A stretch of 51,561 nt of DNA from a virus. The stretch lies in IMG/VR virus record IMGVR_UViG_3300037245_001095, positions 1-51,561 of that record; one strand, 5' to 3'. The notes beneath the pieces were generated by a model. That model was not told where the DNA came from. It worked only from the letters and a program-made list of their open reading frames with translations, and did no database searches. The translations under genes were made by a program, and so were the position numbers. Every line of letters starts with the position of its first letter. Position 1 is the first letter of the stretch. Positions 1-51,561 of the stretch are shown piece after piece.

Positions 1-225
1 CGTGTTTATTGTTCTGTCACAAAGATAGCAGACTTTAAATTTATTGTATATGAGTTTTCTAAGGCAGGTATCTTAATTGATATTCATACAATTGATTATC
101 ATGTTGATGATTTCAAAGTTTTAGAAGATGAAGTCATGACGAAACTTGAGAATGTTATTGCATTTCTGAAGAGTGACGAGAAAATGAAGCAGGCTTACTT
201 ACATAAATTCAACATGTACAATTGA
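1..225 (+). CDS. C-terminal part of a Cas4/RecB-like PD-(D/E)XK nuclease (5' end outside window)
   Basis: An open frame runs from the first base to TGA at 223-225 and encodes 74 residues with no start inside the window. It reads RVYCSVTKIADFKF followed by IVYEF and an acidic/helical tail, the pattern I associate with the strand and helix after the DxK motif in Cas4/RecB-type phage exonucleases. A gene at the right edge (51140-51561) stops just after its DxK motif, so both are probably parts of one gene. Direct joining of the window ends is out of frame, so some bases must be missing or the ends are not adjacent. Confidence 0.6.
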   Translation, partial: RVYCSVTKIADFKFIVYEFSKAGILIDIHTIDYHVDDFKVLEDEVMTKLENVIAFLKSDEKMKQAYLHKFNMYN

Positions 226-235
226 GGTAACCACA

Positions 236-1843
236 TTGGCAATATCAGAATTACATCTAAACGATTTTAATAAATTGTTTACAGGCAATACATTAAATTA
301 TGGTAGACATACTTACTCTTTTAACAAAGAAGGCGAAAAAGAAAAAGGTGGTAATAGTCTTATTAAAGATAAACATTTGACTATGACGCCATATAAGAGT
401 CACCTTGAAGGTAAAACAGGGCTCGGTATTATACCAATAACAGAAAAAAATGAATGTAAATTTGCAGTAATTGATGTTGATATTTACAATAAAGATTTCA
501 AGCCATACCTGGATGCTATAGAAAATAATAATTTTCCGTTGGTACCTTTCTATAGTAAGTCAGGTGGCTTGCATATCTATCTCTTTTTCAGACAACATGT
601 CAAAGCTAAAGAGGCTATTAAACGAATAACACAAATGTCAAGAATACTTGGCATTACATTACTCGTTAAACAAGTTAAAAATGAAAAAGTAGAAATATAT
701 CCAAAGCAAACAAAACTGGCACCAGGTCAAAAAGGTAGTTGGATAAATATACCATACTTTAATGCAGAGAAAACAAAACAAGGTCTTGCTAAGAATGGTA
801 GTATGTTAAGCTTGGGAGAAGCAATTGTACATATCAAAAATAAACTTACTACAATCGAAGAATTAGATGATTTATTAAAAGATATGCCATATAATGATGC
901 ACCACCATGTTTACAAACATTAAGTTTATTGAATATGCTTGGTGAAAACAATGGTAGAAATAATTATCTATTTTCATTCGGCGTTTATTTAAAAAAGAAA
1001 GATGAAGATTATTTTGAACAAGAAGTAATGATGATAAATGAGCAATTACCTGTACCATTAGAACAGACTGAAATTGAGAGTACAATATTATCATCACTGA
1101 GAAGAAAAGACTATACATACATGTGTACAACAGCACCTTGTGTAGATTTTTGTGATAAAAAAGTATGTCAAAAAAGAGAATATGGCATAGGCAAATCTGG
1201 TGGTTATTTCACTAATTTAATATTTGGTAAAATGACACAATATAATGCAGCCTCACCATACTATGAATGGCAAGTTAAAGGTCAAGATGTTTCTGATTTT
1301 AAATTATTGCGTTTTAAAAATGAAGATGAAATAATAAAGCAAGATGTATTTTTACGTTTATGTTTTAGAGAACTTCATTTTTTACCATTTAAAATGAAAC
1401 AGGTAGAATGGTTTAAGTTAGTTAATCAAGCATTAACTGAATTAGTAGCAGTCAGTGTTGATCATAGTGATGATACTTCACCACTTATGAGATTTCATAA
1501 TTTATTCCTTGACTTCTTGACAACAAGAGCATTAGCCACTACGCGTGATCAAATATTAGGTAAACAAGTATTATTTGATGTAGAGAATGAAAAGTATTAC
1601 TTTAGAAATAAAGATCTTTTAGAATATCTTTATGACTATAAAAACTTTAGACTATTTAGTTCTGCAGAAATACATGGTCTATTGAGAGATATAGGTGTAC
1701 GTAATAAAGTTATAAGGTCTGAAACAAATAAACAGATTCGTGTGGCTGAAGTATTACAAAAAAATATAATATTAGAGAACATGCAAGAAGATAAGGTTTT
1801 TGATGTTGAATTTAAGTCATATGATGACAATGAACAATTTTAA
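236..1843 (+). CDS. Archaeo-eukaryotic-type primase (AEP, TOTE-like primase domain)
   Basis: This 535-residue protein probably makes primers for phage DNA replication. The AEP core is visible: acidic pair D80/D82 in AVIDVDIY, SKSGGLH at 107-113, EIYPKQ at 153-158 and GSWINIPYF at 167-175. This is the pattern of the TOTE-type branch of AEP primases. Cysteines 297, 302, 306 and 311 may bind zinc. The start is TTG, chosen because GAGGT at 224-228 lies 7 bases upstream and the next in-frame ATG would cut into the N-terminal region. It is followed 11 bases later by the helicase gene in the same operon. No DnaG- or T7-type primase is seen elsewhere. Confidence 0.85.
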   Translation: MAISELHLNDFNKLFTGNTLNYGRHTYSFNKEGEKEKGGNSLIKDKHLTMTPYKSHLEGKTGLGIIPITEKNECKFAVIDVDIYNKDFKPYLDAIENNNFPLVPFYSKSGGLHIYLFFRQHVKAKEAIKRITQMSRILGITLLVKQVKNEKVEIYPKQTKLAPGQKGSWINIPYFNAEKTKQGLAKNGSMLSLGEAIVHIKNKLTTIEELDDLLKDMPYNDAPPCLQTLSLLNMLGENNGRNNYLFSFGVYLKKKDEDYFEQEVMMINEQLPVPLEQTEIESTILSSLRRKDYTYMCTTAPCVDFCDKKVCQKREYGIGKSGGYFTNLIFGKMTQYNAASPYYEWQVKGQDVSDFKLLRFKNEDEIIKQDVFLRLCFRELHFLPFKMKQVEWFKLVNQALTELVAVSVDHSDDTSPLMRFHNLFLDFLTTRALATTRDQILGKQVLFDVENEKYYFRNKDLLEYLYDYKNFRLFSSAEIHGLLRDIGVRNKVIRSETNKQIRVAEVLQKNIILENMQEDKVFDVEFKSYDDNEQF

Positions 1844-1854
1844 GAGGTAAAGAT

Positions 1855-3279
1855 ATGCAGCAAAAAGAAATTATTTTTGGAGCTCCTGGTTGTGGAAAGA
1901 CAACTTATTTGATAAATGTATTGAAAGAAGTATTAAAATCATATGCTCCTGAAAGAATCGCTATTGTTTCTTTCACTAAGAAAGGAGCATATGAATTATT
2001 GAACAGAGCATTAGCAGAATTTGATTTGCCAGAAGATGCTTTTCCATATGCCAGAACATTACATTCAATTTGTTTTAGAGCATTAAATATGTCAATTTAT
2101 GACATGCTATCAAAGAATGATTATCGTGATTTTTCAAAGGCAATGAATATGAACTTTGTTGGTTATTATACAGAAGAGTTTTTCCATAATGATGATCGCT
2201 TTTTACATTTATATTTCTTGAAGCAAAATAATTATGACATGTATATAAAAGTACGTGATGCTATGCAAGAGAATATTATTACTTTGAAACATGTTGCACA
2301 TAATTATAAGCGTTATAAAGAACATGCAAAGAAACATGACTTCACAGATATGCTATTAAATACAATAAAAAAAGATATAAATCTTGATATTGATATTGCA
2401 ATTATAGATGAAGCTCAGGACCTTACAACATTGCAATGGGACACGTGCGACGTGCTATTTAAAAATGCCAAAAGAATATATATTGCTGGTGATGATGATC
2501 AAGCAATATATGAATGGACTGGTGCAGATATAACAAGATTCTTGAGTATTGATGGCACCAAAACAATCCTTAATAAAAGTTGGAGATTAAGAAGTAATCT
2601 ATTAACTTTTGCTAAGAAGATAACAAGTAAAATTGATGTTCGAGTTGATAAAGATTTTAAACCTCTTGAAGAGGGCGGTAATATTCATTACTATAATACA
2701 ATAAAAGATTTTAAATTTAATCCAGAAGAAAGTTATTATTGTTTAGCACGTAATAATTATTATTTAAAACGTTATACTACTGAACTCAAAAGACAGACTT
2801 TGATATTTCAACATAAGCATAAATTATCTGCAGACCCAGATATTATTCATGCCATAAACAGTTTCAATGCTTATAAGAAAGGTGAAGCACTCGACAAAGA
2901 TGCTATTAAAGTGCAGAAATATTTAAAAAAAGATGCTAAGCATATTGATAAATTATCTTGGTTTGAGTGCTTTAATTTAAAACCAGATGATATTTTCTAT
3001 TACAGAAAGTTGATTCAAAATAAGGTTGAAATTACCGAACCAAAGATAACAGTCAATACAATACATGGTGTAAAGGGAGGTGAAGCAGATAATGTAATAC
3101 TATTTATGGATGTCACTAAAGTTGTATATCATAATTTATATACATTGAGTGACAGTGAATTAAGATGTCTATATGTCGCATGTACAAGAGCAAAATTTAA
3201 CTTGCATATTATTCATGCCGAGACCAAGTACAGTTACACAGAAATATTTAAGGAGTTGAATAATGAGTATAATCTTTGA
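1855..3279 (+). CDS. Superfamily 1 UvrD/Rep-like DNA helicase
   Basis: The 474-residue protein has the SF1A motif series in order: Walker A at 9-17 (GAPGCGKTT), Walker B DEAQD at 185-189, motif III GDDDQAIY from 212, HGVKGGEAD at 404-412 and a C-terminal YVACTRA motif VI. It is shorter than cellular UvrD, like phage Dda-type helicases. It should unwind DNA for replication or recombination together with the adjacent primase. The ribosome site AAGAGGTAAAGAT just before ATG is of the conserved type used throughout this arm. The end overlaps the next gene by 17 bases. Confidence 0.9.
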   Translation: MQQKEIIFGAPGCGKTTYLINVLKEVLKSYAPERIAIVSFTKKGAYELLNRALAEFDLPEDAFPYARTLHSICFRALNMSIYDMLSKNDYRDFSKAMNMNFVGYYTEEFFHNDDRFLHLYFLKQNNYDMYIKVRDAMQENIITLKHVAHNYKRYKEHAKKHDFTDMLLNTIKKDINLDIDIAIIDEAQDLTTLQWDTCDVLFKNAKRIYIAGDDDQAIYEWTGADITRFLSIDGTKTILNKSWRLRSNLLTFAKKITSKIDVRVDKDFKPLEEGGNIHYYNTIKDFKFNPEESYYCLARNNYYLKRYTTELKRQTLIFQHKHKLSADPDIIHAINSFNAYKKGEALDKDAIKVQKYLKKDAKHIDKLSWFECFNLKPDDIFYYRKLIQNKVEITEPKITVNTIHGVKGGEADNVILFMDVTKVVYHNLYTLSDSELRCLYVACTRAKFNLHIIHAETKYSYTEIFKELNNEYNL

Positions 3280-3730
3280 AGGTGTAGACGGAACAGGAAA
3301 AACAACAAGAGCTAAAGAATTTCCAAGAATATATACAGGTCATTATGATTATATACATAATCATGATAAAACAAGAAAACCTGTTGATATAGAAAGTGAA
3401 GTGACAAAGGAAATGTTACTAATGACATATTGTGATAAGATTTTATTTGATCGCAGTTATATTATATCAGAATATATTTATTCTAAAGTTCTAAGAAGAG
3501 AAACTCCCGTGACACTTGATTATGTCAAAGCTCTTATTGAATTGATAAACTTAAGAAGTCATACAGTTAATTTATTTGTTTTTAAGGACAGAGATAAATT
3601 GATTCTTAAAGATGAAGATAGCAAATTACCGTTCATTGAATTGAATAATGCTTATCTACAATTGTTTGATATTGATGTAAAAGTTGAAAGAATGGCAGTT
3701 GTAATTATTGATGATAGGAGTCCAATATGA
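3263..3730 (+). CDS. Deoxynucleoside monophosphate / thymidylate kinase-like P-loop protein
   Basis: The N-terminus reads IIFEGVDGTGKTT, a typical P-loop of the thymidylate kinase/dNMP kinase family (GVDGTGKTT at 7-15). LFDRSYIISEYIY further on resembles the DR(Y/S) region that contacts the nucleotide. At 155 residues it is shorter than bacterial Tmk (about 210). It overlaps the helicase by 17 bases and the ThyX gene by 4 (ATGA), so the genes are translationally coupled. The exact nucleotide substrate cannot be read from sequence; dTMP is the natural guess beside ThyX. Confidence 0.8.
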   Translation: MSIIFEGVDGTGKTTRAKEFPRIYTGHYDYIHNHDKTRKPVDIESEVTKEMLLMTYCDKILFDRSYIISEYIYSKVLRRETPVTLDYVKALIELINLRSHTVNLFVFKDRDKLILKDEDSKLPFIELNNAYLQLFDIDVKVERMAVVIIDDRSPI

Positions 3731-4326
3731 AAATGATTAAACAATATATTAAAGTAATCACACCAGAAAGTGAATATAAAGTATTCGCCTCGCGTATAGA
3801 GAATATCGCACGGGTCTGTTATCAGTCAGCTGGTAAAGATGTAACATCAAAATTTATTCGTAGCTTAATTAAAAGTGGTCATGAGGCAATGATTGAACAT
3901 AGTAGTTTATCAATTTCATTTATCACTGATCGTGCTACAGCAAATGCTCTTGTAAGACATAGACATTGTTCCTTTGCACAGGAGAGTACACACTATATCA
4001 ATTATGCCAAAAAGTATGGTGATCTTACTTGTATAAGACAAGTAGCAATTGAAGATCAAGAGACTTTTGAATCAATGTTATATGACATTGAAAGTGATTA
4101 TATTAAATTGAGTAACGAAAAGTCAAAAGCTAAAAGAGCTTTATTACCATTAGCCTTTAAGACTGAGTTGGTTATCACAACAAACTTAAGTGAATGGAGA
4201 TCAATCTTGAAACGAAGAACTTCAAAGAAAGCTCATCCTCAAATGCAAGATATTATGCTTAAGGTACTTGATTGGTTTAAACAAGAATTACCAATATTTG
4301 TGGAGGATATAGATGCAGAAAGATAA
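3727..4326 (+). CDS. thyX: Flavin-dependent thymidylate synthase ThyX
   Basis: It makes dTMP from dUMP using FAD and methylene-tetrahydrofolate. The ThyX signature RHRX7S is present as R77-H78-R79 ... S87 (RHRHCSFAQES), followed by a tyrosine-rich stretch. EHSSLSISF at about 58 is the conserved segment that normally precedes it. The length of 199 residues is slightly short for the family. It starts inside the stop of the kinase gene (ATGA) with AGGAG upstream and overlaps the MazG-like gene at its end, forming a nucleotide-supply block. I see no sign of an altered catalytic residue. Confidence 0.93.
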   Translation: MKMIKQYIKVITPESEYKVFASRIENIARVCYQSAGKDVTSKFIRSLIKSGHEAMIEHSSLSISFITDRATANALVRHRHCSFAQESTHYINYAKKYGDLTCIRQVAIEDQETFESMLYDIESDYIKLSNEKSKAKRALLPLAFKTELVITTNLSEWRSILKRRTSKKAHPQMQDIMLKVLDWFKQELPIFVEDIDAER

Positions 4327-4648
4327 CCGCGATGATATTTATGAGCGACTTGAAAAACAGAATGGTCGTAATAATCAAGTCATAAAAGCAATTGAAGAGT
4401 TTGCCGAGTTAATAAAAGAATTAACAAAACAACTTGGCAAAGATACATATACGAGTACTAAAAATATCTGTGAAGAAATAGCTGATGCTCGTGTTTGTCT
4501 TGAACAACTTGAGAGATTCTTTGACCCAAATGGTATTGCAGTTGAAATAGTTATAGACTATAAACTTCGTAGACTTGAGATGTTTTATCTTAAGGCTGAT
4601 GATACTATTGATGATGATGACTTAATTTTCAAGTCGATAGATAAATGA
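4313..4648 (+). CDS. MazG-like nucleotide pyrophosphohydrolase
   Basis: A 111-residue mostly helical protein with the MazG arrangement of acidic metal ligands: EEFAE around 28-32 and EEIAD at 54-58. Family members hydrolyse (d)NTPs to monophosphates; in phages they may adjust nucleotide or alarmone pools. It overlaps thyX by 14 bases with GGAGG upstream of ATG. It is the last gene before the first 68-bp paired-repeat element, so it probably ends a transcription unit. The substrate is not predictable. Confidence 0.75.
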   Translation: MQKDNRDDIYERLEKQNGRNNQVIKAIEEFAELIKELTKQLGKDTYTSTKNICEEIADARVCLEQLERFFDPNGIAVEIVIDYKLRRLEMFYLKADDTIDDDDLIFKSIDK

Positions 4649-4653
4649 TTAAA

Positions 4654-4732
4654 TCGTCAATGACGACCAATGATTAGGTTTTTAGGGGTATATTAGTATA
4701 CCCCATTTATATATACTTTATTCGTCAATGAC
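4654..4732. promoter_or_regulatory. Paired 11-mer/hairpin element, copy 1
   Basis: TCGTCAATGAC occurs at 4654-4664 and 4722-4732, exactly 68 bp apart. Each has a GTCA-A-TGAC dyad, and the first extends to the 13-base palindrome TCGTCAATGACGA. Midway is a perfect 8-bp hairpin, GGGGTATA (4685-4692) with TATACCCC (4697-4704) and loop TTAG. The same architecture recurs at 8503-8581 and 29872-29950. Here it fills the 131-base gap between the MazG-like and zinc-finger genes. The hairpin may terminate transcription, although no run of T follows; the dyads look like operators for a dimeric protein. Confidence 0.75.
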
Positions 4733-4779
4733 TATTGAAGTATCTAATAGATCATTTCAAATATTCCGGAGGAGTGTAA

Positions 4780-5148
4780 ATGGGAACTTTAGTTAAGTAC
4801 TGTGAAACTTGTAATAAACAATTTATGCCTTATCGACCATTTCAAAAATATCATAGTGATAAATGTAGACTTATTGCTCATGAAAAAGAATATCGATATG
4901 TAAGAAAACCAGACGTCACGAGACAATGCAGACAATGTGGTACGGAATTTGTAACAAATAATAAGAAGAAGGTATTTCATAATACAAAATGTCAAAAGGA
5001 ATATCAAATTGAAAATCGAAATAATCTGGAACCTGATGAAAGAACTTGTGCATACTGTGGTGATAAGTTCGAGACAACCCATCATGCCAAAAAATATTGT
5101 CACACAGACTGTTATGATGAAGCCAAGAAAGAGAGGGAAAAGAAATGA
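4780..5148 (+). CDS. Triple zinc-finger protein (three tandem treble-clef-like repeats)
   Basis: The 122-residue protein consists of three copies of one module. Each has a CxxC knuckle and a second H/CxxxC pair about 15 residues later: CETCNKQF...HSDKC, CRQCGTEF...HNTKC and CAYCGDKF...CHTDC. Such modules bind one zinc each and commonly contact nucleic acid. The intervening segments are basic. CCGGAGGAG precedes the ATG, and the gene is the first after the paired-repeat element. No catalytic motif is visible; an HNH nuclease is unlikely because the histidine/asparagine motif is missing. Confidence 0.7.
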   Translation: MGTLVKYCETCNKQFMPYRPFQKYHSDKCRLIAHEKEYRYVRKPDVTRQCRQCGTEFVTNNKKKVFHNTKCQKEYQIENRNNLEPDERTCAYCGDKFETTHHAKKYCHTDCYDEAKKEREKK

Positions 5149-5339
5149 GTGACTACGATATATCTTGGTATAAGTCAATGACAAACATACGTACTGATTT
5201 TGAAAAGAGTCTTTTTGAATATTATCCTGATGCACATTTTAAATTATTATCATGTGGTTTATATGCTAGTGGTATGATAGAAATTGCATGGGAAATGTAC
5301 AAAACAGGTATAAGACATGCAGTAAAGGGAGTGGACTAA
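5145..5339 (+). CDS. Small protein of unknown function
   Basis: 64 residues, overlapping the zinc-finger gene by 4 bases (ATGA) and the next gene by 1 base (TAATG). Rich in aromatic residues with no recognised motif. Tight coupling to both neighbours supports expression. Confidence 0.6.
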   Translation: MSDYDISWYKSMTNIRTDFEKSLFEYYPDAHFKLLSCGLYASGMIEIAWEMYKTGIRHAVKGVD

Positions 5340-5536
5340 TGGCAATTAGTAAAGAGACAATAGATAAATGGAATCGTTATGTTAATGCTTGTGATGAAGA
5401 TGAATTTCGACATAAAATGAATGACTGGGAAAATGAATTTATTGATTCAATACTTGAAGACTTACATTATGACAAAATATTAACTCTGAAACAAGCACAA
5501 AAGTTAGGTCAAATATATCATAAGGTGGTAGAATAA
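5339..5536 (+). CDS. Small protein of unknown function
   Basis: 65 residues starting MAISKETIDKWNRY. I chose ATG at 5339, which overlaps the upstream stop as TAATG and follows AAGGGAG; an earlier in-frame ATG at 5288 lies inside the upstream gene. Helical and acidic, with no family recognised. The stop overlaps the next start. Confidence 0.6.
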   Translation: MAISKETIDKWNRYVNACDEDEFRHKMNDWENEFIDSILEDLHYDKILTLKQAQKLGQIYHKVVE

Positions 5537-5757
5537 TGGAAGATATAAAAGAAGTAATGAAGGCTGGTGTATCTATTTTAATGGATACTATATTAAATCT
5601 TTTACAAAAAGATCCACATGGGTGGAGTGAAAGAGGTTGTTCTACTTGTCAAGCCATATCAAGTATTTCTGGAAGACCTTTTGGTTGTAGTTTATACAGA
5701 TTACAACGAGAAACTCAAAGAAAAAGAGAAGCAGAGAAGGACAAAAACAATGTATGA
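5536..5757 (+). CDS. Small cysteine-containing protein upstream of DNA polymerase
   Basis: 73 residues with a CSTC knuckle near residue 35, a further Cys near 51 and a highly charged C-terminus (RKREAEKDK). It starts directly at the preceding stop with AAGGTGG upstream, and its end overlaps the polymerase start by 8 bases. Function unknown; a zinc site needing a partner is possible. Confidence 0.6.
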   Translation: MEDIKEVMKAGVSILMDTILNLLQKDPHGWSERGCSTCQAISSISGRPFGCSLYRLQRETQRKREAEKDKNNV

Positions 5758-7702
5758 GAAAATGGGTAATATAATATCTCTTGATACAGAGACAAAAGAC
5801 CCGCTATTGACAAATAAGAAGAAGTCATTGCCAAGTGGCCCGGGAGTCTTTAGAAGTACTCCACATGACTATCGTAATGAACATGGTTATCTTCTTGGTG
5901 TATCAATGGGTGATGAACATGGCAATAAATGCTATCTCAATTTAGGACATTACGAAGCAACAAAAGAATTAAGGGATGTCAATGTCAAATATTTAAAAGA
6001 AACCTTGGCACAGGCTGACACGATCATTGGCCAGAATCTGCTATATGATCTTGATTGGTTAGAGAATTGGTTAGGCATTAAGGTCAATGGTACCTTGATT
6101 GATGTTGGTGTTGCTGAAGCTCTGCTTGATGAAAATCAAGGTAAATACAACCTTGACTTCATGGGCATCAAGTATTTTGGTGAAGGCGAAGGCAAAGCAA
6201 AAGATAAAATACAGCAATTTTGTGACGATAATAATCTTAAAGGCGATGTTCGTAAATGGTTATGGAAAATGCCACATTATCTTGTTGAAGAATATGCTAT
6301 AAGAGATATTGAGCTTCCTATGAATATCTGGAAGATACAGGAACCTCTTCTTGAGGCAGAAGATCTAATGCCATTGATGAATCTTGAATGTGATCTATTA
6401 AGAGTACTACTTGTAATGCGAAAGAATGGTGTCAGAATTGATGAAGCCTTACGTAAATCAGCAGCTGATGAACTATATAGTTTAGTTAAAGAGAAACAAA
6501 CTTGGATAGACAAAGAAGTTGGTTTTCCAGTTAAATTCAGAAGTTCTAAACATCTTGCTTTTATATTTGACGAAAATAATATGCCTTATCCGATGACAGA
6601 CCCATCTAAAACTTATCCTTATGGTCAACCATCAGTACCACGTGACCATTTATTAAGATTAGCAAAAGGTCAATTAACTGGTTTTGATGCTGAAAAGATT
6701 ACTGACCCAAGACTATTAGAGATTGGACAATGTTTAGCAGACTTAAAAAGAGCTGATAAAGTTGTGAGTTCATTTGTTGATGGTAGTCTATTAAGATTTC
6801 AAACAGAAGGTAACTTAATTCATTGTAGTTTCTATCCAATGCGAACAGATGAATATGGCACGAGGTCTGGAAGATTTTCAAGTGCGAATCCAAACCTACA
6901 GCAAATACCATCAACTACTGTTGATATGTACTATGGCACATTAACACGTCGGCCATTTGTACCACTTGAAGATCATCTATGGCTTAAACTTGATTATTCA
7001 CAAATTGAATATCGATTCATGGCCCACTTTGCACGTGGCCAGGGAGCAGATGCTGTTAGAGAACAATATAATTTTAATCCAAGAACTGACTATCATAAAA
7101 TGATTGAAGATTTAACAGGATTGAAAAGAAGGTATGCAAAGAATTTAAATTTTGGTGTGGCATATGGGATGGGAGCAAAACATATGGCTGAGTTCTTTCA
7201 ATGGGATTTAGATTATTGTTATGATATACTTCGTATATATCATGCTAATGCACCATTTATTAAGAGTACAATTAAGGCGGTTGAACGAAGAGTGAAAGAT
7301 AAAGGTTATATCAGAACCTTCTTAAAAAGACGGTCACGTCTGATTGATAAGAATAAGGCTTATACAATGTTTTGTCGTTTGACACAAGGTTCAGCCGCAG
7401 ACCTTATGAAGAAAGGTATGTATGAAGTTTACAAAGCTGGAATATTTAATACACTCATACCAAGTTTAACTGTACATGATGAAATTGATTGTTCAATGCC
7501 AATCACAAAAGAAGGTATGGAAGCTGCACGTGAGGCTAAACATATCATGGAAACATGTATTGAATTAAAAGTACCAATCATTGCAGATATGGAGATTGGC
7601 AAAAATTGGGCCAAGTTAACTGCAGTTGATAAAGAATGGATTGGCTTAACAAAAGCCGAAGAAATGGCAGACTTTGAAAAGAAAGTAAAGGAGATTGCAT
7701 AA
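5750..7702 (+). CDS. Family A DNA polymerase with 3'-5' exonuclease domain
   Basis: The 650-residue replicative polymerase carries both activities. Exonuclease motifs: D12/E14 (SLDTETKDP), IIGQNLLYDLDWL and YAIRD. Polymerase motifs: A, D415YSQIEYR; B, K464NLNFGVAYG; C, H576DE. The palm aspartates needed for catalysis (D415, D577) are present. I chose ATG at 5750 (MYEKMGNI); an earlier in-frame ATG at 5618 would add 44 residues lying wholly inside the preceding gene. The stop overlaps the SSB start. It should act with the AEP primase and SSB as the core replisome. Confidence 0.95.
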   Translation: MYEKMGNIISLDTETKDPLLTNKKKSLPSGPGVFRSTPHDYRNEHGYLLGVSMGDEHGNKCYLNLGHYEATKELRDVNVKYLKETLAQADTIIGQNLLYDLDWLENWLGIKVNGTLIDVGVAEALLDENQGKYNLDFMGIKYFGEGEGKAKDKIQQFCDDNNLKGDVRKWLWKMPHYLVEEYAIRDIELPMNIWKIQEPLLEAEDLMPLMNLECDLLRVLLVMRKNGVRIDEALRKSAADELYSLVKEKQTWIDKEVGFPVKFRSSKHLAFIFDENNMPYPMTDPSKTYPYGQPSVPRDHLLRLAKGQLTGFDAEKITDPRLLEIGQCLADLKRADKVVSSFVDGSLLRFQTEGNLIHCSFYPMRTDEYGTRSGRFSSANPNLQQIPSTTVDMYYGTLTRRPFVPLEDHLWLKLDYSQIEYRFMAHFARGQGADAVREQYNFNPRTDYHKMIEDLTGLKRRYAKNLNFGVAYGMGAKHMAEFFQWDLDYCYDILRIYHANAPFIKSTIKAVERRVKDKGYIRTFLKRRSRLIDKNKAYTMFCRLTQGSAADLMKKGMYEVYKAGIFNTLIPSLTVHDEIDCSMPITKEGMEAAREAKHIMETCIELKVPIIADMEIGKNWAKLTAVDKEWIGLTKAEEMADFEKKVKEIA

Positions 7703-8094
7703 TGGCAAGAGATATGAATAGTTTTGCAGCAATAGGTAGATTGACAAGAGATATTGAAGTTAAAATAGCCGGTGGATATACCATTGGTAACTTTTCACTT
7801 GCAAATAATTATATTAAAAAAGGTGAAACAGATGTTAATTTTATCAACTGTGTAATGTTTGGTAAACTCGTAGACAGTATTGGTAAATATATGACAAAAG
7901 GAAAACAACTTGCTATCACTGGTGAACTCCGTCAGAATCGTTATCAAGTTGATGGACAATCAAGAAGTAAATGGGAGATTATTGTGAATACAGTACAGCT
8001 TCTTGGTAACAGTGGTTCTGGTAATGCAACACGTTCAACTGAGCAAGCATTCGAAGCCAATGATGAACAATTTGAGGATGATATACCATTTTGA
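7702..8094 (+). CDS. ssb: Single-stranded DNA-binding protein (OB fold)
   Basis: 130 residues with bacterial SSB features: MNSFAAIGRLTRDIE at the N-terminus, FINCVMFGK, KGKQLAITGELRQNRYQ in the OB fold, and a disordered acidic tail ending DDIPF. That tail is the usual docking peptide for partner proteins. It starts at the polymerase stop (TAATG) with AAAGGAG upstream and overlaps the next gene. It coats ssDNA at the replication fork. Confidence 0.93.
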   Translation: MARDMNSFAAIGRLTRDIEVKIAGGYTIGNFSLANNYIKKGETDVNFINCVMFGKLVDSIGKYMTKGKQLAITGELRQNRYQVDGQSRSKWEIIVNTVQLLGNSGSGNATRSTEQAFEANDEQFEDDIPF

Positions 8095-8522
8095 TTGAAT
8101 CAAAAATGCTTGATAAGATCAAAGGTTTATTACCTTATGTTTTCTTTCAGGGTATTGAGAATATGATTGATGTTGCAACACCAGATGTTTTCTTTACATT
8201 TGCTGAGGCCATTGGATGGTTTGAAATTAAACAACTTGATCGTGTACCGAAGTACAAGTTCAAAATGCCATGGCGTTCGGGGCAAATGGAATGGTATCTA
8301 AATTATAAACATCAGTATCAAAGTATTGGTGATTACTTTATCTTATTGACATTAAAAGACAGTTGGTATATCATTCGTGATATAAAAGAAATATATACTA
8401 TGAAAGAGATTGAAGGTTGTTATATGTGTCAAACTAAAGATATGAAAAGATTTACTAATAAGTTTGAAATGTTTATGCTTTCAAATTGTAAGAATCATCA
8501 AATCGTCAATGACATACAATAA
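8091..8522 (+). CDS. Putative PD-(D/E)XK nuclease (VRR-NUC / resolvase-like)
   Basis: In 143 residues I see P31-D32, then WFEIK with E45 and K47, then WRSGQMEWY (G64, Q65, W68). The D...ExK plus GQxxW arrangement is that of VRR-NUC and archaeal-Hjc-like endonucleases, which cut branched DNA. I chose TTG at 8091 overlapping the SSB stop; ATG at 8106 is the alternative. The last codons (HQIVNDIQ) are encoded by the first 11-mer of the second paired-repeat element, so the gene end and the element overlap. It is the last plus-strand gene before the convergent junction. Confidence 0.6.
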   Translation: MIESKMLDKIKGLLPYVFFQGIENMIDVATPDVFFTFAEAIGWFEIKQLDRVPKYKFKMPWRSGQMEWYLNYKHQYQSIGDYFILLTLKDSWYIIRDIKEIYTMKEIEGCYMCQTKDMKRFTNKFEMFMLSNCKNHQIVNDIQ

Positions 8523-8581
8523 TTAGATTTAGGGGGATATTCATATATCCCCCATTCTTATACACTCCATTCGTCAATGAC
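8503..8581. promoter_or_regulatory. Paired 11-mer/hairpin element, copy 2 (convergent junction)
   Basis: TCGTCAATGAC at 8503-8513 and 8571-8581, again exactly 68 bp apart. A perfect 9-bp hairpin GGGGGATAT/ATATCCCCC lies at 8532-8553 with loop TCAT. After the second 11-mer TATTGA and TCAATA form a further inverted repeat. It sits between the ends of the plus arm (8522) and minus arm (8619), where the hairpin could terminate transcription from both sides. Confidence 0.75.
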
Positions 8582-8618
8582 TATTGAAGTTCTCAATAGA
8601 TCAGATTATCAATATCAC

Positions 8619-9722
8619 TTAGTCAAGAACAAGATGCCCCATAATCTTAATACGATATCTACCTAATAGTTGAAGATCATCCTGAGTATATTTAACAAAT
8701 GAATCTAATGTTGAGCCATCTAATTCTATAACAACACCAAGTTTATCTTCACCACCTGAAGTCTTTCTTACAGCTAATGAGAAATCTCCACCACCACCTG
8801 AACGAGTTATATATTCAACGTCGTATGCAGAAGCTCTCCAACCACCATTGTCAAATACAGCTAAAGCATAATATGCAAAAACAGGATTTTCAAAACCAAA
8901 ATATTCACCATTTGTTAAAGCTGTTAAATTACCAAATTTACCATCGTCACCGCCAGAAGTCATAATCATATCAATAATCATTCTTGTTAAATGCCACTTT
9001 TGACCATTAGGTGGATATGTTATAAATTTAATTGGTGAAGCAAAGGTACCTAAAATAGCCATATTAACATTGACACGTTTTGAAAACTCAACTTTAGCAG
9101 AGTCTAAGTCATGGGCAATTGGTGGTGTTATTGATATATCATTACCATCAACATCTACAACAGCATGCTGACTAAATCTTGTACCAAGAACTCCAGGTAA
9201 TGAGGTATCAACATAATGTATATTTAGATATTCTTTATTTGGTGCAGCGAGTACACTGAACCCGTGTCCAGCTTCAAGAGTTAATATATTTGTACCTCTT
9301 GTTGGTGTTCCAGTAATAACAATATCATTTAATTCTTGATACATAAAATGTTCAACTGAAGGTGTTGATTGATCTTGTCTATTAGTATCAACATTATTAT
9401 GAACAGTACCAATAATAATCTTACCAGTATCAGCTGAATCTCTATCACTATTTGCACACATAATATAAATATCAATAGGTTCTGACGATTTAAATTCTTC
9501 ACTCTGACTTAAGTCAAACATTCGTACTGCTTCATCAGGTATGACACCTGCATCAGTATCAGTTGGCTTTGTTGGAATATCAGGAGCATCTTCACCAGAT
9601 AAGCGATATGTATAATAATAGTATACAGTACTGATTGCTGAACTTAATTTTATACCTTTAATCCCTGATGCAATCTTTACCCATTGCCATTCAGGTATGT
9701 TTGTTACTACTGGATTTGCCAT
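8619..9722 (-). CDS. Virion-associated protein, likely tail or receptor-binding component
   Basis: 367 residues, the last gene of the late operon. It starts MANPVVTNIPEWQW with AAGGAG 7 bases upstream. The sequence is rich in beta-forming residues, glycine and threonine (TGTPTRGTNILTLEAGHGF and similar), typical of tail fibre or host-contact proteins. It has no catalytic motif that I recognise. Its position after the lysis genes and far from the capsid genes fits an adhesion or decoration role, but this is inference. Confidence 0.55.
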   Translation of the reverse strand: MANPVVTNIPEWQWVKIASGIKGIKLSSAISTVYYYYTYRLSGEDAPDIPTKPTDTDAGVIPDEAVRMFDLSQSEEFKSSEPIDIYIMCANSDRDSADTGKIIIGTVHNNVDTNRQDQSTPSVEHFMYQELNDIVITGTPTRGTNILTLEAGHGFSVLAAPNKEYLNIHYVDTSLPGVLGTRFSQHAVVDVDGNDISITPPIAHDLDSAKVEFSKRVNVNMAILGTFASPIKFITYPPNGQKWHLTRMIIDMIMTSGGDDGKFGNLTALTNGEYFGFENPVFAYYALAVFDNGGWRASAYDVEYITRSGGGGDFSLAVRKTSGGEDKLGVVIELDGSTLDSFVKYTQDDLQLLGRYRIKIMGHLVLD

Positions 9723-9743
9723 AACTTACTCCTTAATTTTTTA

Positions 9744-10229
9744 TTAAAAAACCTTAAACGCAATTATAGTAAGACCAATTGCTGATATAATGCTAATCAC
9801 TAATCCAATATTATTCTTCAGTTCTGCTTTCTTTATTTCTCTGTCTATATCCAAAAGCGACGTCCTCAAGTCTGATACTGAGCCTAATAATCTGTCGCCC
9901 GTATTCTTCAAGCTGACGTACTCCTCCAGTAATTTGCTCGAGACTGTTGCTAAGCCATTCGCTTTCTGCTCTAACGAACTCAGCAGTCGATTTACTTTCT
10001 GTTGAAATGTCGCTAGCCGAGCTTCCAACTGTGGCAACTTTATCAATAAATCTATTAACGTCAGTTGTGTATTGGTTGATAAGACGTTCAACTCCAGTGA
10101 AATCTCCCCAAGCTCCATTGTAAGTTCCGCGTATGTTGGCAACATTGGGTCTGCCGATAGCATACCAACAAATACCAAGGACAAAAGTAGTAAGCAGAAT
10201 AGTAATAAGATATTTCTTAAACATTTCAT
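9744..10229 (-). CDS. Membrane protein with coiled coil and C-terminal TM, overlapping spanin-like gene (frame 1)
   Basis: 161 residues: a leucine-rich N-terminal hydrophobic segment (about 5-22), a long heptad-like region (about 60-130, e.g. LEARLATFQQKVNRLLSSLE), and a C-terminal TM segment (about 140-160). Two membrane ends joined by a coiled coil resemble a unimolecular spanin, but there is no clear lipobox cysteine. It starts 5 bases before the 137-residue gene in another frame, both using CGGAG at ATGAAATG. The locus is unusually GC-rich for this genome, consistent with dual coding. It could instead be the shadow of the other frame. Confidence 0.5.
   Translation of the reverse strand: MKCLRNILLLFCLLLLSLVFVGMLSADPMLPTYAELTMELGEISLELNVLSTNTQLTLIDLLIKLPQLEARLATFQQKVNRLLSSLEQKANGLATVSSKLLEEYVSLKNTGDRLLGSVSDLRTSLLDIDREIKKAELKNNIGLVISIISAIGLTIIAFKVF
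9811..10224 (-). CDS. Spanin-like inner-membrane protein (Rz-type), nested in another frame
   Basis: 137 residues with an N-terminal TM segment (about 5-23, KKYLITILLTTFVLGICWYA), then a hydrophilic region with a helical C-terminus (RQLEEYGRQIIRL) and a charged tail. An N-terminal anchor followed by a periplasmic helix is the plan of i-spanins, which disrupt the outer membrane after endolysin action. It lies entirely within the 161-residue gene in a different frame and starts at the second ATG of ATGAAATG, about 10 bases after GGAG. Context is a holin-like gene directly upstream. Function is inferred. Confidence 0.6.
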   Translation of the reverse strand: MFKKYLITILLTTFVLGICWYAIGRPNVANIRGTYNGAWGDFTGVERLINQYTTDVNRFIDKVATVGSSASDISTESKSTAEFVRAESEWLSNSLEQITGGVRQLEEYGRQIIRLSIRLEDVAFGYRQRNKESRTEE

Positions 10230-10426
10230 TTCTTCTCCGACGATTTTCTCATATCATTTATAAGTGTAATCACACCTTTGACAACATTCACACCAAGATA
10301 AACCCAAGCTATTGTAACCCATTGATCACCTGTTATTAATTTTAAAAACAAACCAACTGTTGCTATTGTAAATACAATAAACTTTTTAGGCAACACTTTG
10401 TTAAAAAAGAAGTCTATATTTTTCAT
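10226..10426 (-). CDS. Holin-like small membrane protein
   Basis: 66 residues with two hydrophobic segments (about 17-32 and 36-55) and a basic tail RKSSEKK, the layout of class II holins that perforate the inner membrane. GAGG precedes the ATG. Its stop overlaps the first start of the dual-frame spanin-like pair (AAATGA), so the three proteins are translationally linked. Holins have little sequence conservation, so the call rests on topology and context. Confidence 0.6.
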   Translation of the reverse strand: MKNIDFFFNKVLPKKFIVFTIATVGLFLKLITGDQWVTIAWVYLGVNVVKGVITLINDMRKSSEKK

Positions 10427-10429
10427 AAT

Positions 10430-10873
10430 TTAATCCTCAATAAATATATATCTGTAATCAATAATACGACCAATTCGAGCTGTTTTTGAACCGTATTGTG
10501 AATAAGAATCAAAGGTCACATTGTCATTAAGAGCAACAATAACAAAATGTTCAACTACTTTATTACGTTCTGTGACACGTCTGAATCTTGCAATACGGTA
10601 CATCCATTTATCATCTTTTTTAACACGTTTGCCATAGACTTTTTTACCCATCTGACCACTTGTGATATGTAGAACCCCGGCCACGGCACCTTTAATCATT
10701 GTAACTTCTTCACCAACAAGTCCAACATTTCGACATAAGGTATAGACATTATTAACATCAGAAACTGACAAGCTAAGTCCAGATTTAAGTTCATATAATC
10801 TTGTGACGTCTAAAAAATAACATCCCCATTCTGCTAAATCAGGATGTATACCATCTGTTTTTTGATAAATCAT
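10430..10873 (-). CDS. DUF261-like papain-fold cysteine peptidase; endolysin candidate
   Basis: 147 residues. The N-terminus reads HPDLAEWGCYFLDV, with Cys18 in a GCYF motif, and the C-terminus has EHFVIVALNDNVTFDSYS, giving a candidate catalytic His and Asp. This Cys...His...Asp order resembles papain-like cell-wall peptidases, and the GCYF and HFV patterns recall DUF261 proteins known from Borrelia plasmids. Holin-like membrane proteins on both sides suggest that it degrades peptidoglycan. No peptidoglycan-binding domain is visible. It overlaps the upstream gene by 4 bases. Confidence 0.55.
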   Translation of the reverse strand: MIYQKTDGIHPDLAEWGCYFLDVTRLYELKSGLSLSVSDVNNVYTLCRNVGLVGEEVTMIKGAVAGVLHITSGQMGKKVYGKRVKKDDKWMYRIARFRRVTERNKVVEHFVIVALNDNVTFDSYSQYGSKTARIGRIIDYRYIFIED

Positions 10874-11163
10874 TTTTTCATACCTCTCTCAACAAAATAG
10901 TTAATCATACGAGTTGACATTGCTTCAACATTCTCAACAGAGGCCCTAAGACTGATGACATTTAATTCAATCTCATGATCTTTTTCTTTAAGTAATTCAA
11001 CATCTTCTCGTAGTTTAGTTAGTGTGCTAATCTCTACTGTTATTTGTACAAGCTTTTCATCCACTTTTTTAGACCGCCTTGAACTCGATATTGTAAACCA
11101 TATTACAATAATCAAAGCAAGTGCCCCGGGTCCATAGTTGTATAATACTGCAATAAAGTCCAT
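10870..11163 (-). CDS. Membrane-anchored coiled-coil protein in the lysis cassette
   Basis: 97 residues with one TM segment near the N-terminus (about 12-26, GALALIIVIWFTI) followed by basic SSRRSKK and a long coiled coil (VDEKLVQITVEISTL and on). The topology suggests an accessory holin or antiholin. AGGAG precedes ATG, and the end overlaps the endolysin candidate (ATGA). Exact role unknown. Confidence 0.6.
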   Translation of the reverse strand: MDFIAVLYNYGPGALALIIVIWFTISSSRRSKKVDEKLVQITVEISTLTKLREDVELLKEKDHEIELNVISLRASVENVEAMSTRMINYFVERGMKK

Positions 11164-11173
11164 TTATATTCTC

Positions 11174-11380
11174 CTATTTTTTCACTAACATTTCATCTTC
11201 ATAAATGTATCCACCATTGTCAATATCTTCTGGTAATTCTTTACCCCAGGGATACCATTTTAAACCAGTTGCGTCTTTTGGCTTTTCAAGTGCTCTTGAC
11301 CATCCCATGTAAGAATTATCTTCTGTTTTAATCAGTATAAAATTATATTCAATCGGTTCTATTACATCGTATCCGTCCAT
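11174..11380 (-). CDS. Small acidic protein of unknown function
   Basis: 68 residues, MDGYDVIEPIEYN at the start, preceded by AAAGGAG. Rich in Trp, Tyr and acidic residues, with no motif recognised. It lies between a tail gene and the lysis cassette in the late operon. Confidence 0.6.
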   Translation of the reverse strand: MDGYDVIEPIEYNFILIKTEDNSYMGWSRALEKPKDATGLKWYPWGKELPEDIDNGGYIYEDEMLVKK

Positions 11381-11392
11381 TTTATTTCTCCT

Positions 11393-12613
11393 TTAAGTTA
11401 TTGTAATTACAGCTTCACTCGCAATAAGACTCATAGCAGGTGTTGTATTTGTCATGCCTGTAGAAATCCCTGTTTGATTTATTATACAGGTAATCTCTTT
11501 TCCAAAAATTACCACATTACTTATAGTGAATGAACCTATAACAGCAGATAATACACCATCTAAACCACGAAATCTAAAAGTATTTCCGGGGATGATTGTT
11601 ATTCCAGTTCCTCGTTTTGGTATTTCAGGCCATATAAAAGATAATCGTAATTGATCGTCATTACTTTCTTTGTACGCCTGAATTGTTGCAAGACTAAAAG
11701 CCCCTCCCTGACCTCCCATTCTCATCTCTTCTCCTGCTTCAAGGAATGTTCCTGCTGTTATTCCATCGGGGAGTGTAGGAGTATCATCAAGGTATGGCGT
11801 TACAAGAAAAAATCCTTTTTGTCCACTGCCTCCAATATTTCCTCTAATCTGAGTCAATAATGTTAATGTTGTAGATACATCAACATTTACCTGAATCTTA
11901 AATCCTGCATTTGAGACACTATCTGATTTCGCAAGTCTTACTCCAATAATTCCTATCAAACTAAATGACGATCCATTGGCAGATCTATCAACAATTTCAA
12001 TAGATGTATTATTTTTTGTTCTTGCAATTCCTCCACCTGTTACAGCTACACGAAAAGAAAAAGTACCTTGTCTTGCACTTCCAAGTATATGAGTGGAAAA
12101 TTCTGCTTGACATGGTTCACCAGTATTACCGGTAGTCTCCGCAATGGTATACCATCCATCAACACTCAAAGTTCCTGATATCAATTCCTGTGAATCGATT
12201 CGTCCTGAAGTGAAAGAACGAGGATTGATAAGACCTATTACTATTGTTTCCCAAGAAGCAGCAATACGTCTGAAACGACCAGTTTGACCAGATGTTACAA
12301 TCACAGAACTAGCATCAGTTGTGATAGTAATATTATCAGTCACATGCGTATTTGTAATCTCAACTTCATTACCATTAACTGCAAGAAAGATTTGTGTTAA
12401 ATCATAATTAGTATTTGTTTCTATTTGAAGAGTATCAATAAAAGGTAATGCTGTATATACACTACCACCATCGCCTCTTTTACGAGGGTCTCGAATGGCA
12501 TCAGTTATACCAGTAGCAATTACTTCTTGTCCAATACCAAGAATAGGATTATTACTTGTTAAAGTTGCTTGAGTTTCTTTAAGTTTTAATAGTACAATAT
12601 CTTCACTAGCCAT
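11393..12613 (-). CDS. Tail/baseplate structural protein
   Basis: 406 residues with beta-rich, Thr/Gly/Ile-rich composition and no enzymatic motif. It begins MASEDIVLLKLKETQ after GGGAGG and overlaps the upstream tail gene by 8 bases. Its location directly after the large tail-tip gene points to a distal tail or fibre component. I do not recognise the family. Confidence 0.55.
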   Translation of the reverse strand: MASEDIVLLKLKETQATLTSNNPILGIGQEVIATGITDAIRDPRKRGDGGSVYTALPFIDTLQIETNTNYDLTQIFLAVNGNEVEITNTHVTDNITITTDASSVIVTSGQTGRFRRIAASWETIVIGLINPRSFTSGRIDSQELISGTLSVDGWYTIAETTGNTGEPCQAEFSTHILGSARQGTFSFRVAVTGGGIARTKNNTSIEIVDRSANGSSFSLIGIIGVRLAKSDSVSNAGFKIQVNVDVSTTLTLLTQIRGNIGGSGQKGFFLVTPYLDDTPTLPDGITAGTFLEAGEEMRMGGQGGAFSLATIQAYKESNDDQLRLSFIWPEIPKRGTGITIIPGNTFRFRGLDGVLSAVIGSFTISNVVIFGKEITCIINQTGISTGMTNTTPAMSLIASEAVITIT

Positions 12614-14513
12614 ATATACCCTCCCACACGGTGCTGTATGGTCTCTCTCTTAATTTAATTCTATTTACTTTTAATGCATAATCTGGTTGTTTACTTACTA
12701 CTTGTCCACGTACTAATCCAAAATATATATCGCCAATTTCTTCAATAGTTACTGGCGAAATTACCTCTTGATACTTCTGTACTGCAGTTATTACTTCTTG
12801 CTTTGTTGGAGCACTTGCAATAACCTCAAAGAATACAAGATTATTAGTAAACTTCTTTTTTAATAATATTAAATTGACATTTATTACATCATATAGTTTC
12901 AAGTCTAAATACTGCTGGCCCATTAATTCCAATTGAAAGACTTTACGAATCTTAAAATAATCTTCAGCTTGAATTACTGCGCGATCAGTTGCCTCTGCTT
13001 CTGTCTCCAGGCCACTATCTTTATTATAGACTGTCTCTATTTTATACTCAGCAAAAGATTCATCAAAATAAGTTAAATCTTCAACACGTGGTGCTGTATC
13101 ATTTAATATTGATTTATTATAACCAATATATATTTTATTAAAAACATCTTCTCTGTTTGACTCAGCTTCAACTTTTGCAGGATCTTTTATATGAATCGTA
13201 GGTACAGTTAATTCAACATCACGATTTGGATTATCAACTCTTATTGTTCTTTTATTATCTGCTGTATTTGTATATCTAAAACCAACAGAAGATAACGCTT
13301 GTACCTCTCTTATCCACTCATAAATATCTTTAGTTATATCCATATATAATGAAACAGGCGCCAAGAACACTTCTTCAAGTTCCCATTCAGTTGTATCATA
13401 TCCTGAACTATCATATGGTAATCCTAACCATCGCGCATTCATATCTTTTATAGGATCACTACCATATGTGGTCACAATACCTTTTATATGAGCTTTAACA
13501 GGCAATGAGTTATAAGTACTACCACTAACTGCTTTCGCATCAGGTACTGTCACAATTCCAGTAGCCCAGTTGACACTTATACCAGTATCTTCAATCCAAA
13601 CATCATTTGAATCCTTAACATATACTGTAATATCTGCTAAGGTAGAACCTATCAGGACTTCAAGAAATTTAAAGTCTGCATCAGTACCTGCATCTATTGC
13701 ATTTTCATTGATACATAACCCGGGCACATCACGAAGTGGCCCATAACCAAAAGGTAAAGTCTTACCAATATTTGTATCACCAAGATCAGGATAATCATCA
13801 ACATTCAAAATTATAGAAGGCACTTGAGCAGTTAGTGTCTTTCTCACATCTTGAATGTCAACTTTAAATTCAAATGCAGAGAAGTTATAATCTTCCACAA
13901 AATACGTGGCCCGTTCTATAAGATCACCATATTCATCGCCATCTTCACCAGTTTTAATAGCAACTTTATTTCCATATATTGGTGTATCTTTAAATTGATT
14001 AAAGAACCTACTATTATTATCAAAAACTAAAGTCTCAATTATAAAAGATAATTGGTCATAGTTAAACTTATCAACACTTGTCAGAATACTTGGAAAAGAA
14101 ACTAATAATGGTCTAAATGTTCTACCTTCAAAATATCGCACACGATCATTTGTTAAACCTATAGATACGCCATAATCAAAATTAGCATCAATATAATCAA
14201 GATTATGTAAGGGATTAAGATGAATATATAGTATTTGATTTGTAGCATCCCAATAAAAACTTTGGTTATCACTTTGCATATCTGTAATAGAATCTTTTGT
14301 AGTATAATTTATATTATTTTGATATACAACACCAGTAACAATTGTTCTTGATGTTAGTGGTTCTATAACACCAAATGTTGTAGTCCAGAAGTCAGCTATT
14401 TCTTCATTAGCTGCACCATAATAGAATTTAAATGCTATAACTCCTGGCCATTCTGACGGTGCATAAAAATCTGAGATTTCTGCCAGTCTTGTAATTTCTG
14501 CTGTTGTAAACAC
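12606..14513 (-). CDS. Large tail-tip/baseplate protein
   Basis: 635 residues starting at GTG (MFTTAEITRLAEI), with GGAG 6 bases upstream. The protein has repeated beta-rich segments and a middle section around GKTLPFGYGPLRDVPG typical of siphophage tail-tip (hub) proteins. It follows the tape measure and distal tail genes, where the hub normally lies. No lysozyme or peptidase motif is visible. The family name is uncertain. Confidence 0.55.
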   Translation of the reverse strand: MFTTAEITRLAEISDFYAPSEWPGVIAFKFYYGAANEEIADFWTTTFGVIEPLTSRTIVTGVVYQNNINYTTKDSITDMQSDNQSFYWDATNQILYIHLNPLHNLDYIDANFDYGVSIGLTNDRVRYFEGRTFRPLLVSFPSILTSVDKFNYDQLSFIIETLVFDNNSRFFNQFKDTPIYGNKVAIKTGEDGDEYGDLIERATYFVEDYNFSAFEFKVDIQDVRKTLTAQVPSIILNVDDYPDLGDTNIGKTLPFGYGPLRDVPGLCINENAIDAGTDADFKFLEVLIGSTLADITVYVKDSNDVWIEDTGISVNWATGIVTVPDAKAVSGSTYNSLPVKAHIKGIVTTYGSDPIKDMNARWLGLPYDSSGYDTTEWELEEVFLAPVSLYMDITKDIYEWIREVQALSSVGFRYTNTADNKRTIRVDNPNRDVELTVPTIHIKDPAKVEAESNREDVFNKIYIGYNKSILNDTAPRVEDLTYFDESFAEYKIETVYNKDSGLETEAEATDRAVIQAEDYFKIRKVFQLELMGQQYLDLKLYDVINVNLILLKKKFTNNLVFFEVIASAPTKQEVITAVQKYQEVISPVTIEEIGDIYFGLVRGQVVSKQPDYALKVNRIKLRERPYSTVWEGIYG

Positions 14514-14516
14514 TTA

Positions 14517-15077
14517 TCACTCCATTATTGCAATCGACTTTACATTACTACCATCATATATCAACAATGGTGTTTCTCCAGCTTCCATTAAAGGTATTGC
14601 TCTTATAGCTGTTCCATTATAGTATCTTAATTTTTGATTTGTTAAATCTGCCTGATCAGCAATAATTACTGTACCATCTGCTAATTTCATTTGTAATTTA
14701 CCAGATGAGTCATAGCCCATTGCAATCATACTATATGTTTGAGTAAAACCATTATGTGACGCATCTACTTGAATCACGTGACAAACAACTCGTATTCCTT
14801 GTATTTTTTTACCAAGAGGATAAGTATAAGTTTTCTTGCCAGATTGGTCTGTAGAACCTAAGTATATCCAATTGTCTTCATATTTATAATAAAAATCCTG
14901 TGAAGCATCATTAGCTTCAAGACCACTCTGGGCTGCAATAAATGAAACATAATCTACATTGTGTGCAATTGCAAATGTTATAGTCCCTGTAGCAATATCG
15001 TCATAAGGGTTAGGAGCAGTTGGTCCAACATATGCATATGAATTATCATCACCATCATTTCCATAGGTTGGACCCAT
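14517..15077 (-). CDS. Tail-associated protein; start uncertain, possible frameshift with upstream lipoprotein frame
   Basis: 186 residues from ATG at 15077 (MGPTYGNDGDDNSYAY). There is no good ribosome site before this ATG. The upstream frame (15235-14978) reads MATDYARAPVI just before this point and then becomes low-complexity, as if the true protein switched frame here. The C-terminal half contains repeated KLADGTVIIAD and LRYYNGTAIRAI-like beta segments seen in tail proteins. Either a frameshift joins the two frames or translation starts here by coupling. Confidence 0.55.
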   Translation of the reverse strand: MGPTYGNDGDDNSYAYVGPTAPNPYDDIATGTITFAIAHNVDYVSFIAAQSGLEANDASQDFYYKYEDNWIYLGSTDQSGKKTYTYPLGKKIQGIRVVCHVIQVDASHNGFTQTYSMIAMGYDSSGKLQMKLADGTVIIADQADLTNQKLRYYNGTAIRAIPLMEAGETPLLIYDGSNVKSIAIME

Positions 15078-15235
15078 ACTATAACTGGTGCTCGGGCATA
15101 ATCTGTCGCCATATCTATATCCTCTTCATCTTCAACCTTAATTTCATTATATATAAAAGTATTTATATCTACTCTATTATTACAAGATACAATTAACATA
15201 CTTAATATAAATAAAAACCTAAACTTCTTAAGCAT
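14978..15235 (-). CDS. Small lipoprotein-like N-terminus in the tail region
   Basis: 85 residues from ATG at 15235. The start MLKKFRFLFILSMLIVSC is a good lipoprotein signal with cysteine 18 as lipidation site. After about residue 55 the sequence becomes Met/Leu-rich low complexity (MEMMVMIIHMHM), which looks like out-of-frame reading of the next gene, overlapped by 100 bases. It may be a short lipoprotein or the N-terminus of a frameshifted larger protein. Confidence 0.45.
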   Translation of the reverse strand: MLKKFRFLFILSMLIVSCNNRVDINTFIYNEIKVEDEEDIDMATDYARAPVIVWVQPMEMMVMIIHMHMLDQLLLTLMTILLQGL

Positions 15236-15737
15236 TTGATCTAAACCAAATTTGACCTGCTACTGGTGAACCTGGATCAGAAGTTAAATCAGCTAACTGA
15301 ATTGTATTAAATGTTGGATTATCTGTTATGTATGAATATCTGCTATTTGCAATTGATAAGTCACCAACTAATATTGCTTTTGTTTCATCAAAAATATACA
15401 AATTATCAGAACTATCATAATAACCATTATATATTTTATTCCACGTCACACCACTTAAATTAGCAACAAATGCAAAATCTGCTGTTGCTCCACTATCACC
15501 ACTATTAGGTATTAATTTTACATAATCACTTGGTGTTCCAGTAATTGCAGTATCACTATCTGTATGATATACAACTCCCTCAACTTGAAATGTTGCGCCT
15601 AATGGGATATTACTACCATCAACTTGTAATGGGTCATTTAAACTCAAGAAAGCTTTAGCTACAAGATTTATAATCTTTGCCCAGTCACCTGATACAGGAT
15701 TTGGTGTAGTTGGATAATCTACTCTATTACAAGCCAT
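15228..15737 (-). CDS. Tail-associated protein of unknown function
   Basis: 169 residues starting MACNRVDYPTTPNPVSGDW after GGAGG. The C-terminus includes DPGSPVAGQIWFRS, a motif I associate with phage tail-fibre-linked proteins. Positioned two genes after the tape measure. It overlaps the lipoprotein-like frame by 8 bases. No catalytic residues are evident. Confidence 0.55.
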   Translation of the reverse strand: MACNRVDYPTTPNPVSGDWAKIINLVAKAFLSLNDPLQVDGSNIPLGATFQVEGVVYHTDSDTAITGTPSDYVKLIPNSGDSGATADFAFVANLSGVTWNKIYNGYYDSSDNLYIFDETKAILVGDLSIANSRYSYITDNPTFNTIQLADLTSDPGSPVAGQIWFRSNA

Positions 15738-16445
15738 TTAACGTGCCTCCATTACTGATATAGCAAGATCAGTAAATTCATTTATTTCACTTTCTGATAT
15801 ATCAGAATCAAATATTGCATACATAGGTTTCTTTGTTGTATCTTCATGTCTATCAAGCCAGAACCCTTTACCCTTATGAACATAGTCATAAGTTGCAATA
15901 AAAGCATCAGCTTGAACTTCTGTAAGTTTATTCATTGCAATAGGAAAACCTCTGAGTCTTATACCAGTATTAAATAATACTTGTCCGCCATCTGTTTGTG
16001 CAAATAATGATGTGTCTTTATGCTCAATTTTTATTGGCTTACCAACATTATGAAGTTGTGTATAATTACCACATGAAAAACCACCAAGAAATGCTGCACT
16101 AACTGCACTTACTAAAGATATCTCAACCGATCTTACAGTTGTTAATTCAGTAATATATTGTTTTACTTCAGTACCAGGAAATGCTATTACAGTTGTACTA
16201 AGTACTCCACCACCACTATCTTTAAACACAACAGTTATTGACGAAAGATTATGATAACCTAAAAAGAAACTATCAACTGAAATATCTGCAGCCCATGTGA
16301 CTGTAATTACTGAACTTGCTGCAGATGCTTGTGTGATATCTTCGAGCATATTAGCATAGATATTTGCCACAGGATAATTACCATCAGGATTTGTCATTGC
16401 AATTGAACTATTTTCTTCAATCATATTTCTTGTTAATATTCTCAT
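15738..16445 (-). CDS. Distal-tail-like protein
   Basis: 235 residues, beta-rich, starting at the stop of the tape-measure gene (ATGA overlap). Features include a Gly-rich FKDSGGGVLSTTV loop and a C-terminal segment on DRHEDTTKKPMYAIFD. The gene immediately downstream of a tape measure is normally the distal tail protein, and size and composition fit. Sequence alone does not prove it. Confidence 0.55.
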   Translation of the reverse strand: MRILTRNMIEENSSIAMTNPDGNYPVANIYANMLEDITQASAASSVITVTWAADISVDSFFLGYHNLSSITVVFKDSGGGVLSTTVIAFPGTEVKQYITELTTVRSVEISLVSAVSAAFLGGFSCGNYTQLHNVGKPIKIEHKDTSLFAQTDGGQVLFNTGIRLRGFPIAMNKLTEVQADAFIATYDYVHKGKGFWLDRHEDTTKKPMYAIFDSDISESEINEFTDLAISVMEAR

Positions 16446-19400
16446 AGTTTGACCTGCCCATTTCTATAGTATTTCGCTGAATTAGTTGCAACTATTTTAC
16501 CATCAAGATATGTATTATTAACAATATGAATGACACCACCATCACTTCCATTTGTGAGTTCATTTGCAACATTTTTCTGGCCTGCCTTATTCAAGATTAT
16601 TTCACCAGCATCTGCAAGAACACTTGTCGCGTCACCTTTATAAGATGAACCTGGAATTACGCCACCGTCTCTAAATTTAGGTGGTTTAGGTTTTGATGCA
16701 CCAATTGCGAAAAGTTGTGCTGCAGCTAAACCAGTCATTACTAAACCACCTATAAAACCACCAGTTGCATAACCTTCTAATATTGCAAGTGCTGACTTAG
16801 TTATTGCTGCCAGACCATCAGCTGCCCATGATACTAAATCTGCTTTATACTGTAATTTAGCAATCTTCTCATTTGCATCATCAGTTGCAGCAATACGTAA
16901 CGCATCATATTGTTCTTGTATTGTTAAACGATCAAGTTCATTTTGAATCAATAATGCTTTCTGCGCGTCACCGGCTCTAAGAGCATCAAGAAATTGACGT
17001 TCAAGTTTTTCACGTTCGGTTTCTTCCGCGACCCCGGCTGCTTCAATTGCAGCATCTTCAAGAGTTTGTATATCTGCAAGTGCTTGAGTTAATTGCTCTT
17101 CTTCAACTGATATTAGATTACCTATAACAGCTTGAATAAGACTATCAAAAGCATCAATAAAATCTAATACAACATCTGTAATTTCTTCAAAGTTATTTTT
17201 AAAAGCTTCTAATCTTGCATTATCAGCAAGTATGTCATAAAGCTCATTTACTTTAACAATAGCTTCTTCATTACCTTCAACACTTTCCAAAGCTCTTTCA
17301 CGTTCAATTTCAATAAGTTCTAATTCAGATAAAGCTAACTTATCAATCTTATCTTGATATAACGCGATTTGTTCAGTACGTTCATCAAGGGCTGTTTGTT
17401 TAATACCTTCTGCTAAAGCATCAAAATAATTATCTATAGCTATTGTAGCTGATTCATTACCTTCAACAAGGATTAATGCTTTCTGTCTTTCAATTTCATT
17501 TAACCCAAGTTCAGTTGCAGCTAAATCTCTGAGTTTATCAATATATTCCTGAGTTGTAGTAGTTGCATCTTCAACTGGTTTAATATAATCACCAAATAAT
17601 TCAATGAACTTTGTAAAACCACCACCAGCAATTGTAAAACCTTCTGCAAGTAATTTATTTGCTGCATTTAATACAGCTGTTGATTGTTCTCTTTCAAGAT
17701 CAAACTTTTGTCCATTTGCTGCATACAAAATTTCTTTCTGTATGAGTTCAGCTAAAATAATGTCTAACTCTTCTTGTATTGCAAGTCGTTTTTCTAAATC
17801 TGTTGGTTCATCATCGTCTCTCACAGCACCAAATTCTACTTGATATTCTTTCCAAAGTCGAATAAGCTCTTGAATCTCTACCTCTTCTGCCTTTAATCCT
17901 TGTTCAACAAGAGCAGTCTGAGCTTTTAGAAAAGCACCTGATAAATCAGCATTACGATCATATTCATCACCAAGTAATTTCTGAAACTCTACAGATCTTT
18001 TAAATGCAGTTTCTAATGTCTTATATACTTCTGCAACATTTGCTTCTGTCTCTAATTCTGTGTTAGCTTCCTCTTTTGCTTTATCAATAAGAAATTGTCT
18101 TAAGGCTGCCTGTTCAGCTAAAGCATCACGTACTGATAAATTTAGGGCCTCTATTCTTTTACCTTCTGCAATTTCTTCTTCAAGTAATCCAAGACGTTCG
18201 CCTGCTTGCTCAACAAATAATTCATTTGTTTTACCAACAGCAATAGCCTGTTCTAATGTTACATCATTTACATCAGCAATATCTTGTAATGCTTTACGTA
18301 ATTTTTGAACAGTATCAAGACCTTCGCCAAAACCAGAACTTATCATACTAAGCTGTTTACTTACATCATTAGCCTTATTTAAAAATTCCTTCATATTATC
18401 TACAGCTATACCAGTATCAACTGCTATAGCACCAAAGTCGTCTTTTAAACGTTCCATACGCGCATTCTTTAATGCACCAATAGCAGCAATAATACCAACA
18501 ACACCAACAATCACACCACCAATTACTGCGGCTACTAAACCAAAACTTACTATAATAGGTGATAATAATATACCTATACCAATTAAGACTTTCTGCATTG
18601 CAAAAAGAGCTACAGTTAAACCAATAGTTACTGCAGCTACAACACCGATTGCAGTACCAACTGCTAAAAGACCAGAAGGTAATTTATTAACAAACTTAAC
18701 AATAGCAGTACCAGTGTCAACAAGACTCCTTAATGTTGGTTCAAACTCTTTAGCTATACTTATCTGTAATGCCTCTTCTGCATTTTTAAATTTATCAAAT
18801 GAACCCTGAAGTGTATCCATCTGAATTGCCATAGCCTCAAAAGCTCTATTAGTTCCAGTAACAGCTTCAGTCATTTCAATAATACCACCTTTGGCGGTAC
18901 TGGCTGATGATACAAGAGCAGCTAATTGAACACCTGATACTTTACCAAAAATGGCTGCAGCATTTGTTGCATCAACACCTTTATCACGTAATGTATCAAA
19001 AATATCAGCTAATGAATTAACTGTTGGATTTACTTCATTAAAAGTTATACCAAGTTTTGATAATTTTCTATTTACAACACTTGTTGAATCAGCAAGATTG
19101 ATTAAGATGGTCCTCAATCCACGACCGGCTTTCTCACCACTAAAACCTTTATTATAGAGTAATTGTAATGCACCAGTTGTTTCTTCAACTGTTAAACCAA
19201 GGCCTGCAGCAATAGGACCTAAGTATTCAAATGACTTAGTAAGTTTATTCATAGTTGCAAGAGAGTTAGTAATTGCGGCAGTGAATACATTTGCAATGCG
19301 TACTGATTCTTCTGATTGTAAATTATATTGTTTCAATACAGTTACAACAGTTTCTGTTGTTCTTGCTAAATCAGAACCAGTTGCTATGGCTAGAGCATTA

Positions 19401-19837
19401 ACACCATCTAAAGCTGCAATTGATTCAGCAGCACTAAGACCTGCAGATGCTAAAAAGTATAATGCATTTGCTGCAGCACTTGCTGTTGATCTCGTAGTTG
19501 CACCAACTCTACGTGCAGCTGCTTCCATGTCATTTAATTCTTCTGTGCTAGCACGGGCTACAGATTGTGTATTTGCTAATGACTGTTGAAACTTTGCAAA
19601 TACACCAATCATGTCAGTGAAGCCTTTAATAACGGCTCGAGAGGCTTTTAAAGCTACAGCAGTAATAATTGCAAAGGCTGCAGTATAAGATAGTTCAACT
19701 GTTTGAGCATTCTTCTTACTTTGAGTCGCAACACTCTTACCAAAATTATTCATTTTGCTTTTAGTGGCGTCGAGTTGTGAATGAAGCTTTTGAAAATCGA
19801 GTTCTATCTCTGCTCTAACTTTACCAACGTCTGGCAT
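16442..19837 (-). CDS. Tape measure protein (TP901-type)
   Basis: At 1131 residues it is the largest gene. The N-terminal part (about 60-330) has the TP901 tape-measure pattern, with ARRVGATTRSTASAAANAL and KAGRGLRTILINL. The middle has strong hydrophobic segments (about 385-465) and long coiled coils follow. The C-terminus is a small hydrophobic/Gly domain (FRDGGVIPGSSYKG). Tape measures set tail length and help DNA entry; at roughly 1.5 angstrom per residue the tail would be about 170 nm. GGGGAA precedes the ATG, which overlaps the upstream stop. Confidence 0.92.
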   Translation of the reverse strand: MPDVGKVRAEIELDFQKLHSQLDATKSKMNNFGKSVATQSKKNAQTVELSYTAAFAIITAVALKASRAVIKGFTDMIGVFAKFQQSLANTQSVARASTEELNDMEAAARRVGATTRSTASAAANALYFLASAGLSAAESIAALDGVNALAIATGSDLARTTETVVTVLKQYNLQSEESVRIANVFTAAITNSLATMNKLTKSFEYLGPIAAGLGLTVEETTGALQLLYNKGFSGEKAGRGLRTILINLADSTSVVNRKLSKLGITFNEVNPTVNSLADIFDTLRDKGVDATNAAAIFGKVSGVQLAALVSSASTAKGGIIEMTEAVTGTNRAFEAMAIQMDTLQGSFDKFKNAEEALQISIAKEFEPTLRSLVDTGTAIVKFVNKLPSGLLAVGTAIGVVAAVTIGLTVALFAMQKVLIGIGILLSPIIVSFGLVAAVIGGVIVGVVGIIAAIGALKNARMERLKDDFGAIAVDTGIAVDNMKEFLNKANDVSKQLSMISSGFGEGLDTVQKLRKALQDIADVNDVTLEQAIAVGKTNELFVEQAGERLGLLEEEIAEGKRIEALNLSVRDALAEQAALRQFLIDKAKEEANTELETEANVAEVYKTLETAFKRSVEFQKLLGDEYDRNADLSGAFLKAQTALVEQGLKAEEVEIQELIRLWKEYQVEFGAVRDDDEPTDLEKRLAIQEELDIILAELIQKEILYAANGQKFDLEREQSTAVLNAANKLLAEGFTIAGGGFTKFIELFGDYIKPVEDATTTTQEYIDKLRDLAATELGLNEIERQKALILVEGNESATIAIDNYFDALAEGIKQTALDERTEQIALYQDKIDKLALSELELIEIERERALESVEGNEEAIVKVNELYDILADNARLEAFKNNFEEITDVVLDFIDAFDSLIQAVIGNLISVEEEQLTQALADIQTLEDAAIEAAGVAEETEREKLERQFLDALRAGDAQKALLIQNELDRLTIQEQYDALRIAATDDANEKIAKLQYKADLVSWAADGLAAITKSALAILEGYATGGFIGGLVMTGLAAAQLFAIGASKPKPPKFRDGGVIPGSSYKGDATSVLADAGEIILNKAGQKNVANELTNGSDGGVIHIVNNTYLDGKIVATNSAKYYRNGQVKL

Positions 19838-20547
19838 TATTTCCCCTTACCACGTATCCATTTCATACCATTCTTTTCAGTTTTCTGCATCTCACGATAT
19901 TCACTAACTATAGTTAATGCTGTTACATCAATATCAACATTCTGTTTTTCTGTAAAAGTTCCCTGCAAAAACTCAGAAGGTCTTTTATTATATCGCTCAG
20001 CTAAGAATCCTACTTTTAAAAGTATATCTTTTGTTAATTTATTAATATCAGTTGCCTGCTGTTGTAATAAAATAGCTACAATATAACTTGTAAAATCTTC
20101 TGGTATTAAAAATGCTAATGCTAATTCATACCTTTCAAGTTGTTCTGTATATCTCTGTTTCTCAACCTCACTTACTAATTTTGGAATTAACTCTTTTATA
20201 TGTTCAATTATTTTCTTTGTATCATTATAAAAATCTTTTGCCATTAGCTCTTGTTCAAAAAATTCAAATGTTGGATGTACAAGAGCTAAACGTAAAAGAT
20301 TTTCATGTATGTTCTTTGTTGCCACCATATCTTCTATTGTAATATCTTTAATAGCTTCACCAGCTATAGCTGTGATTTCATTAAAATCACCGCATGATGT
20401 TACTGCAACACTATCTAATATTCTAATTGTTACTGGTATCTCAGCACCATTCCATGGTGCAACAACTACTACCTCTGTATTTACTGCAATAAACTGCTTA
20501 TAATCTTCTTCAGTCAGTAACTCAATTCTTGGTTTTAATTTCATCAT
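19837..20547 (-). CDS. Putative tail assembly chaperone
   Basis: 236 residues, largely helical, directly upstream of the tape measure and downstream of the major tail protein, which is where tail assembly chaperones lie. No programmed-frameshift second product is obvious. The start (ATGATG at 20547) has no recognisable Shine-Dalgarno site and lies just after a 9-bp hairpin, so expression may be low or controlled. No other function is suggested by motifs. Confidence 0.5.
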   Translation of the reverse strand: MMKLKPRIELLTEEDYKQFIAVNTEVVVVAPWNGAEIPVTIRILDSVAVTSCGDFNEITAIAGEAIKDITIEDMVATKNIHENLLRLALVHPTFEFFEQELMAKDFYNDTKKIIEHIKELIPKLVSEVEKQRYTEQLERYELALAFLIPEDFTSYIVAILLQQQATDINKLTKDILLKVGFLAERYNKRPSEFLQGTFTEKQNVDIDVTALTIVSEYREMQKTEKNGMKWIRGKGK

Positions 20548-20555
20548 ATTTAATA

Positions 20556-20580
20556 AGCAGGGAGTTATTAGCTCCCTGCT
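20556..20580 (-). terminator. Hairpin between major tail gene and chaperone gene
   Basis: AGCAGGGAG (20556-20564) pairs perfectly with CTCCCTGCT (20572-20580), loop of 7. On the minus strand it follows the major tail stop by 8 bases and is followed by TATTAAATATG. Probably a partial terminator or RNA-stabilising hairpin that lets the tail-tube gene be expressed above the genes after it. Confidence 0.7.
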
Positions 20581-20587
20581 ATTTCCT

Positions 20588-21562
20588 TTAGCCTACAGTA
20601 ATACCAAGTGCATCAAATTGTGGCAATGTTAACGAATCTTCTGTATAACCTGTCACTTTAACTCCACCTTCAGTTATTTCACGAACACGAAGATTATAAA
20701 GATATGTGGCCCATGTCTTAACATCATCTGTTAAGTCACCTTCAATACCATTACAGTTATTAAGATTCAATCTCTTATAACCAGTCATGTTATTTCTCAG
20801 GTTAGAACCCTTACCATATTTTGCTTCATAAATTTCACCAGCGAAACCCGGTAAGTAAACCTGTGAACTATTAGGCGGTGTATAACGATTTTGAATATCA
20901 GTTAATGACTGATCATTTGTACCACCCTGAATAAGTTCTTTCAACTCCCAGAGTTCATCTGTGAGTGCCAATGCAGGATTAAGACCTTTCATTAAAGCTG
21001 CAACTGTCATTGTGATAGTACCACCATCACCTGACTCAACTTCAATTTCTTCAAAATCTTTAATCTCTTTTGGTAGACCAATAGCTCCCTGATTATTAAA
21101 ACAATCAATGAAGTGTGTTCCAAAACCAACGGCGTTTCCTGTGTAAGCACCGAGTTGTATTACTACAACAATATCTTCAACAAGACTCGGACCAAACTCA
21201 AGATAGGTTGCTGTATCTGCTGTTTCAACAATCAAAAGTCTACCAGTCTCTGAATCTTCAGAAGCTGTAAACACAACAGAAAAAGTAGCATCAAGATTAA
21301 GTCCAGTTACAATTTCTGCTACAGTTGCGGCAGCTGGAACTGCAATTGTCATTGCTGTAAAGTCTACAATAATCTCAATAAATACTCCCTGAGCATTAAG
21401 ACGATATGACATTGTTGCTGCAGATGTTAATGCCGATACATCAATTGTGCCAAGAAAACCTATCTGGCGATCTATAGCTGGATAAGTTCCATCAGGATTA
21501 AGTCTTCTCCAACGAGAACCTTCGACTGAAAAAGATGTTTTGCGGTCAAATGTGTAACCCAT
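20588..21562 (-). CDS. Major tail tube protein
   Basis: 324 residues beginning MGYTFDRKTSFSVEGSRW after GAGGGGG. Beta-rich, with a repeated Ala/Thr/Val composition and an acidic middle (EEIEVESGDGGTITMTV). Position (after the small connector genes, before chaperone and tape measure), size and the strong ribosome site and terminator fit the abundant tail tube subunit. No Ig-like addition is obvious. Confidence 0.7.
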   Translation of the reverse strand: MGYTFDRKTSFSVEGSRWRRLNPDGTYPAIDRQIGFLGTIDVSALTSAATMSYRLNAQGVFIEIIVDFTAMTIAVPAAATVAEIVTGLNLDATFSVVFTASEDSETGRLLIVETADTATYLEFGPSLVEDIVVVIQLGAYTGNAVGFGTHFIDCFNNQGAIGLPKEIKDFEEIEVESGDGGTITMTVAALMKGLNPALALTDELWELKELIQGGTNDQSLTDIQNRYTPPNSSQVYLPGFAGEIYEAKYGKGSNLRNNMTGYKRLNLNNCNGIEGDLTDDVKTWATYLYNLRVREITEGGVKVTGYTEDSLTLPQFDALGITVG

Positions 21563-21744
21563 TATTTTTCCCCCTCATTATTTTCGTCCAGCTGATCTAC
21601 CTTAGGTTTTGCTTTACGCTTGCCATCTTTTTCAATCACTGGCTCTATATCTCCAAATGCTGGAAATAATTTTGTATTAAACTTAATTGACGAATCAGAT
21701 TCTGCCAATAAGTTACCATTTTTCATATAATATTTATACTTCAT
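21562..21744 (-). CDS. Small charged protein before major tail gene
   Basis: 60 residues with a hydrophilic, Lys/Asp/Glu-rich C-terminus. It begins at 21744 after AAGGAGGGG and its stop overlaps the major tail start. Function unknown; it could be an assembly factor. Confidence 0.6.
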   Translation of the reverse strand: MKYKYYMKNGNLLAESDSSIKFNTKLFPAFGDIEPVIEKDGKRKAKPKVDQLDENNEGEK

Positions 21745-22175
21745 TATAGGCCCCTCCTTGGCACAAAGATTCTTCTATATTTACTAATGCTACCATCATC
21801 ATTACCACCAGTGATACTTCTATCATCATTAGGTTCTGACATGATACTTAAATATGCAGTCACAAAGGTTTGAAAAGTGTAACCTTCATTGTCAGTAAGC
21901 CGTTTTCGATTTAACAATAATGGCAACTCATTTTCAATATAAGTATTCAATTCATTGATATATCCTGTTGGCCAATGAGCCTCAACTACAAAAGGCATTA
22001 CTGTATTATCTGTTAAATAATATGCGTCTACTGCATAATCATCATAGACAACAATATATGGCTCAAGATTATCATCAGTATTTCTACCATTTAAATATGT
22101 CTGATAATTTCCACGAGTATATATAGTAACTATTGAACCTGTTTTTAATTGGTCCATAATTGCTTTTAATATCAT
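21744..22175 (-). CDS. Tail terminator / completion protein candidate
   Basis: 143 residues. MILKAIMDQLKTGSIVTIYTRG and a later NELNTYIENELPLLL resemble minor tail completion proteins, small alpha/beta proteins encoded immediately upstream of the tail tube gene. It overlaps both neighbours by 1-4 bases. Assignment is by position and size. Confidence 0.5.
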   Translation of the reverse strand: MILKAIMDQLKTGSIVTIYTRGNYQTYLNGRNTDDNLEPYIVVYDDYAVDAYYLTDNTVMPFVVEAHWPTGYINELNTYIENELPLLLNRKRLTDNEGYTFQTFVTAYLSIMSEPNDDRSITGGNDDGSISKYRRIFVPRRGL

Positions 22176-22555
22176 GTAGTATCTCCATATAGACGTTTCA
22201 AGTCAGCTTCAATCATTGGTAAAAATCTATCAACCATTGCTGGGAAAGATGCGAACCTTCCGCCATAATCTTCTTCTAAATTTTTAGCATACCAAGTATC
22301 ATTTGCAAATGTGATACCCATTCTTGCTCCTGGTACTTGCCAAGCCTTTGCAAAAAAGCCTCGTACAGCTTCAAATGTATGATTCGTCCAAAACATACCT
22401 TTTGTTTCAGCAGAAGCACTTCCCTGTACTTGTATAAACCATTTCATAGCTTCTGCGGCATAATGTGCAAAAATATTATATGACTCTCGTTCATATTCAT
22501 CAAATGTTTTTGAAATACGTGTTACGACTGCAGCCATGCCTACTAACTTAAACAT
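22172..22555 (-). CDS. HK97 gp10-like neck/head-tail joining protein candidate
   Basis: 127 residues, helical N-terminus with DEYERESYNIFAHYAAEAMKW, then aromatic/Gly-rich segments. Size and location among connector genes resemble HK97 gp10-type proteins. No catalytic motif. Coupled to the neighbours by short overlaps. Confidence 0.5.
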   Translation of the reverse strand: MFKLVGMAAVVTRISKTFDEYERESYNIFAHYAAEAMKWFIQVQGSASAETKGMFWTNHTFEAVRGFFAKAWQVPGARMGITFANDTWYAKNLEEDYGGRFASFPAMVDRFLPMIEADLKRLYGDTT

Positions 22556-22743
22556 TATCCACCTAACTCTAATTGAATAAGAATATTTGAAGCAATACCT
22601 AATGCTTCTCTTTTTGGTATAAATAATGTATGTGCATGCATTGAACAGTCATTAGATAATACAACAGCAATCTTATCATTATCTTTGCCATCTTCAATAA
22701 CAACAGGTTCATCATCATCAATCATAATCAGTTCTTCAGCCAT
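22555..22743 (-). CDS. Small acidic protein in connector region
   Basis: 62 residues, acidic N-terminus (MIDDDEPVVIEDGKDND) and hydrophobic C-terminus. Overlaps the upstream gene by 8 bases and abuts the next. Unknown function. Confidence 0.55.
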   Translation of the reverse strand: MAEELIMIDDDEPVVIEDGKDNDKIAVVLSNDCSMHAHTLFIPKREALGIASNILIQLELGG

Positions 22744-23143
22744 TGTAGTCTCCTATGTCTCTACTAGTAATTTGTTCAAGATCACATAATCTATATGTTA
22801 TTTCACCAAATATTCTTCTTTTTTCTGGTAATTTGGTTTTCCATTTTTCATCATTATATTGAAAAGTAATACCTTTCTTTAACCAGGTGGCATCCCATTG
22901 AACTAATAAATAATATACATCTTGATAATCATAAGGTGTTCTTGAACCAGTTACAATTGGGTCTGGTAACCTTCTACGACATACGCGACCTATACCCAAT
23001 ATTGTAGGAACTGCAGTCTGATCAATGTCAGGTACTTGAATACCATAACCATTATCTTTAGTTGGTCTTACTGGCGATGTTATAGTGATTTGATTCTCAC
23101 TAATATATTGTATCATAGTCTCGCGTATGATCAAATAACTCAT
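22736..23143 (-). CDS. Head completion / connector protein
   Basis: 135 residues, beta-rich with a central basic GRVCRRRLPDP. Located between capsid and tail genes; a head-closure or stopper role is likely by position. It overlaps its neighbours by 4-8 bases. Family not recognised. Confidence 0.5.
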   Translation of the reverse strand: MSYLIIRETMIQYISENQITITSPVRPTKDNGYGIQVPDIDQTAVPTILGIGRVCRRRLPDPIVTGSRTPYDYQDVYYLLVQWDATWLKKGITFQYNDEKWKTKLPEKRRIFGEITYRLCDLEQITSRDIGDYNG

Positions 23144-23496
23144 CTTCCAAAAGCCTCTTCTACACCACCTACTGTAGCTTTACTTACTCTTATGGCACAG
23201 GAACCTTGACCTTTAATGTCATCACATCTTTGTGTATAAAGATTGGCAGCTCTCTGACAAGCTAATTGCATAGTTCCTGGTTCACTATATACAAACTTCT
23301 CTGCACCAGTATCAATCTTCAAAGTGCCCTTCATTGCTAAACCAGCTTTACCTAATAGCTCGTTCCATAATGCAGCTGCAGCACACTCAGCATATTGATA
23401 CTCGTCTAAATAATCTTGGAGCAATGTTTGATCACCAGCAGCCTGATAATATGGCTCCATAAATCTGGTTAATTGTTCTAATGAGTCAAATGCCAT
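23140..23496 (-). CDS. Head-tail adaptor candidate
   Basis: 118 residues, mainly helical, with MEPYYQAAGDQTLLQDYLDEY near the N-terminal end. It is the first gene after the major capsid gene, where adaptor (gp6/gp15-type) proteins are found. AGGAG precedes ATG. Assigned by order and helical character. Confidence 0.5.
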   Translation of the reverse strand: MAFDSLEQLTRFMEPYYQAAGDQTLLQDYLDEYQYAECAAAALWNELLGKAGLAMKGTLKIDTGAEKFVYSEPGTMQLACQRAANLYTQRCDDIKGQGSCAIRVSKATVGGVEEAFGR

Positions 23497-23519
23497 GCTA
23501 CTTGCTCCTATTCTAAGAA

Positions 23520-23550
23520 GGTGATGCCCGTGGAATATTCAGGCACCACC
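23520..23550 (-). terminator. Hairpin after major capsid gene
   Basis: As minus-strand RNA, GGUGGUGCC and GGCAUCACC form a 9-bp stem with one G-U pair and a 13-base loop, in the 79-base gap after the capsid gene. No long T run follows, so it may be an RNA-stabilising hairpin or weak terminator. Confidence 0.5.
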
Positions 23551-23575
23551 AAAAATGACAATGGTTAAGCTAATC

Positions 23576-24790
23576 TTACCATGCGGAAAGTGTAGCTTTC
23601 TGGACGAAATTGGCAAGGCCAATATCATTATACATAGCTTCTGAAAAATACCATGCACGTTCTTCACGAGCCAGAGTTTTGACATCTGGAGTTTTATCAA
23701 TTTCCATAACAAGATTTCGCTTGATAGGAATTTTGAAATACCGGTTCGGTTTAATCAGATGGATAAAACCATTGGTTGCACCACCATAAGTGATGGTTTC
23801 GTTTGGCATATCAATAACTTCACCATCATATGCAATCAACCGAGTAATCTGACTCAGCGGACTGTATTTTTCAGGTGTTGAATTACCAAGACCACTCATC
23901 ACGTGTGCAATATGTCGGATATCTTGTGACGTACCAACACATACAAGGCCCTCAGCAACAATCTTTCGTTTGGTGATAGGATCAATTCTTTCACCTAAAC
24001 CATCAATTGTATCCATCAGAGTATTCATCAGTTTTTCCTGACGAAGTGTACCAACAGAAGAAGCTGCAGTCCATTTTGCAGTACCAACAGTACCATAATT
24101 AGCTGCAAAGATCGGAGCCATAGCAAGATCATCTTTCTTTGCTGAAAAACCAAGAGCAACACCCTCAGTCAATCTTGAAAGATCATAAGTACCATCAAAG
24201 AGAGCTGCAAGAAGAGTCCATACAAACCCAGCTGCGTATATCTTCATTGGTATTGTGTCATACTGACCACCGAGATTCTGGCCTAATCTTACTGACTGAC
24301 CTTCGCCGTTGTTTTCTTCAAACACTACGCCATAAGGAAAGAGTTCAGAAGGTCGAACATCTTTAGTTGCATTCGGCATCTGTAGTTCGCTATAAATGAA
24401 CTGCCGAACGGTTGGATTTGCTGCTTTTCTGATGGTAAGATCAAGTCTTATCGCATCAAATAAATCAGACCAATTATCATTCAGTGTGTTCCCTGTTGAG
24501 AAAACACCCTTTCTAATTCTATCATTGATAGAACCACGTTTGCCAAAAACATAATCAAGACCACTCTCATACTTACCTGAGAGAACAATTGATCGCATCT
24601 TGCCGAGACGTGTTGCACCATTGATTGCACTTACCATGCTATCATCTAATGGTATACCCATCTTTGGAATATTTGCACCAAATGCTGATTCAACAACATC
24701 AACAGGATTTCTGACAACGACTTTTTTACCATCGAGCATTTTCTCTTCAAACTGAAGTTTCAGGATTGCTCTGGATACCATTAAGTCCAT
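23576..24790 (-). CDS. Major capsid protein
   Basis: 404 residues starting MDLMVSRAILKLQFEEK after AATAGGAGGG. It follows the protease-scaffold and decoration genes and precedes the connector genes, the usual capsid position. The mixed alpha/beta composition, length and hairpin after the stop fit the most abundant virion protein. The N-terminal about 60 residues could be removed by the protease. HK97 fold is expected but cannot be proved by eye. Confidence 0.75.
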   Translation of the reverse strand: MDLMVSRAILKLQFEEKMLDGKKVVVRNPVDVVESAFGANIPKMGIPLDDSMVSAINGATRLGKMRSIVLSGKYESGLDYVFGKRGSINDRIRKGVFSTGNTLNDNWSDLFDAIRLDLTIRKAANPTVRQFIYSELQMPNATKDVRPSELFPYGVVFEENNGEGQSVRLGQNLGGQYDTIPMKIYAAGFVWTLLAALFDGTYDLSRLTEGVALGFSAKKDDLAMAPIFAANYGTVGTAKWTAASSVGTLRQEKLMNTLMDTIDGLGERIDPITKRKIVAEGLVCVGTSQDIRHIAHVMSGLGNSTPEKYSPLSQITRLIAYDGEVIDMPNETITYGGATNGFIHLIKPNRYFKIPIKRNLVMEIDKTPDVKTLAREERAWYFSEAMYNDIGLANFVQKATLSAW

Positions 24791-24804
24791 CTAATACCCT
24801 CCTA

Positions 24805-25206
24805 TTAGGTTACTACTAAGCCAGTAGCGTTTAGATTCTGTTTATAAGGTCGAAACCCTACAGACACACCATTGTTGACAACAGTACAAGTGCCAACTGC
24901 AACATTACCAGAAGCACCTGTTACTTCCAGTACTTTATTTACTGTATGGAAATATACAGGGTCACCAAGAACAAAGGTATCACCAGTATCAATCTGATTG
25001 GTGTTTATTTCCCTCTCAGAATCGAGATTGATGAGGCCTACTGCACCATTTGCGATGCCATCGAAAGTTCGTACTTCACCAAACATTGCTGCGATCAGGA
25101 CGAGCTCAAGATGTTCTACATCATAACCGAGATCATTAGTTACCTCGATCTGCTTTAAACTCATATAACTTTCTTCAAAGTTATAATTAGGTTTAGCTTC
25201 AGTCAT
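24805..25206 (-). CDS. Capsid decoration / stabilising protein candidate
   Basis: 133 residues, beta-rich, with DTFVLGDPVYFHTVNKVLEVT and a C-terminal VGTCTVVNNGVSVGF. This resembles small DUF2190-type decoration proteins encoded between scaffold and capsid genes. The ribosome site is GGAGGG. Structural role by context. Confidence 0.6.
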   Translation of the reverse strand: MTEAKPNYNFEESYMSLKQIEVTNDLGYDVEHLELVLIAAMFGEVRTFDGIANGAVGLINLDSEREINTNQIDTGDTFVLGDPVYFHTVNKVLEVTGASGNVAVGTCTVVNNGVSVGFRPYKQNLNATGLVVT

Positions 25207-25209
25207 CTG

Positions 25210-25683
25210 TTAACCCTCCATTGTAGTTGATTCAGTTTCGGAATTAATTTCCTGTTCAGAACCACTTGGCACGAAATTCATCGCACCGGCAACTTTGCCC
25301 TGAATTGACTTGAACACTTTCATGCCAGCAACTCTTTCGACTTCAGCATCAATAGCTTCAGTATTACCTTCTTTTAATACGAAAAGAGGTGTTGCAATTT
25401 CAATAAGCACGTCTGTTTCAAACTTGCCTTTAATTGCACTTTCTTTTAATACAATAAATGCATCCTCTTTATCCTTGACAGTTCCGGCAACAAATTCTGT
25501 TATGTTACCAACTGTACTTTCTGCGTCATTAAGCCGCTTGAGTGCAACTTTCTGCTTTGAAGTCATCACGTCGATACCCAGTCCGCTGGCTACTTCTGAA
25601 AGCGCCAAACGCCCGGAATCAATCAGATTTTTCAAAGTAAGCATTTGTTCTGCACTTGTGGCTACTAATGTTTTTTCACCCAT
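25210..25683 (-). CDS. Nested in-frame scaffold protein (internal start)
   Basis: In the same frame as the protease-scaffold gene, ATG at 25683 (MGEKTLVATSAEQML) is preceded by AAGGGAGAAGAGCAG, a strong ribosome site 8 bases from the ATG. The product would be 157 residues and would match the scaffold domain alone, as with lambda Nu3 within C. The site falls after a flexible acidic linker (ENDKKGEEQ), a natural domain boundary. Confidence 0.6.
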   Translation of the reverse strand: MGEKTLVATSAEQMLTLKNLIDSGRLALSEVASGLGIDVMTSKQKVALKRLNDAESTVGNITEFVAGTVKDKEDAFIVLKESAIKGKFETDVLIEIATPLFVLKEGNTEAIDAEVERVAGMKVFKSIQGKVAGAMNFVPSGSEQEINSETESTTMEG

Positions 25684-33515: not shown

Positions 33516-33809
33516 ATGAGTGTAACACTAACAAGAGAACAACTAATTGATCGCCATTCTAATATTGACGGAATAGAATATTATACCATTGAGACAATGG
33601 CAGATATAACATATAGATCAGAACAGGCAATTAGACTATTATGTAATAAAGGTAATAGAATTGATAAACTCAGATATATCAAATTTGGTGTAGCCGTATT
33701 GATACCAATAAGCGAACTAATAAGATTTCCTTTTGCATCAGCCGGGCGATCTAAATTGGTTATGCGATATAATGCAGATGGTTCTGAGTATTCGGAAATG
33801 ATAGCCTAA
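33516..33809 (+). CDS. Putative HTH/excisionase-like DNA-binding protein
   Basis: 97 residues from ATG at 33516 (MSVTLTREQLIDRHS), with AAAGGAG 6-7 bases upstream; an in-frame ATG at 33453 would add 21 residues read through the leader hairpin. IETMADITYRSEQAIRLLCNKGNRIDKLRYIKFG looks like a MerR/Xis-type winged helix, where a helix-turn-helix is followed by a short hairpin. It is the first gene of the accessory block and could regulate it. Confidence 0.6.
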   Translation: MSVTLTREQLIDRHSNIDGIEYYTIETMADITYRSEQAIRLLCNKGNRIDKLRYIKFGVAVLIPISELIRFPFASAGRSKLVMRYNADGSEYSEMIA

Positions 33810-33828
33810 ATTATAAAGAGGTAGAGAG

Positions 33829-34326
33829 ATGAAAAGTAAAATAGCAATGCAAACCGTTATTGAAATGATGAATAATGGTTCACTTGATTTTATCAGAGAT
33901 GAAGCAAGTAATGCTTTTGATAATATGTTAAAAGAAGAAATTTATCGTGCTTTAAAAGAAGATGCTTCAGCTAATTATACAACTGAAGATACCAATCTGA
34001 TAACAAATATTATTCAGGCATCAATGAAGTTTGATGCTGAATACTGCTCTGAAATGCAGATGATTATGAATTGTTTTATTGAAGAGCACGGGGCAAGTAT
34101 CATAGATACTTTGTTAATTTTCACTGAGACTCAATTTAACAATATAGATATATTGGCTAGAGATGAAAGAGAAGTATTTACAAGAAGATTGATAGAGAGT
34201 AAAGTATTGAGCAAATTGTTTAATTGGTATATTGAAGCTAATAATGAAGATATAGCAGAGATACTTGTTGATAAGATACTTGATAAAATATCATATGAAG
34301 TTAGTAAAGCATTAGATGAGGTATAG
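33829..34326 (+). CDS. Accessory protein, family A member 1
   Basis: 165 acidic, helical residues preceded by AAAGAGGTAGAGAG. It is clearly related to the next protein: both contain an NCF(I/V)xEH segment followed by DTLxIFTE and an FxxRLIxxxLxxxLFxWYIE segment. No TM, zinc or catalytic motif. Function unknown. Confidence 0.65.
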   Translation: MKSKIAMQTVIEMMNNGSLDFIRDEASNAFDNMLKEEIYRALKEDASANYTTEDTNLITNIIQASMKFDAEYCSEMQMIMNCFIEEHGASIIDTLLIFTETQFNNIDILARDEREVFTRRLIESKVLSKLFNWYIEANNEDIAEILVDKILDKISYEVSKALDEV

Positions 34327-34328
34327 AA

Positions 34329-34856
34329 GTGGACAAAGTCAAAAATATGCAAATAGCCATTGAACTAATGAAGAGTAATGATTTTAATTATATGCTCGAC
34401 AATGCAAGACATGAAGCATCAAGAAAATTGAGTAATAGCATTGACATTTATCTTGAACAAAATAATTATTATGCAGATGATGATTTTGGTGTAGATAATA
34501 GTGATAATATTGAGCATGTCCAAAGTATCATAGCTGAATCACTCAAAATAATAGTTGAGCCCATAGCCAGTGGCATGTCACAAACAATTATAAATTGTTT
34601 CGTCAAGGAACATGCAACATATATAAATGATACTTTGAAAATATTCACAGAACAATTGAAAGAAGCTAAGTTTATTGATAGTGATAATGCTATATATCAA
34701 CAATGTGATTTATTTGCAAATAGATTGATCGCAGCAAGACTTGACGAAACATTATTTTATTGGTATATTGAAACATTAGATGGAGAAGAACAGAAAGAGC
34801 TCAATAATGCAATATACAATCAAATATTATTAGTTAGTGAAAAGGAGTCAAAATGA
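34329..34856 (+). CDS. Accessory protein, family A member 2
   Basis: 175 residues starting at GTG 34329. Paralogue of the preceding gene over its C-terminal two thirds (INCFVKEHATYINDTLKIFTE; FANRLIAARLDETLFYWYIE). Acidic and helical. It overlaps the next gene (ATGA). Tandem duplication followed by divergence is evident. Confidence 0.65.
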   Translation: MDKVKNMQIAIELMKSNDFNYMLDNARHEASRKLSNSIDIYLEQNNYYADDDFGVDNSDNIEHVQSIIAESLKIIVEPIASGMSQTIINCFVKEHATYINDTLKIFTEQLKEAKFIDSDNAIYQQCDLFANRLIAARLDETLFYWYIETLDGEEQKELNNAIYNQILLVSEKESK

Positions 34857-35110
34857 ACTCAATAATAGTTAAAGATGCGAATGATATGATTGCATTAAGT
34901 AACCTGCGGCCTGGGGAATGCTTCATGTTTCCAGAGGCTGATGAAACCATGGTCATGATGGTACTTGAACCAGATACTAGTTGTATCAATGTTGATAAGA
35001 GTTCTGAGAATATACCTATAGTTAATTTGGCAGATGGTCATACATTTGTATGCGACGAAATACAAAAGGTATTACGCTACAGAATTGAAATAGAAGCTGT
35101 TAAATATTAA
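34853..35110 (+). CDS. Accessory protein, family B member 1
   Basis: 85 residues with LRPGECFMFPEADETMVMMV near the N-terminus and a C-terminal IEIEAVKY. The pattern (D/G-x-GE/D-xF-x-F, M or I, then N-x(V/I)-x-L-x-(D/N)G and a final basic/acidic strand) recurs in genes at 35867, 36133 and 36399. Probably a small beta-barrel-like fold. Function unknown. Confidence 0.6.
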   Translation: MNSIIVKDANDMIALSNLRPGECFMFPEADETMVMMVLEPDTSCINVDKSSENIPIVNLADGHTFVCDEIQKVLRYRIEIEAVKY

Positions 35111-35132
35111 ATTGATATAAAGAGGTAGAGAG

Positions 35133-35303
35133 ATGATTGCAACAATTAAGTTTGATGTATTAAAGAATAATTGTTTACATAATGGTGATCAACCTGGAGG
35201 TTTAACAGGGCAATGTCAGCATTACTTACAAAGTAACAAAACAAGAGACAATTCAAGATGTTGTTTAACTAATTGTCCAACTATACTAAATATAAAGAGG
35301 TAG
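35133..35303 (+). CDS. Small cysteine-rich protein
   Basis: 56 residues, MIATIKFDVLKNNC onward, with six cysteines including CC and CPT near the end. The start follows AAAGAGGTAGAGAG, and the stop TAG lies inside the ribosome site of the next gene. Similar short Cys-rich genes occur at 40366 and 41430. A small zinc-binding protein is likely. Confidence 0.6.
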   Translation: MIATIKFDVLKNNCLHNGDQPGGLTGQCQHYLQSNKTRDNSRCCLTNCPTILNIKR

Positions 35304-35307
35304 AGAA

Positions 35308-35646
35308 ATGAGTAAAGAAATCAAAGCATTTTATCAGAAGAAAGATAAACCTACAGGCCGTCCTAAGTTTGTTTATGTGAGACTGGCCCCGGAGCAAGCG
35401 AAACAGTTCATTGGTAAAGACAGCCATGGACATGTGCAATCATTACTTGGTGATGATATCAAATGCAAGAATAGTATGCATGATGATGAAGTACTTAATA
35501 CTTGCTCTGATGAAGTACACTTGACAACAGATGGTGCTTGGGATAGATATATTGAAAAGAGACTTTGCATACCAAAGTTTGTCTTCATTGCAAATACTCA
35601 GACTGTTCTGTCTATGCTTCTTGAAAAGTATGGTTTCATATTATGA
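35308..35646 (+). CDS. Accessory protein of unknown function
   Basis: 112 residues beginning MSKEIKAFYQKKDKPTGRP with a basic N-terminus. AAAGAGGTAGAGAA precedes ATG. No motif recognised; two cysteines and several histidines could bind metal. Overlaps the next gene by 4 bases. Confidence 0.6.
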   Translation: MSKEIKAFYQKKDKPTGRPKFVYVRLAPEQAKQFIGKDSHGHVQSLLGDDIKCKNSMHDDEVLNTCSDEVHLTTDGAWDRYIEKRLCIPKFVFIANTQTVLSMLLEKYGFIL

Positions 35647-35870
35647 GTCTAAGTATAAAAGCAACATATATCTTTAGTACTATTGTGCGTGAGGTTATAC
35701 CAAAAGTCTTTGAAGAATGTCGCGAAGACATGATTACAGACTTACAAACTTCTCTCAGAGAAGAGATTGTGAGCTTCTGTGAAGAGAATATTACAGATAT
35801 TGTGGAAGCTAATACAGTAATAAAATTAGCTTGTGATTGTATTAACATTAAATTAGAGGTAGAGAAATGA
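35643..35870 (+). CDS. Accessory protein, family C member 1
   Basis: 75 residues, paralogue of the gene at 36942: both share VPxxFExCxEDxIxDxxxxLRxxIxxxCE and a final CI(N/D)I(K/R)L segment. The last residues EVEK are encoded by the ribosome site of the next gene (GAGGTAGAGAAATGA). Function unknown. Confidence 0.6.
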   Translation: MSLSIKATYIFSTIVREVIPKVFEECREDMITDLQTSLREEIVSFCEENITDIVEANTVIKLACDCINIKLEVEK

Positions 35871-36136
35871 ATATAACATTCAAAGAAAGTATAAATAGAG
35901 TTCAGTTTTCATTATTAGATCATGGCGATACATTCATGTTTGATATGGAAAGTGCTGAAGGTCCATTCATACATATAAAGATAGTCTTAGCTGGTGATTA
36001 TATTTCATTAGATAAAGATATAACTGCAAAGTTATTAGTACCAAACTATATTGTATTAAATAATGGTCAACCAGGTAAAGCATTACCTGATATTTTAGTC
36101 ATACCCGTGACCCTGAACGTGGAGGTCGAAAGATGA
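35867..36136 (+). CDS. Accessory protein, family B member 2
   Basis: 89 residues with LLDHGDTFMFDMESAEGPFIHIKI and NYIVLNNGQPGK, matching the family B pattern of its neighbours. Starts at ATGA overlap. Function unknown. Confidence 0.6.
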   Translation: MNITFKESINRVQFSLLDHGDTFMFDMESAEGPFIHIKIVLAGDYISLDKDITAKLLVPNYIVLNNGQPGKALPDILVIPVTLNVEVER

Positions 36137-36402
36137 ATGAAATAAAACACAGATTACCTTATGAATTAAAAAAGCATAGTGATCTTGAGATTGGTGAATG
36201 TTTTACTTTTAATAATGGACGAATATATGAAGAGCCTATGATGAAGATACAAATAGATACAGATGGTGAGACATTCTATATCAATGGTGATGATTATAAA
36301 TTGCCAAATGCAGTTTGCTTAAAAGATGGACTTGTACTTCGTGTCCATGAAAATGAATGGCTTGTACCACATAAAGCAACTATTGAGGTAGAGCCAAAAT
36401 GA
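36133..36402 (+). CDS. Accessory protein, family B member 3
   Basis: 89 residues: LEIGECFTFNNGRIYEEPMMK, LPNAVCLKDG and C-terminal HKATIEVEPK. Adjacent paralogue of the genes at 35867 and 36399; preceded by GGAGGT. Function unknown. Confidence 0.6.
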   Translation: MNEIKHRLPYELKKHSDLEIGECFTFNNGRIYEEPMMKIQIDTDGETFYINGDDYKLPNAVCLKDGLVLRVHENEWLVPHKATIEVEPK

Positions 36403-36656
36403 ATGAAATAAACATACATCTTCCAACAGAGAAGAATAAGTCAATCTTAGATTTTGCATATGGTGAATGTTTCACATATGATACACCTGATGCTGATGAA
36501 ATATTCATGAAATTACATATGCATCGCAACCTTATATTTGATAGTCCTGATTATGTGCCAAATACAATAAGTCTTATAAATGGAGTAACAAGAACAATAC
36601 CAAATGATATTTCGTTAATACCTTATAAAATAATAATGGAGGCTTATCCAGAATGA
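36399..36656 (+). CDS. Accessory protein, family B member 4
   Basis: 85 residues: FAYGECFTYDTPDADEIFMK, VPNTISLINGVTR and C-terminal YKIIMEAYPE. Fourth member of the family and third in tandem. Overlaps both neighbours by 4 bases. Function unknown. Confidence 0.6.
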   Translation: MNEINIHLPTEKNKSILDFAYGECFTYDTPDADEIFMKLHMHRNLIFDSPDYVPNTISLINGVTRTIPNDISLIPYKIIMEAYPE

Positions 36657-36937
36657 CTGAGAAAGCCAAGATACTCTTAAATAAAACATTAAAAGAAGTT
36701 GACTTGGCCCGTAACATAGCAAATGCAACATGGCAAATATTGCCACAAATTGTAAGTCAATTGATGATAGTTCATTTTGGTAAAGAATATATGACAAATA
36801 ACATCAATGAGTTTCAAGAAGTTATGGATGCATTACAACGTAGAATTGATTTTAAGTTTACAATTGATGATCGTAGAATTGAAACTATAGCAGATAAAAT
36901 TATAGAAATAGCTTTCAAAAATAATAGAAAGAGGTAG
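36653..36937 (+). CDS. Helical accessory protein
   Basis: 94 residues, helical with basic C-terminus (FKNNRKR). The stop TAG is part of the next ribosome site (GAGGTAG). No family recognised; the overall plan resembles family C in size and charge. Confidence 0.55.
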   Translation: MTEKAKILLNKTLKEVDLARNIANATWQILPQIVSQLMIVHFGKEYMTNNINEFQEVMDALQRRIDFKFTIDDRRIETIADKIIEIAFKNNRKR

Positions 36938-36941
36938 AGAG

Positions 36942-37163
36942 ATGGAATTAAGTAATTTTGGTAAAGATTTATTGGAAGGTATTATAAAGACTAAAGTACC
37001 AGAAGCCTTTGAGCATTGTAAAGAAGACCTTATTGATGATATAGAGGCTGAACTTCGTGATAAGATAACATTGATGTGTGAAGCTGCATTACCACCAATA
37101 GAAGCTCATATGATTATAACAAAAGCAGTAGGTTGTATTGATATACGGTTAATAACAAAGTAA
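36942..37163 (+). CDS. Accessory protein, family C member 2
   Basis: 73 residues, VPEAFEHCKEDLIDDIEAELRD and GCIDIRL match the family C protein at 35643. AAAGAGGTAGAGAG precedes ATG. Function unknown. Confidence 0.6.
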   Translation: MELSNFGKDLLEGIIKTKVPEAFEHCKEDLIDDIEAELRDKITLMCEAALPPIEAHMIITKAVGCIDIRLITK

Positions 37164-37175
37164 AGAGGTAAAGAA

Positions 37176-37694
37176 ATGGAATTAGTTAAATTGTTAACTG
37201 CCAAAGAAATGGCAGACAAAATAGAAGCAATCGTGGTCGGGGGCCAGGGGCAAACACTTGGATTGATGTTAAAACCGAGAGAGCTTGAGCTTACTTACAG
37301 AATGTGTGACGCTCATAAAACAATCATAGGCACAGATGGGTTCTTCTTTAAGTGTTACGCATATAGTGAGTCATACCAGCGAGCCTTTGCAGGTGCTAAG
37401 TTTGATATAAAGCTTGAAGATGGAACTATCATACATGCCACGGGCCAATGGTGGAATAGCGGATATGAGTTCATCGAAGACCTCTATGGCATTGATATTG
37501 CAGGTTCTATTGGTGTATCAACCATGGCTGAATTTGAGAAGACAACAACCTTTCAGACTATTGGTTATGATAGACAAATGATGGCTGCTGTTGAAAAAGA
37601 ATTAAAAGACCGCTCAACCAAGAAAATTGACTATGTCAGTCTTATAGCTGATATATGGGAGAAACGAATGACTAAGAACCCGGTGACTGAATGA
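37176..37694 (+). CDS. Accessory protein of unknown function
   Basis: 172 residues after AAAGAGGTAAAGAA. Mixed alpha/beta sequence with ATGQWWNSGYEFIEDLYG near the centre. More balanced codon use than the small AT-rich genes. No family recognised. Overlaps the YkgJ-like gene (ATGA). Confidence 0.6.
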   Translation: MELVKLLTAKEMADKIEAIVVGGQGQTLGLMLKPRELELTYRMCDAHKTIIGTDGFFFKCYAYSESYQRAFAGAKFDIKLEDGTIIHATGQWWNSGYEFIEDLYGIDIAGSIGVSTMAEFEKTTTFQTIGYDRQMMAAVEKELKDRSTKKIDYVSLIADIWEKRMTKNPVTE

Positions 37695-38125
37695 TGACTC
37701 TTACTGCAATAAAGATAAATCATTGTACAATAGCCTGTCATGATTGTGGTGGTAAATGTTGTAAACAAGCACCTGGATTATTTCATCCTGATCAGTTTAA
37801 GAATGATGAAGAGATAAAAGCCTTATTACGAACAGGTGATTATGAAATTGATTCTTGGTATATTGAAGATGGTATTGATATATGGTTTTTAAGACCAGCT
37901 AAAGATAGTGAACTCATCTGGAGTGGTACATGTCGATTTTTAACTGATGATGGTTGTGACTTGCCACGTGACAAACGACCAATTGAATGTTTGGCATTAA
38001 AACCAATGACAGATGGTGAGTGTAAATCATCTATTGATGGGCATCCAAAAGAAGAATTGGTTTATGAATGGGATAATTCAAAGTTTGATCTATATATATT
38101 GAACGAGGAGGTTAATAATGACTGA
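37691..38125 (+). CDS. YkgJ-type cysteine-cluster protein
   Basis: 144 residues. The N-terminal CHDCGGKCCKQAPGLFHPDQF and later TCRFLTDDGCDLPRDKRP and IECLALKP give the CxxCxxxCC ... C ... C ... C pattern of the YkgJ zinc/iron-chelating family, which is thought to bind a metal or cluster. The phage role is unknown. ATG at 37691 overlaps the preceding stop; a second ATG follows immediately. Confidence 0.7.
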   Translation: MMTLTAIKINHCTIACHDCGGKCCKQAPGLFHPDQFKNDEEIKALLRTGDYEIDSWYIEDGIDIWFLRPAKDSELIWSGTCRFLTDDGCDLPRDKRPIECLALKPMTDGECKSSIDGHPKEELVYEWDNSKFDLYILNEEVNND

Positions 38126-38303
38126 TAAGTTTGAAGAAAGATTAGATAAACTATTCAAACTTGGCCTTAAATATGATGGCTCTTCAATGATCTATCATGA
38201 TATTAACTTTCATACAACTGATATTACATGTATGACTGATGAACAATTTGAGAAGGCTTTGAAAGGAGCCACTGAAAGAAAGAAGGCTATAGATGAAAAC
38301 TAA
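38118..38303 (+). CDS. Small charged protein
   Basis: 61 residues, MTDKFEERLDKLFKLG at the start, basic C-terminus (ATERKKAIDEN). GGAGG lies upstream. Overlaps both neighbours. Unknown function. Confidence 0.55.
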   Translation: MTDKFEERLDKLFKLGLKYDGSSMIYHDINFHTTDITCMTDEQFEKALKGATERKKAIDEN

Positions 38304-38520
38304 ATTAGTCAGATTCTTTATTGTTATAAATGCTTTATGGCTTATACCATGCGCTCCATATGGTATTGGTAAGTTAACAATATATACTAATGGAAATACT
38401 TTCACTATTGGTGAAACATGGTTTCTTGGTGCAATATCAATTATAGGTGTACTCATAGTTACAGCTATAATTACAGTAATTGTAGTATTAACTATATTAT
38501 GGATAAAGGATGGTGAATGA
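38293..38520 (+). CDS. Small inner-membrane protein
   Basis: 75 residues with two hydrophobic segments (about 6-24 and 43-70, including TAIITVIVVLTILW). Basic N-terminus suggests N-in topology. Unknown role; superinfection exclusion or membrane modification is possible but not shown. Confidence 0.6.
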   Translation: MKTKLVRFFIVINALWLIPCAPYGIGKLTIYTNGNTFTIGETWFLGAISIIGVLIVTAIITVIVVLTILWIKDGE

Positions 38521-38825
38521 TGCAAACTAAAACAATAATACCCATAGAACAAGACCTGTGGCAAGTGACCAGTGAACCGGGAGATGCAACACAGTATACT
38601 TATTATGTACATTTAGGCTATAACAATGTATATCATTTTATGCCAAGAAATGTGCAAATAAGATATCCAGCACATCTTACATTAGAAACATTGTGTGTAC
38701 TTGATAAAAATTATATTGAAGATGATGATCATATTGTAAGTCAACTCGCCAAAGATTTTAATTGTAATCCTTGGACTATTCTTGAATGTATACGAACCGT
38801 GAAGGAGCTCAATGATGTACATTGA
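38517..38825 (+). CDS. Accessory protein of unknown function
   Basis: 102 residues; first half beta-rich, C-terminal helix with VSQLAKDFNCNPWTILECIRTV that could be a small HTH. Overlaps neighbours by 4 and 14 bases. Function unknown. Confidence 0.55.
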   Translation: MMQTKTIIPIEQDLWQVTSEPGDATQYTYYVHLGYNNVYHFMPRNVQIRYPAHLTLETLCVLDKNYIEDDDHIVSQLAKDFNCNPWTILECIRTVKELNDVH

Positions 38826-39309
38826 TATAAGGGTATTAAAACCGGAAATATTTGCTGTACCTTCATTCAGTACTGAAATAGCAGTACTTAAACCTTATAA
38901 TCCTGGTGAATTTATGGATATTGATGATGAACCAATAGCAAGATCAGATATTAATGCAGAACATTATCAGATATATAAAATCGTGAATATGATTGATGAT
39001 CTTGAAGCAGAAGAGATATTCTTTGTTATTGTAGACAAAGATATTGAAACATATATTGATAGTCAATTTGAGGCTTTAGAAAGACGAAATATTATAATAC
39101 AAAAGTTGGAGCATGAACTTAGTTGTAGAAAAATTGACTTATCTTTGGCGCAAAAGATAATTGAACTTTATAATGCCTATGGCTTCTGGAAGAATATCAA
39201 GATATGGTTCCATAGAAGAAGAGTCGAGCTTGATCTAAATAAAGTTATTGGAAAACCAACTACTTCACATACTAATTATATGAAACTCATAAATAAGGAA
39301 TTAAAATAA
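38812..39309 (+). CDS. Accessory protein of unknown function
   Basis: 165 residues with acidic first half and basic C-terminal part (KIWFHRRRVELDLNK). AAGGAG precedes ATG. No motif recognised. Its stop overlaps the next start. Confidence 0.55.
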   Translation: MMYIDIRVLKPEIFAVPSFSTEIAVLKPYNPGEFMDIDDEPIARSDINAEHYQIYKIVNMIDDLEAEEIFFVIVDKDIETYIDSQFEALERRNIIIQKLEHELSCRKIDLSLAQKIIELYNAYGFWKNIKIWFHRRRVELDLNKVIGKPTTSHTNYMKLINKELK

Positions 39310-39839
39310 TGGCTAAAGAAATAACAAGAGAAGAGTTGAAACCAACTCTAAGACATTACTGGAGAATGAGAAAGGCTGCTTATAAATGCTTAGTTAATGG
39401 TGATAGTCTTAGTCCAATGAATATGTCTACACTTATTGGTGAGGATTGGTTTGGTAACTATTGCAGCTTATGTATTAAATATTGTAAAGAATCTAAAGCT
39501 CATATATTAAATATACATCAATGTACAGGTTGTCCAATAAAAGAGAATGGCTTTTGTTGCTTAGGCTATGGGTCATTGTGGGGTGCTATGAATCGCTCAG
39601 CTGATTGTCAAGAGTTCATTGGAAGATTAACAATTATGGCCAAAATGATCATGAAGTTACCAAGAGAGAAAATGATATGCCCTGAATGTGACGACATGTT
39701 ACAAGAAGATTGTGAAGTTGATTGTGACTATGATTATGAGTCACCAGAATGTCAAGAACATATGGATAGTGCAGAATGTGAAGATTTAAATGCAACTTGC
39801 GAAACATGTGATGGTGAAGGCGAAATCAATGCAAGATAA
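39309..39839 (+). CDS. Cys-rich zinc-ribbon protein, duplicated gene copy 1
   Basis: 176 residues. A basic N-terminus (MAKEITREELKPTLRHYWRM) is followed by Cys/His clusters (CSLCIKYC, CTGCPIKENGFCC) and a C-terminal pair CPECDD ... CETCDGEG, the last a DnaJ-type CxxCxGxG half-knuckle. Several zinc sites are likely. The first 68 bases are identical to those of the next gene although the rest of the two proteins has diverged strongly. Confidence 0.65.
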   Translation: MAKEITREELKPTLRHYWRMRKAAYKCLVNGDSLSPMNMSTLIGEDWFGNYCSLCIKYCKESKAHILNIHQCTGCPIKENGFCCLGYGSLWGAMNRSADCQEFIGRLTIMAKMIMKLPREKMICPECDDMLQEDCEVDCDYDYESPECQEHMDSAECEDLNATCETCDGEGEINAR

Positions 39840-39851
39840 AGAGGTAAAGAG

Positions 39852-40376
39852 ATGGCTAAAGAAATAACAAGAGAAGAGTTGAAACCAACTCTAAGACATT
39901 ACTGGAGAATGAGAAAGGCAGCCTTCAACTTTATAGATAAATATGATGAAGTTGACCCAGTGCTAATGGCCAATACTATTGGTGAGAGTTGGTATGGAAA
40001 AGATTGCTTCTTATGTCAGAAACATTATAGTAGAGATCTTGAATTACAAGGTGTTAATGATAAGCAATGTTGTAGACATTGCCCATTAAAAGAAAATAGT
40101 TTTTGTTGTCTATATGAATTTTCAATATGGAACATTATGAATGATTCAGATAGTTGGACTGAGCTCATTAGTAGTTTAACAACTATGGCTCGGATCATAA
40201 TGAAGCTACCAAGGGCCCGGGTCACGTGTCCCGACTGCAATGGTCATGGTACTGAACAATGTGGACATCAGTCACATCATATTGAGACAATGTCGAATTG
40301 TGATATATCTGATTGTGAGAATGGTTGGATAACATGTAAGACCTGTAATGGTGAAGGAGCAATCAATGCCAGATAA
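39852..40376 (+). CDS. Cys-rich zinc-ribbon protein, duplicated gene copy 2
   Basis: 174 residues, paralogue of the previous gene with the same first 23 residues and similar Cys layout (CFLCQKHY, CCRHCPLKENSFCC, CPDCNGHG, CKTCNGEG). CPDCNGHG ... CKTCNGEG is close to a complete DnaJ-type zinc centre. AAAGAGGTAAAGAG precedes ATG. Function unknown; RNA, DNA or protein binding is possible. Confidence 0.65.
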   Translation: MAKEITREELKPTLRHYWRMRKAAFNFIDKYDEVDPVLMANTIGESWYGKDCFLCQKHYSRDLELQGVNDKQCCRHCPLKENSFCCLYEFSIWNIMNDSDSWTELISSLTTMARIIMKLPRARVTCPDCNGHGTEQCGHQSHHIETMSNCDISDCENGWITCKTCNGEGAINAR

Positions 40377-40527
40377 ATTAATAGGTAAAGAAGAGTTTGA
40401 TTGGGCATTAAAAACTATAGATGGTACTTGTCCCTTCACAGATGCCGGAGAAATAGGTGGTGATTGTTTAAGTAGTATAGAACATTGTAATAATTGTATT
40501 ACAGAGCAAAATAATAAAGAGAGGTAA
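40366..40527 (+). CDS. Small Cys-containing protein
   Basis: 53 residues, MPDKLIGKEEFDWALKT onward, with CPFTDAG, GGDC and CNNC. GAAGGAGC precedes ATG, and the gene overlaps the upstream one by 11 bases. The stop TAA lies in the ribosome site of the next gene. It resembles the short Cys proteins at 35133 and 41430 in size and zinc-like spacing. Confidence 0.55.
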   Translation: MPDKLIGKEEFDWALKTIDGTCPFTDAGEIGGDCLSSIEHCNNCITEQNNKER

Positions 40528-40531
40528 ATAA

Positions 40532-40855
40532 ATGCCAGATAAAAACGATATTATTAAAAAATTAGTGAGCAGTAATTTGCCATATACAATTACAAACTTT
40601 AATGTACAATCCCTATCTGATGATATGGTGTCTTTTTCAGTTGTTGGTCCGGCTGTACGTGAAGCGATTAGACAGCCAGAATGGAGAGATTTACAAAAAG
40701 AAGATATGCAAAAAGGTGAAGAGATAATCTTTACTCTTAATGAAAAAGGTGTAATTATCTCTCATAATCTTACAGAATTATACGACAAACATGATGGAAT
40801 AAGAATTATACATAGCTCTAAAACAGGCTCATTTTCTATTCAGATTTTAGATTGA
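40532..40855 (+). CDS. Accessory protein of unknown function
   Basis: 107 residues starting MPDKNDIIKKLVSSN. Alpha/beta, no Cys cluster. AGAGAGGTAAATAA precedes ATG. The start MPDK matches that of the preceding small gene, a further sign of local duplication. Function unknown. Confidence 0.55.
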   Translation: MPDKNDIIKKLVSSNLPYTITNFNVQSLSDDMVSFSVVGPAVREAIRQPEWRDLQKEDMQKGEEIIFTLNEKGVIISHNLTELYDKHDGIRIIHSSKTGSFSIQILD

Positions 40856-40882
40856 TTTAAATAAAACAAGAGAGGTAAAGAA

Positions 40883-41143
40883 ATGGACAAAGAATTATGG
40901 TTGAAAGGTGATCTATTGCAAATGAGTAGTCAAGACACACACTTGATCTTTCAAGGTATTCCAACCAGACGTGTTGATGTATATCCTGTTGTGAATGCAG
41001 AAAATCGAAATAGAGCTCTATATATTCTATGGACTGATTCTGTAGATGGTTGGTGGCTCTATGAAGAAGAGTTCATTGAGCTTGGTTTATGTACACATGA
41101 AGAATATGTAATTAAATTAAGGAGGCAATGTTATGGCAGATAA
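40883..41143 (+). CDS. Accessory protein of unknown function
   Basis: 86 residues with Trp-rich centre (LWTDSVDGWWLYEEEF). AGAGAGGTAAAGAA precedes ATG. Overlaps the next gene by 11 bases. Function unknown. Confidence 0.55.
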   Translation: MDKELWLKGDLLQMSSQDTHLIFQGIPTRRVDVYPVVNAENRNRALYILWTDSVDGWWLYEEEFIELGLCTHEEYVIKLRRQCYGR

Positions 41144-41417
41144 ACAAACACAAGAAGAAGTAGCTAATTTAAAGGTGCTTGCAGACGAAGAGTTGACCAA
41201 TTTACAATATAAGTTTGAAAGAACACTATGCCCAATATTCAAGACCAATTGTAATGGTAAGGTTTGTCATTCATATTATGAAGGTAAAGTACATCGTCAT
41301 ACTCTTGTTAAAGCCGATAGAAATGTTATTAATTTTCAAGTATATGCACCAAGATGTGAGTCACCATTAGTAACTGGTAGAATTGAGCATGATGGTACAC
41401 TAGACGTCAGTATATAA
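41133..41417 (+). CDS. Small zinc-binding-like protein
   Basis: 94 residues with CPIFKTNCNGKVCHSYYEGKV, a CxxxxxCxxxxC cluster, and a later Cys. AAGGAGG precedes ATG. The cluster resembles those of the short Cys genes beside it (CSHIHNGTSKCAMEFC at 41430). Function unknown. Confidence 0.55.
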   Translation: MADKQTQEEVANLKVLADEELTNLQYKFERTLCPIFKTNCNGKVCHSYYEGKVHRHTLVKADRNVINFQVYAPRCESPLVTGRIEHDGTLDVSI

Positions 41418-41429
41418 AGGAGGTAATCA

Positions 41430-41588
41430 ATGGACTGTAGATTTGGTATTGAACGTGAGCCAACATATTGTAGTCATATACATAATGGTACTTCAAAATG
41501 TGCAATGGAGTTTTGCCCACTAAGTTTTACTGAGCTTCAAGAAGAACTTAAATATAAACAAAAGAAATCAAAAAAGGAGAGTGATTAA
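41430..41588 (+). CDS. Small Cys-rich protein
   Basis: 52 residues, MDCRFGIEREPTYCSH onward, with CxxxxxxxxxCxxxxC spacing and a Lys-rich C-terminus. AAAGGAGG precedes ATG. The stop directly precedes the GTG of the peptidase gene. Likely a zinc-binding miniprotein. Confidence 0.55.
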   Translation: MDCRFGIEREPTYCSHIHNGTSKCAMEFCPLSFTELQEELKYKQKKSKKESD

Positions 41589-42227
41589 GTGAGAAGGAAA
41601 GTGAAGTCTGAGACCTTGATTACATTTTATGCAATACTGTTAATAATCATTATAATATTATTAAGTATGCTATGGGGTAATAAGATAGCATTAACAAATG
41701 TATTTGAACAACTTGATAATACGAAACAATTAGCCTATGACTTAACAAATAAGATTAGAATTATGGAACTTGATGAACAATTTGATTATCTTAATCCAAT
41801 TCATATTGATGATTTTGTCAGGCCAACATCACCTTTTGGTATACGAACCGTGCCAGATGAAATATATACAGGTGGTGCTACTGAACGAATGCACGGTGGT
41901 GTTGATCTGGTTGGCACGTGGCATGCTAGAGTGGTTGCTTCAGCTAATGGAAGAGTAATTGATAAATGGTTTGTTCCTGATGGAAAATATAGAAATGGTC
42001 ATGCAACGTTTGGTGGTTATATTCGTATCTTACATATTGATGGAAGTATAACAGGTTATGCACATCTAAGTGCTATATATGTACGAGAGGGTGATATAGT
42101 GAGCCAGGGAGATGTGATTGGACGAACCGGTAATACAGGTTTATCAACCGGTGACCATTTACATTTCAGTCTGGAATTAACTAAAGATGACTTTGTTAAT
42201 CCATTAAGCCATATTAAATTGAGGTAA
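41589..42227 (+). CDS. Membrane-anchored M23 (LytM-type) peptidase
   Basis: 212 residues from GTG. An N-terminal TM segment (about 10-29) is followed by a short helical stalk and a peptidase domain with zinc ligands H102 and D106 (HGGVDL) and H190-L-H192. M23 enzymes cut peptide cross-links in peptidoglycan. It lies in the accessory arm, far from the late lysis cassette, so early cell-wall modification or a second lysin role is possible. All key residues are intact. Confidence 0.85.
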   Translation: MRRKVKSETLITFYAILLIIIIILLSMLWGNKIALTNVFEQLDNTKQLAYDLTNKIRIMELDEQFDYLNPIHIDDFVRPTSPFGIRTVPDEIYTGGATERMHGGVDLVGTWHARVVASANGRVIDKWFVPDGKYRNGHATFGGYIRILHIDGSITGYAHLSAIYVREGDIVSQGDVIGRTGNTGLSTGDHLHFSLELTKDDFVNPLSHIKLR

Positions 42228-42231
42228 AGAG

Positions 42232-42447
42232 ATGAAAGAAGTAGCAATATTAGAGACTGATCAATGGCCAATCTACAAAATAGGTATTGTTAATAATGAA
42301 ACTGATCGAGAGATTTATATACGTTGTGATGCTCCAATTGTCAAGATTGCTGATGATGTATATAAGGAGTATATGGCTTTAAAGATTAAGATGCTTGCTA
42401 TGCAGACATTCTTAAAATTAAGATATAAACAAGAGGTAGAGAAATGA
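42232..42447 (+). CDS. Small accessory protein
   Basis: 71 residues; the C-terminus EVEK* is encoded by the ribosome site of the next gene, as in the gene at 35643. GAGGTAAAGAG precedes ATG. Function unknown. Confidence 0.55.
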   Translation: MKEVAILETDQWPIYKIGIVNNETDREIYIRCDAPIVKIADDVYKEYMALKIKMLAMQTFLKLRYKQEVEK

Positions 42448-43202
42448 TTAGCTATATAGGTTGTAAATATTGGCTTAACATTGCAAATGACAATGGCAAA
42501 CCATGTATTTATTGTGATGATTATTCAGAATTCATACCCAAAAAGGAAAGAGGTAAAGAAATGAGAAAATTGAAAAGAGGCACAATGGTTTGGAGTAAAG
42601 AAGATGGCCGAGGTATTGTAATGGGTCCTATGAGAATATCTGAAGTTGTACCAGTAATGTTTGAAGGTCATAGTGAATCTATGGTAATGGAACGTAAGTA
42701 TCTATTTGCCAAGGGTGACAAAGTATACACTACGACTTATAAAGGTAATCAAATAGATAACTATAACAAAGCCAAGTTCTATGAACCACTTACACATACA
42801 ACCGATCTTAAGTCAAGATATACTGTAACTGATAGTAGTGGCACAAGAGAACATACTTATGTATATGATGTTAAGCATTGTGAGGTACATGATGCAAGAC
42901 AGAATGAACTTCGAGAAGCAAAGATTGCTCAAGCTAAAGCTCGTGTACATCATGGTCAAGCTCAACGTATTGGACAACTCGAATTGAGCATTGAATCATT
43001 ACCATGCAAGAATATATGGTATCAGAATGATACCGGCAAATATGCAAGTACATCACCAAATTATCAAGAGATATCTAAGTCAGAAATGATACACAGATTG
43101 AATAGCATGACAAAGGATGCTGTACTTGACGAAATGGCCAATATCGCAAGACATTATCATATTGGCTCAGGAGATTTAAGAAGTATACTTAGAAGAAAAT
43201 AA
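42444..43202 (+). CDS. Accessory protein with two in-frame ribosome sites
   Basis: 252 residues from ATG 42444; a second in-frame ATG at 42561 (MRKLKRGTMVWSKEDG) has its own AAAGAGGTAAAGAA. The first 39 residues contain CKYW and CIYC and look like one of the short Cys proteins fused by loss of a stop. The main body starts with a Tudor/SH3-like GTMVWSKEDGRGIVMG segment. Its C-terminus has coiled coil and a basic end. Both products may be made. Function unknown. Confidence 0.55.
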   Translation: MISYIGCKYWLNIANDNGKPCIYCDDYSEFIPKKERGKEMRKLKRGTMVWSKEDGRGIVMGPMRISEVVPVMFEGHSESMVMERKYLFAKGDKVYTTTYKGNQIDNYNKAKFYEPLTHTTDLKSRYTVTDSSGTREHTYVYDVKHCEVHDARQNELREAKIAQAKARVHHGQAQRIGQLELSIESLPCKNIWYQNDTGKYASTSPNYQEISKSEMIHRLNSMTKDAVLDEMANIARHYHIGSGDLRSILRRK

Positions 43203-43252
43203 CCCCTCCCAAGAGGTTATAATTGTTCTGGAGCAGTTGGCCTAACCAACTA
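43203..43252 (+). other. Leader before tRNA-like gene
   Basis: A 50-base gap with a 6-bp hairpin AGTTGG/CCAACT at 43235-43251 directly before the tRNA-like gene, and a TATAAT at 43218 with no matching -35. The hairpin has a 5-base loop and could be a processing signal. Confidence 0.4.
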
Positions 43253-43323
43253 TGGTGTGTAGCTCAGGCTGGTACGAGCGCTGTTGATCACGGAGGTCAG
43301 AGGTTCAAATCCTCTCACATCAT
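43253..43323 (+). tRNA. tRNA-like gene, tRNA-Ile(GAU)-like with shortened anticodon stem
   Basis: Acceptor TGGTGTG (43253-43259) pairs with CACATCA (43316-43322), one G-U. D-arm GCTC/GAGC (43262-43279). T-arm AGAGG-TTCAAAT-CCTCT (43299-43315). The anticodon arm is only 13 bases, CTG-TTGATCA-CGG, a 3-bp stem instead of 5; the loop would place GAT (isoleucine) as anticodon but with C instead of a purine at position 37. No CCA is encoded. A decayed tRNA or a decoy is as likely as a working tRNA. Confidence 0.6.
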
Positions 43324-43351
43324 GAGCCTTATATGGCTAAGGAGATAAGAA

Positions 43352-43744
43352 ATGAAAAAGATTTTAAGTTTGGCATTATTGGTATTAGTAATTATGTTGT
43401 TTGCTAGCTGTAGTTTGATAGAAACTACTGATGCAGATGTCGCATCCTACAATTTATCTAAAGATGCTGACATGTTCAGGATCAATCGAAGAGTTGTATT
43501 CTATAATGGGATTACTGATGCATATATCTTGTCTATAGAGGGAAGAAGTTCTGTAGAGTTCTTTCCTGATAAGTTTGTTGTTACTGTTAAAACAGGCCCT
43601 AATGAATACAAGAAGCATTACCTTGGTAGAGCTGATAATGTTTTCCCTTTTGTTGAACAGCTTGATGCCGTACCTGTTGATGTATATCATTATAAAGTAA
43701 TCTTTAAGCCTTCAGTAATTATACCAGATATAGAAATTAAATGA
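43352..43744 (+). CDS. Phage beta-sandwich lipoprotein
   Basis: 130 residues. The signal KKILSLALLVLVIMLFASC gives a lipobox with Cys20. The mature part has YNLSKDADMFRINRRVVFYN, TGPNEYKKHYLGRADN and a C-terminal VYHYKVIFKPS, which I recognise as a widespread phage lipoprotein family predicted to be a beta sandwich. Family members are suspected to act in superinfection exclusion. SD GGAG at 43341 lies in a 5-bp hairpin (CCTTA/TAAGG) that may limit translation. Confidence 0.7.
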   Translation: MKKILSLALLVLVIMLFASCSLIETTDADVASYNLSKDADMFRINRRVVFYNGITDAYILSIEGRSSVEFFPDKFVVTVKTGPNEYKKHYLGRADNVFPFVEQLDAVPVDVYHYKVIFKPSVIIPDIEIK

Positions 43745-43762
43745 TTTTAAGGAGGCATAGCT

Positions 43763-44089
43763 ATGAAAAGAGCTCGCTTACTAATGCTGTTGCTGATAGC
43801 ATTGCTGGTAGCTCTACCAGTGGCAGCAGGCACATTAAATGTGTCTAACAACCTATTGATGGTTGAACCAATTGAAACCAAGATTGCACTTGAGGAGGTA
43901 TCTATCAATTATAATGTAGCTAATGAAGCATTAGTTACTTCAGTTGCTGATATTACATTGTGGCCAGCAATAGTAATTATAATGATGATAACAATGGTAT
44001 TATTTACCGGTTTTATCAATATGATAAAAGATCGGAACAAATACAAAAACATGGGAGGAGTCCCGATGTATTCGTCGGGGCATACTTGA
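43763..44089 (+). CDS. Exported membrane protein
   Basis: 108 residues with a cleavable signal (LLMLLLIALLVALPVAAG, cleavage near 22) and a second TM segment (about 68-87, WPAIVIIMMITMVLFTG). AAGGAGG precedes ATG. It lies between the two tRNA-like genes and follows the lipoprotein gene, so the two may act together at the envelope. Function unknown. Confidence 0.65.
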   Translation: MKRARLLMLLLIALLVALPVAAGTLNVSNNLLMVEPIETKIALEEVSINYNVANEALVTSVADITLWPAIVIIMMITMVLFTGFINMIKDRNKYKNMGGVPMYSSGHT

Positions 44090-44128
44090 GTACCTAATCC
44101 CATGATAAATGAAAATCGGACATAATAA

Positions 44129-44155
44129 GATCGGCGGATTGATCATCTGCCGATC
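44129..44155 (+). terminator. Strong hairpin upstream of second tRNA-like gene
   Basis: GATCGGCGGAT (44129-44139) pairs with ATCTGCCGATC (44145-44155), 11 bp with one G-U and loop TGATC, then ATTTAAC. Probably ends the lipoprotein/membrane unit or defines the 5' end of the RNA that follows. Confidence 0.65.
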
Positions 44156-44164
44156 ATTTAACAA

Positions 44165-44313
44165 GTGACAGTGGCGTAATTGGTAAACGCACTCAGACGT
44201 GAGGTTAAGTAATGCGGAAAGTAATAAACTGCTTTCAGAAATGGGATAATAGTAAACCATCGCCGAAAGGTTAGTAGCATTGTTCTATGCAGGTTCGAGT
44301 CCTGTCTGTCGCA
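44165..44313 (+). ncRNA. tRNA-like RNA with long structured insert and mini-ORF
   Basis: 149 bases. Acceptor GTGACAG (44165-44171) pairs with CTGTCGC (44306-44312) and A is the discriminator. A Leu-like D-arm GCG...CGC is at 44174-44190. The T-arm is 44289-44305 with loop TTCGAGT. Between them are a short hairpin CTCA/TGAG (44192-44203), an 8-bp stem with two wobbles (44208-44215 with 44277-44284) and an inner domain where CTTTC (44232-44236) can pair with GAAAG on either side. A frame ATG 44212 to TAG 44274 (20 codons) with GAGG 7 bases upstream is enclosed by the long stem. No canonical anticodon arm was found. Confidence 0.55.
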
Positions 44314-44440
44314 TATTAAGGGTATGCGTATGCATTACTACTTAATAAAAATCTGGTATCCCTGAATCAGATCAATAGCAACCAACTTGAGTGGCTTAGA
44401 CCGGTACTGCAGGGAGTACCAATTTTATGGAGGTAGAGAA
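44314..44440 (+). other. Leader with hairpins before zinc-ribbon gene
   Basis: CGCATA/TATGCG spans the end of the tRNA-like RNA. GGTACT (44403-44408) and AGTACC (44415-44420) form a 6-bp hairpin 20 bases before the ATG at 44441. An in-frame ATG at 44387 has no good ribosome site and was rejected as start. Confidence 0.45.
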
Positions 44441-44917
44441 ATGGAAGAAGAAAGGAAATCAGGATTTGATCAGTTAGGAACAATAGATGATGAACCTGTT
44501 GCACTTGAGATTAAAACCGCAGTTACAGAAGACATTGGAAATGTTATTCATGATGCTATTGATGACAAGCTTAAAGATATGGAAGTTGGCAAACCTTTAG
44601 GCAAGAAACCTGAGAAGAGAAAACCAATCAAATTAAACCATGAGTTATCAACTGAATTACGATGCAAAAGATGTAACACTTACTTTGATTCAATGATAAA
44701 CATTAAATGGGATAGTGGTTATAAAGGCCGATCATATTGTCCTAAATGTGGTTTTGGTATGAAGGTTGTAAGAACAATGCCAACACGAGAATTGAAAAGA
44801 CGACCTAATGGTACTGTCATATCTGATAAGAAGCCAAAGCGAAAAGGCTTAACAAAGAAAGAACGTTGTGCTATTCGTAAGCGGGAGGCTAAGAATGAAT
44901 ATAGTAACGAATCCTGA
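44441..44917 (+). CDS. Zinc-ribbon protein
   Basis: 158 residues. The middle has CKRCNTYFD ... CPKCGFGM (CxxC, about 24 residues, CxxC), a classical zinc ribbon; the flanks are basic (KKPEKRKPIK, KRKGLTKKERCAIRKRE). The start is chosen for GGAGGTAGAGAA upstream. A nucleic-acid- or RNA-polymerase-binding role is plausible. The 3' end overlaps the next gene by 23 bases. Confidence 0.6.
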   Translation: MEEERKSGFDQLGTIDDEPVALEIKTAVTEDIGNVIHDAIDDKLKDMEVGKPLGKKPEKRKPIKLNHELSTELRCKRCNTYFDSMINIKWDSGYKGRSYCPKCGFGMKVVRTMPTRELKRRPNGTVISDKKPKRKGLTKKERCAIRKREAKNEYSNES

Positions 44918-45128
44918 TAATGATTTTGTATGCCTTATCTGTGGAACCGATAATAAAGAACCCGTAACATTGATTCCAATAAAGGGCACAGAAAAAGGAA
45001 ATATTATGGAAGCTGAAGTAATACATATTAAGTGTATTGACTTAACTTTATTCAAAGGTGATGATAGGTTCATGGGTCTACAACAGACCTTTTATACAAA
45101 GGAGTCAGAAGATGAAGTTTCTAAGTGA
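44895..45128 (+). CDS. Small protein with CxxC
   Basis: 77 residues from ATG 44895 (MNIVTNPDNDFVC) after CGGGAGG, with CLICG and a later HIKC giving a possible Cys4/His site. An upstream in-frame ATG lies inside the previous gene. Unknown function. Confidence 0.55.
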   Translation: MNIVTNPDNDFVCLICGTDNKEPVTLIPIKGTEKGNIMEAEVIHIKCIDLTLFKGDDRFMGLQQTFYTKESEDEVSK

Positions 45129-45321
45129 TGAAGAATATTATCAGCCAGCAACTGAAGATATGTTAATGGCAGAAGAAGACTTCTATGATTATCTTGATGA
45201 TGACGATGAATCATATGATGATGACTTTGACGATGTTCAACTTGAAAATGAAGATGATGAAGACGTCTATCAATATGAAGGTGACTTTGATCTTGAGGAG
45301 TTTTTCGATGACGATGATTAA
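45112..45321 (+). CDS. Hyperacidic protein; DNA-mimic candidate
   Basis: 69 residues from ATG 45112 (MKFLSDEEYY), with AAAGGAG upstream. By my count 34 of 69 residues are Asp or Glu and only one is Lys; aromatic residues are interspersed, and the C-terminus ends FFDDDD. Such composition is typical of DNA-mimic inhibitors (Ocr, ArdA, Arn types), but it could be a charge-binding chaperone. Overlaps both neighbours. Confidence 0.6.
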   Translation: MKFLSDEEYYQPATEDMLMAEEDFYDYLDDDDESYDDDFDDVQLENEDDEDVYQYEGDFDLEEFFDDDD

Positions 45322-45520
45322 ATATGCCCAGAAGGTTGCGTTATATGGCAAACAACTCGCTGAACAAATGGAACCTGATATTCAAAGAACAATACTTGAG
45401 ATAAAGATTACTGCTGTGTATAAAGCAATTAAAGACGACAATTTTAAAGCAATACACAAACAAACAACAGAATTACGAGCAATCATTGGTGTATCTAAAA
45501 GAAGAATGGAAGGAAAATGA
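45308..45520 (+). CDS. Small helical protein
   Basis: 70 residues from ATG 45308 (MTMIKYAQKVALYGK); GAGGAG precedes it. The open frame extends upstream into a Met-rich shadow of the acidic gene, which was excluded. Basic, helical. It could pair with the acidic protein encoded just before it, but no evidence shows that. Confidence 0.5.
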   Translation: MTMIKYAQKVALYGKQLAEQMEPDIQRTILEIKITAVYKAIKDDNFKAIHKQTTELRAIIGVSKRRMEGK

Positions 45521-45521
45521 A

Positions 45522-46292
45522 ATGACTCCAGCTGAAAAGTTCTTTAACGATAATAAATTGACACCAGAACAGAGACAAGTTATGAAGACATTTGAATTGC
45601 ATAAGAAGTATGGAATGGAAGCCCAGAGAATGGACGAAATATTTGGCTCAGTGAGCGGAAGGTTTAATAGTCAGAAACCAAACTTTACTGTTGAACCAAA
45701 GAGTGCATTTGAGCCTAATGATGAAACTTTTAGAGAGCGTTACTCAGGTAAGTTTGATCTTGCTGACATGGAAGCCAGAATCTTTGCACAAATGTCTGCT
45801 ACAGAAAAAGATAGACTTGGTACTTTAAAAGATGAATACTTCAATGATACAGTTCATAGTGCATCTGCACAGACTTGTGCAGAAAATGATGATCATATGA
45901 AGCATAAAGACATAAGAGACTTTTTACATCATTATAGTAACGGACCAAGTACATTTGGTGAAGTTATATACGGACATAAACAGCCATCACCAAAGTTTGC
46001 AGAAGGTGGCAAATTACATATGTCAATGAGTGGCAGAATACACACTAATGAGCCTATTATAAGACCAATAAGAGTAGTCAACCCATTAGGATTAACTCAT
46101 GGTTGCCCATTCTGTGGCACGTGGGATGAAGAGGAGGAACAAGCAATATTAGAAACATTAAATGATGCTAAGACAGCTATAGTAAATTGGAATGTAGTCT
46201 GTAGTTGTGGGGCAATGGGACCTGATGCTGATTCAAGAGAAGAAGCTATCAGTCGATGGAACAATATAGAAGAGGTACGAGATGGAAAGTAA
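45522..46292 (+). CDS. Protein with C-terminal Lar-like zinc domain
   Basis: 256 residues from ATG 45522 (MTPAEKFFNDNKLTPEQ). The C-terminal 60 residues have CPFCG (C195, C198), then VVCSCGAMGPDADSREEAIS and RWN: the pattern of Lar-type restriction-alleviation zinc-finger proteins (with CxC instead of CxxC at the second pair). The N-terminal part is unknown and largely helical. Lar proteins modulate type I restriction; neighbours here also look like counter-defence genes. Confidence 0.65.
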   Translation: MTPAEKFFNDNKLTPEQRQVMKTFELHKKYGMEAQRMDEIFGSVSGRFNSQKPNFTVEPKSAFEPNDETFRERYSGKFDLADMEARIFAQMSATEKDRLGTLKDEYFNDTVHSASAQTCAENDDHMKHKDIRDFLHHYSNGPSTFGEVIYGHKQPSPKFAEGGKLHMSMSGRIHTNEPIIRPIRVVNPLGLTHGCPFCGTWDEEEEQAILETLNDAKTAIVNWNVVCSCGAMGPDADSREEAISRWNNIEEVRDGK

Positions 46293-47439
46293 AGAAGAGA
46301 AAATTGTATTAACAATTAGTAGTGAGTATCTGGGGCACTGGACAGTTTATGATGCTTTAAGAGAGCTGTATCAGAATGCTTTTGATAGGGCTAATGAAGA
46401 TAAAGATGCAAAATGGTATCATCAATTTGATAGAGAATCATCAAGGTCTAAAAAGATGTCGTGGACTATTGGAAATGTAGAAACGACACTTGAACGCAGG
46501 ACACTGGTTCTGGGTGAAACATCAAAGAGAGATGTATCATCTGCAATTGGTAAGTTTGGTGAAGGTTACAAGTTGGCAATACTTGTACTGGTAAGAAATA
46601 ATATTGATGTGCATATTGTAACACAAAAAGAAGTATGGGCATTTAGTCTTGAGTATAATGAACAATTCAAAACTAAAATGTTGACTGTAATAATCACACC
46701 AAATGAATTCAGCAGGGCAAATGATATTGAGTTCAGATTAACAAATGTACCAGTTGGTATCTATAATGGCTATACACAACGTAATTTAAAGTTGCAGAAA
46801 AGTTTAAAATATCAAGAGACTGAGCAATGTCAAGTATTACTTGATAAAAGAAACTGTGGTAAGATATTTGTTGGTAGCTTATTTGTTTGTGATTATCCTG
46901 GTACAGCAACTTATGGCTATAATTTTAGACCTAATGTTTTCCAACTTGGTAGAGATCGTAATATTGTTGATGGCTTTCATGCAAATTATGCAGCATCAGC
47001 TGCAGTTATAAATGCAGCAGTTGATAATGTTGAGATACAGACTAAGATACTTGATAATCTTGATAAAGATGATACTAAATATATTGCGAATTATTCTGCA
47101 GCAGTTGATGCACTTGGTAAAGTATTATGGGAACAGTTCATTGGAACCAATCCTAATAGTATTCCATACTATTACAATCATAAACAAGATGAACTCAAAA
47201 GAAAGTATGTTGGTATACGTACTGTATATATTGAAGAAAGAGTATATGACATTTTGATAAAAACTAAAATGTACAAAGAAGCATTGGCTACTCATGAGCA
47301 AAAAGATCCTCCACCAAGACCTGAGACTGTGGTTAATGAATTTTATGATACTCATTATAAAGAGATGCCTGATAAAGTAAGAGAGGCATACACAAAAGAT
47401 ATCATGCTACCTGCAATGAATTGGCAATTGGAGGATTGA
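46282..47439 (+). CDS. GHKL-family ATPase (Hsp90/MORC-like)
   Basis: 385 residues. N-box DALRELYQNAFD (E28, N32) and the glycine motif IGKFGEGYKLAI (90-100) identify a GHKL (Bergerat) ATP-binding fold. LVLGETSKRD precedes the G motif as in Hsp90-like proteins. The DxGxG aspartate is not seen at the expected place (WTIGNVET), so ATP binding may differ. The C-terminal half is unlike histidine kinases or MutL. It overlaps the Lar-like gene and is followed by a micro-membrane protein and a SNF2 helicase. Function unknown. Confidence 0.75.
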   Translation: MESKEEKIVLTISSEYLGHWTVYDALRELYQNAFDRANEDKDAKWYHQFDRESSRSKKMSWTIGNVETTLERRTLVLGETSKRDVSSAIGKFGEGYKLAILVLVRNNIDVHIVTQKEVWAFSLEYNEQFKTKMLTVIITPNEFSRANDIEFRLTNVPVGIYNGYTQRNLKLQKSLKYQETEQCQVLLDKRNCGKIFVGSLFVCDYPGTATYGYNFRPNVFQLGRDRNIVDGFHANYAASAAVINAAVDNVEIQTKILDNLDKDDTKYIANYSAAVDALGKVLWEQFIGTNPNSIPYYYNHKQDELKRKYVGIRTVYIEERVYDILIKTKMYKEALATHEQKDPPPRPETVVNEFYDTHYKEMPDKVREAYTKDIMLPAMNWQLED

Positions 47440-47525
47440 TGTTTATATTTTGGTTCGTATTAATTGGTCTTGGCCTATCATTATTGATAGGCATAAGAGC
47501 ACATAATAAAGATAAAGAGGAGTGA
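47439..47525 (+). CDS. 28-residue membrane microprotein
   Basis: MFIFWFVLIGLGLSLLIGIR followed by a charged tail AHNKDKEE. One TM helix. It starts at the upstream stop (TGATG) with GGAGG, and its stop overlaps the ribosome site of the helicase gene. Too short for family assignment. Confidence 0.55.
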   Translation: MFIFWFVLIGLGLSLLIGIRAHNKDKEE

Positions 47526-47527
47526 AG

Positions 47528-49183
47528 ATGGATTTTAAAACAAAACCATATGCACATCAATTAGAGGCTTTTGAGAAGTTCAAAGATAAAGAGTTCTTTG
47601 CTCTGTTCATGGATATGGGCACGGGGAAAACAAAAGTTGCTATTGATATTGCAGCACATAAGTATGAGAAAGGTGAGATAGATGCAATGTTAATAATTGC
47701 ACCTAATCATGTGCATACACAATGGATTACTGAACAGTTCATTCTACATTGTCCCGTGCCATACAAGGCTTTTATATGGAAATCAAGTAAACGTGGCACA
47801 CATGGTTATCAATATCAGATGGATAACTTTCTCACGCCAAAGATAGATAAATTAAAAGTCTTTACAGTGAATGTAGAAGCCTTTCAATCAGATACTATAA
47901 TACCAACTATAAGAACTTATGTTAAGCATAATAAAGTATTTACAGTAGTTGATGAATCAACAAGGATTAAGAATCCAAAAGCAAAGAGAACCAAAACGAT
48001 TCATAAACTTGAGAAGTATGGCCAACGTTGTATATTAACAGGGACACCAGCAACAAAATCTCCATTTGGTTTGTGGTCAATGTTTGAGTTCTTAAAAAAA
48101 GGATTTTTTGAATGTAATTATTTCATCTTTCAGGCCCGTCATGGTGTCATGATGAACGGTATCAATCAAAGGACCGGAGGACGATACAGAACCCTTATAG
48201 ATGAAAAGACATGGCATATTGTATTATCACAATTGAAAGAGATACAAGAAATAAGAAATGGTCCTTTAATGTCTGATGACTACTTGGCAGTTGCAGAAGG
48301 AATGGGAGTCTCTGAAAAGAATGTGAGGTTTATTGAGTATCAAAAAGAATTTAAAAAATATAAACGTCTTGATGAAATAAAAGAGAAGATCAGTGCAGTC
48401 ACATTCTATGCTCGTAAAGAAGATTGTCTTGATTTACCAGATAAAGTCTATCAACCAACTTTTGTTGAAATGCATAAAGATCATAGAAAGATTTATAATA
48501 ATTTAAAGAAAACTATGCTCGCTGAATATGCTGGTGAAGAATTGACTGTAACAAACAAGGCTGCATTAACTACAAGACTAATGCAAGTTTGTGGTGGATA
48601 CTTTCCATATACTGAAGAAGTTGATGTAAGTATTGGCGATCAAGTTCGGACCGTAGTAAAGGTCAAGGCAAAGCAGATTGGTTTAAAGAATCAGAAAATT
48701 GAGCGTATAAAAGAAGAGCTTGAAGAATTGAGCTCATTTCCAGTAATTATATGGGCAAGATTTGTTGTTGAATTACAAGCAATATATGCTGCATTGAAGA
48801 AGGATTATAAATGCTGTTTATATTATGGTAAGACTCCAGCACATGAAAGAGCTGATATCATTGAAGATTTTAAAGCTGGTGATTATGATATCTTTATTGG
48901 TAATCCTGCAGTAGCCGGTTTTGGTTTGAATCTACAAAATGCAACAACTCAATTATTTTATTCTAATAGTTATGATGTTGAAGCAAGATTACAAGCTGAA
49001 GATCGATCACATAGACTTGGTGTAAAAGATACTTGTTTATATAAGGATTTTGCATATAAGAATACAATTGATGAAAGAATAGCACGAGCTATTCTGAGTG
49101 GTAAAGCAATGAATGACTTCTTTAGACAGCCATTAGAAGCATTGCTTGATGATGAAGAAAAGGAGGTTAAAGATAATGGATAA
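47528..49183 (+). CDS. SNF2-family (SF2) helicase
   Basis: 551 residues. QLEAFEKF motif Q-like start, Walker A MDMGTGKTKVA (G31-T35), Walker B DEST (142-145), motif III LTGTPAT, motif V-like NPAVAGFGLNLQ and motif VI QAEDRSHR (Q489, R493, R496). SNF2 proteins translocate on dsDNA and remodel protein-DNA complexes or branched DNA. ATG 47528 is preferred over GTG 47522 because of the GAGGAG spacing. Next to GHKL ATPase, Csx16-like and ssDNA-binding-like genes. Confidence 0.9.
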   Translation: MDFKTKPYAHQLEAFEKFKDKEFFALFMDMGTGKTKVAIDIAAHKYEKGEIDAMLIIAPNHVHTQWITEQFILHCPVPYKAFIWKSSKRGTHGYQYQMDNFLTPKIDKLKVFTVNVEAFQSDTIIPTIRTYVKHNKVFTVVDESTRIKNPKAKRTKTIHKLEKYGQRCILTGTPATKSPFGLWSMFEFLKKGFFECNYFIFQARHGVMMNGINQRTGGRYRTLIDEKTWHIVLSQLKEIQEIRNGPLMSDDYLAVAEGMGVSEKNVRFIEYQKEFKKYKRLDEIKEKISAVTFYARKEDCLDLPDKVYQPTFVEMHKDHRKIYNNLKKTMLAEYAGEELTVTNKAALTTRLMQVCGGYFPYTEEVDVSIGDQVRTVVKVKAKQIGLKNQKIERIKEELEELSSFPVIIWARFVVELQAIYAALKKDYKCCLYYGKTPAHERADIIEDFKAGDYDIFIGNPAVAGFGLNLQNATTQLFYSNSYDVEARLQAEDRSHRLGVKDTCLYKDFAYKNTIDERIARAILSGKAMNDFFRQPLEALLDDEEKEVKDNG

Positions 49184-49460
49184 GTTAATTGTGACAAGAC
49201 ATACTGCACTTGTGGCTTATTTAATTGAAAAAGGTTATGTAGATAAAGACACTCCACATATTGCACATGCAGATGTTGAGGATGTAAAAGGTAAGCATGT
49301 CTATGGAATCTTACCAAATTGGTTGGCATGTCATGCTGACAAATTTACAGAGGTACAATTAAGATTGCCAGTTGATAAAAGGGGTGCTGAACTATCATTA
49401 AAAGATGTAAAATTTTATATTGTAGAACCAAAAACATATACCATAAGGAGAGTAATATGA
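49176..49460 (+). CDS. Csx16-like protein; candidate cyclic-oligoadenylate ring nuclease
   Basis: 94 residues from ATG 49176, AAAGGAGG upstream. The family pattern of Csx16 (VVA1548 family) is visible: IVTRHTALVAYL at 5-16, HVYGILPNWLA at 41-51, QLRLPVDKRGAELSL at 61-75 and a final TYTIRRV. Csx16 occurs in type III CRISPR loci, and members have been reported to degrade cyclic oligoadenylates. In a phage without CRISPR genes it would more likely act as an anti-CRISPR. The assignment is by eye. Confidence 0.7.
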   Translation: MDKLIVTRHTALVAYLIEKGYVDKDTPHIAHADVEDVKGKHVYGILPNWLACHADKFTEVQLRLPVDKRGAELSLKDVKFYIVEPKTYTIRRVI

Positions 49461-50017
49461 GTATAGAAAAAGTAGAAGTTCCTGCATTTCTGTTAGACAC
49501 AAATGATGCTGGTGTTGATGAAAATGATATGCAGAATCTTGATGATCTGATTCGTCAATATGATTCAGCAGCTGAAAAAGTTGAGAAGGCTGAACAGATA
49601 TTGAAACTTTATAAAAAAGATTTCAATGAATTGTCTTTGACCCTGATACCACAGTTCTTATTATCGCATGGCATAAGCAAAATGTCATTAGTTGATGGTC
49701 GAGAAGTCACAATTAAAGAAGATATTTCTGCAACTGTGTCTGATGAACCAGCTTTTAGAAAATGGTTAAGAGACCGAAAAGAAGAGGCTATCATCAAAGT
49801 TAAATATATCTTTGGCCAAATGAAAGATAATGAAATGACAAAATTGACTGATTTCTTATTTACTGGTGATTATGAATTTGAAATTGATGAAAGTATCCAT
49901 GCACAAACCAAAAAGAAATATTTCAAAGGTCTGATCGCAGAAATTGGCCGAGATAATTTACCAGAGTTTGTGGGTATTTATGATATTCGCAAAACTATTA
50001 TCAAAATTAAAAAATAA
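49457..50017 (+). CDS. Conserved phage protein with coiled coil, unknown function
   Basis: 186 residues. A coiled coil at about 25-60 is followed by LVDGREVTIKEDISATVSDE and AFRKWLRDRKEEAIIKVKY. This architecture (coiled coil, then a DG-x-KV strand and an AFxWLR helix) is common in phage replication-region proteins of unknown function. AAGGAG precedes the ATG, which overlaps the Csx16-like stop. Followed by a hairpin. Confidence 0.65.
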   Translation: MSIEKVEVPAFLLDTNDAGVDENDMQNLDDLIRQYDSAAEKVEKAEQILKLYKKDFNELSLTLIPQFLLSHGISKMSLVDGREVTIKEDISATVSDEPAFRKWLRDRKEEAIIKVKYIFGQMKDNEMTKLTDFLFTGDYEFEIDESIHAQTKKKYFKGLIAEIGRDNLPEFVGIYDIRKTIIKIKK

Positions 50018-50036
50018 AATCAGTTGTTAACTGATT
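50018..50036 (+). terminator. Hairpin after coiled-coil gene
   Basis: AATCAGTT, loop GTT, AACTGATT: 8 perfect base pairs directly after the stop at 50017, followed by CATAATTTTAT. Weak terminator or RNA end. Confidence 0.5.
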
Positions 50037-50079
50037 CATAATTTTATAAAGCGAGCAAGATTCGCAAAGGAGCCGCAAG

Positions 50080-50814
50080 ATGGCTGAAGCAAAAAAAGAG
50101 CAGATGGATTTTATTGAGGAGGGCATAGATAAGCTTGAAGGATTTGAAGATGTAAATGCCAAAACAATGGCAATTCCATTTATTAAATTGGCACAAGACC
50201 TTACCAATGAAACAAAGAAACAAAAAGATGTATATATTGAAGGTCTTGAAACAGGAATGTTTTTCAATGCAGGTACTCAGGAAATACTTGGTGATAATTT
50301 TGATATGATTATCCTTAAGTTTGAAAGAGTATATATTGAATGGAAGCCAGACCGGGGTGGTTTTGTATCTTATCATACACCAGAGAATGCAGAAAGACTC
50401 GCAACAAATAAATTAAAATTTGGTCACTGGAAAAATGATGTTGGTAATGAGTTTAATGAATATTACACTTATTATGGCCTAATGGCTGGCAGAGAGGAAG
50501 AAGGTTTAATTATTTTTTCAATGGCCTCAACAAATATTAAGACTGCAAAAGTCTTAAACAAAGTTATGACAACACACAAAATGCCTAATGGTAAAATTGC
50601 ATTACCATATTATCTGATATGGAATGTCAAAACTGCGAATGCCGAAAAGAATGGTCAAGATTGGTTTGCCCCAAAGTTTAGGTTCAAGGACTATATCAAT
50701 GAGCAGCAGTATAACATTATTATCGGTGAACGCAAAGCATTACCAGATAAGCGTGTAGATTATGCTCTTCTTGAAGATCGCACTGAATCACAATATAGTG
50801 ATGATGATCTTTAA
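50080..50814 (+). CDS. Conserved phage ssDNA-binding-like protein
   Basis: 244 residues beginning MAEAKKEQMDFIEEG after AAAGGAGCC. Segments AIPFIKLAQ, YIEGLETGMFFNAGTQEI and YIEWKPDRGGF match a phage protein family encoded near recombination genes. The acidic C-terminus (QYSDDDL) resembles the partner-docking tails of ssDNA-binding proteins. A role in coating or annealing DNA during recombination is my inference. Confidence 0.6.
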   Translation: MAEAKKEQMDFIEEGIDKLEGFEDVNAKTMAIPFIKLAQDLTNETKKQKDVYIEGLETGMFFNAGTQEILGDNFDMIILKFERVYIEWKPDRGGFVSYHTPENAERLATNKLKFGHWKNDVGNEFNEYYTYYGLMAGREEEGLIIFSMASTNIKTAKVLNKVMTTHKMPNGKIALPYYLIWNVKTANAEKNGQDWFAPKFRFKDYINEQQYNIIIGERKALPDKRVDYALLEDRTESQYSDDDL

Positions 50815-50824
50815 TTAACAAACC

Positions 50825-50848
50825 TTCCGGTGTATAGGTAAACCGGAA
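50825..50848 (+). terminator. Hairpin after ssDNA-binding-like gene
   Basis: TTCCGGT (50825-50831) pairs with ACCGGAA (50842-50848), 10-base loop, 11 bases after the stop. Probably a partial terminator reducing transcription of the following genes. Confidence 0.6.
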
Positions 50849-50869
50849 ATCTTATACATGGAGAAAATA

Positions 50870-51136
50870 ATGGCAAGAAGACATGGCAAAGATGATGAAG
50901 ACATAGGTAACACACCACAGGAACCTAAGTCTGTAGAAGAACGAGTATATCATGTATACTGTAAAGATGCTAAAGGTTGCTATGGAAGTGTTAAAGCAAA
51001 AAGCTTTCCATTAGCATGTAAAAAATTATTCACTGTCAATCCTGCTTTTAATGCTTCAGTTTTAACCTTAAGTGGTAATATATTGTACGATGGTGAATCA
51101 CCAAAATTAAAAAAGATGAACAAGAAAAAGGAGTAA
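50870..51136 (+). CDS. Small basic protein of unknown function
   Basis: 88 residues from ATG 50870 (MARRHGKDDEDIG), chosen because GGAG (50860-50863) lies 6 bases upstream; ATG at 50858 adds 4 residues. Basic C-terminus KLKKMNKKKE. YHVYCKDAKGCYGSVKAKSFPLAC has a beta-rich look. It precedes the nuclease gene. Function unknown. Confidence 0.55.
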   Translation: MARRHGKDDEDIGNTPQEPKSVEERVYHVYCKDAKGCYGSVKAKSFPLACKKLFTVNPAFNASVLTLSGNILYDGESPKLKKMNKKKE

Positions 51137-51139
51137 TAT

Positions 51140-51561
51140 ATGGCATTGTTAATGACACCAACACTATGGCAGTCAATTGATTGGTTACAGAACTGTCCTC
51201 CGAATTGGAAGACAGATGCCAAGAAATCTTTAATGAACACTCTCTTGAGAAAGTGGGACCCGACCCCTGCCATTGAGCGTGGGATAAAGTTCGAGAAGCA
51301 ATTATGTCATGGCAAGAATCCACTTGACGAAATTGCACCTGACTTGCAGGATAAGTTCAAGACTGCTTATACCTTGATCCATGGCCCGGGTCATAGTTTC
51401 CAAGAGAAAGCAAAGAAATTTGTAATGGCTAAATCTGGTAAGCAGATGAAAGAGTTTCTTTTATACGGCAAGATGGACGTTGCATTTATTGATGTTCCTG
51501 ATGTTAAAGACCTTATCATTGATATTAAAACTACTGGCAATTATAGAGGTATGGATTCATA
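51140..51561 (+). CDS. Cas4/RecB-like PD-(D/E)XK nuclease, 5' part (truncated by window end)
   Basis: 140 complete codons before the window ends. After an N-terminal helical region (MALLMTPTLWQSIDWLQNC), FLLYGKMDVAFID supplies the Asp and LIIDIKTTG the DxK of a PD-(D/E)XK exonuclease. It should process DNA ends in recombination with the nearby ssDNA-binding-like protein. The missing C-terminus probably corresponds to the fragment at 1-225. AAAGGAG precedes ATG. Confidence 0.8.
   Translation, partial: MALLMTPTLWQSIDWLQNCPPNWKTDAKKSLMNTLLRKWDPTPAIERGIKFEKQLCHGKNPLDEIAPDLQDKFKTAYTLIHGPGHSFQEKAKKFVMAKSGKQMKEFLLYGKMDVAFIDVPDVKDLIIDIKTTGNYRGMDS

Follow-up and report, generated by a model that had tools for sequence, protein, structure and literature searches.

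Two reading frames on the minus strand of an IMG/VR virus record, ORF161 and ORF137, overlap behind a single Shine-Dalgarno (SD) sequence; both carry a coding signal, and a like pair is present in a related phage. With a confidence slightly above even, we read them as two genuine genes in different frames of one mRNA, in the lysis region of an uncultured tailed phage, between which initiation is split and whose products form a two-component spanin-like device. Shared initiation, an envelope location, a partnership and a role in lysis are what we infer beyond the frames themselves. The window denotes the whole 51,561-nt stretch that was analysed (record IMGVR_UViG_3300037245_001095), and feature coordinates are collected in Table 1.

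Table 1. Features of the overlapping pair and its surroundings in the window and in the relative (L039 coordinates)
Feature	Position	Strand	Basis or remarks
ORF161, signal/membrane helix, heptad rod and C-terminal membrane segment	9744..10229	-	Hydropathy, heptads, AF2, coding tests
ORF137, i-spanin-like, N-terminal membrane helix then helical region predicted periplasmic	9811..10224	-	Hydropathy, heptads, AF2, coding tests
ORF161-only part, encoding its C-terminal membrane segment	9744..9810	-	GC 0.27; like layout at L039 4295-4433 in the relative
Proposed shared initiation site GGAG-AAGAA-ATGAAATG	10222..10238	-	One SD, ORF161 ATG, ORF66 stop, ORF137 ATG
ORF66, holin-like, two predicted membrane segments	10226..10426	-	Positional counterpart L039 3733-3978
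DUF261-like protein, 147 aa	10430..10873	-	Pfam PF03196, E=7e-5, 23.4 bits, under the curated cut-off of 26.1
97-aa protein, one N-terminal membrane segment, strong heptads, further putative cassette membrane protein	10870..11163	-	Sequence prediction
186-aa ORF	14517-15077	-	First ATG at 15077
ORF110, N-terminal membrane segment then helix	L039 3962-4294		Relative G019; hydropathy; heptads not significant
ORF127, signal, heptads and C-terminal membrane segment	L039 4050-4433		Relative G019; hydropathy, heptads

Layout, start site and coding signal of the two frames

ORF137 lies entirely inside ORF161 on the same strand, as the original prediction had it, in a +1 relation in which ORF161 codons start one base after ORF137 codons. 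The two ATGs (10229-10227 for ORF161 and 10224-10222 for ORF137) stand 5 bases apart within 5'-ATGAAATG-3', and a single GGAG at 10238-10235 precedes both at a spacing of 5 nt and 10 nt, respectively, which bears out the predicted layout of two starts behind one SD. The TGA at which the upstream ORF66 ends (10228-10226), overlooked in the prediction, forms bases 2-4 of ATGAAATG, and these 8 bases hold one stop and two starts of three genes in three frames. A stop lies 8 codons upstream in each of the two frames, so the ATGs at 10229 and 10224 are the earliest possible starts and neither ORF is an extension. A start of ORF161 at an internal codon was rejected because the signal would be lost. 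By our arithmetic, the aligned spacing from GGAG to the AUGs (definition of PMC9841429) is 12 and 17, flanking the optimum of about 14; AUG initiation in that study was efficient across the broad tested range of aligned spacings, 10 to 16. The proposal that one SD serves both starts is compatible with these spacings, and initiation at both is plausible. RNA structure around the start was ordinary (z=-0.6).

Openness was assessed by holding one protein fixed and redrawing its synonymous codons by genome codon usage (20,000 draws, floor p=5e-5). With the ORF137 protein fixed, the 161 frame was expected to hold 10.5 stops on average, and with the ORF161 protein fixed, the 137 frame was expected to hold 13.1; 0 were observed in either frame (p=5e-5 in both directions). 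Shuffling of a gene's own codons gave p=0.027-0.049 for the 161 frame given ORF137 and p=0.0015 for the 137 frame given ORF161, and the third frame across the overlap holds 18 stops, matching expectation. Conditional tests, in which one protein was fixed and the other frame was forced open by sampling, compared the real with the sampled product. The real product was the more gene-like in composition (z=6.2 for 161 given 137 and z=7.4 for 137 given 161), compared with z of -2.4 to 2.3 for 34 accidental open stretches of at least 45 codons in well-supported genes of both phages. Heptads of the real products exceeded those of the forced-open samples (p=0.002 for ORF161, p=0.003 for ORF137), as did the hydrophobicity of the ORF161 N-terminus (p=0.002); that of the ORF137 N-terminus was unremarkable, being no more than ORF161 coding alone yields (p=0.26). 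The predicted GC enrichment was also found (0.406 in the overlap against a window mean of 0.336, with 4.4% of 414-nt windows equally high), and the part read solely by ORF161 has a GC content of 0.269. Without ORF161 and ORF127, its counterpart in the relative, the tight operons would hold unread gaps of 88 and 138 nt. The openness, conditional product and composition tests agree with the double coding proposed originally, and in our judgement it is very likely that both frames code.

The overlapping pair in a related phage

The relative, G019 (a 48.6-kb IMG/VR contig), was reached via portal alignment; terminase bait yielded just a 6.6-kb fragment as a true relative. G019 is syntenic with the window genome-wide, with ~40-70% identity in most shared proteins, and its pair, ORF110 and ORF127, is flanked as in the window by a two-membrane-segment ORF on one side and a conserved gene beginning MANPVV on the other. 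The two ORFs overlap by 245 nt in the same +1 relation as ORF137 and ORF161; stop codons in one frame of relatives, which the original prediction had named as contrary evidence, were not seen in the one relative compared. ORF127 starts at a GTG 88 nt into ORF110, with its own SD (AGGAG) 6 nt before the GTG. The overlap is therefore common to both phages, and the near-coincident start, singled out earlier as unusual, is known from the window only. The ORF127 signal is encoded by DNA that reads hydrophilic in ORF110. Composition in the relative gave z=5.9 for the 110 frame given protein 127 and a weak z=1.7 for the 127 frame given 110, and own-codon tests were not significant over this short overlap. 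Pairwise protein similarity is marginal (161-127, p=0.03; 137-110, p=0.22), so the correspondence between the two pairs rests on position, frame and topology.

A further contig, L041, obtained from a polymerase alignment and a DNA pattern of the MANPVV start, is the same phage as G019 (99.98% identical, cassette unchanged). No match was returned by direct searches with ORF161 and ORF137 (tblastn on phages, viral contigs and the relative's proteins), by neighbouring proteins used as bait in viral contigs or by a genome collection search, and these searches found no relatives at intermediate distance. At another locus of the window (26336-26686, minus strand), a 116-aa ORF shares 110 nt, in another frame, with the 3' end of the portal gene; all relatives found (L002, L033, L037/L040) have it too, which makes it a second case of conserved overlap within this phage group.

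Predicted products, cassette and comparison with spanin families

By hydropathy, ORF161 has membrane segments at residues 7-25 and 143-161 with a helical heptad region of ~115 residues between them; the C-terminal segment falls outside the overlap and had been overlooked. ORF137 has a single membrane segment, at its N-terminus, and heptad patterns exceed shuffles in both proteins. The AF2 model of ORF161 (two-sequence alignment, mean pLDDT 82) consists of helices 2-24 and 30-160, and that of ORF137, at low confidence (pLDDT 60), of helices 2-23, 42-67 and 73-136. Plausible cleavage sites were read by eye in ORF161 (LSA/DP) and ORF127 (VQA/QT).

Two-component spanins are defined by an o-spanin that is an outer-membrane lipoprotein with a lipobox (PMC6139136). 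Like members of that family, the pair shows extreme sequence divergence and has one member with an N-terminal membrane segment and a predicted periplasmic helix. ORF137 looks like an i-spanin in this respect, and the same predicted topology is found in ORF110, which also gave a weak PHROG match to an Rz-like spanin (E=0.005); among the window proteins, family searches returned no spanin match. Neither ORF161 nor ORF127 has a lipobox, and ORF161 thus fails the o-spanin definition. Its cysteines are confined to residues 3 and 12, within the signal, and LLFC was rejected as a lipobox; a six-frame scan near the cassette in both phages found none. Nor does the window pair have periplasmic cysteines for intermolecular disulfides, the sole ORF137 cysteine (residue 19) sitting in the membrane segment; ORF110 has a cysteine at residue 92. 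The original view that both proteins have spanin features therefore does not stand as worded: both have membrane and heptad features and ORF137 is i-spanin-like, but ORF161 ends in a membrane segment and has no lipobox.

Gene order also sets the window apart. In lambda the o-spanin gene lies inside the i-spanin gene, and ~70% of o-spanins of the embedded class have their start at 0.4-0.5 of the i-spanin length (Kongari et al. 2018, PMC6139136). The window pair resembles Rz/Rz1 (lambda, embedded) and the overlapped class (P2, T5, Jersey) in encoding two small putative envelope proteins in a +1 overlap after a holin-like gene. However, ORF161 starts 5 nt upstream of the i-spanin-like ORF137 and encloses it, so that its start lies neither inside nor after the i-spanin-like gene; the relative has the ordinary overlapped order. 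u-spanins carry a C-terminal membrane segment and a lipobox, their largest family (T1 gp11) has a beta-rich periplasmic domain, and 58/58 are without a periplasmic cysteine (PMC6139136). ORF161 and ORF127 share with them the N-terminal export signal and the C-terminal membrane segment, and ORF161 also the lack of a periplasmic cysteine, but both are without a lipobox and are overlapped by a second membrane protein, and the prediction for ORF161 is all helix rather than beta-rich. Given the missing lipobox and periplasmic cysteines and the misfit with u-spanins, we place the pair in neither family, yet consider a spanin-like mode of action most likely; if both frames code, a spanin-like role is fairly probable.

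The cassette has two-segment ORF66 upstream and the below-cut-off DUF261-like protein as a possible enzyme, with no confident endolysin or holin identification. Family searches with ORF66 gave no convincing match, and a DUF261 search in plasmids gave none; the DUF261-like protein is a candidate cell-wall enzyme of the cassette. Downstream of the pair, a 367-aa protein (window 8619-9722, minus strand) matches two separate ORFs in the relative (L039 4433-6110), one over residues 1-102 and the other over residues 112-360; these two ORFs are separated by a third. The 367-aa protein appears to be modular and is perhaps involved in host recognition. Homologous M23 peptidases are encoded at window 41589-42227 (plus strand), far from the lysis region, and at L039 6519-6986 (minus strand), near it, the relative's having a signal-like N-terminus. 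A class 3 lipase-like protein (Pfam PF01764, E=9e-9) is encoded at L039 1957-2580 (plus strand), just upstream of the relative's lysis region, and no counterpart was seen in the window.

Lipobox proteins were noted at two other places in the window. One of them, which is also the sole further lipoprotein candidate of this operon, lies at 14978-15235 (minus strand), five kilobases upstream of the pair. It is an ORF (MLKKFRFLFILSMLIVSC...) that runs through MATDYARAPVIV and beyond it goes on out of frame with the 186-aa ORF, as would be expected of a gene overlap or of a one-base frameshift, either programmed or an assembly error, close to 15080. The other, at 43352-43744 (plus strand), belongs to a widespread phage family, phrog_478, which is annotated as a recombination directionality factor and was matched in 797 phage records; since a factor for DNA recombination would hardly be expected to carry a lipoprotein signal, the family name may be wrong. 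In G019 no lipobox ORF was convincing.

Interpretation, alternatives and significance

Under the reading that we favour, ribosomes loading at the single GGAG would begin at either ATG, dividing between ORF161 and ORF137, and ribosomes ending ORF66 at the TGA within ATGAAATG would also be placed to restart at either AUG. ORF137 would be an i-spanin-like inner-membrane protein and ORF161 its partner, exported by the N-terminal signal, extended as a long helical rod and anchored by the C-terminal membrane helix. Together they would form an envelope-disrupting, spanin-like device acting at the end of infection, both members possibly being rooted in the inner membrane. The most specific form of this proposal, a spanin-like pair without a lipid-anchored member, made from one ambiguous initiation site whose 8 bases are shared by three genes in three frames, the i-spanin-like gene being enclosed by that of its partner in the reverse of lambda, is tentative, and we hold it to be possible rather than probable.

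The main competing view accepts that both frames code and takes the products for inner-membrane coiled-coil proteins of another kind (antiholin-like, for phage exclusion or with a role in a monoderm host). A spanin has no job in a monoderm host. Matches of the terminase, portal, polymerase and M23 proteins indicate phages of diderms as well as phages of monoderms, and those of the portal are only to Bacillus, Weizmannia and Clostridioides phages; ORF161 and ORF127, with a C-terminal membrane helix and no lipobox, would further allow both partners to be inner-membrane proteins, and the lack of spanin-family matches in the window is in keeping with such a role. We nevertheless regard it as rather unlikely, since the pair sits where the tail/lysis operon ends, directly behind a holin-like gene, ORF137 and ORF110 have an i-spanin-like topology in the shifted-frame overlap typical of spanin pairs, ORF110 has its weak match to an Rz-like spanin, and both phages have signal-like N-termini in which signal peptidase I sites can plausibly be placed, which hints at export.

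That ORF161 acts alone, in u-spanin order without lipid and held at the outer membrane through either a host protein or a helix that stays uncleaved, with ORF137 as a modulator, would suit its N-terminal signal and C-terminal segment, its single predicted helix 30-160 and the absence of a periplasmic cysteine seen in all surveyed u-spanins; the lipobox of u-spanins and the beta-rich domain of their largest family are nonetheless missing, and the relative also retains an i-spanin-like partner, which makes this improbable. Least probable is that only one frame is a gene and the membrane and coil character of the other is an accident of base composition. T-rich DNA can give hydrophobic segments in several frames, as the ORF137 N-terminus illustrates (p=0.26), and the relatives found are too distant for a substitution test. 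Against this stand the openness of both frames (p=5e-5 in both directions), composition scores far outside those of the controls, and the counterpart pair of the relative, in which ORF127 has its own SD and a signal drawn from DNA that is hydrophilic in ORF110. Two coding frames with a spanin-like function thus remain our preferred reading.

The start site has a known parallel in Thermus thermophilus rnpA-rpmH, where an ambiguous start, AUGGAUG, offers two AUGs behind one SD (discussed in Kohl et al. 2022, PMC9841429); that paper cites it as the only earlier bacterial case and names, besides it, a few E. coli and lambda sites. As there, the window has a nested gene and a single SD ahead of two AUGs that differ in frame and stand only a few bases apart, here with coding signal in both frames and aligned spacings of 12 and 17. 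In contrast to rnpA-rpmH, the genes encode predicted phage membrane proteins, an upstream stop falls in the same 8 bases, and dual expression is a prediction. If both proteins are made, it would be a natural case of one ribosome-binding site for two long genes in different frames, and the comparison of the window with G019 suggests how an overlap may move to the point where one gene contains its neighbour whole. o-spanin candidates without a lipid box were removed in a previous survey (PMC12596118), so lipobox-less pairs of this sort would be missed; if our reading is correct, a spanin-like pair can lose the very lipid anchor on which surveys filter.

Follow-up and report, generated by a model that had tools for sequence, protein, structure and literature searches.

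The window, by which we mean the whole 51,561-base virus record analyzed here (annotated with phage helicase, DNA polymerase, terminase, and tape-measure genes), encodes at 44165-44313 a tRNA-like RNA without an anticodon arm, the reality of which is strongly supported. It belongs to a class of anticodon-less RNAs with a tRNA-Leu shell in phages, which is well supported and highly probable. The class appears to be previously undescribed. In functional terms, we favor, at a probability of about 0.45, the reading that the locus encodes a stand-alone non-coding RNA, in which a tRNA-Leu shell carries an exchangeable, often pseudoknotted domain, and which acts in trans as a tRNA-Leu mimic.

A tRNA Shell without an Anticodon Arm

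The gene sits between an ORF ending at 44089 and an ORF starting at about 44441. The Rfam tRNA model (RF00005) matches 44165-44313 over model positions 1-71 with 35 bits against a cut-off of 29, and the alignment skips the model's anticodon arm across 77 nt of the RNA. In the Rfam scan of the window, the only further match is a tRNA-Ile at 43253-43323, and in a permissive Rfam search the tRNA match is the sole one over the cut-off for the window RNA. ARAGORN, run without introns, reported the tRNA-Ile alone in the window and did not call the RNA. A custom shell scanner, which looks for a paired acceptor enclosing U8, a D arm, and a T arm and leaves the gap length free, found two sites in the 51.6-kb window, namely the tRNA-Ile and the 44165-44313 RNA. 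In block-shuffled loci totaling 2.07 Mb, the same scanner found a single site, with 6/7 acceptor pairs, and we therefore reject a chance origin of the shell.

The first-pass annotation had proposed an RNA at these coordinates with canonical acceptor, D, and T arms, all of which Rfam and the scanner confirm. It had also noted the absence of an anticodon arm; none appears in the fold, and in the class described below pairing at this place is at shuffle level. Homologues with compensatory changes in the arms, which it had advised looking for, exist, and a covariance search for a known intron or RNA type matched nothing except the tRNA shell. The features of the RNA, with the evidence for each, are as follows:

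44165-44313, + strand: whole tRNA-like RNA gene of 149 nt, discriminator base included (full-length RF00005 match, shell scanner)
44165-44171, + strand: acceptor 5′ strand GTGACAG (7/7 pairs with 44306-44312, one of them G-U)
44174-44190, + strand: D arm of tRNA-Leu type, loop GG, stem 44174-44177/44187-44190 (sequence, Rfam alignment, scanner)
44192-44203, + strand: hairpin CTCA-GACG-TGAG at the position where an anticodon arm would start (fold)
44203-44206, + strand: possible pseudoknot strand GGTT, with partner AACC at 44255-44258, inside the loop closed by the helix that abuts the T stem (p 0.19 against shuffles)
44212-44274, + strand: 20-codon ORF, regarded as chance (class ORF count against shuffles)
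44217-44236, + strand: hairpin GAAAGTA/TGCTTTC (minimum-energy fold)
44241-44288, + strand: predicted helix 44241-44250/44279-44288 adjoining the T stem (minimum-energy fold)
44288, + strand: T48, partner of A15 in a core tertiary pair (sequence; T in 118/121 class members)
44289-44305, + strand: T arm GCAGG-TTCGAGT-CCTGT with a 5-bp stem (Rfam alignment, pair scoring)
44306-44313, + strand: acceptor 3′ strand CTGTCGC and discriminator A (44313), CCA not encoded (sequence, Rfam alignment)

The D arm is assigned to the tRNA-Leu type by its consensus. Three other elements flank the gene. An inverted repeat, CATGGGA/TCCCATG around a CCCGA/TCGGG hairpin, occupies 44050-44104, overlaps the end of the ORF at 43763-44089, and may be another structured RNA; a strong hairpin, GATCGGC/GCCGATC, lies at about 44130-44156; and a terminator-like hairpin, GGTACT-GCAGGG-AGTACC, is found at 44403-44420, directly before the start of the next gene.

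The Window Insert and Its Reading Frame

The insert, given as 97 bases in the first-pass annotation, measures 98 nt as the interval from D stem to T stem. The short hairpin described there is present at 44192-44203 (CTCA/TGAG), and its loop cannot be an anticodon loop because it has only 4 nt. An 8-bp helix had also been drawn at 44208-44215/44277-44284. These strands can pair, but the minimum-energy fold prefers 44241-44250/44279-44288, and the two helices are mutually exclusive because the 3′ strand is common to both. The inner eight pairs of the preferred helix (44243-44250/44279-44286) end exactly 2 nt 5′ of the T stem, which is the position favored in the class. The possible pseudoknot was placed by a topology inferred from the SPP1 and SBSphiJ RNAs discussed below, and its strand at 44203-44206 competes with the last pair of the short hairpin. 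Overall, the folding energy of the window RNA is -40.6 kcal/mol, mildly better than shuffles (z -2.1). No relative of the insert was found in any collection searched, from which records very near the window were possibly excluded; blastn of the RNA against phages gave short tRNA-arm matches only, and searches with exact window patterns and neighboring proteins recovered no close relative. The inner fold of the window insert is thus a prediction from one sequence. The nearest phage relatives, the two records L002 and L003 (helicase identity about 55%), lack tRNA genes altogether, and the RNA is absent from them.

The 20-codon ORF (MRKVINCFQKWDNSKPSPKG) does exist at 44212-44274, with an SD-like GAGG and an ATG suitably spaced, but ORFs of this kind occur at chance level in the class. 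Among 76 class inserts of at least 60 nt, 9 contain an ORF against 7.3 in shuffles, and 2 have an ORF with a Shine-Dalgarno-like site against 0.8.

The RNA Class in Viral Contigs

A scan of viral contigs for Leu-type D arms with a T arm at a distance of 86-116 nt returned at least 120 stretches. Among the matches listed, 43 of 119 scored sites have, like the window, all 7/7 acceptor and 3/3 scored T-stem pairs (one more site, L025, could not be scored because its contig ends close by). Inspection showed that 4 of these 43 are intron-bearing or tandem ordinary tRNAs, and that the remaining scored sites mostly combine D and T arms from neighboring tRNAs. The acceptor AGTCAGG/CCTGACT recurs among the well-paired sites. 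A second viral scan, for this acceptor followed by the D arm, returned at least 120 stretches with at least 126 sites; a T arm follows within 175 nt in 116 of the 126 sites listed, at a spacing of 22 to 142 nt. The same AGTCAGG D-arm pattern occurs in three stretches among 84,980 prokaryote genomes, all on short contigs.

Together, the pattern scans of viral contigs define a class of at least 121 non-redundant members, the window's own included, after 24 of 145 were dropped as redundant and with only the 7/7 plus 3/3 rows taken from the first scan. Near misses (e.g., L048, L106, L019, and L062) stand outside this set, and five sites (L007, L080, L105, L119, and L097) were removed manually as ordinary tRNAs that carry introns or stand in tandem. 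Two of these five, L007 (2870-3005) and L080 (3273-3424), read as tRNA-Leu genes with small introns in the anticodon loop, the L080 insert including a T-arm-like hairpin; at two further sites, L030 and L098, the tRNA insertions resemble archaeal introns.

The window RNA shares the hallmarks of the class, i.e., a 7/7 acceptor, a full T stem, a Leu-type D arm, and an insert without an anticodon arm. Position 48 is T in 118/121 members (44288 in the window), which suits an A15-U48 core pair, and the discriminator is A in 95/121. Anticodon-arm pairing does not rise above shuffles across the 121 members, with 5/5 pairs in 6 members against 3.1 and 4/5 in 21 against 21.9. Running the shell scanner over 237 loci (2.07 Mb) gave 966 sites, 740 of which overlap ARAGORN tRNAs; the 226 that do not, which are no natural frequency since the loci were preselected by tRNA-arm patterns, comprise 171 with a Leu-type D arm and 55 with other D arms. 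In the members scanned, no Rfam family matched except tRNA, or rliG beside one member, and the literature searched, in which subscription journals are thinly covered, holds no description of the class.

Shells are constant across class members, and inserts are hypervariable. The class insert carries structure next to the T stem. Helices whose 3′ strand stops exactly 2 nt short of the T stem are much more stable than shuffles (t = -6.7), also when the 3′ strand is held fixed (t = -6.8), but no excess stability over shuffles is seen in the class for helix ends seven or more bases from the T stem. For H-type pseudoknots, 21% of members reach p ≤ 0.05, compared with an expected 5%; the window (p 0.19) is not one of them. 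In the three shortest members, the D and T stems are just 20 nt apart. Separately, four non-Leu tRNA shells (L016, L116, L120, and L061) have inserts with a common CAGCAAT motif and are perhaps a separate insert class.

Relatives in Isolate Phages

A blastn search with the RNA of one contig matched unannotated places in isolate phages. Related unannotated RNAs are present in the Bacillus phages SPP1, SBSphiJ, and phi3T, and in phages of Weissella, Leuconostoc, Lactobacillus, Enterococcus, and Listeria. At 19 of 20 isolate loci, the acceptor has 7/7 and the T stem 6/6 pairs; the exception, phi3T, has one extra C, as seen by eye, and was left outside the shell count. The 19 isolates collapse to 14 distinct shells, in which all 13 columns are 100% paired, a figure helped by the selection of rows at ≥6/7 acceptor pairs and no more than one T-stem pair missing; a single column shows as many as four pair types. 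Random dealing of strands on the same shells gives 70% pairing, with a maximum of 88% in 2000 trials. The isolates share a TGCAAAT T loop, a 6-bp T stem, and a 13-bp acceptor/T stack, while the window RNA has TTCGAGT, 5 bp, and a 12-bp stack; we infer that the isolate RNAs are a sister group of the window RNA within one class.

The SPP1 RNA lies between gene 9 and the scaffold gene 11, in the late region, at about 6650-6759 by offset. The 2018 re-annotation of SPP1 lists an ORF 10 of unassigned function at 6583-6750 and a terminator at 6780-6824 (PMC6316719). We read that terminator as belonging to a second small tRNA-like element, of which it would form the T and acceptor arm. SPP1-like phages (L232 at about 515-562, from SPP1 X89721, and L243-L247) also have acceptor-plus-T-arm elements with no clear D arm, and the series of such elements at the RNA locus differs from phage to phage.

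Similar RNAs are carried by unrelated phages of B. subtilis: SPP1 shares its RNA with Herelleviridae phages (81-84% over the RNA), and SBSphiJ matches phi3T at 78%. At one tRNA-array locus in two related Bacillus phages, the Nitunavirus Grass and SBSphiJ, the shells are nearly identical and the inserts different throughout, and by alignment the insert of Grass is common to SPP1. The insert domain at this locus has thus been replaced as a whole, with the shell kept. Within one insert type, seven SBSphiJ-type RNAs fit a pseudoknotted insert structure that pairs 97.1% of cells, and pairing falls below 48% when the partners are slid. Five pairs differ on both sides, compared with 2.3 for shuffles; 2 of 500 shuffles reach five. 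Helix 4 of this structure is paired in only 85% of cells, and the pairs of the pseudoknot itself prove nothing because their columns never vary.

Genomic Context

The RNA is intergenic, and the neighboring ORFs are mostly on its strand (97/111 downstream, 99/113 upstream). The start of the same-strand downstream ORF lies within 60 nt in 34 of 97 cases and beyond 200 nt in 39. An ordinary tRNA occurs within 600 nt of 49 of the 121 members, so that the context is mixed, and no constant downstream gene was found in the annotations read. In phage EFDG1 (L258 1-528), 2 nt separate a tmRNA from the 205-nt class member that follows it, an arrangement that would require cutting between the two RNAs. 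In a viral contig (L094), an Rfam match to permuted tmRNA at 3650-3884 (55.9 bits) lies roughly 30 nt 5′ of a class member at 3915-4063.

Two other recurring elements were observed beside class members. One is a second conserved, structured-looking RNA (ACACGTTCCG ... GATGAGAAA ... GGGAACGTA), found at these sites:

L229, 3495-3700: second structured-looking RNA
L056, 2310-2550, - strand: second structured-looking RNA
L180, 3′ of the class RNA: second structured-looking RNA

The other is a recurring segment (GTGTTGTTCCCTTGAGAAAGGAA ...) that adjoins class members in L215 (- strand, 7528-7630) and L152.

Comparison with Known RNAs

The closest parallel in parts is YrlA (RF02553), a non-coding RNA reported from bacteria and phages, the tRNA-like module of which has D-like and T-like arms, as in the class. 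PMC7790460 gives YrlA a tRNA-like domain. Partial matches of the YrlA model, interpreted through tRNA hits, place the T arm at 31-47 and the D arm at 63-81, so that YrlA would be permuted, with the T arm before the D arm, whereas the class has the order acceptor-D-insert-T-acceptor. The RF02553 search found nothing in the window even at E 10, and none of 16 records exceeded the cut-off. Identity with YrlA is rejected on the missing match in the window and the probable reversal of the arm order. As a separate observation, EFDG1 (KP339049, - strand) has two YrlA-model matches at 43405-43511 (L261) and 43588-43695 with 43.2 and 34.2 bits against a cut-off of 69, which may be divergent Y RNAs.

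tmRNA (RF00023) and permuted tmRNA (RF04321) resemble the class in their tRNA-like ends, long pseudoknotted domain, and lack of an anticodon. tmRNA is not known to have a D stem, whereas the window RNA has a true one, is about 150 nt long, and has no tag frame beyond chance; neither Rfam nor ARAGORN tmRNA models match it. tRNA-Leu itself is similar in the Leu-type D arm, A73, and T48, but the window RNA has no anticodon arm or anticodon. The mascRNA of MALAT1 and the tRNA-like structures of plant viruses are tRNA shells that are read by tRNA enzymes and have no decoding role. Compared by description, these differ in being eukaryotic and in having no known large exchangeable domain on the anticodon side. 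Finally, in Listeria phage LP-LmcIH1-8 (L256 339-646), the 5′ domain of rliG (RF02415) runs straight into a class member; the 3′ part of the rliG model is unaligned there, with the tRNA-like RNA in its place. PMC6786865 describes rliG as an expressed sRNA of Listeria.

Intron, Message, or Relic

Three readings would make the window RNA something other than a functional RNA with a domain of its own. An ordinary tRNA with an intron, either archaeal (bulge-helix-bulge) or self-splicing, is suggested by the insert occupying the usual intron site, and ARAGORN with introns allowed proposes an intron at 31-32, albeit with a mismatched stem; with unlimited introns and a lowered threshold, it returns many overlapping nonsense calls. 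Yet in the window RNA no single excision produces a canonical anticodon arm (0 solutions), the class gives solutions for 2/121 members against 2.5 expected from shuffles, and the three members with 20 nt from D to T are too short for any anticodon arm. The positive controls L007 and L080, both intron-bearing tRNA-Leu genes, give four solutions each against 0.01. We rejected this reading, which is very improbable, since the excision test fails in window and class and the positive controls pass. A tRNA-mRNA chimera on the tmRNA plan, translating MRKVINCFQKWDNSKPSPKG, had been raised by the first-pass annotation and did not survive. The SD-like spacing of GAGG and ATG speaks for it, as do EFDG1 and L094, in which a real tmRNA stands beside the class RNA. 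However, ORFs in the class are no more frequent than chance predicts, ARAGORN in tmRNA mode does not call the window RNA, the peptide has no hydrophobic tag end, the RNA has a D stem, and the 20-nt members have no room for a message. With the ORF at chance level and tmRNA models unmatched, this reading is rejected as exceedingly improbable.

The third reading, a decayed tRNA-Leu gene with inserted junk DNA, draws on the tRNA-Leu-like shell and on a window insert for which no homologue was found. Phage tRNA arrays lose and gain genes, which we counted in its favor. Against decay, the arms of the isolates covary perfectly and covariation is seen in the insert, T48 is kept in 118/121 members, and non-random structure adjoins the T stem. 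We consider decay improbable.

Proposed Function

The mimic that we favor would be matured by host enzymes. The transcript would be cut out by the host tRNA-processing machinery (RNase P, 3′ tRNase), after which the excised RNA would be given CCA and would gain tRNA-like stability from its elbow. It could then be taken for tRNA-Leu by a host protein that reads acceptor and elbow, whether a tRNA-handling or a tRNA-attacking one, and the swappable domain would set which host factor is bound or blocked. LeuRS, which is not known to read the anticodon, could even charge members with A73. Inserts are exchanged within one locus, and unrelated phages of one host share RNAs; together these patterns resemble an arms race, which favors a trans-acting decoy or inhibitor. 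We tentatively suggest such a role in phage-host conflict. The first-pass annotation had likewise named a decoy for host tRNA-targeting systems as a possibility, and the data are compatible with it. In broader terms, and just as tentatively, a large class of phage RNAs may pass as tRNA-Leu and direct a fast-evolving pseudoknot domain against host tRNA-handling or tRNA-targeting defense.

The main alternatives to a decoy or inhibitor are a plain scaffold and a cis element, both of which we judge rather unlikely. As a natural RNA scaffold, the shell would provide processing and stability, and the insert would do the work, for example as a base-pairing small RNA or a protein-binding aptamer, unrelated to tRNA biology. 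Variable inserts in constant shells, the structure of the insert, and the swap between Grass and SBSphiJ with the shell kept are all in line with this, but the 20-nt members leave little room for cargo. As a cis-acting element, the RNA would serve as tRNA-like punctuation for cutting of polycistronic mRNA by RNase P and 3′ tRNase, or as a 5′ leader regulator. This agrees with its intergenic position among co-directional neighbors, the 34/97 downstream starts within 60 nt, and the SPP1 RNA lying in the late region 5′ of scaffold gene 11. It fits poorly with the many members in tRNA arrays or far from starts (39/97 beyond 200 nt) and with the lack of a constant downstream gene, and a plain tRNA could punctuate without a large insert.

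Significance

The class appears to have escaped annotation for two reasons: gene finders require an anticodon, and ORF callers place small ORFs where the RNA lies; gene 10 of SPP1, which overlaps the class RNA, is an example. Since members occur in widely grown B. subtilis phages (SPP1, SBSphiJ, and phi3T), their transcription, processing, and aminoacylation can be tested directly, as can the effect of deleting them. If these RNAs act as scaffolds, they would be a natural counterpart of the engineered tRNA scaffold; if they act as decoys, they would add an RNA arm to phage counter-defense.

Follow-up and report, generated by a model that had tools for sequence, protein, structure and literature searches.

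GHKL proteins are normally recognised via the motif DxGxG and are presumed to use ATP. SFII helicases, SWI2/SNF2 among them, and nucleases accompany prokaryotic MORC proteins in restriction-type loci (Iyer 2008, PMC2292703). In phages, T4 rIIA, with its N-terminal GHKL domain and variable C-terminus, is considered a counter-defence protein (PMC7824862), and rIIAB proteins from divergent phages overcome RexAB (PMC11879866). Here, we followed up a locus within a stretch of viral DNA of 51,561 nucleotides (IMG/VR record IMGVR_UViG_3300037245_001095, in the following termed the window), for which a sequence-only reading had pointed to the known theme of GHKL and helicase pairs in bacterial defence loci and had proposed a three-gene system of an Hsp90/MORC-like ATPase, a 28-residue membrane protein and an SNF2 translocase. 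In our analysis, the notable part of the locus is the GHKL gene. Its product is related to the Hsp90/MORC ATPases and belongs to an uncharacterised family that is widespread in phages and in which the base-recognition motif is rewritten throughout.

Gene order at the locus

The three ORFs lie back to back on the same strand and are flanked by further genes of the same orientation:

45522..46292, + strand: protein with a C-terminal Lar-like zinc domain (phrog_599, 7.9e-7; TIGR03655, 2.2e-8, which falls below the curated cut-off); its end overlaps the GHKL start
46282..47439, + strand: predicted Hsp90-type GHKL and transducer (S5-like) protein, 385 aa (PHROG 6077, E 4.7e-64)
47439..47525, + strand: predicted single-helix membrane microprotein, 28 aa, MFIFWFVLIGLGLSLLIGIRAHNKDKEE; counterparts in the related phages L014 and L097
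47528..49183, + strand: SNF2-family SFII helicase/translocase, 551 aa (PF00176, PF00271, PHROG 62 'DNA helicase')
49176..49460, + strand: Csx16 (cas_VVA1548) family protein, 94 aa (PF09652, 1.2e-15); overlaps the SNF2 stop
49457..50017, + strand: Pam3 gp33-like protein (DUF7307), family match; overlaps the Csx16 stop
50080..50814, + strand: Pam3 gp34-like protein, family match

The GHKL stop and the start of the 28-aa ORF overlap by one base in the sequence TGATG, and a gap of two bases separates the end of this ORF from the SNF2 start, for which GTG 47522 is an alternative in-frame codon. Shine-Dalgarno-like sequences are located upstream of both starts (GGAGGA for the 28-aa ORF, GAGGAG for SNF2). 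The three ORFs of the earlier proposal are thus confirmed, but the overlaps are not peculiar to these three genes. They also join the Lar-like gene to GHKL, SNF2 to Csx16 and Csx16 to gp33, such that the chain comprises at least six genes, a Csx16-type ring nuclease gene among them. Hence, the genes for the GHKL protein, the 28-aa peptide and SNF2 are three links within a longer operon of overlapping phage genes. Scanning for promoters and terminators yielded scores within about two standard deviations of those of shuffled sequences.

Predicted fold and nucleotide pocket of the PHROG 6077 protein

The product of 46282-47439 matched PHROG 6077 over its full length (residues 7-372 vs 3-355 of 366), and all 43 aligned relatives matched this family as well. 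PHROG 6077, to which PHROG 8203 is related, has no assigned function and comprises at least 112 phage records together with 149 viral-contig stretches and 32 bacterial-genome loci; a literature search retrieved no paper on it. The relatives in viral contigs were found with a six-sequence alignment, while a scan with the GHKL protein as single query gave no matches and a nine-sequence alignment was too divergent. The AlphaFold model of the window protein (pLDDT 92.6, pTM 0.84) exhibits a GHKL fold followed by a middle/transducer domain. Upon structure comparison with VIA-align, Z values of approximately 12-13 were obtained for the N-terminal plus middle domains of Hsp90/TRAP1 and of approximately 11.5-12 for the ATPase regions of topo II, topo VI-B and gyrase. 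Profile comparison of the family with E. coli HtpG using hhalign gave P 95.9 and E 6e-9; the match to the MORC4 profile was weak (E 0.08). Predicted structure and profiles thus sustain the initial assignment as an Hsp90-like GHKL protein, and the model identifies it as a protein of the Hsp90-type GHKL plus transducer architecture. PHROG 6077 shares with Hsp90, HtpG and TRAP1 the fold of the N-terminal and middle domains (approximately residues 9-283 or more), the N-box Glu and Asn and the GxFG loop, but differs by the lack of DxGxG, by a small, different C-terminal region and by its presence in phage and prophage genomes, where recombination genes are frequent neighbours.

The window protein carries an N-box, R27-E28-L-Y-Q-N32, and the motifs L-G78-E-T-S-K82, G90-K-F-G93-E-G95-Y-K97 and P217..L222-G-R224-D225-R226. 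When it was aligned with its 43 relatives, E28, N32, D35, G78, K82, G90, G93, E94, G95, K97, R224, D225 and R226 proved invariant in all 44 sequences. The N-box with catalytic Glu28 and Mg-binding Asn32 is therefore kept throughout, and so is the G2 motif GxxGxG in the form G90-x-x-G93-E-G95. In contrast, the G1 motif DxGxG was present in 0/44 aligned sequences and 0/9 members, which means that the 'atypical DxGxG site' ascribed to the window protein does not exist there or in any of its aligned relatives. The position of the adenine-binding Asp is occupied by Asn, Ser or Thr in every case (Asn65 in the window protein). The hhalign alignment pairs Glu28 with HtpG Glu34 and Asn65 with HtpG Asp80. 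The RDR loop, a candidate equivalent of the catalytic Arg of Hsp90, falls on the VRG322 loop of HtpG in this alignment and not on SRE336. Because the G1 Asp motif is absent, we class PHROG 6077 as a GHKL variant, and the window protein is, as judged by its motifs, a non-canonical member of the GHKL ATPases. Loss of the Asp may be the reason that Pfam recognised no GHKL domain in the gene at 46282-47439 and that the majority of relatives carry the annotation hypothetical.

In Hsp90, mutation of the adenine-binding Asp abolishes ATP binding. With DxGxG gone from the complete alignment, the protein could accordingly be a pseudo-ATPase in which nucleotide binding disappeared together with the G1 Asp, its role being that of a scaffold or of a decoy for host proteins. 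The invariant Glu, Asn, GxxGEG loop and Lys are, however, hard to explain without selection for phosphate and Mg binding, which argues against such a loss, and we consider a pseudo-ATPase quite unlikely. Retention of the catalytic residues upon loss of the adenine-reading Asp would mean that the family either has a new nucleotide specificity or reads ATP in a new manner. It is conceivable, albeit unlikely, that the family gave up canonical adenine recognition while keeping catalysis, and that a recombination or counter-defence clamp is gated by another nucleotide, for example GTP, a nucleotide that is modified or specific to phages, or one that serves as a defence signal.

Linkage to the SNF2 helicase and the predicted membrane microprotein

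Matches to Pfam (SNF2_N PF00176, 2.4e-20; Helicase_C PF00271, 1.2e-15) and to phrog_62 (5.2e-111) bear out the identity of the 47528-49183 product as an SNF2 translocase and characterise it as an ordinary phage SNF2 helicase. A MORC-like GHKL ATPase, a transmembrane (TM) anchor and this translocase might be the components of a single system dedicated to DNA remodelling or anti-defence. As in the operons of MORC/paraMORC proteins and SFII helicases, a GHKL plus S5-type module resides near an SWI2/SNF2 helicase in the window, and MORC-SNF2 operons do occur in bacterial restriction-type systems (PMC2292703). Furthermore, the order GHKL - TM peptide - (0-2 genes) - SNF2 - (0-2 genes) - Csx16 is found in the window, L014/L015 and L097, and L012 has the order GHKL - three genes - SNF2 - Csx16. 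However, GHKL and SNF2 were less than 2 kb apart in just 4 of the 21 records containing both, with 2.65 expected for uniform random placement, and SNF2 was not found in 27/49 viral records carrying the GHKL gene, many of which are fragments. None of eight annotated phage loci had a helicase annotated directly beside GHKL. In the relatives of the window, unrelated genes lie between GHKL and SNF2, and even close relatives differ in these insertions. With identities of 26-43% against 55-67%, GHKL also diverges much more rapidly than SNF2. Unlike the MORC operons, PHROG 6077 lacks the G1 motif, and no adjoining nuclease or methylase partner was recognised among the window genes scanned, several small neighbours being unannotated. 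The distance test led us to reject a dedicated GHKL-SNF2 module, and a conserved three-gene system is not supported, the two genes usually lying apart in relatives. We regard a dedicated trio as very improbable; SNF2 is a neighbour of GHKL in the same operon and not a fixed partner.

The 28-aa product matched no Pfam or PHROG profile and is plausibly a one-helix membrane peptide. Hydrophobic ORFs of 27 and 30 aa are present at the same position, directly after GHKL, in L014 and L097, the GHKL proteins of which share 43% and 42% identity with that of the window, and owing to these positional counterparts the 28-aa ORF is unlikely to have arisen by chance. Such a peptide thus follows GHKL in three phages of one lineage. 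Across the family, TM peptides follow GHKL in 5/62 clusters compared with a background of 1.6% (4/62 vs 0.5% for peptides of at most 45 aa), and outside the window lineage the excess is small (2/59 other clusters at the strict setting). With so few clusters, three of them from one lineage, the microprotein was rejected as a general partner of PHROG 6077.

Gene neighbourhoods, rIIA and a proposed function

Among relatives, recombination and replication genes are commoner neighbours of the GHKL gene than SNF2. In independent phages and prophages, neighbouring families include exonuclease VIII (phrog_412), other exonucleases, RecT, Sak4, SSB and RusA and, in addition, Gam/Gp157, primase, topo II and gp34. 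The neighbours are diverse, and recombination genes abound in the early regions of phages in general, a background for which the neighbour tally is uncorrected. Some members reside in accessory-looking regions; in Vibrio phage D93, for example, the gene lies between those for PagP and GroES. Methyltransferase or HNH genes adjoin the family gene in some of the prophages. A 245-aa protein following GHKL in Pseudomonas prophages, at first considered a Rad52-like annealing protein, is a putative exonuclease according to its PHROGs family. Residence in bacterial defence islands was discarded, the PADLOC matches among neighbours being generic helicases, HerA-like ATPases and methyltransferases in apparent prophages.

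T4 rIIA and its orthologues resemble PHROG 6077 in being phage-encoded, poorly understood GHKL proteins with a GGFG-type loop. A small Hsp90-type GHKL protein could, in a manner similar to rIIA, protect infection against membrane-acting or abortive defence, and the microprotein could tie it to the membrane in the window lineage. This idea is in line with the precedents of T4 rIIA (PMC7824862) and divergent rIIAB (PMC11879866), the annotation of one PHROG 6077 relative as 'RIIA lysis inhibitor', the TM peptide that is coupled to the GHKL gene in three phages of the window lineage and the Lar-like and Csx16 genes on the flanks of the locus. On the other hand, T4 rIIA has 725 aa, keeps a canonical DFGPG and has rIIB as partner, whereas PHROG 6077 lost the canonical site, and the sequence link between both is weak (hhalign P 28, E 6e-4, just 73 columns). 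No rIIA match was found within the window, and rIIB, which diverges fast, was absent by sequence from 23/24 records with the family, many of them fragments. In Shewanella phage 1/40, an rIIAB locus coexists with a divergent family member, indicating that the latter is not simply the rIIA of that phage. The poor profile match and this coexistence weaken the notion of PHROG 6077 as merely a divergent rIIA, and an rIIA-like counter-defence role appears possible, if rather doubtful.

With some hesitation, we favour a role of the PHROG 6077 protein in early phage DNA metabolism, as a homodimeric, NTP-gated clamp or chaperone. The nucleotide-phosphate/Mg site (invariant Glu28, Asn32 and GxxGEG loop) would close an N-terminal gate, and the transducer with its invariant Arg-Asp-Arg loop would relay gate closure to the small C-terminal alpha/beta region, which would hold the client. 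Base recognition would be non-canonical because the adenine-reading Asp is replaced family-wide. Likely clients would be the products of adjoining genes, i.e. exonuclease VIII, RecT/Sak-type annealing proteins, Gp157/Gam, gp34-like proteins and sometimes SNF2. In the window lineage, the one-helix peptide, made from the next start codon, may tether the GHKL protein to the membrane or regulate it there.

The counter-defence candidates previously noted nearby were recovered, namely the Lar-like domain upstream and the Csx16 family gene downstream. The Csx16 protein reached 57.9 bits with PF09652 (cut-off 25), and no fold was matched significantly by its AlphaFold model, for which an alignment of four sequences was used. 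Csx16 is a ring-nuclease family, a representative member of which degrades cA4; among 28,114 phage genomes, just two were reported to contain it (PMC12409355). Given this rarity among phages, Csx16 beside SNF2 is a further lead for the window phage.

Gene order and the extent of the operon

The sequence-only reading had placed a GHKL ATPase, a membrane microprotein and a SNF2 helicase in one operon at 46282-49183. Three consecutive genes were indeed found there, all on the plus strand. With their immediate neighbours they are:

45522-46292, gene encoding a Lar-like (restriction alleviation) zinc domain at the C terminus and overlapping the GHKL start at its 3' end
46282-47439, plus strand, GHKL gene, 385 aa
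47439-47525, plus strand, microprotein gene, 28 aa
47528-49183, plus strand, SNF2 gene, 551 aa
49176-49460, Csx16-family gene (PF09652, 1.2e-15), overlapping the 3' end of SNF2

The stop codon of GHKL and the start of the microprotein have one base in common (TGATG), the SNF2 ATG lies 2 bases 3' of the microprotein stop, and a Shine-Dalgarno-like sequence precedes both the microprotein and the SNF2 starts. Tight packing runs on both ways, upstream through the overlap of the Lar-like gene and downstream, where the gene overlapping SNF2 itself overlaps the one after. Because the flanks are packed equally, the three-gene boundary is arbitrary and the three genes form part of a longer early-type operon. 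Simple scanning for promoters and terminators yielded no operon boundary. Elsewhere, at 39309-40376, two adjoining cysteine-rich proteins have their first ~24 residues identical (MAKEITREELKPTLRHYWRMRKAA), suggestive of a tandem duplication.

The SNF2 protein (PHROG 62 DNA helicase, SNF2_N and Helicase_C domains) has relatives in 423 phage records at E <1e-20 and, judged by these matches, is an ordinary phage helicase. In relatives of the window its identity is 55-67%, versus 26-43% for GHKL, and the genes separating the two differ: two small genes plus a TM peptide in L014, two genes in L097 and three in L012 (all loci with GHKL relatives), one of the last encoding an HD-domain protein (L012:4364-4999; PF01966, 8e-8). 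GHKL-SNF2 pairing as a theme is known from MORC operons (PMC2292703). Conserved co-occurrence of the three genes, which the sequence-only reading had suggested looking for, was not borne out. SNF2 was present in 22 of 49 GHKL-carrying viral records, and only 4 of the 21 non-duplicate records with both had them <2 kb apart (2.65 expected under uniform placement); outside this distance test, SNF2 also lay near GHKL in L077, L119 and L097. No annotated helicase directly adjoined GHKL in eight annotated phage loci. Hence GHKL and SNF2 are usually apart, and their shared operon in the window is lineage synteny.

The microprotein (MFIFWFVLIGLGLSLLIGIRAHNKDKEE) contains a single, strongly hydrophobic segment, and Pfam and PHROG searches assigned it to no family. 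In L014/L015, the nearest viral relative (GHKL 43%), a 27-aa hydrophobic ORF begins 3 bases past the GHKL stop, in L097 (GHKL 42%) a 30-aa one begins in an ATGA overlap with GHKL, and in L012 a 31-aa one lies upstream, not downstream. Small TM ORFs followed GHKL in 5 of 62 clusters versus 1.6% downstream of other genes (P 0.01, Fisher test), and those of <=45 aa in 4 of 62 versus 0.5% (P 0.003). Since three of the cluster hits are one lineage, the arrangement is chiefly a lineage trait. A three-part machine of GHKL protein, TM microprotein and SNF2 is the least probable reading we considered.

Predicted nucleotide site of the GHKL protein

The GHKL protein matched no Pfam GHKL model; it matched PHROG 6077 (4.7e-64), a family of unknown function. 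The family is already present in PHROGs. Relatives were found by tblastn in at least 112 phage records, every one at <60% identity, and by a pattern scan for the N-box (catalytic Glu and Mg Asn) and the GxxGEGY loop in 149 viral-contig stretches. A further 32 bacterial-genome loci, mostly in Pseudomonas, Bacilli and Clostridia, carry relatives; judged by neighbour genes, many look like prophages. The AlphaFold model (44 sequences; pLDDT 92.6, pTM 0.84) aligned best by VIA-align with Hsp90/TRAP1 N-terminal plus middle domains (Z ~13, up to ~290 residues), followed, at near-tied scores, by topoisomerase II/VI-B and gyrase ATPase regions (Z 11.5-12). Given this model, these alignments and the hhalign match to E. 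coli HtpG (P 95.9, E 6e-9), the product is a real Hsp90-type GHKL plus transducer protein.

In the 44-sequence alignment E28, Q31, N32, D35, G78, K82, G90, G93, E94, G95, K97, R224, D225 and R226 are invariant, although N-box and GxxGEGY conservation is partly a selection effect, if one tempered by the fact that a single pattern match per locus sufficed. The DxGxG motif (G1) occurs in none of the 44 members; its description as atypical was thus an understatement. Two independent alignments (HtpG Asp80; MORC4) place Asn65 opposite the adenine-reading Asp, a position held by Asn in 24 members, Ser in 19 and Thr in one. The loss is not a selection effect, as G1 was not among the patterns used to gather relatives. 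While G1 is absent, the family retains its catalytic Glu, Mg Asn and phosphate loop, and a true pseudo-ATPase seems improbable to us. This family-wide loss with catalytic residues retained is the unusual point; no description of it turned up in the literature searched. In a divergent member from Shewanella phage 1/40 (L010) the GxxGEGYK loop is changed to GRHGIG.

Neighbours and possible function

Scans around family members elsewhere found exonuclease VIII, other exonucleases, RusA, HNH nucleases, RecT, Sak4, SSB, Mu-Gam/Gp157, primase, topoisomerase II, methyltransferases and a HerA/FtsK-like ATPase. One Pseudomonas prophage cluster runs from GHKL through an exonuclease-family gene to a Gp157/Gam-like gene with start-stop overlaps, and in locus L019 GHKL is followed by a gp34-like gene, also present in the window's operon. 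These recombination and replication neighbours support, but do not prove, a role in DNA metabolism, since early phage regions are generally rich in such genes. We tentatively favour a dimeric nucleotide-gated clamp or chaperone that would serve an early DNA-metabolism complex and may read the base non-canonically.

An rIIA-like counter-defence factor is a rather unlikely alternative, though better placed than a pseudo-ATPase. rIIA, itself of the GHKL type, is viewed as a counter-defence protein (PMC7824862), and divergent rIIAB defeat RexAB (PMC11879866). However, the sequence link to rIIA is weak, T4 rIIA has an intact canonical DFGPG whereas PHROG 6077 has no DxGxG, and Shewanella phage 1/40 carries an rIIA/rIIB locus in addition to its GHKL-family member.

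The gene at 49176-49460 is likely an anti-type-III-CRISPR gene. According to PMC12409355, a Csx16 that was assayed degrades cA4, and just 2 of 28,114 phage genomes carry a member of the family. In L012, L014 and L097, Csx16 (57-65% identity) lies downstream of SNF2, either next to it or with one or two small genes in between. L097:1-8080, on a contig binned as a Mycoplasmatota bacterium, holds the GHKL - TM peptide - SNF2 - Csx16 - gp33 block seen in the window, with 42-67% identity; this may hint at the host of the window's phage lineage. In the Lachnospiraceae loci L101:9115-10653, L106 and L112, a HerA/FtsK-like ATPase gene lies just 3' of GHKL.
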